Below are positions 1 through 64,000 of a DNA stretch of 64,000 nt, in pieces (position 1 is the stretch's first letter; each line of letters begins with the position of its first letter). Source of the DNA: Candidatus Obscuribacter phosphatis (GTDB lineage Bacteria; Cyanobacteriota; Vampirovibrionia; Obscuribacterales; Obscuribacteraceae); contig MOYA01000001.1 of assembly GCA_001899315.1 (NCBI GenBank), forward strand, positions 2,963,556 through 3,027,555, written 5' to 3'. Under the pieces are notes generated by a model that searched no databases, was not told the DNA's origin, and saw only the letters and a list, made by a program, of their open reading frames with translations. Made by a program: the position numbers and the translations under genes.

Positions 1-1
1 C

Positions 2-517
2 AAAAACAGCTCTGGTTCGGGCTCAAATTCTATTTATGGTTCCGGTTATGGCTCAGGCTCAGGCTATGGACAGTCTAGATCTGGTTCTGGTTCGGGATCT
101 GGTTCTGGTTCGGGATATGGTTCCGGTTCGAGATCAGGCTCTAATTATGGTTCTAGTTCTGGATATGGTTCTAGTTCTGGATATGGTTCGGGTTCTGGAT
201 ATGGCTCCAGTTCTAGACCAGGCAATAAGCCAGGCAGCAATGCCGGCAGCCGACCGGCTAGCTCCGGCTCGCCCTATCAATCGCAATCACAGCCCAAACC
301 ACGGGTAATGCGTAAAGAAGCCGAAAGCGAAGCGACTCCCCCGCCAACCTATGAAAAGCTGACCGTAGGGGACCGGGTCAACCATGTTAAGTTTGGTATT
401 GGCACGATGATAGAAGTTATCGGCGATGAAGATAAAGAACTTTATGTGGTCAAATTCGCCGAATGGGGCGAAAAACGGCTAGATCCCAGATACGCCAAGC
501 TAGTCAAGATTTCCTGA
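2..517 (+). CDS. pcrA: C-terminal end of a PcrA/UvrD-type DNA helicase (5' truncated by window edge)
   Basis: The frame is open from base 2 to the TGA at 515-517, so the gene starts outside the window. About 95 residues of low-complexity Gly/Ser/Tyr sequence (short GSGYGS-like units) are followed by a basic, Gln/Pro-rich stretch. The last 50 residues form the Tudor-like tail typical of PcrA/UvrD superfamily 1A helicases, with the pattern VGDRVNHVKFGIGTM and then a VKFAEWGEKRL strand pair. In PcrA this tail contacts RNA polymerase or other partners. The helicase motifs themselves are off the window, so the assignment rests on the tail alone. The unusually long Gly/Ser/Tyr linker between motor and tail is odd for the family. 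Confidence 0.75.
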   Translation, partial: KNSSGSGSNSIYGSGYGSGSGYGQSRSGSGSGSGSGSGYGSGSRSGSNYGSSSGYGSSSGYGSGSGYGSSSRPGNKPGSNAGSRPASSGSPYQSQSQPKPRVMRKEAESEATPPPTYEKLTVGDRVNHVKFGIGTMIEVIGDEDKELYVVKFAEWGEKRLDPRYAKLVKIS

Positions 518-610
518 CATGAGGTCCGTCAAATCTCTGCCGGGCGCCCGCCATTTAATATATTTGGTGGGCTTAAGCCCATGTCGGAAAATTTGTCAGG
601 GGGTATAGCG

Positions 611-1069
611 GTGTCTCAAGAGAGAACCTTTGTGGCTGTTAAGCCAGACGGCGTAGAACGCGGTTACGTCGGCGAAATCATTTCACGCTTTGAGCGTAGA
701 GGACTGAAACTGGTCGGACTAAAGCAGATGCAAGTGCCGGTGGAACTGGCCGAGCGTCACTATGGCGAGCACAAAGGCAAACCATTCTTTGACGGTCTGG
801 TGAAATTCATCACATCTGGTCCGATTGTTGCCATGGTTTGGGAAGGCAAAGGAGCCATCACCCTAGCTCGCAACGTCATCGGCGCCACCAACCCGGCTCA
901 ATCGGCCCCCGGCACCATCAGAGGTGACTTGGCCGTCGAAATCGGTCGCAATATGGTGCATGGTTCGGACGGTCCCGAATCGGCAGCTCGCGAAATCGGT
1001 CTCTTCTTCAAAGACGAAGAACTAATCAAAGACTGGAACCGCGCCGTCGATAAATGGGTCTGCGAATAA
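611..1069 (+). CDS. ndk: Nucleoside diphosphate kinase
   Basis: Ndk transfers the gamma phosphate from ATP to nucleoside diphosphates through a phospho-histidine, balancing cytoplasmic NTP and dNTP pools. The protein has the family start ([11 protein letters not shown]) and the active-site NMVHGSD with His117, plus the EIGLFF tail. I chose the GTG at 611 because an AGGGGG ribosome-binding site sits 7 bases upstream and the resulting 152 residues match normal bacterial Ndk length. The in-frame ATG at 581 would add ten residues and lacks a good binding site. The gene ends exactly where the convergent glycosyltransferase ends, with no spacer. Confidence 0.95.
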
Positions 1070-2239
1070 TCAGCCCAACATTGTCATAGCCATTTGAAAG
1101 ACCTTCTCGCTGGGAAGGTCTTTCATGCATGCAATGGTGCCTAAACTGCATTTCTTTGAGAAACAAGGCTGGCAGGAGAGATCCAAGTGACAGGCAGCCA
1201 CCTGCTCTGGCGCACCATAGGGACCATTGCGTCCCCAAGGCGAACTACCATGCAGGGCAAGCACTCTTGTTGCCTTTTCAGCACAGCTGCCCGCCCCGAC
1301 CGCACAAGCTAAATGCAGGGGACCGGTATCGGCGCCGATGACCAAATCGAGCTTGGCAAAAAGTGCCACCAGATCTATGAGATTGGTTTCACCAGTGATA
1401 TCAGCCACATGGCCTCCACCCCCGGTGCCCGAAGCCAATCCTTTATATATGTATTGATTTGTGGTCCGGTCAGAGGGACCACCCAGCAAAAAAATCCGAC
1501 AATCTAAATCTCCCTCTTCCAAAAGGCGCTTACCAAGCTCGATCCAGTGGTCTGACGGCCAAATCTTGGTGTCCCAGGTGGTGCCGGCGAAAAAGCCGAT
1601 ATTCTTGGTCGCCGTATTTGGTGCCCCCGTCATACCAAAGAGCGCAGCAACCTTAGCCTCAGATTGAGGTGGGGGCGAGGGCAAGGGAAAACAGACTAAT
1701 GTATGGCTATCTTGTTCTGAGCTCGCTTGAGCAGGTGGTGCGGCACCCCGGGCGGTACTGATGACAAAGTCGGCGAGAGCTAGATTGAGATCGACCACAT
1801 GCCTGGAAACCCCGAAATAGTCGCCAATATCCAGCTTGTCGCTAAGCAAATACTCGGCCATTTCCCTGGTGCCCTTGAAGCCAAAGACTCTTTTTGCTCC
1901 TGACTGCCTGGCCAAAAAGGCACTCTTAAACAAACCCTGGGCATCTATAGCATAGTCGAATTGATAAGACCGAAGCTCTGAAACGAAGGCCCGCAAAGCG
2001 GCTACAGACTTAAGCATGGTGGCAGGCTGGCCGCTTTTCAGACCGCCTAGCCATGTCTTCTTCTCAAAAACATGCACTTTATCAACACAAGGATTATCCA
2101 CCAGTAGCGGTGCCGCCAAAGGTTCCACCAACCAATGCAATTCCAGCCCAGGCAGAGCCTGCTTCAGGCGATGCGCCGCCGGCAAGCAATGAATTACATC
2201 ACCTATGGCAGATAGCTTTACTAATAGAAGTCGCGCCAT
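1070..2239 (-). CDS. Glycosyltransferase family 9 (ADP-heptose:LPS heptosyltransferase-like)
   Basis: This 389-residue protein has the GT9 layout: an N-terminal Rossmann start LLLVKLSAIGDVIHCLPA, a GFFAGTTWDTKIWP nucleotide-sugar region near the middle, and the C-terminal donor-binding signature GADTGPLHLACAVGA followed by a proline-rich WGRNGPYG loop. GT9 enzymes of the WaaC/WaaF type add heptose to the LPS inner core at the cytoplasmic face of the inner membrane. Its presence is the best sign in the window that the organism has LPS. The ATG at 2239 gives the family's usual N-terminus. Which heptose step it performs cannot be told from sequence alone. Confidence 0.85.
   Translation of the reverse strand: MARLLLVKLSAIGDVIHCLPAAHRLKQALPGLELHWLVEPLAAPLLVDNPCVDKVHVFEKKTWLGGLKSGQPATMLKSVAALRAFVSELRSYQFDYAIDAQGLFKSAFLARQSGAKRVFGFKGTREMAEYLLSDKLDIGDYFGVSRHVVDLNLALADFVISTARGAAPPAQASSEQDSHTLVCFPLPSPPPQSEAKVAALFGMTGAPNTATKNIGFFAGTTWDTKIWPSDHWIELGKRLLEEGDLDCRIFLLGGPSDRTTNQYIYKGLASGTGGGGHVADITGETNLIDLVALFAKLDLVIGADTGPLHLACAVGAGSCAEKATRVLALHGSSPWGRNGPYGAPEQVAACHLDLSCQPCFSKKCSLGTIACMKDLPSEKVFQMAMTMLG
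1096..1124 (+). terminator. Hairpin inside the tail of the convergent gene, probable ndk terminator
   Basis: A perfect 11-bp stem (GAAAGACCTTC / GAAGGTCTTTC) with a 7-base loop begins 27 bases past the ndk stop. It lies wholly within the last codons of the convergent glycosyltransferase gene. Only a short T tract (TTTC, part of the stem) is present, so termination strength is uncertain. Confidence 0.5.
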
Positions 2240-2473
2240 TGCAAAATCTCTTGGTCAGATGCGATTGTACATCTAAAGGCGCAAATAGCCCATGGCTTTG
2301 CCTTTCAAGCCTCAAGACCGGTCATTACTTTTGGTATCAGCCATTAGCTATGGTGCGGCACCACCGACAAGACCAATTCCGCCCCTGGTATCACTTTAGC
2401 GGAATTTGAAAAACCCGAGAACCCAACTCTGTGGGCGTTTTAAGCCACAAAAGAAAAATGTATATCCAATAGG

Positions 2474-2501
2474 TTATAAATGCATAGATGTTTGGTACAA
2501 T
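2474..2501 (+). promoter_or_regulatory. Possible promoter for the H1-like/RHH gene
   Basis: TGGTACAAT at 2493-2501 is an extended -10 element (TG-n-TACAAT), with a weak -35 (TTATAA, 2474-2479) 16 bases upstream. It would give a leader of roughly 170 bases. Within the leader a CTCCCA/TGGGGG hairpin with a 5-base loop lies at 2575-2591. The rest of the 440-base gap between the glycosyltransferase and the gene at 2681 holds no gene that I can support. Confidence 0.35.
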
Positions 2502-2680
2502 ATATGTGCCACCTAGAGTGGTGGTGACCTTATAAACGGTGGTGAACCAAATATCCACCGACAAAATGAGAGAACTCCCAACAACTGGGGGTCCTCCGTC
2601 GGATATTGCCCGAATCAAGAAACCGACGACAGCCGCATTTGAATGAATGCAAAAACCCTACATACATTAAGGAGTGAAAC

Positions 2681-3013
2681 ATGGCAGGAGCTGCAAAAAA
2701 AGCTGGTGGCAAAGCTAAGCCCAAAGCCGCTAAATCAGCCAAACCGGCTAAGGTAGCCACAAAGAGACTGGGTGGTGGTCGCAAACTGGGACGTAAAGCC
2801 CCGGCCAAGCACACAACCAAAGCCAAAGCGCCTTCGGCTTCCCGCGGCGGTGACGAGGATTACATGAAGTTCTCCGGCAAGTTCACCGTTCGTCTGCCCA
2901 AGTCGCTCCACAAAGCTCTCGTAGACAGAGCTGAAAGAGAAGGCGTCAGCCTCAACCTCTTCGTCACCAATGCCCTTTCCAGAACAGTAGCCTTGCCCAG
3001 CAAGAAGCGCTAA
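2681..3013 (+). CDS. DNA-binding protein: histone H1-like Lys/Ala tail plus ribbon-helix-helix domain
   Basis: The first 55 residues are almost only Lys, Ala, Pro, Gly and Arg (AKPKAAKSAKPAK-type runs), like eukaryotic H1 tails, chlamydial Hc1 or AlgP. Residues about 62-105 form a ribbon-helix-helix domain of the HicB C-terminal/Arc type (KFTVRLPKSLHKALVDRAE, then an SLNLFVTNALSRTV helix). An AAGGAG site precedes the ATG by 7 bases and a strong terminator follows, so this is a monocistronic, probably abundant protein. No HicA toxin gene lies next to it, so a nucleoid-associated or global regulatory role is more likely than an antitoxin. The function is inferred. Confidence 0.75.
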   Translation: MAGAAKKAGGKAKPKAAKSAKPAKVATKRLGGGRKLGRKAPAKHTTKAKAPSASRGGDEDYMKFSGKFTVRLPKSLHKALVDRAEREGVSLNLFVTNALSRTVALPSKKR

Positions 3014-3042
3014 TTAAGGAAAATCAGTCAATTTTTAAGATA

Positions 3043-3076
3043 AAGGGAGGGGCCAAGCCCTTCCTTTTATTTTTTT
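3043..3076 (+). terminator. Rho-independent terminator
   Basis: A 9-bp stem (AAGGGAGGG / CCCTTCCTT, one G-T pair) with a 6-base loop is followed by TTATTTTTTT. It lies 30 bases after the stop of the H1-like gene. Confidence 0.85.
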
Positions 3077-3228
3077 AAGATAACGCAAAGACCTGATTTC
3101 CCCCTGGTTTATCAGTCACTTATCTGCATTATTAGGTACTTTCACTTTGAATCGAGCCCGGAAACCGATAAACTGACCAATGGCCGACTCTATGGCGAGC
3201 GGCGGTTCACAGCAGGAATTTATCAGTC

Positions 3229-4467
3229 ATGAGCAATTCGGTACCAATTCTCAACCTTAAGGCGCAATACCAATCGATTCAATCTGAAATGGAAGCCACA
3301 GTGCTGGAAGTACTGCGCAGCGGTAACTATATTCTGGGCAAATATGTCACAGCCCTGGAAGAACAAGTAGCCGCTCTCAGCCAAGCCAAGTACGGCATCG
3401 GCGTGGCAAACGGCACAGACGCACTGATTCTCGCCCTCTGGGCCTTAGACATCAAAGAAGGCGATGAAGTAATCACTACCCCCTTCACCTTCGCCGCCAC
3501 AGTGGAAGCCATCGCCCTGCGCGGCGCCAAACCAGTCTTTGTCGATATCGACGAAAAGAGCTTCAATATCGATCCAGCCATGATCGAAAAGGCGATTACC
3601 GCTAAAACCCGTGTCATTATGCCGGTACACCTCTATGGACTGCCGGCCCACATGGAACCAATCATGGAGATTGCCCGCCGCCACAATCTAAAAGTGGTGG
3701 AAGACAATGCTCAGGGAATTGGCGCCCTCTATCGCGGCAAACCCACAGGCTCGATGGGCGATATCGCCTGCACAAGTTTTTACCCCACCAAGAACCTTGG
3801 TGCCGCCGGTGATGCCGGTATGCTCGTCACATCTTGCGACAAGCTGGCCGAGAGACTAAAAGCCATTCGCGCTCACGGCATGAGAAAACGCTACTACCAC
3901 GATGAACTCGGAGTAAATAGCCGCCTAGACGAATTGCAAGCCGCCATTCTCAGCGTAAAACTACCCCACTTAGCCAAGTGGAACGCTCGCCGCGCCGAGA
4001 TTGCTGCTATTTACAGCCGCGAACTGGCCGACTGCCCCGGCATCGTCACACCGACAGTGAGCCTGGCTGGCGTGCCGCAAGAACAAGCAGAAAAAGAAGT
4101 AAAACACGTCTATCACCAATACACCATCCGCGTCTTGGGAGCAGCCGATGCTGTCGGTCTGGAGAATGCCCGTCGCGATGCCCTGATTGCTGCCCTTTCA
4201 GCCAAAGGTGTTGGCTCGATGTGCTACTACCCCGTACCGCTTCATGTGCAAGACGCTTTCAAAGAAATTGGCGCCACCATGGGCTCGTTCCCTATCTCAG
4301 AAAGACTCTCGCGCGAGGTACTTTCCTTGCCGATGTATCCTGAACTGACAGATGAGCAAGTGGTCTACGTAGCCTCATCTATCAAGGAACATATGAAGAA
4401 GGCCGGCAGCGGACAGACTGCTGATTGCAGTATGGCTGTGCCGCAAGCCATTGGTTCCACAAAATAG
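3229..4467 (+). CDS. DegT/DnrJ/EryC1-family PLP sugar aminotransferase
   Basis: These enzymes transfer an amino group, usually from glutamate, to a keto-sugar nucleotide destined for O-antigen, capsule or glycan. The 412-residue protein has the family's DFxxFAATVEAIALRGAKPVFVD fold elements, the EDNAQGIGA segment, and the PLP-lysine motif SFYPTKNLG with Lys188. RAHGM and NSRLDELQAAIL follow as usual. The gene is followed after 18 bases by a large membrane glycosyltransferase-like gene, which supports a role in surface polysaccharide. The substrate is unknown. The start ATG has an AGGA site about 10 bases upstream. Confidence 0.9.
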   Translation: MSNSVPILNLKAQYQSIQSEMEATVLEVLRSGNYILGKYVTALEEQVAALSQAKYGIGVANGTDALILALWALDIKEGDEVITTPFTFAATVEAIALRGAKPVFVDIDEKSFNIDPAMIEKAITAKTRVIMPVHLYGLPAHMEPIMEIARRHNLKVVEDNAQGIGALYRGKPTGSMGDIACTSFYPTKNLGAAGDAGMLVTSCDKLAERLKAIRAHGMRKRYYHDELGVNSRLDELQAAILSVKLPHLAKWNARRAEIAAIYSRELADCPGIVTPTVSLAGVPQEQAEKEVKHVYHQYTIRVLGAADAVGLENARRDALIAALSAKGVGSMCYYPVPLHVQDAFKEIGATMGSFPISERLSREVLSLPMYPELTDEQVVYVASSIKEHMKKAGSGQTADCSMAVPQAIGSTK

Positions 4468-4485
4468 GCAGCGAAAGACTGTTTC

Positions 4486-6924
4486 GTGAGCTCTCACAAC
4501 AAATCACTGACTGCGGTCTTGCTGATAGCCAGCCTTGTTATCACGGCTCTCGCCTATCAAAGCGTGGTTTTTGATTTCTTTGCCGGCGACGATTTTGTAC
4601 ATCTTATTTGGCTCAAAGATGCCGTCGTCAACCACGAATTGATCTGGCGCAACTTCCACAGTTCGTGGCTGGACGGCACTACCACTAAGTTCTATCGTCC
4701 GCTCATTTCAGTCTTTATGGTCGCCGACTATGTGCTCTTCAATCGCAACGGCACAGGCTTCCACATAACCAATCTGCTCTTTCATCTCACTTCCACCCTG
4801 GCCATCTTCTTTATCACCAGGCACTTAGGCAAGAATTTTCTGCGTCTAAGACGCAGCCCAGACGGCGCCCCGCCCGAAGGACCAAGCCCTGATGCCAGCC
4901 TGCACTATGCCTGGCCTTTCTTTGCCAGTCTTTTCTTTGGGCTCTACCCCTTACACCCCGAGGCGGTTTCATGGATAACCGGCAGGGTAGATGCAGTGGT
5001 CACCGCCTTCATCACTCTTTCCTTCTGGCTCTATTTAGAAGCCCGTTCGCGCGGCAACAGCGGCAACAACACTAAACTGCTGCTCTTCCTTTCGATTGTC
5101 AGCCTAGCCCTAGGTCTGCTCTCAAAAGAAATGGCCATCACTTTACCGGCGGTCTTCGTCCTCTTTGAACTGGTCTTTCCACAAAGGTCGAGCGCCCGCG
5201 GCGTAGAAGCAAAAGCCATGCTGCGCCGAGCCCTAGATGCAGTGCTTGCCTCGGTACCTTTCTTTATTTTGATCGCCGTCTACTTTTGTGTGCGTTTTCT
5301 TGCACTCGGCACCATGGTCGGTGGCTATGACGATTCGCTCTTCTTTATTTCCGACCCCAAAGCTTTTGTCTATACATGGCTTGCCGGGCTGCGTATGTTC
5401 TTCGAGCCTTTCAATCGCGAACTGGTTAGCGTCAGATCGATTTGGGCGAAAGGCTGGGACGCCTGCCTCATCCTCAGTATCCTCTTTTCCTTTGCCAATT
5501 TAGTTAAGCTGCCGGCGCTCATGCGTCTTTATTTCTTTCTATCGGGCTGGTTGGTGCTTAGTCTTTTGCCGGTCTATAAAGTATTCGCCATTTCTGACGA
5601 CCTGCAAGGCAGCCGCCTTGCCTATTTGGCCACCGTGCCCCTCTGCTTACTGCTGTCTCTTGCGGTGGTAACAGTCAGGGGCAAGAAAGCAGAGCCGCTA
5701 ATGACCGGTCTAAAACTAGCTCATTCAGGCACTTTCGCCATATTAGCCTTTGCCATATTGGGCATGAACAACTTTGCCTGGGTCAATGCCGGCAACACAG
5801 CCAATGCCATTAGAGAGTCTCTAGCCAAGCTTTACAGCCAAGTGCCTGGTGACCCGCAGATACTTTTTGTGGGCTTGCCCGACCAAGAACACGGTGCCTA
5901 TATTTGCCGCAACGCCTTGCCCGGCATGACCCGCGCCCCACAGCTCAGTCGTGATGTTCTCAACGCCATCATGGTCGATCGCTTCGAACCGATTTTTCCC
6001 TTTGGCTATATAAAAGAATCACTCTATAAAGACCGCGACAAAGTAAAGATATTCCGCTTTGACCGAGAAGCAAAAGCACTAATGCCTGTAAGCCTCGACC
6101 AGAGCAACTATGACAGCCAGACTGAATCGACATATGCGGGCGAAGAATTGAAGAAAATCTTGAGCCCTGCCGAAAATCACGGCGAAGTCAAATACGACAT
6201 GAACAGCCTCAGTGTCGAAGGCGGCAAAGGTCGCTGGGGTCGCCCAGAATTGAAACTAGCCATTGCCGACCGTCCCTGTTTTGCCCTTGAATTTGTCGCC
6301 GTCACCATGAAAGTAAGCGACGTCGGTCGCCTGCAAGACGGCGTAGACTTGCTGTACAGCAACGATCTGGTGCCCGAATTTGCCCTCAAATCACGCACCC
6401 ACGCCTATCTAAAAGACGGACAAGACTGGCAAAATCTGAGAGTGGTTCTGCCTTTGCGCAGCCTGCCCGAATGGAGCCTGGGCGGTAAATGTCATGGCTT
6501 TATTTTGAAATTACCCCATGAAATGAAAGCCCAAATTGAAAAAATCGAAATACTGAAAGCCGACTCGGTCTGCCCCTCTATTAGTTTTGAGGGCGGCGGC
6601 TATTTAGGCAATAAAGGCTATCTGCATGTCACTAAAGAAAAACCAGGCATCTTGCAATACGATCTAAAATTGCCCGAAGCAGCCGGCGGCGCCATTGAAA
6701 TCACACGAGCCAATCTTTTGTTTGAAGAGCAAAACGGCAGCGAGCCTTCCAAAGTGACAGGGCAAACAATCGACCTACCGAGCGGTGAAAAAACTGGAAA
6801 AGTTGTATTGGACATTAGTAGATTCCCCAGCCTGGGCATCTATGAACTGCGCCTCTATGCCAAAGACAAACAAGGTCGGCGTTCCCATAATTCCGACCAC
6901 ATTGTCATAGCCCGCGATAACTAA
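4486..6924 (+). CDS. Large polytopic membrane protein, GT-C glycosyltransferase-like
   Basis: This 812-residue protein starts at a GTG 18 bases after the aminotransferase. Residues 1 to about 430 hold around ten hydrophobic segments; the rest is a soluble, beta-rich region. The N-terminal part has a FAGDDFVHL acidic motif after the first helix and a YRPLISV motif with LHPEAVSWITGRVDAV further on. This is the pattern seen in GT-C proteins of the TMTC/dolichyl-mannosyltransferase-like group, in which the acidic pair after TM1 is catalytic and a lipid-linked sugar is used at the outer face of the inner membrane. The exact sugar and acceptor are not known. Its stop overlaps the selB stop by 4 bases. 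Confidence 0.7.
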   Translation: MSSHNKSLTAVLLIASLVITALAYQSVVFDFFAGDDFVHLIWLKDAVVNHELIWRNFHSSWLDGTTTKFYRPLISVFMVADYVLFNRNGTGFHITNLLFHLTSTLAIFFITRHLGKNFLRLRRSPDGAPPEGPSPDASLHYAWPFFASLFFGLYPLHPEAVSWITGRVDAVVTAFITLSFWLYLEARSRGNSGNNTKLLLFLSIVSLALGLLSKEMAITLPAVFVLFELVFPQRSSARGVEAKAMLRRALDAVLASVPFFILIAVYFCVRFLALGTMVGGYDDSLFFISDPKAFVYTWLAGLRMFFEPFNRELVSVRSIWAKGWDACLILSILFSFANLVKLPALMRLYFFLSGWLVLSLLPVYKVFAISDDLQGSRLAYLATVPLCLLLSLAVVTVRGKKAEPLMTGLKLAHSGTFAILAFAILGMNNFAWVNAGNTANAIRESLAKLYSQVPGDPQILFVGLPDQEHGAYICRNALPGMTRAPQLSRDVLNAIMVDRFEPIFPFGYIKESLYKDRDKVKIFRFDREAKALMPVSLDQSNYDSQTESTYAGEELKKILSPAENHGEVKYDMNSLSVEGGKGRWGRPELKLAIADRPCFALEFVAVTMKVSDVGRLQDGVDLLYSNDLVPEFALKSRTHAYLKDGQDWQNLRVVLPLRSLPEWSLGGKCHGFILKLPHEMKAQIEKIEILKADSVCPSISFEGGGYLGNKGYLHVTKEKPGILQYDLKLPEAAGGAIEITRANLLFEEQNGSEPSKVTGQTIDLPSGEKTGKVVLDISRFPSLGIYELRLYAKDKQGRRSHNSDHIVIARDN

Positions 6925-8900
6925 TCGGCCTTCGGCGCCTTGAGCAGCATGCGACCATTGCCCACCCGCCTGGTCACCTGTCGATCATCAAAGAAAGAAA
7001 GCAAAGCCATAATATATTTGCGGCTAATCTGCATAGCCTCTCTAAAATCTGAAGGCGAAATATCGCGCTTAGACTGCCAGAGCTTACCCAAAATCTTATG
7101 GGCCCGGGCTATTTCTTTTGCAGAAGCAGCAAAGTCATAAGCGACAATAAAGACTTCCTCGCGCTTTTCAAAGGCCTCTAGAAATTGCTTGGCGTCCCTC
7201 AAGCTAAGCCCGGCAAGAATAGCCAGCTCTTTGATTTCTAATATTGCTTTTTCGTCAACGAGGGCAAGCAAAGCGGCAGCCTCAGCACTGACGCCACTCT
7301 GGGTGGTGGCAACAATGCGGTCACCCTGACGCTCTAGACCGGCTTGCTTGGTCATATTTTCATCTGCCAGCACTGCTGCTATTACTTCACCAAAGACTTC
7401 GCGCGCGAGGAAAGGACAAACCGCCGTGCGTAATGACTCGATAACCACAAAGCCCTGCCCCGCCGCAAGCTGCTTATGCATAGCCGACTTGACCGATTCT
7501 TTCAGCTTTTCAAAGCGGGCATAAGACAAAAAATGCCCTGCCAAATGTTCGATTTCATTTGCTTTGGTAAGCGACCGGACCTCAAGGCTAGATGGTAAGA
7601 AACAGGACAATTCAGCCTCTTGCAAAGCCAGGCGGGGATACTCAGCGAGCACCAAGTCGAGAGCCCGTTGATAAGACAGTTCGGCCAAAGCAGAAAGCAA
7701 GGGCGCCACAGCATGGCGCTTGAGATAGGTCGGGCGGTCGCCGGTCAAGACAGTACCGCCGGCGATATCACTGCCGGTCTCGCCCCAGCGCATAATAAAG
7801 CGGTCTTGCAAGCGCACAGGCGCCCGGTAACGCCCGTCTTCCGCTTGAAAGGCCAACTGGGCAAAATACCCGCCCTCTTGCCGTTTATCGAGCCAACGCA
7901 GATAAGCCGGGTACTCGGCCGTGCCATGGTAAATTTTCACCTGCATGGGCAACTTACAATGCTCGAGCTTGCCGCCCTCAGCATCTTGCAATACCGCCAA
8001 AATGCCGCCAAAGGTCTGGGGCTCAGACCCAGTAATAATCACTCCTCGGCTTAAAGCAACTTCTTCTTTGAAGGTGAGATTGACCGCCAGCCTTTGCCCT
8101 GGCAAGGCTTTTTCCAGCTTACGACCAAAATTTTCAAGCCCACGCACGCGTGCTGCAGCACTCAAGCCCACCCCGGTCAGATAGACCGAATCACCGCTCT
8201 TCAACTCACCTTCAAGTAGTGTGCCGGTGACGACTCGTCCATAACCAGCTTTGACAAAAACTCTGTCGACCGCTAAAAAAGCAGCGCCAGCCTTCTTTGT
8301 ACCAAGGGCTTTAGCCTGCTCTTTTAAATCGGATTCGCCCCGAGGCAAGCCACGCAACACCCGCTCAATATCTAGCTTTAGCGCCTGAACGCTCTCTTGC
8401 GAATGGGCATTTACCCGCGCACAATGCAAGAGCGCCAGTCCATAATCTTGCAAAAGTCGGCGGCAATCTTCCTCGCTCTCTTCGACTGTCTTTTTGCCGC
8501 TGCCGGACCCTACTAGGTCAACCTTGCTGAGAGCCAGTATGACGCCCTTGACTCCAAGCAGACTAAGAATTTTAATATGCTGAATCGTCTGGGGCATCGG
8601 TCCTTCATCTGCCGCCACCACCAGTAGTGCTATCTCCACCCCGCCGACACCAGCCAGCATGTTTTTCAAAAACTTGCCGTGCCCGGGCACATCGATAAAA
8701 CCGGCAATAATCTCAGGTCTGTCGTCTTCGCCCTTAAAGATCAGGGGCGCAAAACCCAGATCGGTTGTCATCTGCCGCTCTCGCTCTTCTTTGAGACGGT
8801 CGGTATCGACGCCGGTCAAAGCCCGCAACAAGCTTGTCTTGCCGTGGTCGACATGGCCGGCCGTGGCCAGAGTGAAATGAGCAGTGGGCAATTTTTCCAT
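6921..8900 (-). CDS. selB: Selenocysteine-specific translation elongation factor SelB
   Basis: SelB carries selenocysteinyl-tRNA to ribosomes paused at UGA codons marked by a SECIS hairpin. The 659 residues show G1 GHVDHGKT (15-22), the GVDTDRLKEE stretch, G3 DVPGHG (70-75) and G4 SKVD (125-128). EF-Tu-like domains II/III follow, with four winged-helix repeats at the C-terminus ending in the SRKYIMALLSFFD and TRRVGNGRMLL pattern of the SECIS-binding WH4 domain. The usual RGITIDLGFA of switch I is RQMTTDLGFA here, a small departure. selA, selC and selD are not in the window. The start is the only one that keeps the G1 motif near residue 15. Confidence 0.93.
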   Translation of the reverse strand: MEKLPTAHFTLATAGHVDHGKTSLLRALTGVDTDRLKEERERQMTTDLGFAPLIFKGEDDRPEIIAGFIDVPGHGKFLKNMLAGVGGVEIALLVVAADEGPMPQTIQHIKILSLLGVKGVILALSKVDLVGSGSGKKTVEESEEDCRRLLQDYGLALLHCARVNAHSQESVQALKLDIERVLRGLPRGESDLKEQAKALGTKKAGAAFLAVDRVFVKAGYGRVVTGTLLEGELKSGDSVYLTGVGLSAAARVRGLENFGRKLEKALPGQRLAVNLTFKEEVALSRGVIITGSEPQTFGGILAVLQDAEGGKLEHCKLPMQVKIYHGTAEYPAYLRWLDKRQEGGYFAQLAFQAEDGRYRAPVRLQDRFIMRWGETGSDIAGGTVLTGDRPTYLKRHAVAPLLSALAELSYQRALDLVLAEYPRLALQEAELSCFLPSSLEVRSLTKANEIEHLAGHFLSYARFEKLKESVKSAMHKQLAAGQGFVVIESLRTAVCPFLAREVFGEVIAAVLADENMTKQAGLERQGDRIVATTQSGVSAEAAALLALVDEKAILEIKELAILAGLSLRDAKQFLEAFEKREEVFIVAYDFAASAKEIARAHKILGKLWQSKRDISPSDFREAMQISRKYIMALLSFFDDRQVTRRVGNGRMLLKAPKAD

Positions 8901-8910
8901 AGCAGATAAG

Positions 8911-8916
8911 ATTATA
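8911..8916 (-). promoter_or_regulatory. -10 box very close to the selB start codon
   Basis: On the minus strand a perfect TATAAT ends 10 bases before the selB ATG. No clear -35 is visible and no Shine-Dalgarno sequence separates it from the ATG. If it is used, the selB mRNA would have almost no leader. Confidence 0.35.
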
Positions 8917-9014
8917 TTCCCGATTGCCTAAGATCGTTCTAAAGGGAATCAGCAAGACAAGCGCTAAAATCAACCTCGCAGACTGGCAAAGTTTGCCCAA
9001 ACGGAGATATACAA

Positions 9015-9626
9015 GTGCTACACCAGCTTATCGATCCTATTTTATTGTGGATCAAAGACCAAGTTGCTCAAGGCGGCTATCTTGCCGTGATGATCATGAT
9101 GGCAATCGAATCGGCCAATATTCCGCTTCCCTCTGAAGCGATTATGCCGACAGCCGGCATTCTGGTGCAGCAAAATAAAATGAACTTCCACCTGGCAGCC
9201 CTTGCCGGTGCAGTCGGCTGCGTCATTGGTTCGATTCCATCTTACTTTTTGGGTAAGTATGGCGGTCGCCCTTTTCTGGCAAAGTATGGGCGTTATTTGC
9301 TATTGAAAGAAAAGGAACTGGAACTGGCCGAGAAATGGGTGGACAAATACGGCGACATGACTTTCTTTGTCTGCCGGATGCTGCCTGTGGTGCGCACTTT
9401 CATATCTTTCCCGGCGGGAGTGCTGAAAGCGCACTTCCTCATGTTCAATATCTTTACCTTTGTCGGCTCTTTGATCTGGTGCTACTTTCTCACCTGGGTC
9501 GGGGTCTACTTCGGCGAAAATATGGAAACTTTCAGAAGCATCTGGCACAAGTTTGACCTGGTAATCGTGCTTGTCTGTGTCGGCGGTTTCGGCTATTACC
9601 TCTATCGCCACCTCAAGCACGACTAG
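9015..9626 (+). CDS. DedA-family inner membrane protein
   Basis: DedA (VTT/SNARE-associated) proteins are proposed lipid flippases or scramblases acting on undecaprenyl phosphate or phospholipids at the inner membrane. The 203 residues have the conserved AIESANIPLPSEAIMPTAG opening, the GSIPSYFLGKYGG re-entrant loop, and the RMLPVVRTFISFPAG motif with both Arg residues. Four to five hydrophobic segments are visible. The start is a GTG with GGAG about 9 bases upstream. It is divergent from selB and convergent with the RHH gene after it. Confidence 0.92.
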   Translation: MLHQLIDPILLWIKDQVAQGGYLAVMIMMAIESANIPLPSEAIMPTAGILVQQNKMNFHLAALAGAVGCVIGSIPSYFLGKYGGRPFLAKYGRYLLLKEKELELAEKWVDKYGDMTFFVCRMLPVVRTFISFPAGVLKAHFLMFNIFTFVGSLIWCYFLTWVGVYFGENMETFRSIWHKFDLVIVLVCVGGFGYYLYRHLKHD

Positions 9627-9659
9627 GGCAAGAGCCCTTACTTAGGCTTGCTTAGTGTG

Positions 9660-10109
9660 TCAGCCTTTCTTATATTGTCTGCGTCTGGTGTCTTCTCTAA
9701 TTTCAAGCAGTTCGATCAAGAGCTTCTGCCTGTCGGGACCGTCCCAACGCTTCAACCAATCTTGTATTGCCAACTGAATCATGCCGCTCTTATCGGGCGA
9801 ATGGGCGCCATATAGTCGCTTCAGCTCGAGCCAGATATTTTGCAGGGCGGCCAGCTGGTCGGAAGGAAGCTTGATAGTATAAGAGATATACTTTTGACTA
9901 CCACTTTGCGGACGCGGCAAGCGAGCAGTCAAAATGTCTTCGGCGTTAGCGCCGTCGCTCTGAGCACTCAGCTTCTCAAAGCCCGGAATCGGCTCAGAAG
10001 GCAAGCCCTGGAAAGACTCTTCCCCATTGCCCTCCCGCTCTGCTTCCACTTCATTATTGCTGCCGTCTTCTTCTGTGCTAATTTTTTCTTGGCCACGCTT
10101 GTTATTCAA
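9660..10109 (-). CDS. Small protein with possible ribbon-helix-helix-like C-terminal domain
   Basis: The N-terminal 60 residues are acidic, Glu/Asn/Ser-rich and probably disordered. The C-terminal 80 residues (SYTIKLPSDQLAALQNIWLELK, then SGMIQLAIQDWLKRW) resemble a beta strand plus two helices as in ribbon-helix-helix proteins, and the end is basic. No ATG is available. A TTG at 10109 has GAGG 8 bases upstream and is my preferred start; a TTG at 10169 would add 20 Cys-rich residues and looks less likely. The gene stands alone, convergent with the DedA gene. I do not recognise the family. Confidence 0.55.
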   Translation of the reverse strand: MNNKRGQEKISTEEDGSNNEVEAEREGNGEESFQGLPSEPIPGFEKLSAQSDGANAEDILTARLPRPQSGSQKYISYTIKLPSDQLAALQNIWLELKRLYGAHSPDKSGMIQLAIQDWLKRWDGPDRQKLLIELLEIREDTRRRQYKKG

Positions 10110-10240
10110 AGAAGAGACCTCTATATTCTGGATAAATAAAGCAATACGACAACAACATTGTAAGGGCAATTGCCTGGATAATAAAGAAGAAAAGATGAAG
10201 CCCCTTGAAAATAGGCAACTACTAAGCAGGTAAATAAACT

Positions 10241-10999
10241 ATGTTGGCCGAAATAGTGCGAGCTATTCTTGAAAAGATTTTGCGCGACAAGCTAATCATG
10301 GGGCTTATCATCATGATGATTGTCGCCGTCTTTGTCACCGGCGGACAAAAAGATCCAAACGGCGCCAGGCTTTTCTCAAAAAAATACGGCGCCGGACAAG
10401 AAGCTGATTTGCCCGAAGAAGGCGGCGAACAGCCCGGAAACGCGAACAATATGGCCAATCATCAAGCCGGCGGACAAAACCAAATGGCCGGGCAAAATCA
10501 AAAGAACGGACAGAGCCAACAGAATGGACAGAGCCAGCAGAATGCTCAGGTCAATACACAGCCCAATTCACAGCCCAGCCCCCAGCCCAGTCCGGCCGAT
10601 GCCCAGGTGGCTACCGAATTTATTCGCTGGTGGTTATCTAAAGGCATGGACTATCAACAGGCCACAGCCGACGCCTCGCATAAAGAAGCCCTTAGTTGGA
10701 TCAAACCGCCAGCCACCGATGCTTTCGTCACTCTCTTTTGGCCAGCAGAATTAGCAGCAAATATAAGGTCAGGCAGACAGGTGGGAAACTTCCAGATAGC
10801 CACAGTCTCACCTCTTGCCATCAACCCAGACGGCAGCGTGCCCCTGCGCGTTACCGGCGTACTGGTTTTACAAGACACCGGCTATGCGCCGCGCAGCCAG
10901 CCGCTCGAACTCAATTTTCTTGTCAAGAAAGAAGCAGAAGGTCTGCGAATAATCAATTTTTACCAGCAGGCCGGCATGATAAGCACCTCAGGGCAGTGA
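10241..10999 (+). CDS. Membrane-anchored protein with Gln/Asn-rich linker and NTF2/VirB8-like domain
   Basis: Residues 17-34 form one transmembrane helix (IMGLIIMMIVAVFVTGG). Residues about 60-125 are a Gln/Asn/Ser/Pro-rich linker with repeated GQSQQN units. The last 130 residues (FIRWWLSKGMDYQQATADA to LEIINFYQQ-like end) look like a cystatin/NTF2 fold, as in VirB8 or TcpC of type IV secretion and conjugative transposons. The assignment is by overall architecture, not by a diagnostic motif. No other secretion gene is adjacent; the secretion operon of this window is 41 kb away. Confidence 0.5.
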   Translation: MLAEIVRAILEKILRDKLIMGLIIMMIVAVFVTGGQKDPNGARLFSKKYGAGQEADLPEEGGEQPGNANNMANHQAGGQNQMAGQNQKNGQSQQNGQSQQNAQVNTQPNSQPSPQPSPADAQVATEFIRWWLSKGMDYQQATADASHKEALSWIKPPATDAFVTLFWPAELAANIRSGRQVGNFQIATVSPLAINPDGSVPLRVTGVLVLQDTGYAPRSQPLELNFLVKKEAEGLRIINFYQQAGMISTSGQ

Positions 11000-11108
11000 T
11001 TCTCGACTAATTTTTGAAACGAAATTATTCAATGCCTTTTAGGCAAACGGCTCCAAAATATTCTTGTGGTATATTTACTGAACGTTCGGGGCATTGACTC
11101 CGCTCGTT

Positions 11109-11127
11109 CTGGTAATTCAATTACCAG
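11109..11127. other. Inverted repeat just upstream of tRNA-Phe
   Basis: CTGGTAAT and ATTACCAG form a perfect 8-bp stem with a 3-base loop ending 8 bases before the mature tRNA 5' end. It is not followed by a T tract, so it is not an ordinary terminator. It could be a processing element in the tRNA leader or an operator. Confidence 0.5.
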
Positions 11128-11135
11128 TCAAGTAT

Positions 11136-11208
<73 letters not shown>

Positions 11209-11272
11209 AATCTTTTAAAAACATAGATAGAAGGTCGGTTACCCAAATCGGGCTCTTTGAGGAACTGTTCAG

Positions 11273-12784
11273 ATGAGCACTACTTTGTCTCGCCCTCAGA
11301 CTAGCCGTCTAAAAAAATTGAGCCTAAACCTGCTCTCTTTTTTTGTTGTCGCCACCACGGCGGCAAGCACTGCCATAAGCGGTTGCGCAGCGGCGCCTGA
11401 AAAAGACCCGAACTTTTTGGTAAAACCCTATGTGCAACTCGGTTATAACTTTGCCGACAAGGCCGGCAAAGTGCTCACCATAACATGGTTTGCCGATGAA
11501 AAAGCCGACTTCAAAATAAAGGTAAAAGCCGCCGACAAAGAAGTGCCGGTGACCATGGCAGTGAGAGAAATAAGCCTGCCCAGACAATGTTTTAGATACA
11601 GCGCCGATCTTGACTTTAGCGGCGACAGTTTCAAGAAAACTTTCGTCAAATATTCTTATGTAATTGAAAAGAACAGCAAGCCTGTTTTCAATGCCTCTGG
11701 TTATGCCAGACTTAGCCATGGCTCAGAAAAAGACAGATCAGAACTAAAGATTGTTGTCTTTGGCGACTGCGGTGCCAACACCACCGGTCAAAAGAACATC
11801 GCCAATCAATGCTACAAGCAAAACCCAGATTTGGTGGTCATCCCCGGAGACATCGTTTATCAAAGAGGCTTGTTTGATGAATACCTCTCCAATTATTTTC
11901 CAATCTACAACAGAGACAAAGCCGATGCTGAAGGTGTACCGCTGATTCGCTCGGTCCCCGTTGTGCCTGTGCTGGGCAACCACGACATAGCGCTCTCAGG
12001 CAGAGGGGTAGACCTCTCTAATCACCCTGGTGCTCTCGGTTATTTCCACTTCTTTCAAGTGCCTCTTAATGGCTTTAGCGCCACTACCGGCGGCGCCAAC
12101 ATACCGACCTTGAAGGGCAATCCCGACAGACAAAAAGCTTTCACCAGCGCCGCTCAAGATTCTTTCCCGCGCATGGCCAATTTTTCTTTTGACTATGGCA
12201 ACACGCACTGGACAGTTATTGACGGCAATTTTTATATGAACTGGTCTGATGAGAAAATCAGAGCCTGGTTGAGAGAAGACCTGAAGAAAGTAAAGCCGGG
12301 CATGTGGAAATTTGTCACCTATCACCAACCGGCCTTCAGCATAGACGCGCCCCACGGCAAAGAACAAAGAATGCGACTGGCTCAAGATATCTTGCAGGAA
12401 GAAAAAGTAGACATGGTGCTCTGCGGTCACTCGCACTGCTATGAGAGATCAAGACCGCTAAATTTCAAACCTGCCGGCAAAGACCAAGCCCTGAAGCTGA
12501 ACCCGGACGGCACCGTCGACGGTATCATCAACACCGACCCTAAGTTTGACGGCGTAAAAGTCACCAAAGCCAACGGCGTTATACACATAGTAACCGGCGG
12601 CGGCGGCGCCAACCTTTATGTGAAAGACCCCACTTACAAACCAGGCGACGCCCACGACTATATGCCAAAATTTGTGGCGGACCGTCACAGCCTCACTGTG
12701 CTAGAGATCAAGGGCAAAGAACTAAAATTTAAACAGCTGGACGAAGACGGCAAGGTCATAGATCAAATCACCCTCGAAAAATAG
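11273..12784 (+). CDS. Purple-acid-phosphatase-like metallophosphoesterase lipoprotein
   Basis: The N-terminus has a basic region, a hydrophobic helix and a lipobox (AISGC), so the mature protein is probably lipid-anchored outside the inner membrane. Residues about 50-145 look like the fibronectin-like N-terminal domain of purple acid phosphatases. The calcineurin-like catalytic core follows with all metal ligands visible: GDCG (Asp165), GDIVY (Asp193 and Tyr196), GNHD (Asn236), YHQP (His351) and GHSHCYERS (His386, His388). The GDxxY tyrosine is what separates purple acid phosphatases from other metallophosphoesterases. Likely role: release of phosphate from organic esters. It begins 65 bases after tRNA-Phe. 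Confidence 0.88.
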   Translation: MSTTLSRPQTSRLKKLSLNLLSFFVVATTAASTAISGCAAAPEKDPNFLVKPYVQLGYNFADKAGKVLTITWFADEKADFKIKVKAADKEVPVTMAVREISLPRQCFRYSADLDFSGDSFKKTFVKYSYVIEKNSKPVFNASGYARLSHGSEKDRSELKIVVFGDCGANTTGQKNIANQCYKQNPDLVVIPGDIVYQRGLFDEYLSNYFPIYNRDKADAEGVPLIRSVPVVPVLGNHDIALSGRGVDLSNHPGALGYFHFFQVPLNGFSATTGGANIPTLKGNPDRQKAFTSAAQDSFPRMANFSFDYGNTHWTVIDGNFYMNWSDEKIRAWLREDLKKVKPGMWKFVTYHQPAFSIDAPHGKEQRMRLAQDILQEEKVDMVLCGHSHCYERSRPLNFKPAGKDQALKLNPDGTVDGIINTDPKFDGVKVTKANGVIHIVTGGGGANLYVKDPTYKPGDAHDYMPKFVADRHSLTVLEIKGKELKFKQLDEDGKVIDQITLEK

Positions 12785-13195
12785 ATGAGCGAAAACGTCA
12801 ATCACAGCATCGCAGGCTCGTGGCTCGGCAAGTACGGCTACCAAGACGATAGTGACGGTTCGACCTTTGAAGCAGTCTTTCTTGAAAGCCGAGGCTATAT
12901 CGAAGGCAGCATCTTGGACGACTGCAGTCTGGGCGAAGCCTTTGTCACCGGCACCTTTGTCTATCCCAATATCTCTTTCACAAAGAAGTATCGCAAGCCG
13001 GGTCTTGAACCAGTGGAATATCGCGGACAGATGAGCGAAGACGGGCAGAGCCTCTTGGGGGTCTGGACAATCAAGGCAGAAAGACCGGGATTGCTGGACA
13101 ATCGCGGCACCTGGACCGCCTTTAGAGACGGCACAGAGGATGCTTTTCCAATCAAGACCTTGCGCAAAGAATTGCTTGCCCAGGCAGGGTCGTGA
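12785..13195 (+). CDS. Small beta-rich protein of unknown function
   Basis: The ATG follows the phosphatase stop with no gap, so the two are probably co-translated. The 136 residues have no signal peptide or membrane segment. Alternating strands (GSWLGKYGY, FEAVFLES, GYIEGSIL, FVTGTFVYPNISF, YRGQMSEDGQSLLGVW) suggest a small beta barrel, superficially like calycins. I recognise no family. The context suggests a function linked to the phosphatase, but that is a guess. Confidence 0.7.
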   Translation: MSENVNHSIAGSWLGKYGYQDDSDGSTFEAVFLESRGYIEGSILDDCSLGEAFVTGTFVYPNISFTKKYRKPGLEPVEYRGQMSEDGQSLLGVWTIKAERPGLLDNRGTWTAFRDGTEDAFPIKTLRKELLAQAGS

Positions 13196-13234
13196 TGGTT
13201 AAAATTAGAGCTACCAATAGACAGGAAAATTATC

Positions 13235-13558
13235 GTGCTTGAAGTCGCAAAAATTTCAGTTATCGCCTTTGCTGTGATCGTCATCGCCGGCGGTATCATG
13301 GGCTATGTCAAAGCCAAAAGCAAAGCCTCGCTCATTTCGGGACTGGTAAGCGGTATCGCCCTAGTAGGTTGCTTTATTGCCGCGCAATCAGCCCTGAAGG
13401 CAGGGCTCATGGGTGCCTTGGTGGTATCAAGTTTGCTCACCGTAGTTTTTATAATTCGCTATATCAAAACAAAGAAATTCATGCCGGCAGGCATGATGCT
13501 TATTTGCTCGGTGGGCTCGGTCGGACTTTTGGCTAAAGCTCTATTTGACGCCAATTAG
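13235..13558 (+). CDS. TMEM14-family small membrane protein
   Basis: The 107 residues hold four hydrophobic helices with the family's Gly-rich pattern: GGIMGYVKAKSKASLISGLVSG, then AGLMGALVVSSLL and FMPAGMMLICSVGSV. TMEM14 (UPF0136) proteins occur in cyanobacteria, plastids (FAX fatty-acid exporters) and mitochondria, and are thought to move fatty acids or related small molecules across membranes. The start is a GTG with an AGGA-like site 6 bases upstream. Confidence 0.85.
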   Translation: MLEVAKISVIAFAVIVIAGGIMGYVKAKSKASLISGLVSGIALVGCFIAAQSALKAGLMGALVVSSLLTVVFIIRYIKTKKFMPAGMMLICSVGSVGLLAKALFDAN

Positions 13559-13598
13559 AGGCAAACTCTAACTAAAAGTAGGCGGCAAACCATCTGAC

Positions 13599-14774
13599 CT
13601 AAGAACGCTTTTTGAGAGCTTTCAATCTTTCGCGAGCAGCGCTCAAGGTTTCGTCTTGCCTTGAGAAACAGAAGCGCACATAATTATGCTTGATGGGCGA
13701 ATCACCAAAGAAACTGCCGCCCGGTACCACCGCCACACCAATATCTTTGACCAGATGCTTGGTGAAATCTAGATCGCTTTTGAAGCCGAAACTGGAAATA
13801 TCGCAGAAGGCATAATAGGCACCTTGCGGGCTAGTGTAAGGAACCCCGATCATATCCAGTGTTTCGAGCATATACTGACGCCTGGTGGCATATTCGAGCT
13901 TGAGTTCATCATAATAGCCCTGAGGCATATTGACCGCTGTCACACCGGCTCGCTGCAAGGGCGCCGGAGCCCCAACAGTGAGAAAGTCATGGACTTTGCG
14001 AATGGGCAAAGTCAACTCGGGACTTGCTATCGCCCAGCCCACACGCCAGCCGGTAACGCTGTAAGTTTTTGAAAGCGAATTGATTGTCACGGTCAGATCG
14101 CGCATGCCGGGCAGAGTTGCCATCGAGATATGCTCGTTGTCGTCAAACAAAATATGCTCATAGATTTCATCAGTGATGGCAAGCACTCCCCATTTCTGAC
14201 AGAGCGCAGCAATAGCCATCATCTCTTCGCGGTTGAAGACTTTACCGGTTGGGTTATGCGGCGTATTGATGATCACAGCCCTGGTCTTGTCGTTAAAGGC
14301 ACGGGCCAGGTCAGCTTCATCAAAAGTCCAATTGGGCGGGCTCATCCGCACATATCTCGGCACCGCGCCTGAAAGAATAGAATCGGGACCATAGTTTTCA
14401 TAAAACGGTTCGAAGACAATTACTTCGTCGCCCGGATCAATTAGAGCCATCATAGTCGCCACCATAGCTTCGGTGGCACCGCAGCAAACAGTGATCTCGC
14501 TTTCGGGGTCAATATCAAGCCCCTGAAAGCGCTTAGTCTTTTCAGCAATAGCCTGCCTGAGCAGTTTATCGCCCCAGGTAATAGCGTACTGATTTACGTT
14601 ATCGAGAGTCGCCCGAGTGACGGCTTCTTTTAGCTCAGGCGGACAGGCAAAATCAGGCAAACCCTGGGCCAGATTGACAGCTTTGTGCTGCAGTGCCAAT
14701 CGAGACATCTCCCTAATGACAGACTCCTGAAAGAGACTGGCACGGGCCGATGCATGCTTGAAAGTCTTGTTCAT
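13599..14774 (-). CDS. Class I/II PLP aminotransferase (aspartate/kynurenine/methionine aminotransferase-like)
   Basis: This fold-type I enzyme has LAQGLPDFACP near residue 40, GATEAMVATMMALIDPGDEV, INTPHNPTGKV, the DEIYEHI aspartate that contacts the PLP pyridine nitrogen, SLSKTYSVTGWRVGW with the Schiff-base lysine, and the carboxylate-binding Arg in NYVRFCFS. The pattern is close to kynurenine/glutamine transaminases and the methionine aminotransferase of salvage pathways, but the substrate cannot be fixed. I start at the ATG at 14774 because AAGGGAG lies 5 bases upstream. This gives 391 residues. It is transcribed alone. Confidence 0.9.
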   Translation of the reverse strand: MNKTFKHASARASLFQESVIREMSRLALQHKAVNLAQGLPDFACPPELKEAVTRATLDNVNQYAITWGDKLLRQAIAEKTKRFQGLDIDPESEITVCCGATEAMVATMMALIDPGDEVIVFEPFYENYGPDSILSGAVPRYVRMSPPNWTFDEADLARAFNDKTRAVIINTPHNPTGKVFNREEMMAIAALCQKWGVLAITDEIYEHILFDDNEHISMATLPGMRDLTVTINSLSKTYSVTGWRVGWAIASPELTLPIRKVHDFLTVGAPAPLQRAGVTAVNMPQGYYDELKLEYATRRQYMLETLDMIGVPYTSPQGAYYAFCDISSFGFKSDLDFTKHLVKDIGVAVVPGGSFFGDSPIKHNYVRFCFSRQDETLSAARERLKALKKRS

Positions 14775-14813
14775 GACTACTCCCTTGAAAGCGGCGCACA
14801 GAGGCAGAGGGTA

Positions 14814-14819
14814 ATTATA
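14814..14819 (-). promoter_or_regulatory. -10 box for the aminotransferase gene
   Basis: A perfect TATAAT on the minus strand lies 39 bases before the aminotransferase ATG. The -35 region is poor (GATCAA at 17-base spacing), so the promoter may need an activator. Confidence 0.4.
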
Positions 14820-14959
14820 GTGAATAGACCGGCGGTTTGATCTGGACAACTGCGACTAATAGATTGGAGTATCGCCTTAATTTTGAGGATGACTGCTGTG
14901 CAAACCTAGCATCGCACGGCTCAATTAAATGGGCAAAGACTTTAGATTCACTCTAAAAC

Positions 14960-15367
14960 ATGTTGTTGAGAATAGTCGACTCCCTTCAGACAGTCATAGA
15001 AGTGTCCGGCTGCCCAGAACAGCATCCGAAAGGAAGTCCAATATCTGTCTCAACAGCATCGAAGCACAGACAATTCTGGAATCTCCACAATGGAGTCACA
15101 GCTAAATGCGACTACTCGGAAAGTATCGAAAATTTTGCAACCGAGAGGGAGGCAATAGAATTTCTGAAAGAGGAATTTGCTTGTACGCCTGGGGTGCTAA
15201 CAAATAGAGGTCTCGTTGTTAATTGGAGTAATCATTGCGATGAAGAAACGCTATCAATAACGGTAAGAAAGATACTAATAAAGGGTAAAGAACCGAAGAA
15301 ACTGCCCAACGCCAATGACAATGCCATTGCCGCACACCCACACCCACAGCCACACCCTGTCTATTAA
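14960..15367 (+). CDS. Hypothetical protein, uncertain
   Basis: The 135-codon frame has a plausible folded middle (FWNLHNGVTAKCDYSE, ATEREAIEFLKEEFACTPG, GLVVNWSNHCDEETLSITV) but no clear ribosome-binding site. It ends in a His/Pro run from a CACACCC-rich repeat. Codon use is looser than in neighbouring genes. It could be a diverged or recently transferred gene, or a remnant. I recognise no family. Confidence 0.35.
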   Translation: MLLRIVDSLQTVIEVSGCPEQHPKGSPISVSTASKHRQFWNLHNGVTAKCDYSESIENFATEREAIEFLKEEFACTPGVLTNRGLVVNWSNHCDEETLSITVRKILIKGKEPKKLPNANDNAIAAHPHPQPHPVY

Positions 15368-15616
15368 CTGCAAAAGACTCATCGCCCAGGATGTAACATG
15401 AGCGAGCCAGCCTAGCTTGTGAGCACCGATTCGATAGCCAAGTATGACAATCAATTCTAAAGCTTACACACAAAATGCTGAGCAAAAAAAATACCTAAGC
15501 AGATAATGGCTCAATACCGAGGTTTAGCGCACGTTGATTTTCTCTCTTACCCGAATTAGGGAATTCACCGCAAACTAGGCAGATGCTGTAATGAAATAAC
15601 TAAGCGGAGAGCAAGC
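15368..15616. other. Non-coding stretch before the UGA-interrupted ORF
   Basis: I see no supported gene, RNA or repeat here. The only signal is the GGAG ribosome-binding site at its 3' end serving the ATG at 15617. Together with flanking weak frames this makes 14.8-16.3 kb the least gene-dense part of the window. Confidence 0.5.
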
Positions 15617-16030
15617 ATGAACTCAGCAGAAAATTACTCAGCAGAAAATAACTCGGCAGAAATCTCCTTCAAACAATACGTGAGCATGGCTAGCAAGCTA
15701 CTACCGGAGCTTGAGGGACTGCAACGCTTAAGCAACCTCGATCAAGCCTTTCGCTTTCTAGAAAGTATTGGCATTGCTGTCAAAGAAATGGATCTGCTCT
15801 CTCAAGATGAATTTACACTTGACCTAATTTTTCCGATCAGCAAATCATCTCGGTGCCTTGTGCTTGCAGCCAGTTGAGTTGGACATCTGACGGCGGTCGC
15901 CGTCTTTGAAAGCAAACCAACAAACGATGAACTACTTAGCTGGCACCTGCAGATGGGCTGGAAACCGCAGGTATCTGCACTGCAAGATGGCGAGAAGATA
16001 CTTGGCTATGCAGCCTGCATATATAGATAA
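15617..16030 (+). CDS. 137-codon ORF with one in-frame UGA (codon 87): candidate selenoprotein or nonsense-mutated gene
   Basis: The ATG has GGAG 8 bases upstream. The frame runs to a TGA at 15875-15877 and then continues in the same frame, with no other stop, to the TAA at 16028-16030. The continuation reads as ordinary protein (VGHLTAVAVFESKPTNDE, then DGEKILGYAACIYR), and the strand before the UGA (RCLVLAAS) would join smoothly to the strand after it. The N-terminus carries 2.8 copies of a 15-base repeat (NSAEN units). A SECIS-like hairpin follows the UGA. Other genes here use TGA as a normal stop, so a changed genetic code is excluded. The UGA could also be a mutated TGG, CGA or GGA codon. 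I recognise no family. Confidence 0.5.
15889..15904 (+). promoter_or_regulatory. SECIS-like hairpin 11 bases after the in-frame UGA
   Basis: GACGGC-GGTC-GCCGTC is a perfect 6-bp stem with a GGUC tetraloop. The loop starts 17 bases after the UGA, within the spacing of known bacterial SECIS elements. From memory of the literature, the E. coli fdhF SECIS also has a GGUC apical loop, read by SelB through its G and U. The bulged U of that element is not present here. Confidence 0.4.
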
Positions 16031-16178
16031 CTCAAGACCTGGTCTATTTGACAAATTGACCGCCAGGCGCAGGCTCTGCTGCAAATACAAATACAAGCAA
16101 GCACGACAAATCAACGACAATCGTTCTCAATAATAAGATCAGAACGTCTCACAAATTTATCTTCAAAAATATTGCAAA

Positions 16179-16208
16179 TTGCAGTCATCGGCGCTAGGCT
16201 AGTCTTAT
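16179..16208 (+). promoter_or_regulatory. Flavodoxin promoter
   Basis: TTGCAG (16179-16184) and TCTTAT (16203-16208) match the -35 and -10 consensus at four of six bases each, with an 18-base spacer. The Fur box begins 5 bases downstream, over the expected transcription start. Confidence 0.45.
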
Positions 16209-16212
16209 CCAG

Positions 16213-16229
16213 TTGAGAATTATTCTCAA
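16213..16229. promoter_or_regulatory. Fur box (iron-responsive operator)
   Basis: TTGAGAAT-T-ATTCTCAA is a perfect 8-1-8 palindrome containing the 7-1-7 Fur core (TGAGAAT-n-ATTCTCA; consensus TGATAAT-n-ATTATCA). It lies 100 bases before the flavodoxin ATG and over the predicted start of transcription. Fur with bound iron would repress, so flavodoxin would be made under iron starvation. Confidence 0.8.
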
Positions 16230-16329
16230 TAAAAACACAAAACCAAACGACACTCATTTTCAAATAGAAACACCCATTGTCAAAAATGGGTCAGATTTTT
16301 GCATCTATAAATCAATAAGGAGCAATCAA

Positions 16330-16860
16330 ATGAAAGGCAAATTGTTCTTCGGAACACAGACCGGCACCACCGAAGCCGTAGCCGAACAAATACAAAAGGA
16401 ACTAGCCGACCTGGTAGGCGAATGTCGCAATATCTATGGCGTCAAGAAAGAAGAATTGGAGGATGCCGACTTCCTAGTGTTAGGCGGCTCCACTTGGGGC
16501 GATGGCGAGCTGACCGACGACTTCCAAGATTCACTGCATATATTGGAAGCAGCCAATCTAAGCGGCAAAACGGTAGCTCTGTTTGCCTTGGGTGACCAAT
16601 ACGGCTATGGCTATAACTTTGTCTCTGCCATGAAAATTGTCTATGACACAGTAAAAAAATGCGGCGCCAGAGTGATTGGCAGCGGGGTCAGTCGCGCCGG
16701 TTTCGATTTTGAACATTCAGAGTCTTTGCAAGACGACGCCTTCCTCGGCCTGGTTCTAGATGAAGTCAATCAGCCGGAAATGACCGAAAAGCGCATCAAA
16801 GAATGGGTCTCGACAGTCAGACAAGAATTGGCCCAGGCTGATTTGACTTCGGTTGGCTAA
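16330..16860 (+). CDS. fldA: Flavodoxin
   Basis: Flavodoxin is an FMN-binding electron carrier that replaces ferredoxin when iron is scarce. The 176 residues start KGKLFFGTQTGTTEAVAEQ with the phosphate-binding loop TQTGTT at 9-14, then LGGSTWGDGEL and GDQYGYGYNFVSAM around the isoalloxazine site. The length fits long-chain flavodoxins (IsiB/FldA type). I start at 16330 because AAGGAG lies 8 bases upstream; upstream in-frame codons would cross the Fur box. The Fur operator supports iron control. Confidence 0.95.
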   Translation: MKGKLFFGTQTGTTEAVAEQIQKELADLVGECRNIYGVKKEELEDADFLVLGGSTWGDGELTDDFQDSLHILEAANLSGKTVALFALGDQYGYGYNFVSAMKIVYDTVKKCGARVIGSGVSRAGFDFEHSESLQDDAFLGLVLDEVNQPEMTEKRIKEWVSTVRQELAQADLTSVG

Positions 16861-16905
16861 AGACAATAGCAAAGAGCAAAGAGCAAATATCAAAGAGGAC
16901 AGGCA

Positions 16906-17163
16906 ATGTATTTTGTCGACGGTGAAAAAACAGCTGTAATGGTAGAACTCTTCGGAGGACCGCTCGACGGCATCACCGTCGACTGCCCTCTGGCTCCACC
17001 TCCTTGTTTTCTCATTCCCACCGGACAAGAGTTAGAAGTATCGGTCTATGGTTTTGATTGTCTCAAGTGCGAGAACCATCACACCCTGCTTAAATACAGC
17101 TATCTTGGTCTAGAGTCGGTGAGTGCGCAAGAGATGACCGGACTAAGTCCATCTTTGAATTGA
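16906..17163 (+). CDS. Small protein with GGPLDG motif, unknown function
   Basis: The 85-residue frame has AGAGGA 7 bases before the ATG and follows flavodoxin by 45 bases, so it may share its iron-controlled transcript. It contains ELFGGPLDGITV near the start, a motif that recurs in small uncharacterised bacterial and phage proteins, then a CxxC-like DCLKCENHH segment. No signal peptide or helix is present. The CxxC and two His could bind a metal; this is speculation. Confidence 0.65.
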   Translation: MYFVDGEKTAVMVELFGGPLDGITVDCPLAPPPCFLIPTGQELEVSVYGFDCLKCENHHTLLKYSYLGLESVSAQEMTGLSPSLN

Positions 17164-17191
17164 CCTAGATATCTATCTCTAGCGACTTTAC

Positions 17192-18424
17192 TTACTTTAG
17201 TCTGCCTGGTGCCACCAGGCGGCAGTGAGGATAGTAATAGCGCAAAATTTCGCTGAAAGTTTTACCTTGGGCGGCTTGCCCCTGGGCGCCCCATTGGCAA
17301 AGTCCGACACCATGACCGGCGCCGAGACTTTCAAAAACCAGATTGCCTTTGCCGTCGCTCTTGAAGCTGTACGATAGTCCTGGCGCAAAGCCCCAACCAA
17401 GCTTTTGCCCAAGCTTGAGCCAAAGTTCATAACCAGTCAGTTCGAACTCTCGATTAGCGCTTGCCGCCTTTACCCTAAGGGGGCGACGGGAAGAGTCAGT
17501 TTGCATTATCTGCAAAGGCACAAAAGAGAAAATCTCTTTACACTCAGTGAGCGAGATTACTTCTTTATGCACTTTGCAAAATGGTGAGCTTTTACAATAC
17601 GGGCAATGCAAAGGATTTGCGACGCTGCCGTTTTTTGTCTTGCCGTCAAAAACAGAAATAGTCGAAAGCTTACCGCCGCAAGTAGAATGGAAATACGGGA
17701 AAAGCAGTTTCTTGTCTTCCATTAACTTATAGCCGAGGGTTTTCTTCACAGCGGCAAGACATTCAGGACGGGCATATTGGGCGCCAAGATAAGCCATGAC
17801 ATTAGTATCATCGGTGATACCACCTTCCTGCCCCTGCTCAAAGAAAAGGCGATTTTGCACCAAGACCGATAGAGCTTTCAGCGCCTCCGGCTCAAACCCT
17901 GGCGGACACTCTGAACCGACCACGGCGGCTAGATAGTCAACCAGGGGCAGTCTAGCTGTCAATGAAACTCCGTCTTTCCATCTAGCTGTAAGCGGCCCGG
18001 TAAGATCGCGGCAGCGGTCACCCTTTTCGACATGCAAATATTTGCCCAGCGGTGCAATTGTGAGAAAGCGCCCGCGAACTACGGCTTGCCCTTGTCCGCC
18101 TTCACTCTTGACTAATTGCACTGAGCCGTCTTTAGCATCAAGCCTATAGACGCCGCGCTCTAAGATTATCGACTGCGGCGACAAAACGACAAAGGGGGCG
18201 CGCACTGTGATGGCATCAAGCGTGTTTATTTTTGACGAAGTTCTTGACGAAGTTTTTGCAGAGAAGAGTTTGACTACAACCTGAGCAGGCAATGCACAAC
18301 CAGGCAAGCAGCAAGCAGAAAAGAAGAATAGACAAGAAAGCAAGACAGCGATGAAAACCGATTGATTAATGGGCAGGCTATTTCTTGTTCTTGCGGAAGA
18401 CTTTCTCAAGGGCAACTTTACCAA
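17192..18424 (-). CDS. SpoIID/LytB-domain protein (peptidoglycan-acting)
   Basis: SpoIID is a lytic transglycosylase of denuded glycan strands; LytB-like members enhance amidases. After a hydrophobic N-terminal segment (residues about 25-45) the protein shows the family's core: LPLVDYLAAVVGSECPPGFEPEALKALSVLVQN-type helix with the catalytic-site Glu, the FHSTCGGKLS segment, and the C-terminal GAGHGVGLCQWGAQG motif. Several Cys occur in an inserted loop (CPYCKSSPFCKVH). The preferred start is the TTG at 18424, overlapping the upstream transpeptidase gene by 7 bases, but TTG codons at 18415 or 18409 are possible. The organism need not sporulate: this domain is common in cyanobacteria. Confidence 0.85.
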   Translation of the reverse strand: MVKLPLRKSSARTRNSLPINQSVFIAVLLSCLFFFSACCLPGCALPAQVVVKLFSAKTSSRTSSKINTLDAITVRAPFVVLSPQSIILERGVYRLDAKDGSVQLVKSEGGQGQAVVRGRFLTIAPLGKYLHVEKGDRCRDLTGPLTARWKDGVSLTARLPLVDYLAAVVGSECPPGFEPEALKALSVLVQNRLFFEQGQEGGITDDTNVMAYLGAQYARPECLAAVKKTLGYKLMEDKKLLFPYFHSTCGGKLSTISVFDGKTKNGSVANPLHCPYCKSSPFCKVHKEVISLTECKEIFSFVPLQIMQTDSSRRPLRVKAASANREFELTGYELWLKLGQKLGWGFAPGLSYSFKSDGKGNLVFESLGAGHGVGLCQWGAQGQAAQGKTFSEILRYYYPHCRLVAPGRLK

Positions 18425-19347
18425 GAAGTAGAAAGAATCAAATTAGAAGCTTCAGGCACGGCCGCATCGACCGAAGTACCGGCGGGACTAAAGAGACAAA
18501 AGGCATTGCGCGGCTTATCGTAAGGGAAAAAGCCGATTATCTGAGACTGAAACTTTTTGCCGTGGTCTGTGGTGCCTGTCTTTGCGGCGATTTGCATCTT
18601 GTCTTGCGGATCAAGCTTAGACGAGGTTCCTTCTTGCACAGAAAGACGCATACTACTGCGCAAAAGCTCGGCACTCTTGCGGGTCAATGCCACCGCCAGC
18701 GGTTTCTCTCTATCTTTCAGTTCAAAGTTCTCACTGCTGTGCAAAACAGGCAAGCGCTCACCCGGCCCGATGGCAATCAGGCCAGCCAAGCGCATCAGCT
18801 GCAGACAATTGGGTTTAAAGTCGGCAGCCAGCCCCAAAACATAGGGCAATGACGGTTTAGTTTCGCTCTCAAGAGCCGGAAACAAACCGCTGCTGCGACC
18901 AGCCACCGGCGAGGCCAGACCAAGGGCGCGCGCCTTAGCCAGAAAGGCGCGAGTGGTCAGTGAACGAGTTGCCTGGGCAAAGAAGCAATTGCATGAGAAA
19001 GCTAAAGCACGGCGCAAATCTAGCCGTCCATGAGCGAACTGACAATGCACTTCCCCAAGCTCTTTGACACCGCTGACCTTGTATGTGCCGGTGCATTCAA
19101 ATTGCAGGTTTGTGTTAAAGCCGTCTTCTACCAAAGAGGCGGCTGCGATGAGCTTGGCAATAGAGCCGGGTCTGATGGCGGGTGCATCTAAGCCTGTGGG
19201 AAAGCCGACATGACCGCTATGCAAGTCGCACCAGAGAAAAACACTTTTGCCCTTGGCCTGCACTTGGGCCTCGGAAGAAGAAGCAGCGCCAATCGAGCCT
19301 ATCGAAAAGAGCGAACGAATAAAGCCCCTTCTGTTCAAATCAACCAT
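18418..19347 (-). CDS. Minimal penicillin-binding transpeptidase-domain protein with Tat-like signal
   Basis: The 309 residues begin with a twin-arginine-like signal (LNRRGFIRSLFSIGSIGAASS). The serine transpeptidase motifs follow: RPGSIAK with Ser62 and Lys65, SCN at 118-120, and KTGT at about residue 255. The protein lacks the large N-terminal domain of PBP2 or FtsI, so it is a stand-alone transpeptidase or carboxypeptidase domain. It forms a two-gene unit with the SpoIID/LytB gene (7-base overlap), which suggests coupled cutting and cross-linking of peptidoglycan. A 13-base tandem repeat lies 12 bases upstream of its start. Confidence 0.82.
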   Translation of the reverse strand: MVDLNRRGFIRSLFSIGSIGAASSSEAQVQAKGKSVFLWCDLHSGHVGFPTGLDAPAIRPGSIAKLIAAASLVEDGFNTNLQFECTGTYKVSGVKELGEVHCQFAHGRLDLRRALAFSCNCFFAQATRSLTTRAFLAKARALGLASPVAGRSSGLFPALESETKPSLPYVLGLAADFKPNCLQLMRLAGLIAIGPGERLPVLHSSENFELKDREKPLAVALTRKSAELLRSSMRLSVQEGTSSKLDPQDKMQIAAKTGTTDHGKKFQSQIIGFFPYDKPRNAFCLFSPAGTSVDAAVPEASNLILSTSW

Positions 19348-19358
19348 GCTTGTTCTCG

Positions 19359-19416
19359 TTTACTCTTGCACTTTACTCTTGCACTTCAGTCTTGCACTTT
19401 ACTCTTGCACTTTACT
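19359..19416. repeat. 13-bp tandem repeat, about 4.5 copies
   Basis: The unit TTTACTCTTGCAC occurs four times in a row (third copy with two changes) and is followed by a half copy. It sits in the intergenic space just 5' of the transpeptidase gene, where its promoter or leader should be. Copy-number slippage could change expression. There are no spacers, so it is not a CRISPR array. Confidence 0.85.
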
Positions 19417-19565
19417 TTGACTAGCATCTCATCTTACGAGAGCTTGACATCCATCCTACATGCAGGCAATAAGATTTTCACACTTTATGCAAGACTAAAG
19501 CCTGAGCGAAAAGACATAATAAGTAGGTCTTCTGCCCAAGTGCCCTCAATATAAGACCCGCAAGC

Positions 19566-20192
19566 ATGTACAAATCAGCCTTAGCTATCGCTTTAGCCTG
19601 CCTTAGTGTGCTGGCTCTTCCTTCTTTTGCCGCACCGCCTTTGGCCTCACCGCAGGTTAGCAAAAACTTAAAGACAGTTCCATTAAATAAGATCGCCATG
19701 CTGACCATGCAAAATCAGTTTGCCGATGCGCCTAAAAACCTTAGTTCGCTAGTGAAAGAATTCGATGTACCACCCCAGTATCGTAAATCGAAAGGGCTAT
19801 TCGTGACTATTTTTGAGGGAGAGAAAACCCGAGCCTGCTGGGGTTCGGTCAGCCCGAGGTACTCAGACCTGGTCAGCGCCACTGTCTACACCACGGTGGA
19901 CGCCCTGGGCAAAGAGTACCGCTATCCGCCCATAAAGGCTAAAGAGCTGCCATCGCTAAAGGCACAGGTAACCATAGTGGAGGCGCTGGTGCCGGTTTCG
20001 CAAGGAAGCGGCGCCACTTTGCACCCGCTCACCGATGGACTGATGGTGCGAAGCGGGGGCAAAGGGGCCGTGCTATTGCCGGGTGAGGCATCGAGCCCTC
20101 AGTACCAAGTAATGCATTGCAAACTCAAAGCTGGTATAAACCCCAAGGAAGCCTGCCAAATTTATGTACTAAAAGCCCATGTCATCAGGTAA
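19566..20192 (+). CDS. Secreted AMMECR1-like domain protein
   Basis: A clear signal peptide (residues 1-22, cleavage after SFA) precedes an AMMECR1-like domain: GLFVTIFEGEKTRACWGS, then YPPIKAKELPSLKAQVTIV, ATLHPLTDGLMVRSGGKGA and VLLPGEA. AMMECR1 proteins are widespread; in bacteria and archaea they are usually cytosolic and their chemistry is unclear. A secreted version is uncommon to my knowledge. The next gene (alpha-2-macroglobulin) starts 6 bases after its stop, so they form an operon with VanW. Confidence 0.75.
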   Translation: MYKSALAIALACLSVLALPSFAAPPLASPQVSKNLKTVPLNKIAMLTMQNQFADAPKNLSSLVKEFDVPPQYRKSKGLFVTIFEGEKTRACWGSVSPRYSDLVSATVYTTVDALGKEYRYPPIKAKELPSLKAQVTIVEALVPVSQGSGATLHPLTDGLMVRSGGKGAVLLPGEASSPQYQVMHCKLKAGINPKEACQIYVLKAHVIR

Positions 20193-20198
20193 TTAGCT

Positions 20199-23100
20199 GT
20201 GAAAAGCCTCTTTGAAAACATCAAGAACGCCCTGCTCTCATGGGAATTTCTTTTCCTTAATATCATCTTTTTAGGACTTGTGGCGATCATGTTGGAGACG
20301 CCCACCGGCTCTCTTGCCGGCAGTATCGCCCTAGAGGTGCCGAAAACCAATCTATTTAGTTATGACCTGAAAGGCAACCGCGTTTATGCCCTGGTAAACG
20401 GTCCCCGCAACGGACCCCATGTGGAAAGAGGCGCCTGGGTAAATAATGATGGCACTTTTCAAATTGACCAGTTGCCGGTCGGTGAATACACCCTTGAGGT
20501 GAGAGCACCTGGTTTTGGTCGCGAGTTTGCCCGCGGGCTTTTCGTAGAAGACGGCAAGGTCGCAAAAATGCCCAAGCCCCTCAAACTGAGTCTATTATCA
20601 CCAAGCGTCAATATCGCCTCAAATAGCCGAGTTTTTACAACTAAAGACAAACCCAACTTTTGGGTAAATGCCACAGGGGCAGCCGAAGCCACAGTCAAAA
20701 TCTATCGTGGCGATCTAAAGAAATTACTCGATGTTAAGTATGCCCAGAGCATCGGCGTCACTGTTTCTTCAGATCTATCTATGTATTTAGACTCAGCGCA
20801 AAAATTCAAAGATCCCTTTTCTAATCCGGTGCAAGAGTTTACCCGCAAGTTAAATCAAGATTCGAGTGATTCTTCCCATGCTGAATTTGCTTTTGACAAG
20901 CCGCTGCCGCCTGGAGACTACTTTACTGTTTGCCAAGTAAAAGACCTTTTCGGTAAAGAAGGGGCGACGGCAATGACTTGGTTTTCGGTGAGCGATATCG
21001 GACTCGTGATCAAACAAAGCCCTGATGAAGCTGTGATCAGAGCGGTCGACTTGGTCACCCTCAAGAGCGCACCAAATGTGGAGCTAGCCCTTTACCGCAA
21101 AGACAATTTGAATGAAGCTCAGGCTAAAGGAAAGACCGGTGCCGACGGCATCGCCCGCATTGCCATGAGCGATGACCTGAAAGCGGTCTCTTCGCAAGAT
21201 CTGATGGTCTTGGGTAAATTGGGCGATAGTAATGCCTATGGAGGCTATAACTATTGGCGCTCAGACTCTGATACACGCAAAACCTATTTCTTTACCGACC
21301 GACCGGTTTACCGACTGGGACAAACAGTCATGTTTAAAGGTATCTGCCGCAAAGTGGCTGCCGACGGGCTAGTCAATGCCGGAGCCGGCGAAGACTTGGT
21401 CATGACTGTGGAAGATCCTGACAACAACTCTATTCAGAGTATCAATCTTAAGACCAATAAGTACGGCGCCTTTTCGGGGCTAATAAATATTCCCGAGAAC
21501 GGCAAAACCGGCGGCTATCAGGTACAGATTGCCTATGGCGGTGAAAACACAAGCTATCACTCATTTGAAGTAGCGCAATACAGAAAGCCCGAGTATCAAG
21601 TTGAAGTGGAGCCTATTTCAGAAAGACTGCTCATGGGCGAAAAGGGCAGAGCAAGAGTAAGAGCCACCTATTATTTTGGCGGACCTGTTGCTGGTGCGAG
21701 AGTGAAGTATTCGATTTATTCTTCGACCGACTATTCTGCGCGCTGGAAACTCATGGATCGCCCAGAATATTACGGCTTTTTTGACGGCTTCGAAGGTGAC
21801 GACTATGACAGCAGTTCGGGTGATTACCTCACCGAAGGTTATGCCGTCACCGACGCAAACGGTGAAGCAATTGTCGAATTTGACACCACGGCGCCGACAA
21901 TGCCACTTAGTGGACCAATTGGTTCCACCTTCCAAGACCGCAAACTAAAAATAGAGGCTGAAGTAACCGATATCAGCCGCCTCTCGGTAGTCTCAAGCGG
22001 CTATGTGCCCATGTCGGCAGCCGACTTTACCCTCTTTGTCGACCCCAGTAGCTATGTGGTCAAATCAGGCGAGAGTCTGCCTGTTTCGGTCAAAGCCGTC
22101 GACTATCAAGGCAAAGCCATAGGCAACAAAGCTGTCAATATCAAGATCATGCGCTTCCCTTATGACAGCATCAAACAAGAATACAAACCCGACCAAGTGG
22201 TGGTGCAGCAGACAGTCACCACCGACGGTGCAGGCAAGGCTTCGCTAAATGCTTTCATCGGCGATCAACTGCCTTCCGACAGCTATTATGTTGTGGCGGA
22301 AGCCTTAGATGATAAGCAGCGTAAGGCGGTAGACACCAACTCTATATGGATAGCCCAAGGCGAGAAACCATTCTTTTTTGCTGAAAACGAAGCCAAGGTA
22401 CAACCGCTCACAGTCAAACTCGACAAGAAAGTCTATAAACCGGGCGACAAAGCCCGCGTCATATTGAGCGGGCCGTTCACCGGTAAAGAAGGCTTTGAAG
22501 CTCTAGTCTCGGTGGAAGGCACCAAGATTCACGAACTGAAAGTGGTGCCCTTGACCAGCTCTGCCCAACTTGTCGAACTAGACATCAAAGACAAGTACGC
22601 CCCCAACTGCTTTGTTTCGGTTGCCGTTGTAGGCAAGAAACGCCAGTTCTACACCCTGGAAGAGACCGTTCTGGTTAGCCCTGATTCGCACTTTATGAAA
22701 CTTGCCGTCAAGTGCGACAAAGAGAAATACAAACCAGGCGACGATGCAGTCTATACAATAGAAGCCCGCGACCAAGCCGGCAAACCGGTGGTGGGCGCCG
22801 AACTAGCCATGGCGGTTGTGGACGAAAGCATCTATGCCATCAGAGGCGAAGCCGCCGAAGACATCTGCAAGTTCTTCTATAGCCGCATCAACAATTGGGT
22901 GACCACTCTTTGTTCCTTCCCTGAGCAATATTCAGGCGGTCCAGACAAGATGGAACCACGGGTGAGAAAAGACTTCAAAGATACTGCCGCCTGGTTCCCA
23001 AGCTTGATTACAGATAGCCAGGGCAAGGCTGTGGTCAAGTTCAAAATGCCCGACAACCTGACCACCTGGCGCGCCACTGTGCGTGGTATCACGCTGGGTA

Positions 23101-25214
23101 CCGACGTGGGCAGCACTGTTTCAAAAGTGATTGCCACCCAAGACATTATCGCCAGACTGGCCCTGCCTCGCTTCTTCTCGCAAGGCGATCAGGGACTGGT
23201 GACAGCAGTAGTACACAACTATACAAGCAAAAACCAAGACGTGAAGCTCAATCTAGAGCTTTCCGGCAACGGTCTTTCCACCAATGTGCCACTGGCGCAG
23301 ACAATCTCTATTGCGCCTGATGCAGCCAAGCGATTCTCGTGGGCCGTAACCGCCAGCGCCGTCGGTCAAGCAAAAATCAAGCTCACAGCCATTGGACAGA
23401 CCGCCGCAGACGCCCTTGAAAAGACAGTCTCGGTTAGACCGATGGGTGTGCCTGTCAGCCTGGTAAGAGCCGGTCTGATGACTAGAGACGACCTAGAAAG
23501 ACAGGTCGAATTTGCTCAAGCAGCCGATGCCGTACCCGGTACAATCAGTCGCAATCTCAGCCTGAGCGGTTCGACCATCGGTCCTGTACTGGGTAATTTC
23601 AAGGCTCTCATCGACTATCCTTATGGATGTACCGAACAAACCATGAGCCGGCTTGTCCCTTCGACTATAGCCTTGCAACTAAGCAAGCAGCTCGATATGC
23701 CGCTTTCCAGCAGTGAAAAACAGCTCTTCGATAAAGTCTATAAAGAAGCCATGGCAAAGCTCACGTCCTATCAACATAGTGACGGCGGCTGGGGCTGGTG
23801 GCAGAACGATGAGAGCAGACCGTATCTGACCAGCTATGTCATGGAAGGTATGAAACTCCTGGCTGATTCAGGCTATAGTGTCGACCGCGAGGCCATGAAG
23901 CGTGCTTCGCAATGGACAGATGAAAGAGCCAAAGTCTTGCTCAAAGCTCTCAAAGATCCCAAACGCTTGAAAGAAGTTGCAAGCGAAAAGGAAAATCAAA
24001 CCGACCTGGCCTATATGCTCTATAGCCAGTCTCTGTGGGGCTTCAAAGCAAATAGCCAGCAAGAAGTCTTGACCTATTTAAGAAGCACTGAAGTCTTGCC
24101 TCAGCTGACACCGGAAGCACTGGCCTATTTGGCACGCGCCGCCAATAATTTCGGCTTAGCAGAAAGAGACACAGCCACGGCTGCGATCAATCGACTGGTA
24201 GAAATCGCCAACAACACCGATGCTACAGTTGACTGGGAATATACCAAGAAACTAGCCGATAAGCTTGGCGACCGCGAGCAGCTCTGGTACTCATATAGAT
24301 TCTCGCCGGAAGAAACAACGGCGCTTGCCCTGGCTGCCATTGTCGAGGTCAAACCCAATAGCGAAATTATTGAGAAGACCAAAAACTGGTTGCTTATCAC
24401 TAGAGGCAAAGAAGGCTGGGGTTCAACCAAAGCCACGGCACAAGTCTTCAAAGCCCTAATGATAGAAGAAATTGCCGCTCGCAAAATGGACGCCAAAGCC
24501 AGTCTTTCCGATACGCTCAGTCAAGGTTTCTCTTGCCTGGTAGATGGTATCGCCTATAGTGACAGCAATCGCTACGGCAAAGAGACCTTGGTCAGTTTCG
24601 ATAAACTGGGCAACCAAGGCGGCAAGACAATTATTGCCAATAAGGGCGGCGGCAGATTGTATTACTTTGCCGAAACCAGATATTTCAAAAATCTGAATGG
24701 CCAAACCAGCACCGGTGTGGAGAATCTGCCTAGTGATCTGAAGATGGAAAGACATTTCTATCGCATCAAAGCCATGCCGCCGGCTGCCGACGGTACGGTC
24801 AGACTAAAGACCGAGGCCATTGCCGACGGTCAGATTAAAGCCGGCGAGACCGTGCTTATGAAGACCATTGTAAACACCCCTAGAGAGCTGCCCTACATAA
24901 TGGTGGAAGCCTGCCTACCAAGCGGTGCAGAAGTCGTGCAAGACAGCTCAAAAGAAGGAAATATCGAAGCCGAAGTTCAAAACAATGCACCCTTGGGAGA
25001 CTGGGGCGAACCCTGGTGGACTCACCAGGACGTCTTAGACGATCGCATTGTTTATTTCGGTGCTTCGCTCAAACCAGGACAATCTGAATTTGCCACTTTG
25101 CTTAGAATGGAATTGCCAGGCAAAGTGGGAGTGCCGCCGGTCTCGATGGAAGGTATGTATACAAAGGCTGTCAGAGGCTTGTCCAATCTGGACGTCTTGA
25201 AGATTGCCGAGTGA
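20199..25214 (+). CDS. Bacterial alpha-2-macroglobulin with thioester
   Basis: This 1671-residue envelope protein traps proteases or defends the periplasm. An N-terminal membrane anchor (residues about 13-32) is followed by a carboxypeptidase-regulatory-like beta domain (about 35-130), macroglobulin domains including YFFTDRPVYRLGQTVMFKG (MG2-type) near residue 366, and the bait region. A WFPSLITD and a FKMPDNLTTWRATVRG segment lead to the thioester domain with YPYGCTEQ, where Cys1144 and Gln1147 form the reactive bond. The alpha-helical toroid continues with YQHSDGGWGWW and GWGSTKATAQ. It is not paired with pbpC, unlike E. coli YfhM, but with AMMECR1-like and VanW genes. The start is a GTG. 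Confidence 0.92.
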   Translation: MKSLFENIKNALLSWEFLFLNIIFLGLVAIMLETPTGSLAGSIALEVPKTNLFSYDLKGNRVYALVNGPRNGPHVERGAWVNNDGTFQIDQLPVGEYTLEVRAPGFGREFARGLFVEDGKVAKMPKPLKLSLLSPSVNIASNSRVFTTKDKPNFWVNATGAAEATVKIYRGDLKKLLDVKYAQSIGVTVSSDLSMYLDSAQKFKDPFSNPVQEFTRKLNQDSSDSSHAEFAFDKPLPPGDYFTVCQVKDLFGKEGATAMTWFSVSDIGLVIKQSPDEAVIRAVDLVTLKSAPNVELALYRKDNLNEAQAKGKTGADGIARIAMSDDLKAVSSQDLMVLGKLGDSNAYGGYNYWRSDSDTRKTYFFTDRPVYRLGQTVMFKGICRKVAADGLVNAGAGEDLVMTVEDPDNNSIQSINLKTNKYGAFSGLINIPENGKTGGYQVQIAYGGENTSYHSFEVAQYRKPEYQVEVEPISERLLMGEKGRARVRATYYFGGPVAGARVKYSIYSSTDYSARWKLMDRPEYYGFFDGFEGDDYDSSSGDYLTEGYAVTDANGEAIVEFDTTAPTMPLSGPIGSTFQDRKLKIEAEVTDISRLSVVSSGYVPMSAADFTLFVDPSSYVVKSGESLPVSVKAVDYQGKAIGNKAVNIKIMRFPYDSIKQEYKPDQVVVQQTVTTDGAGKASLNAFIGDQLPSDSYYVVAEALDDKQRKAVDTNSIWIAQGEKPFFFAENEAKVQPLTVKLDKKVYKPGDKARVILSGPFTGKEGFEALVSVEGTKIHELKVVPLTSSAQLVELDIKDKYAPNCFVSVAVVGKKRQFYTLEETVLVSPDSHFMKLAVKCDKEKYKPGDDAVYTIEARDQAGKPVVGAELAMAVVDESIYAIRGEAAEDICKFFYSRINNWVTTLCSFPEQYSGGPDKMEPRVRKDFKDTAAWFPSLITDSQGKAVVKFKMPDNLTTWRATVRGITLGTDVGSTVSKVIATQDIIARLALPRFFSQGDQGLVTAVVHNYTSKNQDVKLNLELSGNGLSTNVPLAQTISIAPDAAKRFSWAVTASAVGQAKIKLTAIGQTAADALEKTVSVRPMGVPVSLVRAGLMTRDDLERQVEFAQAADAVPGTISRNLSLSGSTIGPVLGNFKALIDYPYGCTEQTMSRLVPSTIALQLSKQLDMPLSSSEKQLFDKVYKEAMAKLTSYQHSDGGWGWWQNDESRPYLTSYVMEGMKLLADSGYSVDREAMKRASQWTDERAKVLLKALKDPKRLKEVASEKENQTDLAYMLYSQSLWGFKANSQQEVLTYLRSTEVLPQLTPEALAYLARAANNFGLAERDTATAAINRLVEIANNTDATVDWEYTKKLADKLGDREQLWYSYRFSPEETTALALAAIVEVKPNSEIIEKTKNWLLITRGKEGWGSTKATAQVFKALMIEEIAARKMDAKASLSDTLSQGFSCLVDGIAYSDSNRYGKETLVSFDKLGNQGGKTIIANKGGGRLYYFAETRYFKNLNGQTSTGVENLPSDLKMERHFYRIKAMPPAADGTVRLKTEAIADGQIKAGETVLMKTIVNTPRELPYIMVEACLPSGAEVVQDSSKEGNIEAEVQNNAPLGDWGEPWWTHQDVLDDRIVYFGASLKPGQSEFATLLRMELPGKVGVPPVSMEGMYTKAVRGLSNLDVLKIAE

Positions 25215-25228
25215 GTAACTGAATAAAT

Positions 25229-25897
25229 ATGAAACTGCGTTCGCCCAAACCTGCCAATATACTTTTGGCGCTGGCCATACCCGCACTTGTCTTCGTTTAT
25301 TTCAGTACCCATCCCTTTTCAAAAGAAATGGCGGGACGCTCGATCAATTTATACGGCTTCGCGCCAGAGCACCGTCAAAACTTCAACAGCGCCCTCAAAC
25401 GACTTGACGGCGCCGTCATACAACCGGGGCAGGTCTTTTCATTCAATAGTCGCCTTGGCGAGAGAACCGTGTCAAACGGCTATCTTCCAGCCCCCGGCTA
25501 TCTCGGCAATGACCGCTTCAAAACCACCGGCGGCGGCATTTGTCTCATTTCTTCCACGCTCTATCAGGTTGCCCTACTAAGCGGGCTTACTGTGATTGAA
25601 CGCAAACCCCATGTCAAAACAGTGGCTTCAGTGCCGCCTGGTTTTGATGCCACAGTCTGGTACGGTCTGCAAGACCTCAAGATCAAAAACAGCTTCGACT
25701 TTCCAGTCGAAATTAGCTGCCAGGTCGAAGGCGAGCACGCATCAATTAAGATCATGGGTGCAAAAAAGGGAAAAGAGCTGCAATTAGAGAGACGCGAAAT
25801 GGCTTCAGATAATCGCACCAAACTTGTGGAAGTTTATCTAAAAGACCGCGACCAACTCAAACTAGTCTCCAGAGACAGCTACCGTATCGGGCCCTGA
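25229..25897 (+). CDS. VanW-family protein
   Basis: The 222 residues have one N-terminal transmembrane helix (NILLALAIPALVFVYF) and a VanW domain: NFNSALKRLDGAVIQPGQVFSF, then FKTTGGGICLISSTLYQVALLSGL. VanW domains occur in glycopeptide-resistance clusters and in many envelope proteins, but their reaction is unknown. It lies 14 bases after the alpha-2-macroglobulin gene and its last 36 bases overlap the convergent membrane-protein gene. The context suggests a cell-wall-linked role. Confidence 0.85.
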   Translation: MKLRSPKPANILLALAIPALVFVYFSTHPFSKEMAGRSINLYGFAPEHRQNFNSALKRLDGAVIQPGQVFSFNSRLGERTVSNGYLPAPGYLGNDRFKTTGGGICLISSTLYQVALLSGLTVIERKPHVKTVASVPPGFDATVWYGLQDLKIKNSFDFPVEISCQVEGEHASIKIMGAKKGKELQLERREMASDNRTKLVEVYLKDRDQLKLVSRDSYRIGP

Positions 25898-27343
25898 ATT
25901 GCCACCTGATTTTTTATTGGCTAGCCCTTGCACAAGCATAAGCACAACCGTCAAACCGGCGAGACCGCCAATGACATTGAGCCTATCTTGCATGGAAGCA
26001 TGCAGACCTTGTTCGACCAAGCCGCCGCTAAGCAAGGCAAAGGCAGAAGACAAAACAGGCAAGAGCATCACCGATAGGCAGCGATTTTCTTCCTTTTCTT
26101 TGGCAAAATAGCCTTGCAGTAAAATTGACGCTACTATACCTGCCACCGCCAGAGCCACCAAATAAGAAGCGGTTGGTTCAGCATGCAAGAAGAAACTGGT
26201 CAGCCCAGCACCAAGCGTGCCAATCACGGCTAGGGCGGCGGCATCGACACGGCCTTGACGGCTGGCTTTGATTAGCACCAAAACGCCCACTATGACAAAG
26301 AAACCCAAATACTGAGCAGCGCTGACATAAGAGTGTTGCAGGTTGACACCGGTGACATTGGATACATAAAGATTGGCGAATGCCTGTTCGAATAGCCGGG
26401 CGGCAAAGAAGAGAGCCGCACAGGCCGGTAACTGGCTGAAGGTTCCCACCACTACGCAGGCAGCGAGCGCAGCCATGCCGACATTGCCAAAGAGCCTGGT
26501 GGAAAGTAAGGTAAAGATACCGACGAGCAAAAGCGACTTGAGATACTTACCGGCGCGCTCGCTGTCGTCATATTTCGGGTCTTGGGCCATGCGCCCGAAG
26601 GCATCGAGGGCATACATCAAGCCGAAACCACCGCCCACCACGGCAGCCAGATTGGTGAATGAAATCAAAGTGAGGGCCTTGGTGAGCACAACCAACATGC
26701 CTAAGCCGCCCGAAATGGTGAGCACCAGCCTTTTCACCAAAAGTTTGTCGTCATGCATAAAGGGGCGTTGCATGAGATTGAGCAAGGTGGCGACGGCGAA
26801 AGCACCGGTGATGATATCGGCATTTTTGCCAGTGGGTGTGCCGCCTTGCGAAGCAACCAGCGCCATACCAGCTAAATAGGCAGACGAGGCGGCTATATCG
26901 TCGAGACGCACCTTGTCGCCGGCTTGGGCGGCAAAGTTCTGCACAACCTTGAGAAGCAACATGCCGCAGACATAAGCAGCGGCATTAAGCACAAAATGCT
27001 CGCCGCCATTAAGCACCAGCAAGCTTGAAAGAGCAAGCAAGAAGGTGGTGCGCATATGTCTATGCTTGGCAGGGTCGATGACATTGGTTAGATAAACGGC
27101 GACTGCACCGCCTAGGGCAAAGGGCAGAGCCTGCAATAGTTCTAAATGCAAGAAGAATCCGGTCGCCCCCAAGGCGGCAAGAGCACCGAAAACGGTAAGT
27201 AATGGTTTGAGCTGGGTCTGGAGGGCGCCGCTTTCGACCGTGGCCCAGAACTTGGAGCGCACCAGGTCAAAAACACATACTAATGCCGCCAAGCCAAGCA
27301 GAAAGGGCGTCAACCCGTTTGCCATCAGTTCGTTCTGCCCCAT
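25862..27343 (-). CDS. Polytopic membrane protein of unknown function
   Basis: The 493 residues carry about 13-14 hydrophobic helices with very short loops, and the longest polar segments are KYDDSERAGKYLK near the middle and the C-terminal KKSGGNSGPDTVA tail. Many helices are rich in Ala, Gly, Val and Leu with few charges inside the membrane. I find no transporter signature that I recognise. The ATG start and the single-gene context give no further clue. A transporter or a structural membrane protein are both possible. Confidence 0.75.
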   Translation of the reverse strand: MGQNELMANGLTPFLLGLAALVCVFDLVRSKFWATVESGALQTQLKPLLTVFGALAALGATGFFLHLELLQALPFALGGAVAVYLTNVIDPAKHRHMRTTFLLALSSLLVLNGGEHFVLNAAAYVCGMLLLKVVQNFAAQAGDKVRLDDIAASSAYLAGMALVASQGGTPTGKNADIITGAFAVATLLNLMQRPFMHDDKLLVKRLVLTISGGLGMLVVLTKALTLISFTNLAAVVGGGFGLMYALDAFGRMAQDPKYDDSERAGKYLKSLLLVGIFTLLSTRLFGNVGMAALAACVVVGTFSQLPACAALFFAARLFEQAFANLYVSNVTGVNLQHSYVSAAQYLGFFVIVGVLVLIKASRQGRVDAAALAVIGTLGAGLTSFFLHAEPTASYLVALAVAGIVASILLQGYFAKEKEENRCLSVMLLPVLSSAFALLSGGLVEQGLHASMQDRLNVIGGLAGLTVVLMLVQGLANKKSGGNSGPDTVAVSGD

Positions 27344-27509
27344 AACAACTCCATTTTGTCGATTTTGCTGATTTTATCTGAACCAAAGCGCCAGCGCTTT
27401 AGCGGTTTATAACTAGAAAGCTGCCGCAATTAGGAGTTCGGCGTTTCTGGGTTATATTAGACTAATTGGAAAGCAATCGGTGTCTTGAATTGAAAAAGGG
27501 TGCAAACAG

Positions 27510-28457
27510 ATGAAGCGTCTGCTCATTTTAGTCTTTTTCTTGGCGGTCTTTGGCTTGGTGGCTATGACAGCCTTTCAAGCACCGGGCGAAAGAGGAACAC
27601 CGGCAAATAGAGCCGTTGAATTTGTAGAGAATATAAAGGCCGGCGACTACAAAAAAACTGTAGAAGGCTTTGGCGTAAACACTTGCCGCTGCCCCGGTAC
27701 TTTAGGCTGGGCCTCTTATCTTGTCTATGCCTCTAATGAAGCCACCAATATTGCCTTTATGTTCGGCAAGAGCTTTGACTATGGCGAACCGCGCTGCCGC
27801 AAAATCGCCACCACGGTGCAACCGACCACTGTCTTTGATAGACCGGAAGACTGGGACGTCAATGTCGATTTGAGATTTGTCGACGGTAAGTTTCAGCCCC
27901 TATTTCTGCCTCTAAAAATGGCTTACGGCTATGACATGAGCGAGGAAGAGTTCAATACTTACCTGGCTAATCCGGATGCCGACGCCTGGCAAGGCTTTTG
28001 CTTGCGCCTGCGCCCATCGCTTGCCAAAGGTGTGACCGACTTTCCAGAAGAAGCCAAAGCGCTGGAGAAAAAAGGTCATGACGCCGACAGCAGAGCTAAA
28101 GCCATAACCGGCGGCAATGAAAGAGCAGAAGCAATAGCCAAGAATCTTTTCGGAGAGGAAGCCACTCAGTACTTGCATCCTAAAGATGCCGGCGCTGTTA
28201 TCAAAGCCGACGGCACAAAATTGTCTGCATCAGAAATAGAAAAGCAACTGCCTCGACTATGCGCGGCCACTCTGCGCCTGCATATGGTTAGAAGAGACCA
28301 AAAACTGCCCTTTTCGGTTTCGCAGCTCTTAGTTATGGACCCTGTTCTGACAAAGAAAAGTGACAAAGGGCAAGCGGTCTTTCTTGAGCTAAAGAACTAT
28401 TTACCGCCGGTACTGCAAGAAGCAGCCAAAGAAGAGAATAGTAGGGAGGGTAAATGA
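27510..28457 (+). CDS. Exported protein of unknown function
   Basis: An N-terminal hydrophobic segment (KRLLILVFFLAVFGLVAMTAF) acts as a signal peptide or anchor. The 315-residue protein then has a Cys cluster (NTCRCPGTLGWASYLVYAS), a second Cys region (GEPRCRKIATTV), and a Glu/Lys-rich helical C-terminal half. I do not recognise a family. Its TGA overlaps the ATG of the next small gene (ATGA), so the two are translationally coupled. Confidence 0.75.
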   Translation: MKRLLILVFFLAVFGLVAMTAFQAPGERGTPANRAVEFVENIKAGDYKKTVEGFGVNTCRCPGTLGWASYLVYASNEATNIAFMFGKSFDYGEPRCRKIATTVQPTTVFDRPEDWDVNVDLRFVDGKFQPLFLPLKMAYGYDMSEEEFNTYLANPDADAWQGFCLRLRPSLAKGVTDFPEEAKALEKKGHDADSRAKAITGGNERAEAIAKNLFGEEATQYLHPKDAGAVIKADGTKLSASEIEKQLPRLCAATLRLHMVRRDQKLPFSVSQLLVMDPVLTKKSDKGQAVFLELKNYLPPVLQEAAKEENSREGK

Positions 28458-28624
28458 AATTTGTCAATCAGCCTTGGGGAATAAGACTGAACCTGACTTT
28501 TGTTGCCTTAGTCTTCACTCTCGTTTTGTACTGGATGTACAAAGATCATAAAAAGACCACAATGGCACCATCCTCTTCAAAAGTAGAATCAAGAATTGAG
28601 CGCGCGGCAGAAAGCAAGCCATAA
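28454..28624 (+). CDS. 56-residue single-pass membrane protein
   Basis: The ATG overlaps the stop of the preceding gene and has GGGAGGG 4 bases upstream inside that gene. The product has one transmembrane helix (LTFVALVFTLVLYWMY, residues 14-29) followed by a basic, then mixed-charge tail (YKDHKKTTMAPSSSK). It is probably a partner of the exported protein encoded before it. No family is recognised. Confidence 0.7.
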   Translation: MKFVNQPWGIRLNLTFVALVFTLVLYWMYKDHKKTTMAPSSSKVESRIERAAESKP

Positions 28625-28633
28625 ATAGGCAAA

Positions 28634-31600
28634 TCAAGAAGTCTTTAAGCTCTTATTGCGCAAGGTTATATAGAGAACCACAGCCAAAGGCGACAAGAGA
28701 TAGAGCAGCAGCGCCACCAAATCTGGTGCAAACGCCGGCAAGCCATAAGCATAAATTGCATAAATAAAGACCAAACAGTCGTCTAAAACAACCTTGACCA
28801 AATAGGCAACCGGGTTGAGCCTGGCTAGTTTTGCCAAATAGTACCAAAGCAGAGCAGAAGCGATGGCACCGCAGCCGACATTGATCAGATAGTCTTGCCA
28901 ATAACGCTGCCCCGAATTGACAATAAGATCGTAGACCACCGAAAAAAGCATATAGAACCAGAAATTGCGACAAAAGCGCACATAGAGCCCCACCGCGATG
29001 ACAAACCCGGCAGCCGACATAAGAAAAGACTGGGGCAGCTCTAAAAGATCTGAAAAAACAGCCGAGAAATACTCGGGGAAATTGCCCAATATATCAACGC
29101 GCTCGCTTCTAATATCGGGCGAATAATAAAAGAGCAAAATTGAACGCAAGGTCTCGCGCAACTGCGTCAGAGCCTCGATGGTCAAAGCAGCGATAATGCC
29201 GTCAATCCAGAGTTCTCTTTGAGTGAGCCTATCGACTATACCGCGAGGTTTGAACGCCGCTGACAAGAGAGGCAAAAGCTCGGTCTTAAAGACCGGATGC
29301 AAAAGCCGAAAGACGGCAAAACAAAGGGTTAGGGTGAGGAATACCCGCCAGAAGACACCGCCGCAATGCTGCACGAGAGAGAGCGCACGCTCAGTAATAT
29401 AAGTGATATCGGTAAGTTCGCTGCTATAGCCGGACCAAAATGAAGGTAGATGATTGACTTGTTCAAGCAAAGGCACCAGCGCCAGCACGAGCGCCACTAC
29501 CAGCGGTGCACGAAAGCGCATCACACCGGAACGCAGAAGGCCGACTACCCAGACCAGAAGGACAATACCCACAGCTACCGCGCTGTAAAGCCGCAAGTTT
29601 TCGAGAACTGTGTCGTATGGGCGGGCTTTGCTGCGCTCGAACGACCAAGCTTCGGGTATCTGCCAAGCCTGACTGAAATTGCAGGGAAGGTCGCCCACCA
29701 CCTGCAAACTAAAGCGATAGGGGGCGTCACCCACTTGATATTCGGGCACGCCGAACTCGAAAGAATAGTCACGCCGATTCTTCTCGTCTTCCCAGCTTAC
29801 TTTAGAAAGTTTGAAGTTCTTATACTCTGGATGCACCCTCTTAATATAGGCAAGGGCAATAGCGGTGGCTTCCTTTTCAGAGATGCGTTTACCCGGGGCA
29901 TCGTCGTCTTCGGTGAGATTGAGTGAGTATTCAGAACCATCCCCCCTCAGCTCTACGTGATATTCGGTCGGATCTCTAAATCTAAAATAGCGAACCGACC
30001 AAAGCAAACCGGGCTGAGTCTGGTTACAGAGAGCGAGCATTTTCTCACGCCCGACTTTCTCATAGAGATATTGCATCTCATAGGTGCCCACATTGCTGAA
30101 TAAAGTCGGCAAAACCATATGATGAGAAACATTGATGCCCGCCTGCTTGAGAATCTGCGAGGCTCTATCCATCGCCTGAAAGGCATTGATCTTGACGCGG
30201 CTGTTATCGCCCGGCACAGGCAGGTGAAAGAAGAAAGTAGTAACTAAAGCAAGCAATGAAAAAAGTGAGGCAACGATACGGAAACGTCTGCTAAAGCCCT
30301 TGTATTGAAAATGCTCAACTGAGGCCGATTCTTCCAGCTTGGCGTTGTCGACCAGGGGTGCAGCAGCACTGGGCAAGGCTCGATTTGTCAAGGAAAGGTC
30401 GAAGGCGGCAAGATCAAAGTGCGAAGACCGCCTCAGACTGCGCACCGCTAGTGATACTATCAACAAAAGGGCAAAAGGCAAAAGGGGCAAGAGGGAGGAG
30501 AACCAGAGGAAGGGCTGGGCGGCACCGACTGAGAAAAGCGGCTTGACATCGAGAAAAGCATCGAGCAAATAATGCCCAATAAAACACGGCAGCAGTCCAT
30601 AGCGCCTGAGAATGTAGCCATAGAACAAACCGACCACGGTTAGTTCTATGCCGCGGGCAAAGCAAGGCTGTTGCGGATAAGAGCTATGCATGAAAGCCCA
30701 GATCATCGCCTGGGCCAGATTAGCCAGCCAAAACTTGCCGGTCGCCCTTTGTACAATAGAAAGCCCAACAATGCGAGCCACGGTCTCTTCTTGCGAGGCA
30801 GCGTGCAAGCCAAGCGATATAGCCGAATAGAAAGGCATGGCCGAACTCAAAGTTTCGACACTATCAATTCCGCTCGGGCACCAAAAATTGAGCTTATCGC
30901 CCAGCAAGTAATAAAGAACAATCCAGCCAAGATGGATGCCGGCGACAAGATAGCCGACCGAAAGCGCCTTGCAGCCTTCACTGGTGAGGAAACCCGGCAG
31001 CCTGAGAAAATTTTCGAGGGCGACACGATCTGGATAGAAGCGTCTATAAAGAGTGTCGGCGCCGCCAAACAAAATTGCCCCAACAAGAGCAGAGCCCAGC
31101 GCCGAAGCACCGCTTCTGGTGAAGTAACCAAGGACAAAATCGCTGTAGGCGACGGCAGTGTCGTAAGAGGTGCGATAACTCTCAAAGTCGTTGATGCGGT
31201 CCAGCAAAGAAACAAGCGCCATAATCAAGCCGCCGAATACGGCAAAGCGAAAACGCATTTCTTTGCGCGATATCGCCCAGGGCACCACCAAAACCGAGAT
31301 AATCTGCAGGGTGCCGTAAAAAATAGAGGCAATATTCTGCAGCAAGTTATTATACGAGCGCAGATTTTCATACTTGCGCGAAAAGCTGTCTGGCACAAAG
31401 AGATAGCGCGTATAGCCGGTAATCTTATCGCCGCTTATGCCGATATAGTGGCGCAGTTTACCGCCGACATAGTCTTTGGTCTGATCTTCAAACACGAAAG
31501 TATAGTCGGTGCGGTGCAGCTGCCCCCGGTTCTCGTCTCTCACTAATTTACAGGTGCCAGGTACTACAGCCGCCTCACCTTTGAGAAAATCGGAGGCGAG

Positions 31601-32119
31601 ATATATAGCTTCTTGATGGTTGAGACTTTTCATCGGCCGCTCAGGCTCAATATTGCGGCTAAAGCCAATCAGCTTGCCATCAGGCGACAGCCAGACGCGA
31701 AACTGCTCCATGGCAAACTCACGACAAAAGCGCACTGACCAAGCCCATATTGGAATCTCGCCCTGCATGAGTTTGGCAGAGCGATTTAGACCTAGTTCCC
31801 ATTCCAGAAAAGTCTTGGCTTCTTCGAAACTGGTAAAGACAATCGACTCTATATCTTTAGTCGGCTTGTCCTTGGCTTTGGGCTGAGCTTGCGAAGGAGA
31901 AGCAAACTGACCCGGCATGGGGAATATGTTGCCGTCGTAGCCATACTTTGATGCAAAGAAGCGAGCTTTATCGAGTATCTGCTGCCGACTGACCGAAAGA
32001 TTGAGAGAGGCAGTGGGGAAGACAGAGCTTTGCAACCAAGCGTACAGCAAGAGGCCAAGTGCAGCCAGAATGGCTAAAACCGGCAAGAGCCGGTCTTTAT
32101 TGTCCCCTTGTGATGTCAC
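28634..32119 (-). CDS. Internally duplicated CPBP (CAAX-like) intramembrane protease
   Basis: CPBP proteases (Rce1/Abi-like glutamyl proteases) cut substrates within membranes. The 1161 residues show the three CPBP motifs in the first half: QEETVAR (about 440), FMHSSY, and GHYLLDA (about 515). Upstream of it is a PepSY-like region (HQEAIYLASDFLKGE, then DYTFVFEDQTKDYVGG). From about residue 640 the same order repeats: RASQILKQAG, SEKEATAIALAYIK, YSFEFGVPEYQVG and the helix bundle with LVPLLEQVN (cf. LVSLLDRIN). The second membrane half has lost the Glu and His motifs. It starts at GTG and stands alone. Confidence 0.82.
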   Translation of the reverse strand: MTSQGDNKDRLLPVLAILAALGLLLYAWLQSSVFPTASLNLSVSRQQILDKARFFASKYGYDGNIFPMPGQFASPSQAQPKAKDKPTKDIESIVFTSFEEAKTFLEWELGLNRSAKLMQGEIPIWAWSVRFCREFAMEQFRVWLSPDGKLIGFSRNIEPERPMKSLNHQEAIYLASDFLKGEAAVVPGTCKLVRDENRGQLHRTDYTFVFEDQTKDYVGGKLRHYIGISGDKITGYTRYLFVPDSFSRKYENLRSYNNLLQNIASIFYGTLQIISVLVVPWAISRKEMRFRFAVFGGLIMALVSLLDRINDFESYRTSYDTAVAYSDFVLGYFTRSGASALGSALVGAILFGGADTLYRRFYPDRVALENFLRLPGFLTSEGCKALSVGYLVAGIHLGWIVLYYLLGDKLNFWCPSGIDSVETLSSAMPFYSAISLGLHAASQEETVARIVGLSIVQRATGKFWLANLAQAMIWAFMHSSYPQQPCFARGIELTVVGLFYGYILRRYGLLPCFIGHYLLDAFLDVKPLFSVGAAQPFLWFSSLLPLLPFALLLIVSLAVRSLRRSSHFDLAAFDLSLTNRALPSAAAPLVDNAKLEESASVEHFQYKGFSRRFRIVASLFSLLALVTTFFFHLPVPGDNSRVKINAFQAMDRASQILKQAGINVSHHMVLPTLFSNVGTYEMQYLYEKVGREKMLALCNQTQPGLLWSVRYFRFRDPTEYHVELRGDGSEYSLNLTEDDDAPGKRISEKEATAIALAYIKRVHPEYKNFKLSKVSWEDEKNRRDYSFEFGVPEYQVGDAPYRFSLQVVGDLPCNFSQAWQIPEAWSFERSKARPYDTVLENLRLYSAVAVGIVLLVWVVGLLRSGVMRFRAPLVVALVLALVPLLEQVNHLPSFWSGYSSELTDITYITERALSLVQHCGGVFWRVFLTLTLCFAVFRLLHPVFKTELLPLLSAAFKPRGIVDRLTQRELWIDGIIAALTIEALTQLRETLRSILLFYYSPDIRSERVDILGNFPEYFSAVFSDLLELPQSFLMSAAGFVIAVGLYVRFCRNFWFYMLFSVVYDLIVNSGQRYWQDYLINVGCGAIASALLWYYLAKLARLNPVAYLVKVVLDDCLVFIYAIYAYGLPAFAPDLVALLLYLLSPLAVVLYITLRNKSLKTS

Positions 32120-32232
32120 CTTAGTCTCTAATCAAACAACAACCATGAGATTTGATGATAGCAGGCTTATGGACATTAACAAAAGCTGAATCTGATATAT
32201 CTACAAGGGATAATTGTGAGCGTTTGTAACAT

Positions 32233-33615
32233 GTGCAGGATCGATTTGCTGTGGCTATTAAGTCCGAAACTTATATGTGGGACAGGGAGCGCGAGACAAT
32301 CGAGCGTCCTGACCTGTTGCTTTTGCAGGTGGAGCGGCTCAAGACCGTTCTCAAGCGCGTCTTTAATAACCCGGTCATGCAAGAGCGTTATCTGGCCGCC
32401 GGCATCAAAGAGAGCGATATAGAAAAAATCAGCTCGGTCAAAGACCTGGCTCGGTTTCCTTTCATGAAAAAGACCGACCTGAGAGAGAACTATCCTTTTG
32501 GTCTTTTTGCCGTCCCCCTAAACGAAGTAAACCGTCTGCACTGCTCTTCAGGCACCAAGGGCAAGCCCACCGTGGTTGGTTACACCAAGAACGACATAGA
32601 TGTGTGGGCGCAGGCCTGCGCCCGCTCGCTGGCATGCGCCGGCGGCAGACCGGGCGACGTCATCCACAATAGCTATGGCTATGGTCTTTTCACCGGCGGC
32701 TTGGGCATGCATTACGGCGCCGAGCGCCTGGGCGCCACTGTCGTGCCCGCTTCGGGTGGGCGCACCCAGCAGCAAATCATGCTCTTGCAAGATTTCGGCG
32801 CCAAGATTATTCTGGCTACCCCCTCTTATATGCTCAACATGGCCTACACCATGCAAGAGATGGGCATCGCCCGCGATACCATTAATTTAGAAATCGGTAT
32901 TTTCGGAGCCGAACCCTGGACCGAAGAAATGAGGGCTCAGCTTGAAGCCTTGCTCAAAATACAAGCTCTAGATATTTATGGACTCTCTGAAGTTATGGGT
33001 CCAGGCGTCTCTATGGAATGTATAGAGGGCAAAAACGGTCTGCATATCTGGGAAGATCTATTCATTCCAGAAATCATCGACCCGGACAGCGGTGAAGTTT
33101 TGGCAGACGGAGAAGAAGGCGAATTAGTCTTCACCACTCTCACCAAAGAGGCGATTCCGGTGGTACGCTACCGCACCGGCGATATCTCGCGCTTGAGCAC
33201 CGAGCCTTGTGTCTGCGGGCGCACCTTTAGACGCATGTCTAGAGTGAAAGCCAGACTGGATGACATGCTCATTATTAGAGGCGTTAATCTCTATCCTTCC
33301 GAAATAGAAAAATGTCTGCTCTCGATGGAAGAGCTGGCACCGCACTATCAGCTTGTTGTCGACCGTCATAAGGCACTCGACACTTTAGAAGTGCAGGTGG
33401 AAGTAACCGAAGCCATGATCAAGCGCTGGGGAAGATTCGAAGACGGCACCGTAGAGCTTTCTGCCCTTTGCCAGGGCATTCAAAATTTGATGAAAGATTC
33501 ACTGGGATTGACAGCTGAAGTGAAGTTATTGGAACCCCGTTCGATACCGCGAAGCGAAGGCAAAGCGGTGAGAGTTATTGATAAACGTAAGCACCAAGGA
33601 GATAAAAATGGTTAA
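32233..33615 (+). CDS. paaK: Phenylacetate-CoA ligase (PaaK-like)
   Basis: PaaK activates phenylacetate or a similar aryl acid with ATP and CoA through an acyl-AMP intermediate. The adenylation core shows SSGTKGKPTVVGYT (about 103-116), SYGYGLFTGGLGMHYGAE, DIYGLSEVMGPG, YRTGDIS near 315 and a RVKARLDDMLIIRGVNLYP hinge to the C-terminal AMP-binding subdomain. The length (460 with the GTG at 32233) is a little long for PaaK; the GTG at 32251 or the ATG at 32275 are possible starts and none has a clear binding site. It heads an operon with an EthD-like gene and three crotonases. The true acid cannot be told from sequence. Confidence 0.88.
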   Translation: MQDRFAVAIKSETYMWDRERETIERPDLLLLQVERLKTVLKRVFNNPVMQERYLAAGIKESDIEKISSVKDLARFPFMKKTDLRENYPFGLFAVPLNEVNRLHCSSGTKGKPTVVGYTKNDIDVWAQACARSLACAGGRPGDVIHNSYGYGLFTGGLGMHYGAERLGATVVPASGGRTQQQIMLLQDFGAKIILATPSYMLNMAYTMQEMGIARDTINLEIGIFGAEPWTEEMRAQLEALLKIQALDIYGLSEVMGPGVSMECIEGKNGLHIWEDLFIPEIIDPDSGEVLADGEEGELVFTTLTKEAIPVVRYRTGDISRLSTEPCVCGRTFRRMSRVKARLDDMLIIRGVNLYPSEIEKCLLSMEELAPHYQLVVDRHKALDTLEVQVEVTEAMIKRWGRFEDGTVELSALCQGIQNLMKDSLGLTAEVKLLEPRSIPRSEGKAVRVIDKRKHQGDKNG

Positions 33616-33934
33616 GCTCATCGCTCTTTATAAAATGCCGCAAGACGCAGCTGCCTTCGATGACAATTACTTCAACTCACATATTCCCCTGGCTATGAAA
33701 ATGCCCGGTTTGAAGAAAGCAGAAGTCTCAAGAGTGACCGGCTCGCCCATGCCCAGCAACGATTTTTATATGATGGCTGAGCTTTATTTCGAAGACCAAG
33801 CCGCCCTCGATAGCGCCATGGCTTCGCCGGAAGGCAGAGCAGCAGCGAAAAATCTCATGGGTTTTGCTAAAGAAATCGTGCACATGATGTTTGCATCTGT
33901 AGTAATCGAAGAAAAAGTACCGGCTGCGGTCTAA
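33608..33934 (+). CDS. EthD-family small protein
   Basis: The 108 residues have the dimeric alpha/beta-barrel (EthD) pattern: VKLIALYKMPQDAAAFDDNYFNSHIPLAMKMPG with the conserved YxxxHxP histidine, then a strand-rich middle and a helical end. EthD proteins accompany catabolic oxygenase or acyl-CoA pathways, with unknown chemistry. The ATG at 33608 has AAGGAG 7 bases upstream and overlaps the ligase end by 8 bases. Confidence 0.8.
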   Translation: MVKLIALYKMPQDAAAFDDNYFNSHIPLAMKMPGLKKAEVSRVTGSPMPSNDFYMMAELYFEDQAALDSAMASPEGRAAAKNLMGFAKEIVHMMFASVVIEEKVPAAV

Positions 33935-33958
33935 TTTTCTTCTCATAAGGAGCTTTTC

Positions 33959-34906
33959 ATGGCACATTCACACGAAGCCGTATTTACCGGAATGGCTCCG
34001 GAAGCATACGGCTTCAAACGCATTATTTATAGCAAGGTCGGTTATGTGGCGACAGTGACCATCAACCGACCGGATGTGCTCAACTGCTTCGACACCCTCA
34101 CTCTCAAAGAGCTGGGTACAGCCTATATGGATGCTGCAGCCGACGACGCCATTGCCGTCGTGGTCATCACCGGTGCCGGAGACAAAGCCTTCTGCACCGG
34201 TGCCGACCTGAAAGAGCAAGAAGAATACATTTTGAAAAAGCCGAACAACTACCACAAGTGGATGTATCAGTTTATCGAAATGCATGACCGCCTGCGCAAT
34301 ATCGGTAAACCCACTATCGCCCGCTTGAATGGTATGACCGTAGGCGGAGGCAATGAGCTGAATATGGCTTGTGACTTAGCGGTAGCGGCCGACCACGTGG
34401 TGATAAGACAAGTGGGTGCCGCTAGAGGCAGCGTCGCCGCCGGCGGTGCCACCCAATGGCTGCCTATGATCATAGGTGACAGAAGAGCCCGCGAAATGCT
34501 TCTGCTTTGCGAGCCTATCGATGCCTATACTGCCCTAGACTGGGGACTGGTCAATCAGGTAGTACCATATTCGATGCTTGACGCAGCCGTAGCAGACCTA
34601 GCTGAAAAGCTCTACAACAAGCTACCCGAATGCACTCGCTATACCAAGCAGCAGCTCAATTTTTGGCGTGATTTCTCTTGGTCGATGACCATCGGCCATG
34701 CCAGAGACTGGCTGACCTTGCATGCCGGACATTTCGAAACAGCAGAAGGTTTGCATTCATTCAGAAACAAACAAGAGATGGACTACAAGAAAATCAGACA
34801 GGCGGCAGCGGCGCCGGAAGCAAGCGCCAGCAAAAGCTGTCCCGGCTGCCACGCCCAGATGCCTGAAGATTTCGGATTTTGCGGTAACTGCGGACACAAG
34901 TTTTGA
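33959..34906 (+). CDS. Crotonase-family hydratase/hydrolase with C-terminal zinc ribbon
   Basis: Residues about 20-270 are a crotonase fold: INRPDVLNCFD, then VVITGAGDKAFCTGADLKE and NGMTVGGGNELNMACDLA for the oxyanion hole, and GSVAAGGATQWLP in place of the usual hydratase PxxGG region. The TGAGDKAFCTG and GGATQWLP stretches recall 6-oxocyclohexenecarbonyl-CoA hydrolase (Oah)-type members of the family. The last 25 residues add a four-Cys zinc ribbon (CPGCHAQMPEDFGFCGNCG), which is unusual for crotonases. AAGGAG lies 7 bases upstream of the ATG. It is the third gene of the paaK-like operon. Confidence 0.85.
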   Translation: MAHSHEAVFTGMAPEAYGFKRIIYSKVGYVATVTINRPDVLNCFDTLTLKELGTAYMDAAADDAIAVVVITGAGDKAFCTGADLKEQEEYILKKPNNYHKWMYQFIEMHDRLRNIGKPTIARLNGMTVGGGNELNMACDLAVAADHVVIRQVGAARGSVAAGGATQWLPMIIGDRRAREMLLLCEPIDAYTALDWGLVNQVVPYSMLDAAVADLAEKLYNKLPECTRYTKQQLNFWRDFSWSMTIGHARDWLTLHAGHFETAEGLHSFRNKQEMDYKKIRQAAAAPEASASKSCPGCHAQMPEDFGFCGNCGHKF

Positions 34907-34940
34907 TGACTCACTTCAATTTAAGAGAACATAGATAACC

Positions 34941-35753
34941 ATGGTGATGACAATGACTTACAAGAACATACTGACCTCAAAAGAAGAAGCAGGCTCTCCC
35001 TCTTCTTTGAATTGTTATATAGGTATAGCCACCTTGAACCGCCCTACGGTTCTGAACGCTCTCAACCACGAGCTGATGACCGAACTGGTGGCGGCACTGG
35101 CCGAATTCGACGCCGACGAATCAGTAAGAGCGATAGTCATAACCGGCTCAGAAAGAGCCTTTGCCGCCGGTGCCGACATCAAAGAAATGTGCGACGAAAC
35201 TACTGTTTCGATGATGCTCAAAGACCGCCTCGCCACCTGGGACAAGATAAAAGAAATCAAGAAACCAATCATTGCTGCAGTGAGCGGCTTTGCCCTGGGC
35301 GGCGGCTGCGAACTCTCGATGATGTGCGACATTATCATCGCCTCAGAGACCGCTCAATTTGGTCAGCCCGAAATCAATATTGGAGTAATACCCGGTGCCG
35401 GCGGCACCCAGAGACTGACCCATGTGCTCGGCAAATACAAAGCCATGGAATTGGTTCTGACCGGACGCCCCTTCACCGCCAAAGAAGCACATGAACTGGG
35501 ACTGGTCAATAAAGTAGTACCGGTGGAACTATACCTAGAAGAAGCAAAAAATCTAGCAAAAGAAATCGCCGCCAAATCACCGATTGCTGTAAGACTAGCG
35601 AAAGAGTCGGTGCTGAAAGCATTTGACGGCACCTTGGCCGAAGGTCTCAACTTTGAGCGCAAGAACTTTTATATGCTTTTCTCATCAGAAGACCAGAAAG
35701 AAGGCATGAAGGCTTTTCTAGAAAAGCGCAAAGCAGTGTTCACCGGACGCTGA
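34941..35753 (+). CDS. Enoyl-CoA hydratase (PaaF/FadB-type crotonase)
   Basis: This 270-residue protein is a standard enoyl-CoA hydratase: ERAFAAGADIKEM and GFALGGGCELSMMCDIIIA for the CoA and oxyanion pockets with the first catalytic Glu, and PEINIGVIPGAGGTQRL with the second. It would add water to a trans-2-enoyl-CoA in beta-oxidation or the lower phenylacetate pathway. The ATG at 34941 is followed by a second in-frame ATG at 34950; the choice is not decided by a binding site. Confidence 0.92.
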   Translation: MVMTMTYKNILTSKEEAGSPSSLNCYIGIATLNRPTVLNALNHELMTELVAALAEFDADESVRAIVITGSERAFAAGADIKEMCDETTVSMMLKDRLATWDKIKEIKKPIIAAVSGFALGGGCELSMMCDIIIASETAQFGQPEINIGVIPGAGGTQRLTHVLGKYKAMELVLTGRPFTAKEAHELGLVNKVVPVELYLEEAKNLAKEIAAKSPIAVRLAKESVLKAFDGTLAEGLNFERKNFYMLFSSEDQKEGMKAFLEKRKAVFTGR

Positions 35754-35802
35754 TTCAGTCTTTATCTCGTACAAATTCGCACACTTATACAGGATCTAAA
35801 AA

Positions 35803-36606
35803 ATGTCCAGCGACAACGAAAAAATTCTCTTGACCGAAAAGAAAAACGGCGTCGGTATAATCACCTTGAACCGTCCCGACAAATTGAACGCTTTCAATGA
35901 CGAGCTTACTTTTCAATTGCAAGATGCTCTCAAAGAGATGGAAAAAGACAAAGAAGTAAGAGCGATAGTGGTCACCGGCGCCGGACGCGGTTTTTGCTCG
36001 GGTCAAGACCTGCAAAGTCGTTCCATCGCCCAAGAAATGGGTCAGCGCCCCTCTCTGGGCGACAGCATCAGAAGACGCTACAACCCGATAGTGATCAAAC
36101 TTAGACGCATGGAAAAGCCCATAATCGCCGCCGTCAATGGTGTCGCCGCCGGTGCCGGAGCCTCAGTTGCCTTCGCCTGCGACTTCCGCATCGTCACAGA
36201 AAAGACCAATTTCATTCAGTCTTTCACCAAAGTTGGTCTCATTCCCGACTCGGGAGCGACCTTTATCTTGCCTCGTCTAGTGGGTGCCACCAAGGCATTT
36301 GAACTAATGCTTTCAGCCGATAAACTCTCAGCTCAAGAAGCTTTCAATCTCGGCGTGGCAAACAAAGTAGTGGCTGAAGAAGACTTGATGAAAGAAGCGA
36401 TAGCCCTGGCTGAGAAACTAGCTGCCGGCCCAAGTAAAGCTTTTGGGCTGACCAAACGGGCAGTCAACAAAGCGATCTTCCACGATCTAGAAGAACTCTT
36501 AGAGTACGAAGCTTCTCTGCAAGAAATTGCCGGACGCTCCGATGACTTCGCCGAAGGCGTGAAAGCCTTTATAGAAAAGCGTACACCTCAGTACACCGGC
36601 AAATAA
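35803..36606 (+). CDS. paaG: Crotonase, 1,2-epoxyphenylacetyl-CoA isomerase-like (PaaG)
   Basis: PaaG rearranges ring-1,2-epoxyphenylacetyl-CoA to the oxepin form in aerobic phenylacetate breakdown and also acts as a delta3,delta2-enoyl-CoA isomerase. The sequence has GAGRGFCSGQDLQSR, a YNPIVIKLRRMEKPIIAAV segment, NGVAAGAGASVAFACDF and SFTKVGLIPDSGATFILPRLVG, which match PaaG closely, including the Asp in LIPDSG. The PaaABCE epoxidase is not in the window, so the operon may serve another aromatic or alicyclic acid. The stop abuts dapB with no spacer; a 7-bp AT-rich hairpin (36605-36623) spans the junction. Confidence 0.85.
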   Translation: MSSDNEKILLTEKKNGVGIITLNRPDKLNAFNDELTFQLQDALKEMEKDKEVRAIVVTGAGRGFCSGQDLQSRSIAQEMGQRPSLGDSIRRRYNPIVIKLRRMEKPIIAAVNGVAAGAGASVAFACDFRIVTEKTNFIQSFTKVGLIPDSGATFILPRLVGATKAFELMLSADKLSAQEAFNLGVANKVVAEEDLMKEAIALAEKLAAGPSKAFGLTKRAVNKAIFHDLEELLEYEASLQEIAGRSDDFAEGVKAFIEKRTPQYTGK

Positions 36607-37386
36607 TTACTGAAAAAGTAATTTGTCCATACCCCGGCAAAGCCCCTTTTGTTGCTGCACTTTGCTAATAGCAAGCAAGGTTCCGTCCACATAAGGGGCT
36701 GCGCTTTTGCCGGCGGCATGACTGATGACCAGCCGCTCTTCCGGGTTGGAAAAGACAGCATCAAAAGCCAGAGTATAACCAGGCAAACGCAGTGAATGGA
36801 CCCTTGTGCCGGCAATATCGGCACCACGCCCGGGCGAAGTTTGATCTTGCACCGATAGAGCCTCGGCATCACAGGGTGCGGCAGCCAGTCTCTCAGCCAA
36901 CTCTCTTGTGGTGCCGCTCGGGGCATCAGACTTGGCCGCCGAGGCATAGTCGATAATCTCGCGATTGGGCAGATAGCGAGCCGCCAAAAGCGAAAAATGA
37001 ATAGCGAGGGCGGCGGTAATGGAAAAGTTGCCGCAGGCAATAATGCCCACTTGCTTAGAGAGAGCAAGAGCCTCCAACTCTTTATATTGGGCTTCGCTTA
37101 ATCCCGAACTGCCCACTACTACGAAAATGCCGTGCTCTAAAGCCAATTTGACATTGGCATAAACAGCTTGAGCGCTGGTGTAGTCGACATAAACATCGAA
37201 TGACCTCTCTTGCAAAGCTGTCTCTAACTGAGCGAAAACAGGCACGGTAGCCCCGGCTATTTCGATGACACTGCCGCCCTTGCTTCGCGAAAGTGCTGCC
37301 GTTAGGTCAAGCCCATCGGCTTTCACAATAGCTTCGGCAACTGCGCTACCGGTCCAGCCGGTGACGCCGCCAAGACAAATTTTCAT
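36607..37386 (-). CDS. dapB: Dihydrodipicolinate reductase-like protein (DapB variant)
   Basis: DapB reduces dihydrodipicolinate in lysine and diaminopimelate synthesis. The N-terminal GGVTGWTGSAVAEA binds NAD(P)H and GTSGLS-like VVVGSSGLSEAQ plus ACGNFSITAAL are in place. The substrate loop reads IIDYASAAKSDAPSGTT: the lysine and DAPSGT motif of DapB are kept, but the catalytic His-His pair normally found just before it (EMHHxxK) is Ala-Ser. It is either a divergent DapB clade or a paralogue with another substrate. It is the last gene of a minus-strand unit after a thioredoxin-like gene, 41 bases apart. Confidence 0.8.
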   Translation of the reverse strand: MKICLGGVTGWTGSAVAEAIVKADGLDLTAALSRSKGGSVIEIAGATVPVFAQLETALQERSFDVYVDYTSAQAVYANVKLALEHGIFVVVGSSGLSEAQYKELEALALSKQVGIIACGNFSITAALAIHFSLLAARYLPNREIIDYASAAKSDAPSGTTRELAERLAAAPCDAEALSVQDQTSPGRGADIAGTRVHSLRLPGYTLAFDAVFSNPEERLVISHAAGKSAAPYVDGTLLAISKVQQQKGLCRGMDKLLFQ

Positions 37387-37427
37387 GCTTTACTCTTTCT
37401 ATTTGGTGACTTTGACTCTAAATGAAA

Positions 37428-38525
37428 TTACTGGCTCTGCGTCTTTTGAACTTCATGCGACTTAAGAAAATCAATGAGGCTATCTTTATAGATACTGCCT
37501 CTGAGAATATTGCTGCGGCCCTCATTATCCACCTTGATTACAGCAGGCAGATCGTGTTCAGCGCGCAAGTCGTACTGTTCTTTCAGATACTGAATAGACT
37601 TATCTTTCTCGGGCTCATAGGGATGGAACTCAACAAAGACCGGTCTGTAATCACTTTCGATAAGACTTCGTACATCTGGGTTGAGCAAACAAGAAAGTCT
37701 AAAGCTATCGCTGGCGCTGCCGCAATCTTTAACCATCACCAAAAGTCTTGGCTTGTCGCCTTGATTGGGTTCTTTCAAAACCTCGTGCGAAAGCCATTTA
37801 ACATCTCCCCTGGTGGGCTTGAGAGTATGCCAGCTGCGTGCCAGATAAAGATATCTCATCAAGTCTGGTATATCGCGATAAGAGTTTAAGTAAGGCGCCC
37901 TTCTTGTGACAGGACTGCCACGAAAACCAGAATAGCGGTAATCTTCCTCGCCATAAACATACTCATAACCATCACCATAAACCTGATTGTGAAAATCGGA
38001 ATTTCGATTGCGACCAAGTTCTGCCAAATTAGCACTGGATGATATTTCATCGCTCCTAGCCCGGGCCAGTTTGTAAGGCACCACAAAAAGTCCAGTTTGT
38101 CTTCTTGAGCCGAGCTGGTCGGTGAAGCCCCAAAATCCTTCGCCTAGTCTCCTTTCAGTCGCTTCATTGGAGTAACCGGAAGGCATTTCCACCCGCACCG
38201 GCAGGAAGTTTTCATTGATATAGGCGCTGACATCGGGACTAGAGAGTCCCTCTGATTCCAGCCTGTAGGCAAAAGGTTCTCCCTTTTGGATGAGCACATA
38301 AAGTATGGGTTTCTTCACTCTGGCACATTCACTAAGAGCTTCACTGCGGGTGCGCCATTGCAAAGGCGGCTTTCGTCTAAATGGCGAGCTTAGATCATAA
38401 GTCAGATGCAGTGAAAACTGCTTATCTAAACAAAAGAAGGCAGCCAAGCCAAATGAAACAAGCGCCACCAAATAAAGTGCACGAGGCTGAGAGCGAGTAC
38501 CCTTATAGTCTTTATTCATGGGCAT
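37428..38525 (-). CDS. Membrane-anchored protein with two degenerate thioredoxin-like domains
   Basis: One N-terminal transmembrane helix (ALYLVALVSFGLAAFFCL) leads to a periplasmic part. Residues about 55-130 (WRTRSEALSECARVKKPILYVLI, then VSAYINENFLPVRVEM) follow the thioredoxin_7/DUF255 pattern without the CxxC, where GEPFAY stands instead. Residues about 255-350 (KPRLLVMVKDCGS, VRSLIESDYRPVFVEF, LPAVIKVDNEG) look like a second such domain. A Tyr/Gly/Arg-rich linker separates them. The ATG has AAGGAG 8 bases upstream and overlaps the ABC permease gene. The function is unknown; a redox role is doubtful without the cysteines. Confidence 0.6.
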   Translation of the reverse strand: MPMNKDYKGTRSQPRALYLVALVSFGLAAFFCLDKQFSLHLTYDLSSPFRRKPPLQWRTRSEALSECARVKKPILYVLIQKGEPFAYRLESEGLSSPDVSAYINENFLPVRVEMPSGYSNEATERRLGEGFWGFTDQLGSRRQTGLFVVPYKLARARSDEISSSANLAELGRNRNSDFHNQVYGDGYEYVYGEEDYRYSGFRGSPVTRRAPYLNSYRDIPDLMRYLYLARSWHTLKPTRGDVKWLSHEVLKEPNQGDKPRLLVMVKDCGSASDSFRLSCLLNPDVRSLIESDYRPVFVEFHPYEPEKDKSIQYLKEQYDLRAEHDLPAVIKVDNEGRSNILRGSIYKDSLIDFLKSHEVQKTQSQ

Positions 38526-39297
38526 AAGAGTACTCCTTGCGAGACAAGAAGAAGATCGCCATCGACAGAGAGACTGTAATGACGCAAGTATAGTTGATTA
38601 GATATGTGAAGAACTCGGCACTACCGTTGAGGATATCGGCCACCGGTATATTGGGATAGAGAAAGACACAATAAGCATCGGCACAAGCCTTATAAAAATT
38701 GATTATGAAGCTTGGCACTTGGGACAAACCCAAAAAATGCCCAGAATTGTAAGTGAGTGGTTCAAAGAAGCTGCGCACTAGCTGTCCGGCAAATAATACA
38801 CCGGCAATCAAGGCCAAGTCCTTTATGCCTGTCACCAAAGACGAAAAGAAAATCAAGACACTAGCTGTACTGAAACACAATAAAACCCGCTCCAACCCAT
38901 TGGCGACAAACTCTGTGTTGAACATAAGTGAGGGTGAGAGCACCACAGAAACGAACTGCTCGATTAGCAAAGCCTGTACAGAACATATCGATGCTGCAAT
39001 CGAAACAGCCAACCACTTGCTGAAAACATAGCGGCTTATCGAGACTGGACGAGACAAGACAAGCGATATGGTGCCATGTTGCCGCTCACAACCAATGACG
39101 CCGATACCCCAGAGCAAAGTAAAGAGAGTGGCTATAAATGGAGGCGATAAACAAGCATCGTCAACCGCCACCGAAGCATTGCAACGCATAAGAGTCGTGC
39201 CGCCTAAAGGCAGCAAGATCATTAGAGTCAGTAAGATCAAGCGAACATTATTCGACTTGAACTGCCTCCAGGTATTTACACAGATAGCTCGATTCAC
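38512..39297 (-). CDS. ABC-2 type transporter permease
   Basis: The 261 residues have six hydrophobic helices and the ABC-2 signature around GVIGCERQHGTISLVLSRPVSISRYVFSKWLA, where a short amphipathic coupling region precedes the third helix. Start is a GTG that overlaps the end of the ATPase gene by 4 bases. With that ATPase it forms an exporter of unknown substrate. NosY, lipid-linked or peptide exporters share this layout. Confidence 0.88.
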   Translation of the reverse strand: MNRAICVNTWRQFKSNNVRLILLTLMILLPLGGTTLMRCNASVAVDDACLSPPFIATLFTLLWGIGVIGCERQHGTISLVLSRPVSISRYVFSKWLAVSIAASICSVQALLIEQFVSVVLSPSLMFNTEFVANGLERVLLCFSTASVLIFFSSLVTGIKDLALIAGVLFAGQLVRSFFEPLTYNSGHFLGLSQVPSFIINFYKACADAYCVFLYPNIPVADILNGSAEFFTYLINYTCVITVSLSMAIFFLSRKEYSYAHE

Positions 39298-40313
39298 TTT
39301 GCCCCTCCTTTACTCATCTCGTCGACAAAGGCCTTTTGCAAACGAGATAGCTCGGGTACAACTCGCGTCACTGGGATTCCGGCTTCCACCATAGTTTTGA
39401 TTAGTCTGGCGCATTCGGCTTCACTGCCCACCGTGATTGAAGCATTGGCTTCGGTCTGGCTAAACTGCTCAAGAGTGGCCCCAAGTTCGGTGGCAATCTT
39501 ACTGACTAGGGCGCTGTCCACCAAAACTTCATCGCTATAACCCAACCAAGAGATACACATGGTGCGAGGCACAGACTCTTCGCGGGTACGCAGATTTTCT
39601 TCTCTGACTACTTTGCCTTTCTGAATGAAAATAACGCGGTCGCAGCTGCGCTCAATTTGGTCGAGTTGATGCGAATTGAGCAAAAAGGTGAGTCCGTCTT
39701 GACGCAAACCCCGCAATAAACTCTGCACCACTAAGACCCCATGGGGGTCCATGCCAGAGGCTGGTTCATCAAGCAAAAGATAACGCGGTTTGTTCACTAA
39801 AGCCTGAGCAAAGCCAAGCCGTTGCAGCATGCCGCGCGAGTATTTTCTAACAGCCATAGACCAAGCGGCCGGGTCTAACTCTACTTTCCTGAGCAGTTCT
39901 TCGCATTCATGCAGGCGCAGCTTTTCAGGACGACCACAGAGTTCGTGGTGAAAATGTAAAAAATCGCGCCCGGTCATCCAACGGTCAAAGGTGAGACGCT
40001 CAGGCAGATAACCGACCATGGCTCTAGTGACCAAATCGTCCGGCGCCAAGCCGTCGATGGTAATCTCACCTGACTGATAGCGCAAGAAACCCATCATGCA
40101 GCCAATCAGAGTGGTCTTGCCAGCCCCGTTCGGACCAACCAGACCGAGGGCCTCACCCGGCTTAATCGATAGTGAAACACCATCTAGAGCGCGTACCTTG
40201 CCGCCCTTGTAAGACTTGACCAGATTGACCACATTAATGCCGCTGGCGGCAACATCAACAACTTCTGTTGATGGTACTTTTGTTTGCTCTGCTGTTTGCT
40301 CTGCTTCGACCAT
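39294..40313 (-). CDS. ABC transporter ATP-binding protein
   Basis: The nucleotide-binding domain shows Walker A GPNGAGKTT, a Q-loop-region GYLPERLTFD, signature YSRGMLQRLGFAQAL, Walker B YLLLDEPASGMD and the H-loop NSHQLDQIE. A C-terminal 100-residue regulatory extension follows, as in DrrA/CcmA-type exporters. I start at the ATG at 40313 because GAGG lies 6 bases upstream; an upstream in-frame start would lack a site. It is the first gene of the unit with the permease, thioredoxin-like protein and dapB-like gene. Confidence 0.92.
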   Translation of the reverse strand: MVEAEQTAEQTKVPSTEVVDVAASGINVVNLVKSYKGGKVRALDGVSLSIKPGEALGLVGPNGAGKTTLIGCMMGFLRYQSGEITIDGLAPDDLVTRAMVGYLPERLTFDRWMTGRDFLHFHHELCGRPEKLRLHECEELLRKVELDPAAWSMAVRKYSRGMLQRLGFAQALVNKPRYLLLDEPASGMDPHGVLVVQSLLRGLRQDGLTFLLNSHQLDQIERSCDRVIFIQKGKVVREENLRTREESVPRTMCISWLGYSDEVLVDSALVSKIATELGATLEQFSQTEANASITVGSEAECARLIKTMVEAGIPVTRVVPELSRLQKAFVDEMSKGGAK

Positions 40314-40498
40314 AATCGCCTCAAAAAAGGGCACCGACCAACAACTTGGCATAATGACAACTTACCCAATTTTAGTCCGCCTTTGCCATATGTGCTGAAT
40401 CTGCCTTTAGTATGTTAAAAGTGAGGTGGCAGGAAAGCCTCCTTATCCCAAGGGCTTTTCCTGGGATAGCAACCGACAAATTCGCGGAATTAGAAGAG

Positions 40499-41200
40499 AT
40501 GAGTAAGGAAAAAGCGAGAAGATTTAACCTGTTGCCTGGGCGAAAATTGCCCTTAATCTTGCTCTTTACTTTGCTGGCTTTTATTAATTTCAGCACTTCG
40601 CTTTTCAGCTCAAAAGCATTGGCTCAAATTGAAGACGCCGAGGCGCCGCAGCAAACAGAGCCATCTGAGCCAAGTAATCAAGATAACGCAGAGAGCAAAA
40701 AGGCAAAAGCGGCAGAAAACACCAAGAGCGAACCAAAATGGGCAAAGCTTATTGACCTTTCAGGGCGTTTTCAATATGAAATTCCCGATGGCTGGAATCT
40801 CACCCGCAACCCCTTTCTACCAAACGATATTTTGGTGCAACCCTATCAAGAGCGCCAAAAAACTATTTTTTTCGAACTCAAAAAGGGCAGGCTAAACGAA
40901 GCCAAAGCCAAGGCTTTCGAAAAGGAAAACCTAGCCAAACTGGAAGAAAGCAAGCTTATCCATCGCAAACAGATAACGACGAGCACCGGTCCCGGCTATT
41001 ATCTAGAGCTGGACGGACTTTTGGAAGGCGCCCCCGTGAAAGAGTATATTTATTTGCGCAAGCTAGGCAGCGAAGTATTGGCGATCACAGGTTGCAGCCC
41101 CCTCAAGATAGACAAAAATCTGGAAGAAACTCTGGGTAAAGTAAATGCATCTATAGTGCCTAAGCATGTCAAAATGCCTAAGCGCGTCATTAGAAGATAG
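40499..41200 (+). CDS. Exported protein with PsbP/DcrB-like alpha-beta domain
   Basis: A signal-anchor helix (LPLILLFTLLAFINFSTSLF) is followed by an acidic, Gln/Glu/Lys-rich linker (about 45-85). A domain beginning LSGRFQYEIPDGWNL and containing FFELKKGRL, YYLELDGLLEG and IYLRKLGSEVLAITG comes next. This is the strand order of PsbP/DcrB/Mog1-type domains, but only by pattern. The ATG at 40499 is preferred over an ATG 87 bases upstream that has no binding site. A 7-bp inverted repeat (TATCCCA/TGGGATA, 40444-40468) lies in the leader. Confidence 0.6.
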   Translation: MSKEKARRFNLLPGRKLPLILLFTLLAFINFSTSLFSSKALAQIEDAEAPQQTEPSEPSNQDNAESKKAKAAENTKSEPKWAKLIDLSGRFQYEIPDGWNLTRNPFLPNDILVQPYQERQKTIFFELKKGRLNEAKAKAFEKENLAKLEESKLIHRKQITTSTGPGYYLELDGLLEGAPVKEYIYLRKLGSEVLAITGCSPLKIDKNLEETLGKVNASIVPKHVKMPKRVIRR

Positions 41201-41213
41201 GAGTGACAGGGGC

Positions 41214-41894
41214 ATGTCCGACCAGGCTTCCAGAGCGGTACCATTAGTTATCTGTATTGCCTTTGTTCTGGGCGTCTACGGCTTCAGCGCCGTTTCGCGT
41301 CAAGCCGATCCTAAGTTTTCTCGCGAACTAAAGAGCAGTTATCCGACCACAGCTTATCAGGCTCTTTTTGAAACCAAATCGACCAAGGGTGCGGGCACGG
41401 TCATGCTTTCTTGTGACGGCGAAGGTCATATGCGCATAAAAGAACTGGCCAATCTGGTGCAGTTTTCGCAACAAGTGCACAATACACTCGGTCAAACCAA
41501 GGTCGAAGAAGTAGTGGTCAACGTAGATAGAGTCACTATCCTCAATTATTTGACCGGCAAAAAATATATCATCAACGAACAAGAAAAAACTTACGAAGAG
41601 AAAGACCTGACCAATCTGGGTGTGGGTATTTATGATGAAGCCATGTATGAGAGTTCTAAAGCCAAAAGGCTGCCTGATACCACCATAGACGGTGAACCGG
41701 TAAGGGGCTGGCTCACCACTTTTCCCCTTTCAGATGCCGATCAAATTGAAGCTTATTTTTCGAAGCGCACCGGCTGTCTAGTGAAAGCCAAAGGTGCCGG
41801 AGTGGAAACCAGACTGATGGGCTATAAGCCAGTGCCCTTGCCACCGCCGGCTTTCGTACCACCGCCAAGCTTTGTCAAGAAGAAATCACTTTAG
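41214..41894 (+). CDS. Exported protein of unknown function
   Basis: The 226 residues start with a membrane-spanning signal (VPLVICIAFVLGVYGFSAV), then an outer domain of alternating strands (GAGTVMLSCDGEGHMRIK, NVDRVTILNYLTGKKYIIN) with a DUF4412/LolA-like feel, and a Pro-rich end (VPLPPPAFVPPPS). The ATG has AGGAG about 12 bases and GGGG 4 bases upstream, and follows the previous gene by 13 bases, so both are probably one transcript. No family is certain. Confidence 0.65.
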   Translation: MSDQASRAVPLVICIAFVLGVYGFSAVSRQADPKFSRELKSSYPTTAYQALFETKSTKGAGTVMLSCDGEGHMRIKELANLVQFSQQVHNTLGQTKVEEVVVNVDRVTILNYLTGKKYIINEQEKTYEEKDLTNLGVGIYDEAMYESSKAKRLPDTTIDGEPVRGWLTTFPLSDADQIEAYFSKRTGCLVKAKGAGVETRLMGYKPVPLPPPAFVPPPSFVKKKSL

Positions 41895-42413
41895 TCAATT
41901 TTTCTGCAAAGCCCTAGCCATGCGCAGACTTTCATCGGCAAGCTCGCACAAGCGCGCTTGTATCTTGGGCTCATTGATGTCACCATCGGTATAGACAAAA
42001 CGGGGCACGATCATGGTGCGAAAATCAAGCATGAGCGAATTAGCTAAACCCATGGCCGACATATAGCTGGATTTTCCGCCGGCAGCACAGAGCATACCGA
42101 CAATTTTGTTTTCCCAGGCCTTGCCGGTAAGTTCGATCAAGTTCTTCAAGACCGCCGAAAACGAATAGTTGTAGACCGGGAAAGCCACCAAGATAAGGGT
42201 GCTTTCGGCAATCATGGCACCGAGCTGTTTCACATTGGTGTCACCATAGGCGGCACCACCATCACAGAGAGGCAAGGGATAATCACGCATGTCGACAAAT
42301 TGAAGAGAATCGTCTTTGCTCAAAGACGATTCTAAATATGCCTTCACCGAGCCCGCCATCTCTCTGCTTTTGCTTTCAGGATTGAGACTGGTGCTCAGTA
42401 CTAAAATTTTCAA
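41895..42413 (-). CDS. NADPH-dependent FMN reductase
   Basis: The 172-residue flavodoxin-fold protein shows the family's first strand and phosphate loop (KILVLSTSLNPESKSREMA), a DMRDYPLPLCDGG segment, FPVYNYSFSAVLKNLIEL around the flavin, and GMLCAAGGKSSYMSAM. It reduces flavins, quinones or azo compounds with NAD(P)H in the cytoplasm. It is the last gene of a minus-strand series ligA-TPR-reductase. Its stop abuts that of the convergent exported-protein gene. Confidence 0.88.
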   Translation of the reverse strand: MKILVLSTSLNPESKSREMAGSVKAYLESSLSKDDSLQFVDMRDYPLPLCDGGAAYGDTNVKQLGAMIAESTLILVAFPVYNYSFSAVLKNLIELTGKAWENKIVGMLCAAGGKSSYMSAMGLANSLMLDFRTMIVPRFVYTDGDINEPKIQARLCELADESLRMARALQKN

Positions 42414-42480
42414 TGAATTTTCCTCTCTAAATCTAGATGCAGACTCTATGCCAGTTAGATGCTCTAACTAGAACTCTCAA

Positions 42481-45631
<3,151 letters not shown>

Positions 45632-45638
45632 TTATTCC

Positions 45639-45686
45639 TTAATTTAGACGTTAGTCTAGACGTTAATTTAGACGTTAATCTAGGCC
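45639..45686. repeat. 12-bp tandem repeat, four copies, over the thiolase stop codon
   Basis: Four consecutive 12-base units read TTAATTTAGACG, TTAGTCTAGACG, TTAATTTAGACG and TTAATCTAGGCC on the plus strand. On the minus strand each unit is R/G-L-D/N/D-stop, so the last codons and TAA or CTAA stop of the thiolase were copied three times downstream. It fills the gap between thiolase and ligA. Confidence 0.85.
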
Positions 45687-46877
45687 TTCGCGGCTGAGAA
45701 TGACGCAATCGCCTTGGGCTGTACCAGAGCAAATGGCGGCGGCTCCCAATTTAGCGCCACGAGCTTCCATAGTGCGGGCCAGACTAAGAAGTATACGAGC
45801 ACCACTGGCACCAATCGGATGACCGAGGGCGATGGCGCCGCCGTTCACGTTTACTTTCTCAGGATCGATACCGAGCATTTTGATTGACTTCAGAGCTACG
45901 GCAGCGAATGCTTCGTTAATTTCCATCAGTTCCAAATCTTTTACAGAAAGCCCGGCTTTCTTCAAAGCTTTCTCGGTGGCAAGAGCAGGCACAGTGGCTA
46001 AGTAAGGCACATCTTGCCCGATTGAAGCATGGCTGACAATTTTTGCCAGGGGCTTGAGACCAAGCTCTTTGGCTTTGCCGGCGCTCATGACGAGCAGCAT
46101 GCAAGCACCATCATTAACACCAGGGGCATTACCGGCGGTGATAGAACCTTTGTCATAGAAAACCGGCTTCAGCTTAGCGAGAGCTTCCATAGAAGTATCG
46201 GCGCGGGGCGATTCATCGCGGTCGACTAGCTTGGTCTGACCTTTACCGGCCGGTATTTCCATTTTGTAGATTTCTTTGGCAAAAGCACCACTTTCATGGG
46301 CTTCTACTGCTTTCTTGTGGCTGCGCACCGCCCACTGATCTTGCTCTTCTCTTGTGATGCCAAACTCTTCCGCCACCTTGGCACCGTGCACAGCCATGTG
46401 CACGCCGCTCACAGGACACTCTAGACCGTCCACCAGCATGGCGTCTTGAAAGGCGACATGGCCCATGCGCTTACCGAAACGAGCCGAATTAGCTTCCACA
46501 ATGTAAGGAGCCTGACTCATAGACTCCATACCGCCGGCAAGAATTATCTCGGCGTCATTGGCTCTAATGCGCAAATCGGCCAGAGTCACGGCACGCATGC
46601 CAGAGGCACAAACTTTGTTGACCGTGGTCGACTCGGTGGTCTTAGGCAGACCGGCGGCAAGCAAAGCCTGACGAGAGGGAACTTGACCACTGCCGGCTTG
46701 AATAACTTGACCGACAATCACTTCATCGATTGTCTCAGGATTGACTTTATTGCGTTCGACAATCTCTTTGATCAGAGGTGTAGCCAACTTGACGGCGCTC
46801 AAAGAAGCAAGCGAGCCACCCAGCTTTCCAAAGGGTGTTCTCAAACCGTCGACGATTACAGTTACTCTATCTTCCAC
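45675..46877 (-). CDS. atoB: Acetyl-CoA acetyltransferase (thiolase II)
   Basis: Thiolase II joins two acetyl-CoA to acetoacetyl-CoA, or runs in reverse. The 400 residues hold VNKVCASGMRA with nucleophile Cys90, MESMSQAPY, NEAFAAVALKS, and GGAIALGHPIGASGARI with the catalytic His. The last motif, usually CxGGGQG, is CSGTAQGD: the second Cys is kept but two glycines changed. The GTG start has GGGAG 8 bases upstream. It may supply or use acetyl-CoA from the acyl-CoA operon 9 kb away, or feed isoprenoid or polyhydroxybutyrate synthesis. Confidence 0.92.
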   Translation of the reverse strand: MEDRVTVIVDGLRTPFGKLGGSLASLSAVKLATPLIKEIVERNKVNPETIDEVIVGQVIQAGSGQVPSRQALLAAGLPKTTESTTVNKVCASGMRAVTLADLRIRANDAEIILAGGMESMSQAPYIVEANSARFGKRMGHVAFQDAMLVDGLECPVSGVHMAVHGAKVAEEFGITREEQDQWAVRSHKKAVEAHESGAFAKEIYKMEIPAGKGQTKLVDRDESPRADTSMEALAKLKPVFYDKGSITAGNAPGVNDGACMLLVMSAGKAKELGLKPLAKIVSHASIGQDVPYLATVPALATEKALKKAGLSVKDLELMEINEAFAAVALKSIKMLGIDPEKVNVNGGAIALGHPIGASGARILLSLARTMEARGAKLGAAAICSGTAQGDCVILSREGLD

Positions 46878-47038
46878 GTCAAATTCTCCCGAGCCAAAGC
46901 TAAGTTCTTAACACTCAAATGTTAGTCGGCTTAAGCGCCAAGGGGTGCAGATACTCATTTACTCTTAATAAGACCCGGCTATCTCTACTCTAGGTTTTAG
47001 TTTATTATTGGAAAGTAAGCTTGCTGCCGGGACAACGA

Positions 47039-47827
47039 ATGTCAAGATCTCAAAACGACGACGAGCCCTATGCCCGTTCTTCAAGACGGCCGCCGCCGCG
47101 CCAGGCAAATCGCAATCAATATCAAGATGACGACGACGACGACGATTTTGAGGAAGAACAAAGCCCCTCTGCCCGTCAAAGGTCTAAATCTAGGCCAAGC
47201 AAGAGACAAAGCGGACAAAGAAAATCGCCCTCAAGTGGTCAAAGCGGCAACTTTCTAGACAAAATCAATCAATATATCGCCGAAAAGCAGCAGGGCGCTG
47301 TTGTTGAACCAAGCCGCATAGAGCCAGGCAAGAGATTGGTGGCGCTGGGCATAGACTTTGGTGCCGCCTACATAATTTCACTGGTGGCCGGCTTCATTCC
47401 CATGCAGACCATACTCACCAACCAACTTGTCATTCCCTTAGTCCTCTGTTTTAGAGACTTCTTTTATGGCGGCAGGGGTCTGGGCAAAAACCTCATGGGC
47501 TTGCGAGTAGTAAACATGGCCACCGGCGAAGGCCCAACCTTGCAACAGGTTCTGGTGCGTAATCTCATTTATCTGGGACCCCTCTTGCTCTTGCAAGTTA
47601 CAGAACGCCTCTTGCATTTATTTGAAATTCACGTCAGCTTGACTACTGCCGTGGTGACAGTGAAAGAGGTCTTGAAAGCAGTTCTTTCTGTTTACGTATT
47701 GGTAATAGTTCCGCTTGAAGCCTACCGCAGTTACGCCAGGGAAGATAGTATGAGACTTGGCGATGCCTTAGCCGGCACCTGCCTGGTCGAAGACGAGATG
47801 AATTTCAGCGAAATACTGCCCAAATGA
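47039..47827 (+). CDS. RDD-family membrane protein with charged disordered N-terminus
   Basis: The first 75 residues are disordered: an Arg/Pro/Gln part, a seven-Asp run, then Ser/Arg/Lys-rich sequence. Residues about 95-250 are an RDD domain with about four helices (KRLVALGIDFGAAYIISLVA with the R and D, then GLGKNLMGLRVV). RDD proteins are thought to be small transporters or partners of other membrane proteins. The ATG at 47039 has GGGA 6 bases upstream. A TTG at 47021 is possible. The next gene overlaps the stop (ATGA). Confidence 0.82.
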   Translation: MSRSQNDDEPYARSSRRPPPRQANRNQYQDDDDDDDFEEEQSPSARQRSKSRPSKRQSGQRKSPSSGQSGNFLDKINQYIAEKQQGAVVEPSRIEPGKRLVALGIDFGAAYIISLVAGFIPMQTILTNQLVIPLVLCFRDFFYGGRGLGKNLMGLRVVNMATGEGPTLQQVLVRNLIYLGPLLLLQVTERLLHLFEIHVSLTTAVVTVKEVLKAVLSVYVLVIVPLEAYRSYAREDSMRLGDALAGTCLVEDEMNFSEILPK

Positions 47828-49317
47828 CCCACAAAACAGCCTATATCTGGGGACCGGTTACTTCTTTCAACGGTGCCATCGCCGCAGCTCTTGTCATGAA
47901 GGGCTGGCATGTCCATTTCGCTTCCAAATCTTCGCTCAATATACTGAGCCTATCGCCCTTAGATTTGACAACCCAGGCTCGCAGCTTGCTCGACCTAGCC
48001 CTTGGCGGCAAAGAAAAAGCCCGCGCTTTTCAAGACCGCCTCAAGGTGGTCGAAGGTCCTGAGAACAAAAAGAGCCCGGAAGGCAAGAATCAGAAATATG
48101 ATGCCATCATATTCAGTGCCCTACCGCCCAACTTTGATGAAGCAAGAGGGGCGCGTGCCCCCTGGACCGGCGGTGACCTAAAAGCCTTGACCCGCAGTCA
48201 TAAAGACACGCCTATTTTTATTGTTTCATCGCTTTGGGGCGGTATTCAAAAAGATGGTGTGGTGCCGGAAGAACTTGAATTTGGCAGGCGCAAACCCCAA
48301 AGCCAATGGGAAAACACCTGCCAGCAATATGAGCAGCGTCTTTTAGAAAGTCTATCGGGCAGTGAATCTGTTTGGTATATGGTGAGACTTCCCATGCTTT
48401 CCGGCGATACAAAAGACGGCAGCACTAGTCGCATTGCCGGCATCTATTCACTTTTGCGTGAACTGAAAGAACAAAACAGCAAACCATTAAAAGGCAAGGG
48501 TCCGCTCAAACTGGCTTACAATCCGGATTCCACTCTCTGGTTTCTACCAATTGATCATGCCGTCAATACTTTCTTGCGCTTACTAGAAGACGAAAGTCGC
48601 CCCCGTATCTGCAATCTGGTATCAACCCAGGCCTCACTCAATCGCGAGTGGCTGAGCCACTTAGCGACAGTTCTGCAAGCAGAAGAAATCGAAGCGAAAG
48701 ATCCCGATGATTTAAATTTGCCAAGTACTTTGCGCAAAATGCTGATTGATGATGTGCAAGTAAAGACCCGCAATCTTTTTGAAGTAAGCGGGCGCTATCA
48801 ATTATTGCCGGTGGTGGCCGACAAAGATTATCTAAGCAAACTTATCGACTATGCCGAGTCGATGCACTGGGGCGAGCCGCAAAGCCAGCCACAAGAAACA
48901 ACTGTAGACTATTCTGAAAAGGTGGCACGCTTTTATTTCGAAGAATTCGTGCCTGAAAAGCTCGCCCAAGGGGCCTTGAAACACGCCAAGATCAATGGTC
49001 ACAAAATCGGCTTTAAGCTCAGGGCATCAAGCTTTCCGGGCTGGATGCTCAAGGTCAAACCAAATAGCGAAAACGAAGCAATGCTGACAGTTATTGACCC
49101 AGCCTTCGATAGACCAGATGTTTGTTTTCACTTCAGCGGCATGACCCTAGCCGGTCTCATTCAAAAGAAGATACATCTTTCTAGAGCCTTACTGATGAAA
49201 GAAGTAACTGTGGAAGGCAATATGCTGCAGGTCTTTAGAATTGCCGGGCTAATTGAGAAGTTTCTCAAAGACTTCCCACTAAGCAAAGAAGACCTGGCTA
49301 AAAGCCAGGTCGACTGA
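47824..49317 (+). CDS. Fusion of SDR-like Rossmann domain and SCP2 sterol/lipid-carrier domain
   Basis: Residues 1 to about 350 resemble an extended short-chain dehydrogenase: WGPVTSFNGAIAAALVMKGWHVHFAS in place of TGxxGxxG, a YDAIIFSALPP segment, QYEQRLLESL where the catalytic Tyr-Lys would sit (no YxxxK), and a C-terminal part with TLWFLPIDHAVNTFLRLL. Residues about 375-497 match an SCP2 domain (KHAKINGHKIGFKLRASSFPGWMLKVK, then LIQKKIHLSRALLMKEVTVEGN). SCP2 domains bind lipids or fatty acyl-CoA. The catalytic residues of SDRs look lost, so it may sense or carry rather than reduce. It overlaps the RDD gene by 4 bases. Confidence 0.7.
   Translation: MTHKTAYIWGPVTSFNGAIAAALVMKGWHVHFASKSSLNILSLSPLDLTTQARSLLDLALGGKEKARAFQDRLKVVEGPENKKSPEGKNQKYDAIIFSALPPNFDEARGARAPWTGGDLKALTRSHKDTPIFIVSSLWGGIQKDGVVPEELEFGRRKPQSQWENTCQQYEQRLLESLSGSESVWYMVRLPMLSGDTKDGSTSRIAGIYSLLRELKEQNSKPLKGKGPLKLAYNPDSTLWFLPIDHAVNTFLRLLEDESRPRICNLVSTQASLNREWLSHLATVLQAEEIEAKDPDDLNLPSTLRKMLIDDVQVKTRNLFEVSGRYQLLPVVADKDYLSKLIDYAESMHWGEPQSQPQETTVDYSEKVARFYFEEFVPEKLAQGALKHAKINGHKIGFKLRASSFPGWMLKVKPNSENEAMLTVIDPAFDRPDVCFHFSGMTLAGLIQKKIHLSRALLMKEVTVEGNMLQVFRIAGLIEKFLKDFPLSKEDLAKSQVD
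49281..49311 (-). terminator. Terminator of the riboflavin operon, inside the convergent gene
   Basis: GACCTGGCT and AGCCAGGTC form a perfect 9-bp stem with a 3-base loop (49291-49311). On the minus strand it is followed by TTCTTTGCTT. It lies 34 bases after the ribH stop and within the last codons of the SDR-SCP2 gene. On the plus strand there is no T tract. Confidence 0.6.
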
Positions 49318-49344
49318 GACTTATACACCTGCTAGACCGCAGAG

Positions 49345-49845
49345 CTAAGATTTAGCTGCCGCTTGCGACTTAACCGCCGAGATCAAATTAGCCATCTCAA
49401 TGGCTGCCACAGCTGCTTCGGCGCCTTTATTACCGGCTTTGGTGCCGGCTCTTTCAATAGCCTGTTCAATACTGTCCACGGTCAAAATTCCGTTTATAAC
49501 CGGTATGCCGGTCTCAAGAGCGACACTAGATAGACCGGAAGAACTATGAGAAGCCACATAATCAAAATGGGCGGTGGCGCCGCGAATTACAGCACCGAGA
49601 GCGATGACGGCATCATAGCGACCGCTCTGGGCGGCATGCTTGACCACGAGCGGTATTTCGAAGGCACCAGGGCACCACATAATCTCAACTGATGAAAGGT
49701 CGGCACCGTGTCTTTTGAGCGATTCGGTGGCACCGGAGAGCAATTCCTTGGTGATGAAATCGTTGAAGCGGCTGACTACCACGGCAAACTTCAAACCGGT
49801 GGCAATCAATCTGCCTTCGATTACTTCAGGTTGACCCTTAGACAT
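49345..49845 (-). CDS. ribH: 6,7-dimethyl-8-ribityllumazine synthase
   Basis: RibH condenses aminoribityl-uracil with dihydroxybutanone phosphate to lumazine, the step before riboflavin. The 166 residues have [17 protein letters not shown]-like [26 protein letters not shown] with the active-site His, and [17 protein letters not shown]. The start overlaps the end of ribBA by 8 bases with GGAGAG upstream, so the two are translationally coupled. Confidence 0.96.
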
Positions 49846-51097
49846 TTAACTCTCCTTTTGTGGTCTTCTCTTTTACCGCTTCACCAAGCTCAAGCCAGTG
49901 CCCTAGCTTTTCTTTCTTGGTGAGCAGATAGTTCATGTTGTGACTGTTGCAAGCCGGCGGCATCATCACCCGACCAGTAACTTTCAAGCCATAGCCTTCC
50001 AAGCCGACAATTTTTCTTGGATTGTTGGTGACGATACGCACCGAGGTCAAGCCCAAATCACAAAGAATCTGAGCACCGACGCCATAGTCACGCAGATCTG
50101 GCTTAAAGCCCAGGGCTTCGTTAGCCTGCACTGTGTCCTTGCCGGTTTCTTGCAGAGCATAGGCTTTGATCTTATTGAGCAGCCCAATGCCTCTGCCTTC
50201 CTGGCGCAAATAAACCAAGACACCGGTTTCTTCTTTGGCTATAAGAGCCATGGCTGCTTCTAATTGGGGACCACAGTCACAGCGCAAACTGGCGAAGACA
50301 TCGCCGGTGAGACATTCTGAGTGCACACGAATGACCACATCTTCCTTGCCTGCGACATCACCTTTGACCACAGCCAAGTGTTCCTGCCCGTCAAGCGTAT
50401 TGCGATAAGCATAGAGCTTAAATTCACCATAGGCGGAAGGCAATGTGCATTCAGCTTCTCTGACGACAAAACGCTCTTTGCCTAGGCGATAAGAGATGAG
50501 CTGGGCAATATTGATAAACTTCAGGCCGTGCTTGTCGGCAAACTCGCGCAATTGCGGCACACGCGACATGGTGCCGTCGGCGTTCATAATCTCGCAAATA
50601 ACCCCGGCGCTCTTGAGACCAGCCATGCGAGCCATGTCGACAGCTGCTTCGGTGTGACCGGCGCGCTGCAAGACACCGCCTGCCTTAGCCACTAAGGGCG
50701 ATATATGACCGGGGCGTCTCAGGTCTTCGGGCTTAGACATTTCGTCGACACAAACTTTGATGGTTGTGGAACGGTCGAAGGCGCTGATGCCGGTTGTGAC
50801 ACCAAATCTAGTATCAGCGTCGACAGTGATGGTGAAGGCCGTGCTCTGAGATTCGGTGTTGCGCTCAACCATGAGGGGCAAGTCGAGTTCTTTTGCTCTT
50901 TCAGGGGTAATCGATAAACAAATCCAGCCCCGAGCCTCAGTGGCCATAAAGTTAATTTTCTCGGGGGTGATTAATTCGGCGGCGCAAATCAAGTCGCCTT
51001 CATTCTCGCGACCTTCATCATCACAGACCACTACAAACTTGCCAGCCTTAATATCGGCGATGGCTTCTTCCACACTGTCAAATCTGACTTCGGACAT
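49838..51097 (-). CDS. ribBA: Bifunctional DHBP synthase / GTP cyclohydrolase II
   Basis: The N-terminal half (to about residue 205) is 3,4-dihydroxy-2-butanone-4-phosphate synthase with [16 protein letters not shown] and RRPGHISPL and HTEAAVD. The C-terminal half is GTP cyclohydrolase II with [20 protein letters not shown], which binds the zinc, and [10 protein letters not shown]. The two start the two branches of riboflavin synthesis. I start at the ATG at 51097 because GGAGG lies 6 bases upstream. It lies between ribE and ribH; ribD is not in the window. Confidence 0.96.
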
Positions 51098-51202
51098 GCT
51101 AGCCTCCGGTTTGACGTCGCATATGTCAAGCGACACCTAAAGCATAGCCCCCATGGACCTTTATGGGACCAATATTATGCGATTCTTTATTATGCATTCT
51201 TT

Positions 51203-51829
51203 TTAATTAAGCTGGGTGAGCCTGATCACATACCGAGCAATGATGTCGGTTTCCAGATTGACGCGGCTGCCCACCTTTAGCTCACCCAGGGTTGTAACCG
51301 CCAGAGTGTGGGGAATGAGCGCCACTGTGAAAGTAAACTCATCATCGGCTTTGCTTGGGGTAGAGCAGGAGGCCACAGTGAGCGAGACACCTTCCACCGC
51401 CACCGAACCCTTCTCGACGAAATAGGGGGCAAAAGCCCGCTCTGCCCTAAATGTGATCTCCCAGGAAAAACCGTCTTCTTTGATGGAAGCCACCTCGCCC
51501 ACAGTGTCGATATGGCCGGTGACGATATGGCCGCCAAGTCTATCGCTCACTTTCAAGGCTTTCTCTAGATTGACCCGGCTGCCCACCTGCAGTTCGCCCA
51601 GACGAGTGCGTCTCAAGGTCTCATTGATTGCCTCGGCGGCGAACCATCTGCCCTTTTCGCCGTCGGCGGCAAAATCAGTGACAGTCAAACATGTGCCCGA
51701 TACCGAAATAGACTCGCCGAGCTTGGCATCGCTCAAAATTCCCTCGGCACCTATCTTGAGGCGGCGCCCATCGCCTGTGTCTTCCACAGCAAGCACCACA
51801 CCGACCTCTTCAACGATTCCTGAAAACAC
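51203..51829 (-). CDS. ribE: Riboflavin synthase alpha subunit
   Basis: RibE disproportionates two lumazines to riboflavin. The protein shows two lumazine-binding repeats, one with FSGIVEEVG at the start and GHIVTGHIDTVG, the other with GSVAVEGVSLTVA and FTVALIPHTLAVTTLG. I begin at the GTG at 51829, which gives MFSGIVEE as in other RibE proteins; the TTG at 51853 would add eight unusual residues. No FMN riboswitch is visible in the short space upstream. Confidence 0.95.
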   Translation of the reverse strand: MFSGIVEEVGVVLAVEDTGDGRRLKIGAEGILSDAKLGESISVSGTCLTVTDFAADGEKGRWFAAEAINETLRRTRLGELQVGSRVNLEKALKVSDRLGGHIVTGHIDTVGEVASIKEDGFSWEITFRAERAFAPYFVEKGSVAVEGVSLTVASCSTPSKADDEFTFTVALIPHTLAVTTLGELKVGSRVNLETDIIARYVIRLTQLN

Positions 51830-51849
51830 TATTTTACTCTCACTCTCAA

Positions 51850-51882
51850 ACAAAATTTGACTTTAGCACAGGGCCAAAGTCA
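51850..51882 (-). terminator. Possible terminator of the secretion operon
   Basis: On the minus strand TGACTTT and AAAGTCA form a 7-bp stem with an 11-base loop (51858-51882), followed by AATTTTG. It lies 21 bases after the last secretion gene and just before ribE. The T tract is short, so readthrough into ribE is possible. Confidence 0.4.
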
Positions 51883-51902
51883 TGCCCATAAATGCAACTA
51901 AT

Positions 51903-52454
51903 TTACTGCGGCGGCGGCGACAAATCTTGAAAGTCGGCGATCAAAAAAGCTTTGGTTTCAGCATGTTGACCAATGAGATAGCGAAAGCGAAAGTTGGACT
52001 CGCCGGTGTCCTGCGAAGAGTGAAGAGCAAAAACCCCTTGTACTTCCACAGGAATCATACCGCGATTGTCGGGATCGCCGGTGGCCACCTTATCTACACG
52101 CACCGCACAGACCTGCTTGCGCTCGCTCATATCGCGTATAAGCCCGATAAGCTCGCTATTTGTGCCCGGCACCATTTTGCTCCGCGCCATTGCGGCAAAA
52201 ACGTTGGGAGCCAGTTCCTTGCGCAATTCCATAACATTTTTTTCGCAGTTGATATAACTTGAATCAAGCAAATGCATGGTCACATCTCTAACAAAGGCAT
52301 CGATAGTCTGCTTGGTTTCACTTGATACTTTATTGCCCTTAGGCATGGTCAAAAACAAGACGCCATTGATAATCACACTCACACCCAAAAGAATGTGCAC
52401 GCCATAGGCTTTTATGAGCTGTTCCGGGCCTATCTTTTGCACCTTCCAGTACAT
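51903..52454 (-). CDS. VirB8/NTF2-like type IV secretion component
   Basis: A short cytoplasmic start, one transmembrane helix (HILLGVSVIINGVLFLTM) and a soluble domain of helix then strands (IDAFVRDVTMHLLDSS, then VCAVRVDKVATG, MIPVEVQGVFAL, FRFRYLIGQ) give the architecture of VirB8. VirB8 is a periplasmic nucleating protein of type IV machines. Family assignment is by shape and operon position: it begins 3 bases after the next gene upstream and is last in the operon. Confidence 0.65.
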   Translation of the reverse strand: MYWKVQKIGPEQLIKAYGVHILLGVSVIINGVLFLTMPKGNKVSSETKQTIDAFVRDVTMHLLDSSYINCEKNVMELRKELAPNVFAAMARSKMVPGTNSELIGLIRDMSERKQVCAVRVDKVATGDPDNRGMIPVEVQGVFALHSSQDTGESNFRFRYLIGQHAETKAFLIADFQDLSPPPQ

Positions 52455-52456
52455 GG

Positions 52457-52804
52457 TTAGAGTGCCTCCATCGTGCCCAGCATCCAGTTATTATGCGAGC
52501 GGTACATCTTAAGCACAGCTTTGCAATCGGCTGTAGAAGATTGACCCTGTTTCGTAATTTTCTGAACGCCTTCCACCATCACTTCGGCATCATTGTCTTG
52601 TGATTTCAAAACCTTGGCTTTAGTAATTTCGCAGCTGCTCTGCACGCCGGCTCCATCCCAACTCCAGGTAAACATATCGGCGGCGGCTAACTTAGCCATT
52701 TCTTCAAGACGCGCCTGATGAACATATTTGAGGGCAAGAAAAATACAAACAAAAAGAGCACAAAAACCAACGAACCATTTACCTGGTGAGAAAATCTTTT
52801 CCAT
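52457..52804 (-). CDS. Small membrane-anchored protein of the secretion operon
   Basis: The 115 residues have an N-terminal helix (WFVGFCALFVCIFLALKYV) and an outer domain (MFTWSWDGAGVQSSCEI, VMVEGVQKIT, AVLKMYRSHNNWMLGTMEA) with two Cys that could form a disulfide. Its strand pattern is a short cystatin-like one, so it may be a second, smaller VirB8-type partner. No family is certain. It lies 21 bases after virB4. Confidence 0.6.
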   Translation of the reverse strand: MEKIFSPGKWFVGFCALFVCIFLALKYVHQARLEEMAKLAAADMFTWSWDGAGVQSSCEITKAKVLKSQDNDAEVMVEGVQKITKQGQSSTADCKAVLKMYRSHNNWMLGTMEAL

Positions 52805-52824
52805 TAAGATCTAGACCTCAAGCT

Positions 52825-55734
52825 CTAACCCTCATGTTGCAGACCGAGGTAATAGACAGCCTGGCGACAAGCATCGGTATGCGAAAGCTTGGGATTGCGC
52901 CTTCTCACGTCTTCGATCATCTGCAAACGACGCGGAATATCGCGTATTGGTTCTGATGTACAGATCCAATAGTCCATCGGGCTGGGCACAAGTCTAATCG
53001 TGCCATGCACCGCCCCGACAATGAGCAGACATTGGCTGTCTCGGCGCTTCTCTTCGTCTCGGCTAAACTGCTCGATGGCTGCGGTTTCGGCATCGGTGAG
53101 ACGCAAGGTATCTTTGAGCATACGCAAGTCGCTGGGGTCTTGCCTGAGCAATATCTTCATGTGCGAGTTTTTCACAACCGAATCGGCTTGCTCTGCTTGC
53201 CTAAAGAAGTCTTTCAACTGCTGAGTGATACTGACGAGCATCATACCGTAGTGACGGGCTCGTCTCGAAAGGTCATCCAATAGTCTTGCCCCGGCCTTGA
53301 ATCGCATCAGTGTGGCAGCCTCGTCTATGACCGCGGCAAAGCGCTGTCCACGCGCCTTAGAATCGGCAGCTTTGCGCCTGATGAATTCAGCCAAGATGAA
53401 AACAGCTATACGCTCAAGACGAGGTTCGTTTACTTCTCTGGTATCAAATACGATGAATAGTTTTTCGGTCTCAATATTGGTTAGACCATCAACAAGACCG
53501 CCAAAAGCACCGGTTCTAGTAAAGAGTGAAAGACCTCGGGCAAACTGCTGCAAGCGATCTCGCTGCAAAGGATCAACTTCGTTGGCGGCAGCCTGCGCCG
53601 TCACCTGAGCCAGGTCAGTCATGGTCGGTACTTGGTTGCGGAAACTGGCTTCCATGTAGGCTAGACGAATGAGACCATCAAGCAAAGATTTCTCTTCCAC
53701 CGATAGTTCTTCGCGACCTTCAGGGGCAAGCATTAGGTCGAGCAGGGAAAGCAAAGTTGAAACTTTGTCGGCGGAAGGCTCGCCCATCTTGTCCTCAGGA
53801 CCGAGGTCGAAGGGATTCAAGACATAGCCGCTGGAAGGACCCAAGTCGACATAGGCACAAAGTTCGGGGCCGAGAAGTTCGGTGATGAAGCGATAAGCAC
53901 CAAATTTGTCTACTGTTTTATCTATGAGCACAAAGCGCGTGCCGAGCGGCAAAAGTCTGAGCATCATCATCGACACGGCAAAAGATTTACCCGCCCCGGT
54001 GGTTCCCACTACGAACATATTGTTCGCGTCTTTGCCCTGCCCTCTAAAAAATGGATTGAGCAGAACCGGTTCGCGTGAGGCAAGAGCAAAGCCGAAAGGC
54101 ACACCATCGGGAGTACCACAAGAGGCAGTAAAGAACGGCCACATCGTACCGACAATTGGCGACATGACACGATGGACAACAGCCATTTTGTCGACGCCGA
54201 CCGCCAAAGTAGATTGCCAAAGATCGAGTTGCAACATCTGACCGCGATCCATCTGAGCGCCGCGGTTTTTGAAAACACGCCTGATCTCATCCATATTTTG
54301 AGCCAGGTGCTCTGGGCTGTCACTAGCTGTAGAGAGATAGAGCGATACATCAAAAGCTTTGTTGGAACTGCGCAAGAACTCTTGAATGGCTTGAGCCGCC
54401 GAACGAGTCGATTCGATACCTTCCAAGTCGGGAGTAGCCAACTGCGTAGAAGTGACGTGACCCATGCGGTATTTGAGCTTGAGTTCTTTTCTCACCCGGT
54501 CTTGATCGCATTGATGAATAAAGAGCGAGAGTGTGTATTCAGTCGAAATAGTGAGCAAGTCGACCAGCCATCCCATCCAGGTTTCATGGGGTGTGGCGAA
54601 CATATATTGGGTACCGATGTATTTGCCGTCCAGCCAAACATATTCATCGGTAACCTTCATAGCCGAACCAGCCAAAGTAGACGCTTCCGACATATTAGTG
54701 CGGGAAGGCGGTGCTTCAGGATCTTTCTGATAGAGCGATGGATTGAGATCTGAATAGATCAAATTGCGCACTTCTTTGCGCGACAAAACTTGCGGTCTCA
54801 GGTTTGATGTGCGCAACTGCTCAACAGCAGTCTTCTTGAGACGGTTCAAGATCTCGAGATATTCTTCGTGCTTCTGAATTGAACGTCTACCGCTCCAGCT
54901 CTTTCCTGTTTTGCAGTCGGGCGGATGATAACTGATGACCACATAAAAATCGCGCTGAGGCACGAAAGTTACGTCTTGTACCTTACGAAACCATTTGTCG
55001 GTATAGTCGGCATACCACTTGAGATAGTCGTTGTCGGTCTTGAGCAAGATCTGATAACGAGACAAATATTCGTCGACCGATAGGTTGCGGCTCTTGATAA
55101 TAATCTGAATGTCAGACTCACAAGAGTTGGCAAAGTTGGCAAAGGTACGAGCCATGGTCTCACGCTCGGCCTCATCAAAGAGCAAAGCGTTGATGCCTTT
55201 GCAAGAAATATACTTGCGGAAGCTTCCGTCTGATAAAACAACCAGACCTTCTTCTTCGTCTTCACCCGGAATGGAATGAATAAAGCAAACGTCTTGCCAA
55301 CTGCTGGCGCCCCTCTTGTCTGCTGTGGGACCATCATCGGCGTGGTTATCGCCTTCCTCTTCGCCAAAAGGAAGCATCTCCCTGAGTTTTTCAGGCAGCC
55401 CGTTATAAAAGCCGGCAACAATATTTTGGAAAGAGGCGTGCGGCGTTGTGGCTAATCGTTTACCACTGACAGAGGGCGTGGCTAAACCATAACTTTCCTC
55501 ATCTTCGTCCTCGTCTAAATCGTCATCATCATCATCGTCGTCATAGCGACCGCGACCGGGCGGCTTCTTGCCTCTAGAGCCGCCAGAGCCTCCTCCTGAG
55601 CCTCGTCCGCCAGAGCCTCCGCCTGAGCCTCGTCCGCCAGAGCCTCTTCCAGACGAGCCCGAATTGGACCCGGCAGAAGGACCTCGTCCTCCTGTTCCTC
55701 GTAAAGCTGAATACTGGCTGTCGCTTCTTACCAT
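52825..55734 (-). CDS. virB4: VirB4-type ATPase of type IV secretion
   Basis: VirB4 ATPases drive assembly and transport at the inner-membrane face of type IV systems. The first 75 residues are Gly/Ser/Arg-rich followed by an eight-Asp run, which is not part of the usual family. The VirB4 N-terminal domain follows (YISCKGINALLFDEAERETMAR), then Walker A VGTTGAGKSF (about 575-584), VLIDKTVDKFGAYR, and Walker B FAAVIDEAATLM (about 800) with the SRRARHYGMMLVSITQQ motif near the end. At 969 residues it is longer than usual because of the tail. It lies between the PrgI-like gene and two small membrane genes. Confidence 0.92.
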   Translation of the reverse strand: MVRSDSQYSALRGTGGRGPSAGSNSGSSGRGSGGRGSGGGSGGRGSGGGSGGSRGKKPPGRGRYDDDDDDDDLDEDEDEESYGLATPSVSGKRLATTPHASFQNIVAGFYNGLPEKLREMLPFGEEEGDNHADDGPTADKRGASSWQDVCFIHSIPGEDEEEGLVVLSDGSFRKYISCKGINALLFDEAERETMARTFANFANSCESDIQIIIKSRNLSVDEYLSRYQILLKTDNDYLKWYADYTDKWFRKVQDVTFVPQRDFYVVISYHPPDCKTGKSWSGRRSIQKHEEYLEILNRLKKTAVEQLRTSNLRPQVLSRKEVRNLIYSDLNPSLYQKDPEAPPSRTNMSEASTLAGSAMKVTDEYVWLDGKYIGTQYMFATPHETWMGWLVDLLTISTEYTLSLFIHQCDQDRVRKELKLKYRMGHVTSTQLATPDLEGIESTRSAAQAIQEFLRSSNKAFDVSLYLSTASDSPEHLAQNMDEIRRVFKNRGAQMDRGQMLQLDLWQSTLAVGVDKMAVVHRVMSPIVGTMWPFFTASCGTPDGVPFGFALASREPVLLNPFFRGQGKDANNMFVVGTTGAGKSFAVSMMMLRLLPLGTRFVLIDKTVDKFGAYRFITELLGPELCAYVDLGPSSGYVLNPFDLGPEDKMGEPSADKVSTLLSLLDLMLAPEGREELSVEEKSLLDGLIRLAYMEASFRNQVPTMTDLAQVTAQAAANEVDPLQRDRLQQFARGLSLFTRTGAFGGLVDGLTNIETEKLFIVFDTREVNEPRLERIAVFILAEFIRRKAADSKARGQRFAAVIDEAATLMRFKAGARLLDDLSRRARHYGMMLVSITQQLKDFFRQAEQADSVVKNSHMKILLRQDPSDLRMLKDTLRLTDAETAAIEQFSRDEEKRRDSQCLLIVGAVHGTIRLVPSPMDYWICTSEPIRDIPRRLQMIEDVRRRNPKLSHTDACRQAVYYLGLQHEG

Positions 55735-55763
55735 AAATTAAGTTTACAACGGAAGAGGGCTAA

Positions 55764-56135
55764 TCACCCACCGATGTAGAAATCATCGCTCTTTTTCTTG
55801 GGTTCCTGGATGGTCGGATCAGGATAAAGCCTTCCAGGCTCAGGCTTTGGAATAAAACTGGTCGGTACCAGGCGAAGCTTGTAAAGAAGCAGATTACGCC
55901 ACCAGCTCATGGGCTTCAGGTCGGTAAACTTGACAGCCGGCAAACAGAAGCAGAAGAAGACTATGGCAAGCAAAATATTGGCAGGCAAGTTGCCGACCTT
56001 CCAACCCTGCGGTACAGCCGAGAGTATGTAGAAAGAAATGGCAATGGAGACAACCAGCATCAATAGCTGACGGACCGTAAAGTCCCACAGCTTAAAGGGC
56101 TTGTTCAGTACTATGACTTTATGAACCCTGGACAT
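55764..56135 (-). CDS. PrgI/VirB3-like membrane protein
   Basis: The 123 residues begin with a cytoplasmic part (HKVIVLNKPFKLWDFTVRQ) and have two close hydrophobic helices (LLMLVVSIAISFYILSAV and ANILLAIVFFCFCLPAV), then the family's WWRNLLLYKLRLV segment. PrgI proteins are the VirB3 equivalents of Gram-positive conjugation systems and lie next to VirB4, as here (29-base gap). GAGGGG lies about 6 bases upstream of the ATG. Confidence 0.8.
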   Translation of the reverse strand: MSRVHKVIVLNKPFKLWDFTVRQLLMLVVSIAISFYILSAVPQGWKVGNLPANILLAIVFFCFCLPAVKFTDLKPMSWWRNLLLYKLRLVPTSFIPKPEPGRLYPDPTIQEPKKKSDDFYIGG

Positions 56136-56167
56136 AATTCACCCCTCTGCCTAATATTCCACTTTTT

Positions 56168-56788
56168 TCAACTTTCAAAGGGAATTAGGTCTGTCTGTCC
56201 ATTCTCGGCTAATTTCATCAGCTTTCTAGCCATGATCGCATATGACGAGGGAAGATGCGAGATAACGCCGGCGAAGTGATTACGACAAGCGTCAAACATA
56301 CCGATTCGCCTATAGAGTTCTCCAATCAAATACTCGACATCTACACGGCTATCGACCGGGCAAGAAACATCATACAGAGCCTTAGCGAGCATCTCAAGGG
56401 CAGCCCTTCTATATTCTCTCGCTTGTGGAACGGCACCACCGTCATCGGCACACCAGGCAGCATACAGGTAGAAAATACCGGCTTCCCAAAAGTTCAAATC
56501 TTTTCTTTCCGCCCGCATGGCTGCCGCCCTGTACTGCAAATGCGGTGTCGAGCGAGCTTGAAAAAGTGCACAGTCTTCCATGGTGCGTTCAAAACTCTGC
56601 GCCCAGTCGGCCCTGCCGCAACTAGGGCAAGTGGCTATGGCATAGGGTTCATAACAGGGCGTGACATCATAGACATGCTGCCTTAGTTCACTGTTTCTAA
56701 GCCCGGTGTCGACAAACTCACGCACCTGCCTAGTCATGAACTTCAGCCCGCAGTCAGGGCAACGAACGGCTATGTTATCTAACTCCAA
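56168..56788 (-). CDS. DUF2225-like cysteine-motif protein inside the secretion operon
   Basis: Two Cys pairs (VRCPDCG near residue 10 and ATCPSCGRAD near residue 55) should bind zinc, with a DxxLRxx-like middle (DTGLRNSELRQHVYDVTPCYEPYAI). The rest is helical and TPR-like (AAWCADDGGAVPQAREYRRAALEMLAKALYD). This is the layout of DUF2225 proteins, whose role is unknown. The start is TTG with AAGGG upstream. It lies between the large VirB6-like gene and the PrgI gene, so it is probably co-transcribed with the machine. Confidence 0.7.
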   Translation of the reverse strand: MELDNIAVRCPDCGLKFMTRQVREFVDTGLRNSELRQHVYDVTPCYEPYAIATCPSCGRADWAQSFERTMEDCALFQARSTPHLQYRAAAMRAERKDLNFWEAGIFYLYAAWCADDGGAVPQAREYRRAALEMLAKALYDVSCPVDSRVDVEYLIGELYRRIGMFDACRNHFAGVISHLPSSYAIMARKLMKLAENGQTDLIPFES

Positions 56789-56885
56789 GCGAAAACCCTT
56801 TCTAGAAAAGAGGCGACGAGATAGCTGGTATCAAATCGCCTCTTTTCAATTGTCATCTATTGTCTAGCTGGTCTTCTCCTCATCC

Positions 56886-59800
56886 TCAGACCGTTTCGCT
56901 ATCATCCGGATCATTGGGATTTTTCTTTTTCTTCTTGCCTTTATCGAGGCCAGAATTTTGAGCCCAATTGCGCAGACTACCCATCTTGCGATTGCTTGCT
57001 TGAGTCATCTGCTCACCAAGGCTCTCACCGGTGCTCTTCTCTGCCCCGGCAGATTCACCAGCAGCCTCGCCGGCAGCCTTGGCTTTAGCCGCAGCCTCTT
57101 TCGCCTGCGCATCTTTAGCCATGGCTATCTCGCGACTGCCTGCCGAGTTGATCGGTTGAGCTGGAGTTCGATTGGCAGCCGGGATAATCACCGGCGCAAT
57201 CATGCCACTGTCATGGTGCGGCTGTGCTTGACGCTGCTCGATAGCACCCTGATCCGGCGCTCTCCAAGCTTGGGCACTGGCTTCATTGGCCTGTGCCACC
57301 CGCCATGCGTCAGCCCCTTGCATCGGCTGCGCTGGAGCCTGACCCCATCCGCTTGCTGCATCAGGAGCCGGAGCCGGCATTTGAGCTTGCCCTTGACCGT
57401 GGCTCTGTTGGCCCCAGCCAACACCACCGATATCGGCGATGCGCATCTCACCTGTAGGCTGCGGAGATCCGCCGCCCTGTGGCTCTATGCGAGGAGGTTG
57501 GTCACCGGTATTGCCCGTATGTTGCTGGCCGGACAGATGCTGAGAAGAGAAGTCTCTCATCATCTCACTACCGCCTGTTCCGGTCACATAGTTGGTGCCG
57601 GTGACGTAGCCGCCGCTGGCATCATAGCCGCCGGTCGGCGCATTCGGCGCACCATAGACGGCTCCTCCAGAATTGTCCGCACCTGTATTGCCAGCGACGA
57701 AACCAGCATTATAAGTAGGATTCTCCGAGTTGTTGGCGACATTCTGTATTGGAGTAGGGGCAAAGCCGCCGCCACCATATACAGGGTCAACAGGAGTCGG
57801 AGATCCACCAGCTACAGTGTACTGAGCACCGCCGCCGGAGCCGGTGTCGACCGGCGTTGGCGCTGAAGCAATACTGCTGTTGTAGTTATAGCTGGTCGCA
57901 CTGCCGTCGGCAGACATAGCCATGCTGTATGAAGCAGGCGCTCCACCTTGGGCTAGGGACTGATTTTCCATACGAGCCGTATCTATCACTCTTCCAGCCT
58001 CGACGTTGCCGCCGAGGGCTGCTTGCACGGTCTGAGCCGGTACACCGGTCATCATCTGGAAGGCACCAGCGTTGGTGGTAGGCACACCTCCAACGACAGC
58101 GGCTCCATTTGGATCGCTGACGGCAGCGGTGTAATAGCCGGCCCCAACAGATTGCACCATCTGGGCAGCTTCACTGCGGGTCTGCGCTGCATCGATCATA
58201 CGACCGGCATCGATATTACCGCTCATGGCTTGCTGCACTGTTTCGGCACTGACACCATACCGCTGCTGGAAGGCTTCACCTGCCGGCATAGTCTGATTGC
58301 CAACCGAAATCGGTGTATTGGGATTATCGAGAGCAGTCTGATAGACAGGTCCTGCCGATGCGGCAATCGACTGTCCATCCATGCGAGCCTGGGCCACATC
58401 GATGGCTCTCGCCGCCTCGATATTGCCGCCGCTTGCCGCCTGCACAGTCTCAGCCGAGACGCCGTAGCGAGCCTGGAAGGCCTCGCCGGCCGGCATCGAA
58501 TGATTGCCGACAGTGACGGGGGCATCCGGCTGACTAAGAGCAGTCTGATAGAGAGCTCCAGCAGAATTTGCAATCGACTGACCTTCAAAGCGAGCCTGAG
58601 CAACATCTATCGACCTTCCGGCCTCGATATTACCAGAGGCTGCAGCTTGCACAGTCTCAGCCGAGACCCCGTAGCTGCGTTGGAAGGCTTCGCCTGCGGT
58701 CATAGTTTGACCACCCATGCTCACCGGCGCATCAGGCTGACTCAATGCAGTCTGATAGAGCGGCCCAGCCGAACCGGCAATCGCCTGTCCGTCCATCCGC
58801 GCTTGAGCGGTATCGACCAAGCGTCCGGCTTCGAAGTTGCCGGCAGCAGCCTGCTGTACAGTTTCGGCACTGACGCCGTAACTGCGCTGGAAGGCTTCGG
58901 AAGCTGGCATGGTCTGTCCACCCATGCTCACCGGAGCATCCGGTTGGCTGAGTGCTGTCTGATAGAGCTGACCAGCCGCGCCTGCTATGGACTGACCATC
59001 CATGCGAGCTTGAGCCACATCGATGGCTCGGCCTGCATCAACGCTTCCGTTCATAGCGGCTTGTACGGTCTCAGCGCTCACACCTGTGGCTCTGGCGAAT
59101 GCTTCCCCGGCAGGCATGGTCTGACCACCATAATTTACCGGTTCGCTCGGTGCAGAAAGGGCTCTCTGCATCAAGTCGCCATGGGCGGAAGCAATAGCTC
59201 CACCTTCCATGCGTGCTTGTGCAGAATCAATGGCATAACCAGCCTGCACATTGCCGCCCATCGCCGCCTGAACAACTTCAGCGGTTACACCGTGGCTCCT
59301 TTCGAAAGCCTCGGCATTGGTCATTTGTTGACCACCAACCGAAGTTATACCGTCGGGATTGCTGAGAGCCTGACGATACATCTCAGGGTTGGAGCCGGCG
59401 ATTTGAGCACCTTCCATTCTAGCCTGACCGGCATTGATTGAATTATGTGCACCCACATCACCAGCCATGGCAGCCTGGACCGAGCCTGCGCTGTAGCCGT
59501 TAGCCGCTTCGAAGGCTTGAGCATTGGTCATCTGCTGACCGTTGTAGCTTGTCACACCATCTGGATTGGACACAGCATCTCTGAACATTCCAGGGTTGGC
59601 GCTGGCAATCTGATTGCCCTCGATGGCGGCCTCTACAGCACGTCCATACTCAGGAGAGCTGGGATTGACCTGCAGAGAGTTCTGCACGGCATCGGCGGAA
59701 ACACCGTTAGCAGCGCGGAAAGCTTCAGCATTGGTCATCTGCTGTCCATTGAATGTGGTCAAGCCTTGAGGATCGCTCACTGCCGCTTGCAGCATGTCAC

Positions 59801-62300
59801 CTGCCACTTTAGCGCTGTCCTGAGGATTCATAGTGGAGGCAAATCCTGGTGCGCCGTCCACGCCGACTCTACTCAGATCACCGTCTCCAGGTCCGGAAAG
59901 ACTTGGATTACCGGCAAGAGGCATGCCTCCCGGTCCTGTGAGCGGATTACCGTCCGCACCTACACCAGTGCCCAGACCAGTTCCGATACCCATGCCTGTG
60001 TCAAGAGCTCCACCAGCACCGGTGAGTGCGTCATTACCGCCAAGGCCCGCAGTCAGTCCAAGTGGGCTGGCAGTGTTGAAGTCATTGGATCCGGTAAAGG
60101 CAGTCGGGGTGAGTCCACCACGGGCTGCATCGTCCATAAAGACGCCGGCGGCACCGCCGAGGAAGCTATTGTTGTCTACATTGGCGTTATTGCTGGTGTT
60201 GAGATTATCCTGACTGCCAAACTTAGCAGTGTGCTCACCTTCAGCATTAAAGCGGCTGGAGACACTGGCGTCGGTATCTTGAGCGACAGTGGTATTGCCA
60301 GCCACTGCGTTCAAGCCAGGCATTGCGCCGGAAGCGCCAGCTCCGTCGAGCCCGGCTGCGTCACCCATGGGTGGAGGACCAGCCAGATCGCCAGCGGTGG
60401 CAGCTTTGCCGTCGTTAGCTCCTTTGGAGGCATCACCGGACAGAGGTACAGCCGAGACGTCACCGGCTCCGCCGTCCATGCTGTCGTTGCCGCTTTGTCC
60501 AGAAAGAGGAACCTCAGCGGCACTATCGGCAGTACCACTTGCCCCAGAGGCATCGCCACTGTTCGGACTGAGAGCGGCAGCATCTTGCGTGCCTCCCAAG
60601 CCGCGAGTCTCGGACACTCCAGCACCAGCAGGTGCCACGGGCTGACCGTCGGCTGGTGTCGCACCGACACCGGCAGCAGAAGAACCGCTGTCAGCAGCAG
60701 CTGGGGCTCTGCTGGCGCTGCTGGCACTGCCTCCCTGGTTGCCTCCAGCCGAAGCGCCGCCACCGCCTCCGCTGCCGCCCTTGCCGCCACCACCGCCGCC
60801 GCCTTTCATAGCGGCAGCAGCACCGGCTTGTGCAGCACTCTGAGCAGCCATCACAGCTTCAGTGACCATACCCGAGAAGTCAAAAGCCGACTTGATCGCG
60901 GCAACAGCCATAGCAAGCAGAGACGCGACGATTATGGTGCCGGTAAAGCCGACACCTTTAAAGCAAGCAAGAAGCAAGATTACAGTGTTCCAGAACAAAC
61001 TCCAGAAACAAACTGTGATCACGCCCTCAACCCATGAACCAAGCGAGGCTTTCATTTTGGCAATCGGCCATACCCATAGAGCAGCGGCAATCGGCCCCAT
61101 GCACCAGAGATAATAAAGATAGGCCATCTGGAAAGCGCAAGAAAGGTTCCAGCTCAAGGCGGCAGTCATGCCCATACTATTGACCATGGCGCGCATGGCG
61201 TTCATCACCTGCGGGACAGTCTCATCAGGCAAAATACTTTGATAAATACCCAAACAAGGATCGATTAGGGCAATACCAAGAGTGTTGCGCTCAAGCACGG
61301 CAAATACGGAAAAACCGCCGGCTGCAGCAGGCTGACGAGTCTCGCGCAATGTATTCAGGTTATCTTGTGGCCTGTTTACAGGAAAAGCCCTCTGAACAGC
61401 ACATTTTGCATCTTCGTACATATCGGAGCCGAAGATGCGCGTGTACTCGGTTGCCACTGTATAAGTGAGCGAATTAGCCACGTCAATGCCGTAGTTGATT
61501 ACAAGGAAGCTACCCGGAATGAGGAAGATAGCCACAATGGATTTGAGCAGACCCTCTAAGGGGTGAGCTTCACCAACCAGCACAGGCGAACCCTGAGCGA
61601 TGATGGCGCGCACCTGAGCGAGCACTGCACCAGGCAAGAGCAAAAGCACAGCCATAGGAATAAAGAGATGGTCTCTTATATCTTGCCAGACGTTGCCGGG
61701 CTCAGCGGTGAAGTTAGTAAGGAACTGCTTGCAATAATCTATAGCTGAATAAGCTTGGTTAGTAGTAACACCAGCTTCAGAGTTGGCAGTATTGTTTGCC
61801 GCGACACCACCAACGCCGCTGGCGGCGTGCATGATGCGCTCAGGACTGAAAGCCTTCTCCACCATCTTGGTCATGGCGCCATTGGCCTGAATACCAAATG
61901 AAGTATCAGTGAGCAAGGCACCGGTAGTGGTGTAGTTCTCAGTATCTTGATGGGAATAGTTTGCCGGAGCATTTGAGGTCCAGACAGGCATTGGCGGAAC
62001 GAGAGAATACGGTCCACTCTTGTTTGTGATCATAGTGGGACCACCGGCATCTTTGCCGTTGCCCTTTAATTCAGTCTCTCTCTGGGCATGTTTATTCCTG
62101 TCGTCGTAATTTTTTCTAACGGCAGGCGCACCTTCAACGTTCTGTTCGGAAGCCGAGCCGCCTCCGTTTTGCGCCGGCTGAGCGAAAGCGGCGCCAATAC
62201 TAAAGAAGAGAGAGAAAGCAACCATGACTAGCAGCGAGCTAAGGTCTTGCTTCTTATGAACGGCCTTTCGCATTTCTATTTGCCTCATCGAGTTACGCAT
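56886..62300 (-). CDS. Giant VirB6/TrbL-like protein with repeat-built C-terminal region
   Basis: VirB6 proteins form the inner-membrane channel of type IV systems. The 1804 residues have a signal-like N-terminus (VMVAFSLFFSIGAAFA), a polytopic core at about 205-480 (VLLLLPGAVLAQVRAIIA, LIPGSFLVINYGIDVANSL, MAYLYYLWCMGPIAAALWVWPIAK) and a long hydrophilic tail. The tail opens with a Gly-rich spacer, then Asn/Gly/Ala-rich sequence, then nine repeats of about 69 residues (about 823-1438) and ends in a Gln/Ala/Pro-rich basic segment. The ATG has GAGG 9 bases upstream and overlaps the stop of the preceding VirB6-like gene by 8 bases. Long antisense frames over this region are shadows. Confidence 0.85.
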   Translation of the reverse strand: MRNSMRQIEMRKAVHKKQDLSSLLVMVAFSLFFSIGAAFAQPAQNGGGSASEQNVEGAPAVRKNYDDRNKHAQRETELKGNGKDAGGPTMITNKSGPYSLVPPMPVWTSNAPANYSHQDTENYTTTGALLTDTSFGIQANGAMTKMVEKAFSPERIMHAASGVGGVAANNTANSEAGVTTNQAYSAIDYCKQFLTNFTAEPGNVWQDIRDHLFIPMAVLLLLPGAVLAQVRAIIAQGSPVLVGEAHPLEGLLKSIVAIFLIPGSFLVINYGIDVANSLTYTVATEYTRIFGSDMYEDAKCAVQRAFPVNRPQDNLNTLRETRQPAAAGGFSVFAVLERNTLGIALIDPCLGIYQSILPDETVPQVMNAMRAMVNSMGMTAALSWNLSCAFQMAYLYYLWCMGPIAAALWVWPIAKMKASLGSWVEGVITVCFWSLFWNTVILLLACFKGVGFTGTIIVASLLAMAVAAIKSAFDFSGMVTEAVMAAQSAAQAGAAAAMKGGGGGGGKGGSGGGGGASAGGNQGGSASSASRAPAAADSGSSAAGVGATPADGQPVAPAGAGVSETRGLGGTQDAAALSPNSGDASGASGTADSAAEVPLSGQSGNDSMDGGAGDVSAVPLSGDASKGANDGKAATAGDLAGPPPMGDAAGLDGAGASGAMPGLNAVAGNTTVAQDTDASVSSRFNAEGEHTAKFGSQDNLNTSNNANVDNNSFLGGAAGVFMDDAARGGLTPTAFTGSNDFNTASPLGLTAGLGGNDALTGAGGALDTGMGIGTGLGTGVGADGNPLTGPGGMPLAGNPSLSGPGDGDLSRVGVDGAPGFASTMNPQDSAKVAGDMLQAAVSDPQGLTTFNGQQMTNAEAFRAANGVSADAVQNSLQVNPSSPEYGRAVEAAIEGNQIASANPGMFRDAVSNPDGVTSYNGQQMTNAQAFEAANGYSAGSVQAAMAGDVGAHNSINAGQARMEGAQIAGSNPEMYRQALSNPDGITSVGGQQMTNAEAFERSHGVTAEVVQAAMGGNVQAGYAIDSAQARMEGGAIASAHGDLMQRALSAPSEPVNYGGQTMPAGEAFARATGVSAETVQAAMNGSVDAGRAIDVAQARMDGQSIAGAAGQLYQTALSQPDAPVSMGGQTMPASEAFQRSYGVSAETVQQAAAGNFEAGRLVDTAQARMDGQAIAGSAGPLYQTALSQPDAPVSMGGQTMTAGEAFQRSYGVSAETVQAAASGNIEAGRSIDVAQARFEGQSIANSAGALYQTALSQPDAPVTVGNHSMPAGEAFQARYGVSAETVQAASGGNIEAARAIDVAQARMDGQSIAASAGPVYQTALDNPNTPISVGNQTMPAGEAFQQRYGVSAETVQQAMSGNIDAGRMIDAAQTRSEAAQMVQSVGAGYYTAAVSDPNGAAVVGGVPTTNAGAFQMMTGVPAQTVQAALGGNVEAGRVIDTARMENQSLAQGGAPASYSMAMSADGSATSYNYNSSIASAPTPVDTGSGGGAQYTVAGGSPTPVDPVYGGGGFAPTPIQNVANNSENPTYNAGFVAGNTGADNSGGAVYGAPNAPTGGYDASGGYVTGTNYVTGTGGSEMMRDFSSQHLSGQQHTGNTGDQPPRIEPQGGGSPQPTGEMRIADIGGVGWGQQSHGQGQAQMPAPAPDAASGWGQAPAQPMQGADAWRVAQANEASAQAWRAPDQGAIEQRQAQPHHDSGMIAPVIIPAANRTPAQPINSAGSREIAMAKDAQAKEAAAKAKAAGEAAGESAGAEKSTGESLGEQMTQASNRKMGSLRNWAQNSGLDKGKKKKKNPNDPDDSETV
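57985..59830 (-). repeat. Nine tandem repeats of about 207 bp coding for a 69-residue unit
   Basis: Each unit carries a loop like GGQTMPAGEAFQRSYGVSAE, then TVQAAASGNIEAGRAIDVA and QARMDGQSIAGSAGPLYQTA. Units 4-8 are most alike; the first three and the last are more diverged (GQQMTNAEAF instead of GQTMPAGEAF). The pattern suggests amplification from the centre of the array. The nucleotide identity between central units is high enough for recombination. Confidence 0.85.
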
Positions 62301-64000
62301 CTTTCTTATCCTCTTTCGAGCCGCCGGATTTACCCTGCATGTCGGTGACAGTCTTGTCGCCTGCTAGGTCAGCGGTGCGAGTTGCACTGGCGCTGGCACC
62401 GACCTGACCACTGGAAGCGTCGACCGTGACGCTCTGAGGTGCAGAGTCGGACTTACCGGCATCGCCACTCTTGGCGCCCTGACCAGCGTTCTGGTTGCCG
62501 CCGGCTTGCGGAGGCGGTGTCGTGCCAGAGCCACCACCGTCACCCTGTCCAGACGAACCTTTGTCGCCTTGTCCACTGGCCGCCGCAGCGTTGGCCAGTG
62601 GCACAGCGGCCGAGCTTTTGTCTTTGGCACTACCGCTATTTGGACTGAGTGGCACAGGCATCTTGCCTTGATCGCCTTTGCCGCCCTGTCCTCCAGCATT
62701 CTGCCCAGGTGGCAAACTGCCTGCACCAGAAGCATTAGCATTGGCACCGTTGCCTCCGGCTTCGCCCGGAGGCTTACCGGTATTAGGCCCGGCATTGTCA
62801 CCCTGCTGCTCGCCGCTCACCTTCGGAGGCGCTACTTCAACGCGTCCATCTTTCTTGCCGTCTGAGCCGGCATTACCGGTTATGTTCAAACCACGAGTAT
62901 CAGGCGCGGCATTGGGATTACCTTCGGCACTATCGTTGCCTTGTCTGCCTTGAACGCTGGTAGAGTTTCTAGACTCAGTTTCGTCACCACCCTCTTCGCT
63001 CTTGCCTGAACCTTTGTTGCTTGTCGGAGCGGCATCTTTGCCGCCGCCGCCACCGCCACCACCGCCGCCGCCGCCACCGGCTGCCTGCATGCCTTGTTGC
63101 ATGCCGGAGCGGTACTGAGTTTCAGCACGGGTGAAGGCACCTTTGGGATCGAACACAAAAGGCTCAGTCGGAACATAAAGAAGTAGACCGAGGAAGCTGG
63201 CAAAAATACACACTTCCCACTGCAAGTCTGAAGTACCACCACCGGTATAGATCAGTCTCTGGGTCATGACTGCCAAAATTACCATCCAGAAGAATCGCCA
63301 GAGCGAAACTTTGATGACTGCTTCCACCCAGTTACCGAAAACACCGCGAAAAAGTCTTTGACCGGTAGCGGGCCAGGCATAGAAAGCAGCAGCTAACGGT
63401 CCCATCAAGAACAGATAGCATATTAGGGTAATTTGCAAGGCCGACATGATCACAAGGAAGAGTGCTGCCACCCAAACCATGTAATTGAAAGCAAACTGCA
63501 AAATAATCGATATGAAGCCCTGGCGCTCCATGTGCACGGTACCTTCTCTCATATTCATGAAGATACCTTCGCCCGGCGCGAACCAGCCGCCCAAGGCAGC
63601 ATCAAGCAGACCGCCCAGATAGGCGCCTATGCTGCCCAAGAAAGAGCCGCCCAAGGCAGCAAAAGTACCGCCGCCTCCACCGCCTCCGCCGGAAGCTCCG
63701 CCACCGCCGGCACCACCACCGCTGTAATTTGGGTTAGCATTAGGAGGCAAGATGGTGTTGTCGTAGTTGCCCGGCTTGGGGTCATAAGATAGTTCACGAC
63801 ACCAGTTGACAATCATTGGAATATCAACCCAGTCTCGCATTGAATAAGCCATCGAATTGCCAACGTCGATAGACCAGCTGACAATCACCTGGGTACCGGG
63901 AATCAAGAATACAGCCACAATGGCGCGCATGATACCGTCGAAGGGGTTCATCGCCTCGGGTGCATTGACCACCGAACCAAGACCACGAGCAGCTATGCCT
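62293..64000 (-). CDS. VirB6/TrbL-like membrane protein (5' end outside window)
   Basis: The frame is open to the window edge, past the GTG at 63972, so the true start lies outside. The core (NPFDGIMRAIVAVFLIPGTQ, SWSIDVGNSMAYSM, LICYLFLMGPLAAAFYAWP, FGNWVEAVIKVSLWRFFWMV) matches the neighbouring giant protein (LLKSIVAIFLIPGSF, NYGIDVANSLTY, YYLWCMGPIAAALWVWP, GSWVEGVITVCFWSLFWNT), so the two are paralogues. A poly-Gly insertion lies between the first helices. The tail of about 260 residues is Gly/Asn/Ser/Ala/Gln-rich with the same PLSPNSG motif found in the other protein, but without the 69-residue repeats. Confidence 0.85.
   Translation of the reverse strand, partial: GIAARGLGSVVNAPEAMNPFDGIMRAIVAVFLIPGTQVIVSWSIDVGNSMAYSMRDWVDIPMIVNWCRELSYDPKPGNYDNTILPPNANPNYSGGGAGGGGASGGGGGGGGTFAALGGSFLGSIGAYLGGLLDAALGGWFAPGEGIFMNMREGTVHMERQGFISIILQFAFNYMVWVAALFLVIMSALQITLICYLFLMGPLAAAFYAWPATGQRLFRGVFGNWVEAVIKVSLWRFFWMVILAVMTQRLIYTGGGTSDLQWEVCIFASFLGLLLYVPTEPFVFDPKGAFTRAETQYRSGMQQGMQAAGGGGGGGGGGGGGKDAAPTSNKGSGKSEEGGDETESRNSTSVQGRQGNDSAEGNPNAAPDTRGLNITGNAGSDGKKDGRVEVAPPKVSGEQQGDNAGPNTGKPPGEAGGNGANANASGAGSLPPGQNAGGQGGKGDQGKMPVPLSPNSGSAKDKSSAAVPLANAAAASGQGDKGSSGQGDGGGSGTTPPPQAGGNQNAGQGAKSGDAGKSDSAPQSVTVDASSGQVGASASATRTADLAGDKTVTDMQGKSGGSKEDKKDA

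Follow-up and report, generated by a model that had tools for sequence, protein, structure and literature searches.

How is one to read a bacterial gene whose frame meets a TGA codon after 86 sense codons and then runs on, in the same register, for 50 more? The question is raised by a locus of Candidatus Obscuribacter phosphatis lying within a stretch of 64,000 nucleotides, hereafter called the window, in which the original prediction had seen a candidate new small selenoprotein. The layout that it described is correct: GGAG is followed by ATG 15617, 86 sense codons, TGA at 15875-15877, 50 sense codons and TAA at 16028-16030. We conclude, with a probability of about 0.96, that the frame 15617-16030 would be one gene encoding a 137-residue selenoprotein of an undescribed family, in which UGA87 is decoded as selenocysteine (Sec). 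The features of the window that enter the argument are the following.

15617..16030, + strand: predicted complete selenoprotein gene, 137 amino acids, Sec87, TAA stop (from the sequence and from relatives, which are homologous on either side of the TGA)
15600..15616, + strand: ribosome-binding site (GGAG) upstream of ATG 15617 (from the sequence)
15875..15877, + strand: putative Sec codon UGA, codon 87 (TGA in 30/30 genes stopped in frame here; Cys in L063, as TGT, and in L054 and L055, as TGC)
15889..15904, + strand: predicted SECIS hairpin, 6-bp stem 15889-15894/15899-15904, GGUC loop 15895-15898 (from covariation, synonymous-site conservation and folds)
15662..15874, + strand: conserved N-terminal half, residues 16-86, with SQDEFTLD (family motif QDE[FY][ST]HD; from alignments of relatives)
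15878..16027, + strand: conserved C-terminal half, VGHLTAVAVFESKPTNDELL..GW.P..S..GEKILGYAAC (from the alignment of relatives and the differences from L003)
about 6945..8870, - strand: selB, Sec-specific elongation factor (TIGR00475, 256.6 bits, cut-off 242)

Downstream of the selenoprotein gene lies a flavodoxin-like gene, named by its sequence only (16213-16860, + strand); such a neighbour is found also at the same-genus locus L033 and was not seen beside the family gene elsewhere.

Searching genome contigs with the single protein returned no match, the peptide patterns being too specific, while the alignment-based search succeeded. Nine members were found in the 60 related genomes searched, all nine with TGA at the same codon, and a profile built from them recognised 13 of 50 genomes of the same taxonomic family (one of the 13, G070, weakly). 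It also reached one acidobacterial MAG and Planctomycetota, among them Limnoglobus roseus with its complete genome (NZ_CP042425). Further profile searches added members in these two phyla, and the family is now known from Obscuribacterales (Cyanobacteriota), Planctomycetota and Acidobacteriota. Its distribution is patchy even inside the taxonomic family of the window genome, as the 13 positives out of 50 indicate; the rest of Cyanobacteriota showed no member among 339 sampled genomes, save one match at chance level, and the viral contigs and plasmids searched contained no relatives. Four weak matches (L031, L056, L072 and L074) were dismissed as due to chance.

Codon 87 is TGA in 30 genes, counting that of the window, and TAA or TAG in none; relatives with as little as about 26% identity keep the identical codon, and the homology extends to either side of it. 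Since an ordinary stop would be expected to vary among the three stop codons, with a chance below 1e-10 of the all-TGA outcome if the genes are independent, TGA at this position does not behave as an ordinary stop. In the copy of Limnoglobus roseus PX52 the predicted Sec peptide would read ECT-U-FGVVTAVAVWDH. Past the TGA, the window gene and L003 differ by 1, 4 and 16 changes at the first, second and third codon positions, hence mostly at the third. One genome carries two similar copies, L029 and L032 (G061:C56 and C429), both with TGA. A same-genus copy has a further in-frame TAA eleven codons past the TGA (L004:1753-1755, G001:C62), due to breakage of the gene or to an assembly error, and a planctomycete copy (L053, L057; G176:C127:135684-135991) has a frame shift exactly at the Sec codon, compatible with the loss of 4 nt or with faulty assembly; some family copies thus appear to be broken or misassembled.

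Cysteine is the sole sense residue found at the Sec position among relatives. One acidobacterial member, the full-length L063 of genome G493, carries TGT in place of the Sec codon, within the sequence YETTCLGTVTAIAIWDHRP, and its hairpin region has lost the fold (-0.1 kcal/mol). The distant planctomycete proteins L054 and L055 have TGC, their Cys aligning with Sec (hhalign probability 94.7%, E 6e-8). The phylogenetic tree, in which deep branches are poorly settled, places L063 among the Sec forms, and this position suggests that the change in L063 went from Sec to Cys. The Cys form does not go neatly with loss of the Sec trait, because G493 keeps selB with selC not detected; since this genome is a draft assembly, with L063 on a 12-kb contig, we draw no firm conclusion from its selC.

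The hairpin downstream of the TGA is as the original prediction described it, with a perfect 6-bp stem (GACGGC/GCCGTC) and a GGTC loop at 15889-15904, 11 nt past the TGA; the spacing from UGA to loop is 17 nt and the stem-loop alone folds with -9.6 kcal/mol. The SECIS of Escherichia coli fdhF has a GGUC loop on a short GC stem at a similar distance past its UGA. Short GC stem and GGUC loop are common to both elements, whereas the window stem lacks the bulged U of fdhF and its loop lies about one nucleotide closer; moreover, and differently from the fdhF type, the loop is AGUU in some family members, and four have no such hairpin. The missing bulged U had been raised as an objection, but it is not needed in the general model of bacterial SECIS, which specifies a loop 3-9 nt long, with G in its first two positions, a stem of 4-16 bp and a spacing of 16-37 nt (PMC13188914). 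The window hairpin lies inside these published limits for stem, loop and spacing (PMC13188914). The suspicion that it may arise from common codons was well founded, for when the same peptide is recoded synonymously all six pairs still form in about 14% of cases. By itself, therefore, the hairpin is weak evidence, and it is the relatives that make the case decisive.

Of the 30 TGA genes, 26 have the hairpin at the same place. It is solely over codons +4 to +9 that third-position entropy falls far under expectation, z lying between -12 and -16 for +5 to +8; the signal is somewhat inflated because the set comprised hairpin-bearing members only, and z is near zero at most codons away from the hairpin. 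Across all 30 genes, 90.6% of the cells pair, with two-sided changes in four of the six pairs (15 two-sided cells), a covariation score matched by none of 500 shuffles and by no slid register. The variants include CAGC-GGUC-GCUG in L006, CCGC-GGUC-GCGG in L010, GAGC-GGUC-GCUC in L062 and GGGC-AGUU-GCCC in L060.

The four exceptions (L028, L052, L059 and L069), which together span three phyla, retain TGA without the GGUC hairpin and fall outside the bSECIS model. All of them, and also L053, contain an identical UCUCCGUGUGGGA associated with a VSVWD-like peptide (L028:1717-1755; L052:1678-1716; L059 and L069 on the minus strand). In the hairpin-less members this stretch lies a few bases further downstream, even in the A+T-rich L069, and the region around it may constitute a second type of SECIS. 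Pairing 22-26 with 32-36 would offer the four exceptions another hairpin, which is not claimed because it folds weakly in three of them.

As for the selenium machinery, the selB gene that the original prediction recognised in the window is confirmed, and selA, selC and selD, none of which it had seen there, are all found in the genome outside the window (tRNA-Sec 73.7 bits, selD 349 bits). Every genome carrying a TGA copy has a tRNA-Sec that scores over the Rfam cut-off. Among genomes of the same taxonomic family, the gene occurs in 9/27 genomes with selC and in 0/9 without it (p 0.05), a tie that is modest when taken alone. In mechanistic terms, SelB would bring Sec-tRNA(Sec) and bind the GGUC hairpin 17 nt past UGA87, and ribosomes would insert selenocysteine there and read on to TAA.

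Could the same data be obtained in other ways? A single change of TGG, CGA or GGA to TGA would give the same local sequence and leave a pseudogene, and broken copies do exist in the family (L004 and L053). Yet this nonsense mutation, which the original prediction had itself entertained, cannot explain the data because 30 genes of three phyla share TGA at this codon; codon 87 of the relatives is either UGA or Cys, with Trp, Arg and Gly all absent, the same-genus genomes keep TGA and have no TGG, and coding constraint persists past the TGA. We regard it as extremely improbable. Conservation of both halves would be expected also if the TGA were a true stop and the halves were made as separate small proteins, whether or not translationally coupled. 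However, L063, like the distant L054 and L055, is one uninterrupted protein in which Cys occupies the junction, the position is never TAA or TAG, and the predicted fold passes through the site at high confidence, which together render two products very unlikely.

There is finally the question of which residue would be inserted. UGA can be read through without Sec, and the four members devoid of the standard hairpin might be taken to favour a standard amino acid. Against this, the only sense residue at the position is Cys, the hairpin fits the bacterial SECIS model (PMC13188914) and all genomes that carry a TGA copy have selC, leaving such read-through with scarcely any probability. The selenoprotein originally proposed is thus borne out by TGA and Cys relatives, SECIS covariation and the Sec machinery of the genome.

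The predicted core motif of the family is [TS]-U-x-G-x-x-T-A-V-A-V-W-D-H-x-P, in longer form TUxGxxTAVAVWDHxPxxDELL; in full it reads QDE[FY][ST]HD...[TS]-U-x-G-x-[LVI]-T-A-V-A-V-W-D-H-x-P-x-x-D-E-L-L...G-W-x-P...G-x-x-[LVIM]-x-G-[HY]-A-[AS]-C. None of the 32 members matched NCBIfam, a library with models of many of the 119 catalogued selenoprotein families, and Pfam offered no fitting family, its lone match (E 0.008 in one member) being taken as chance. Sequence searches of PHROGs and the PDB gave nothing convincing, and Rfam had no match at the locus. The table of 119 prokaryotic selenoprotein families published in 2026 has no entry alike in domain or motif (PMC13188914), and a literature search of open-licence papers retrieved no report of such a protein in Cyanobacteriota, Planctomycetota or Acidobacteriota. 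Consequently, this is very probably a genuine and previously undescribed family of small selenoproteins. With the catalogued families it shares UGA-coded Sec, a downstream SECIS and Cys relatives at the same position, and it resembles the hypothetical families DG, DW, DF and GOS_B in having no assigned function (PMC13188914).

An AlphaFold model based on 32 sequences, with Sec entered as Cys, has pLDDT 92 and pTM 0.83, and in the predicted structure Sec87 comes directly after strand 80-86, ahead of strand 90-97. Fold searches of the PDB with two models gave no match; for the model of pLDDT 92 there was none at E <= 0.001, with TM-scores of about 0.3 or less among the matches listed. The family is thus like the selenoproteins of thioredoxin fold (Trx, Prx, GPX-like and SelW-like) in having Sec near the end of a beta-strand and a presumed redox role, but differs from them in lacking a UxxC or CxxU motif and, for the model of pLDDT 92, any match to the thioredoxin fold.

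What, then, could the protein do? No operon or gene neighbourhood is conserved across the family, only local neighbour pairs being seen, and the argument for function consequently relies on chemistry. A single Sec, usually accompanied by one C-terminal Cys, suggests a selenol redox protein: a small protein in which the Sec selenol at the strand end would be the reactive group. A redox role in general appears reasonably likely on such chemical grounds. Most members may use the conserved C-terminal Cys (GHAAC) as resolving thiol; this Cys is missing in L043 and L051. Among the local neighbours, an ABC-permease-like gene follows the two Gemmataceae copies, and in three acidobacterial genomes (L077, L080 and L082) a homologous large gene of 730-810 aa lies 10-170 nt upstream on the same strand. 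Tentatively, and with more doubt than belief, one may picture a selenoenzyme family with a fold new to solved structures, in which Sec is usual and probably older, the Cys of L063 is derived and perhaps two kinds of SECIS operate, the GGUC hairpin and the element around UCUCCGUGUGGGA in four TGA members.

About 119 prokaryotic selenoprotein families or subfamilies have been catalogued, and a thioredoxin-like fold or a redox motif characterises most of them (PMC13188914); the new family, which spreads over three phyla, would have neither. It has probably been overlooked because nearly all its relatives carry UGA, and methods that need several Cys relatives drop such families; the authors of deep-Sep state that their own tool filters out families without several Cys relatives (PMC12013277). 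Automatic annotation is expected to split each gene of the family in two, and a named strain whose genome is complete, Limnoglobus roseus PX52, carries a copy. Families consisting almost wholly of Sec forms can hence still hide in sequenced genomes.
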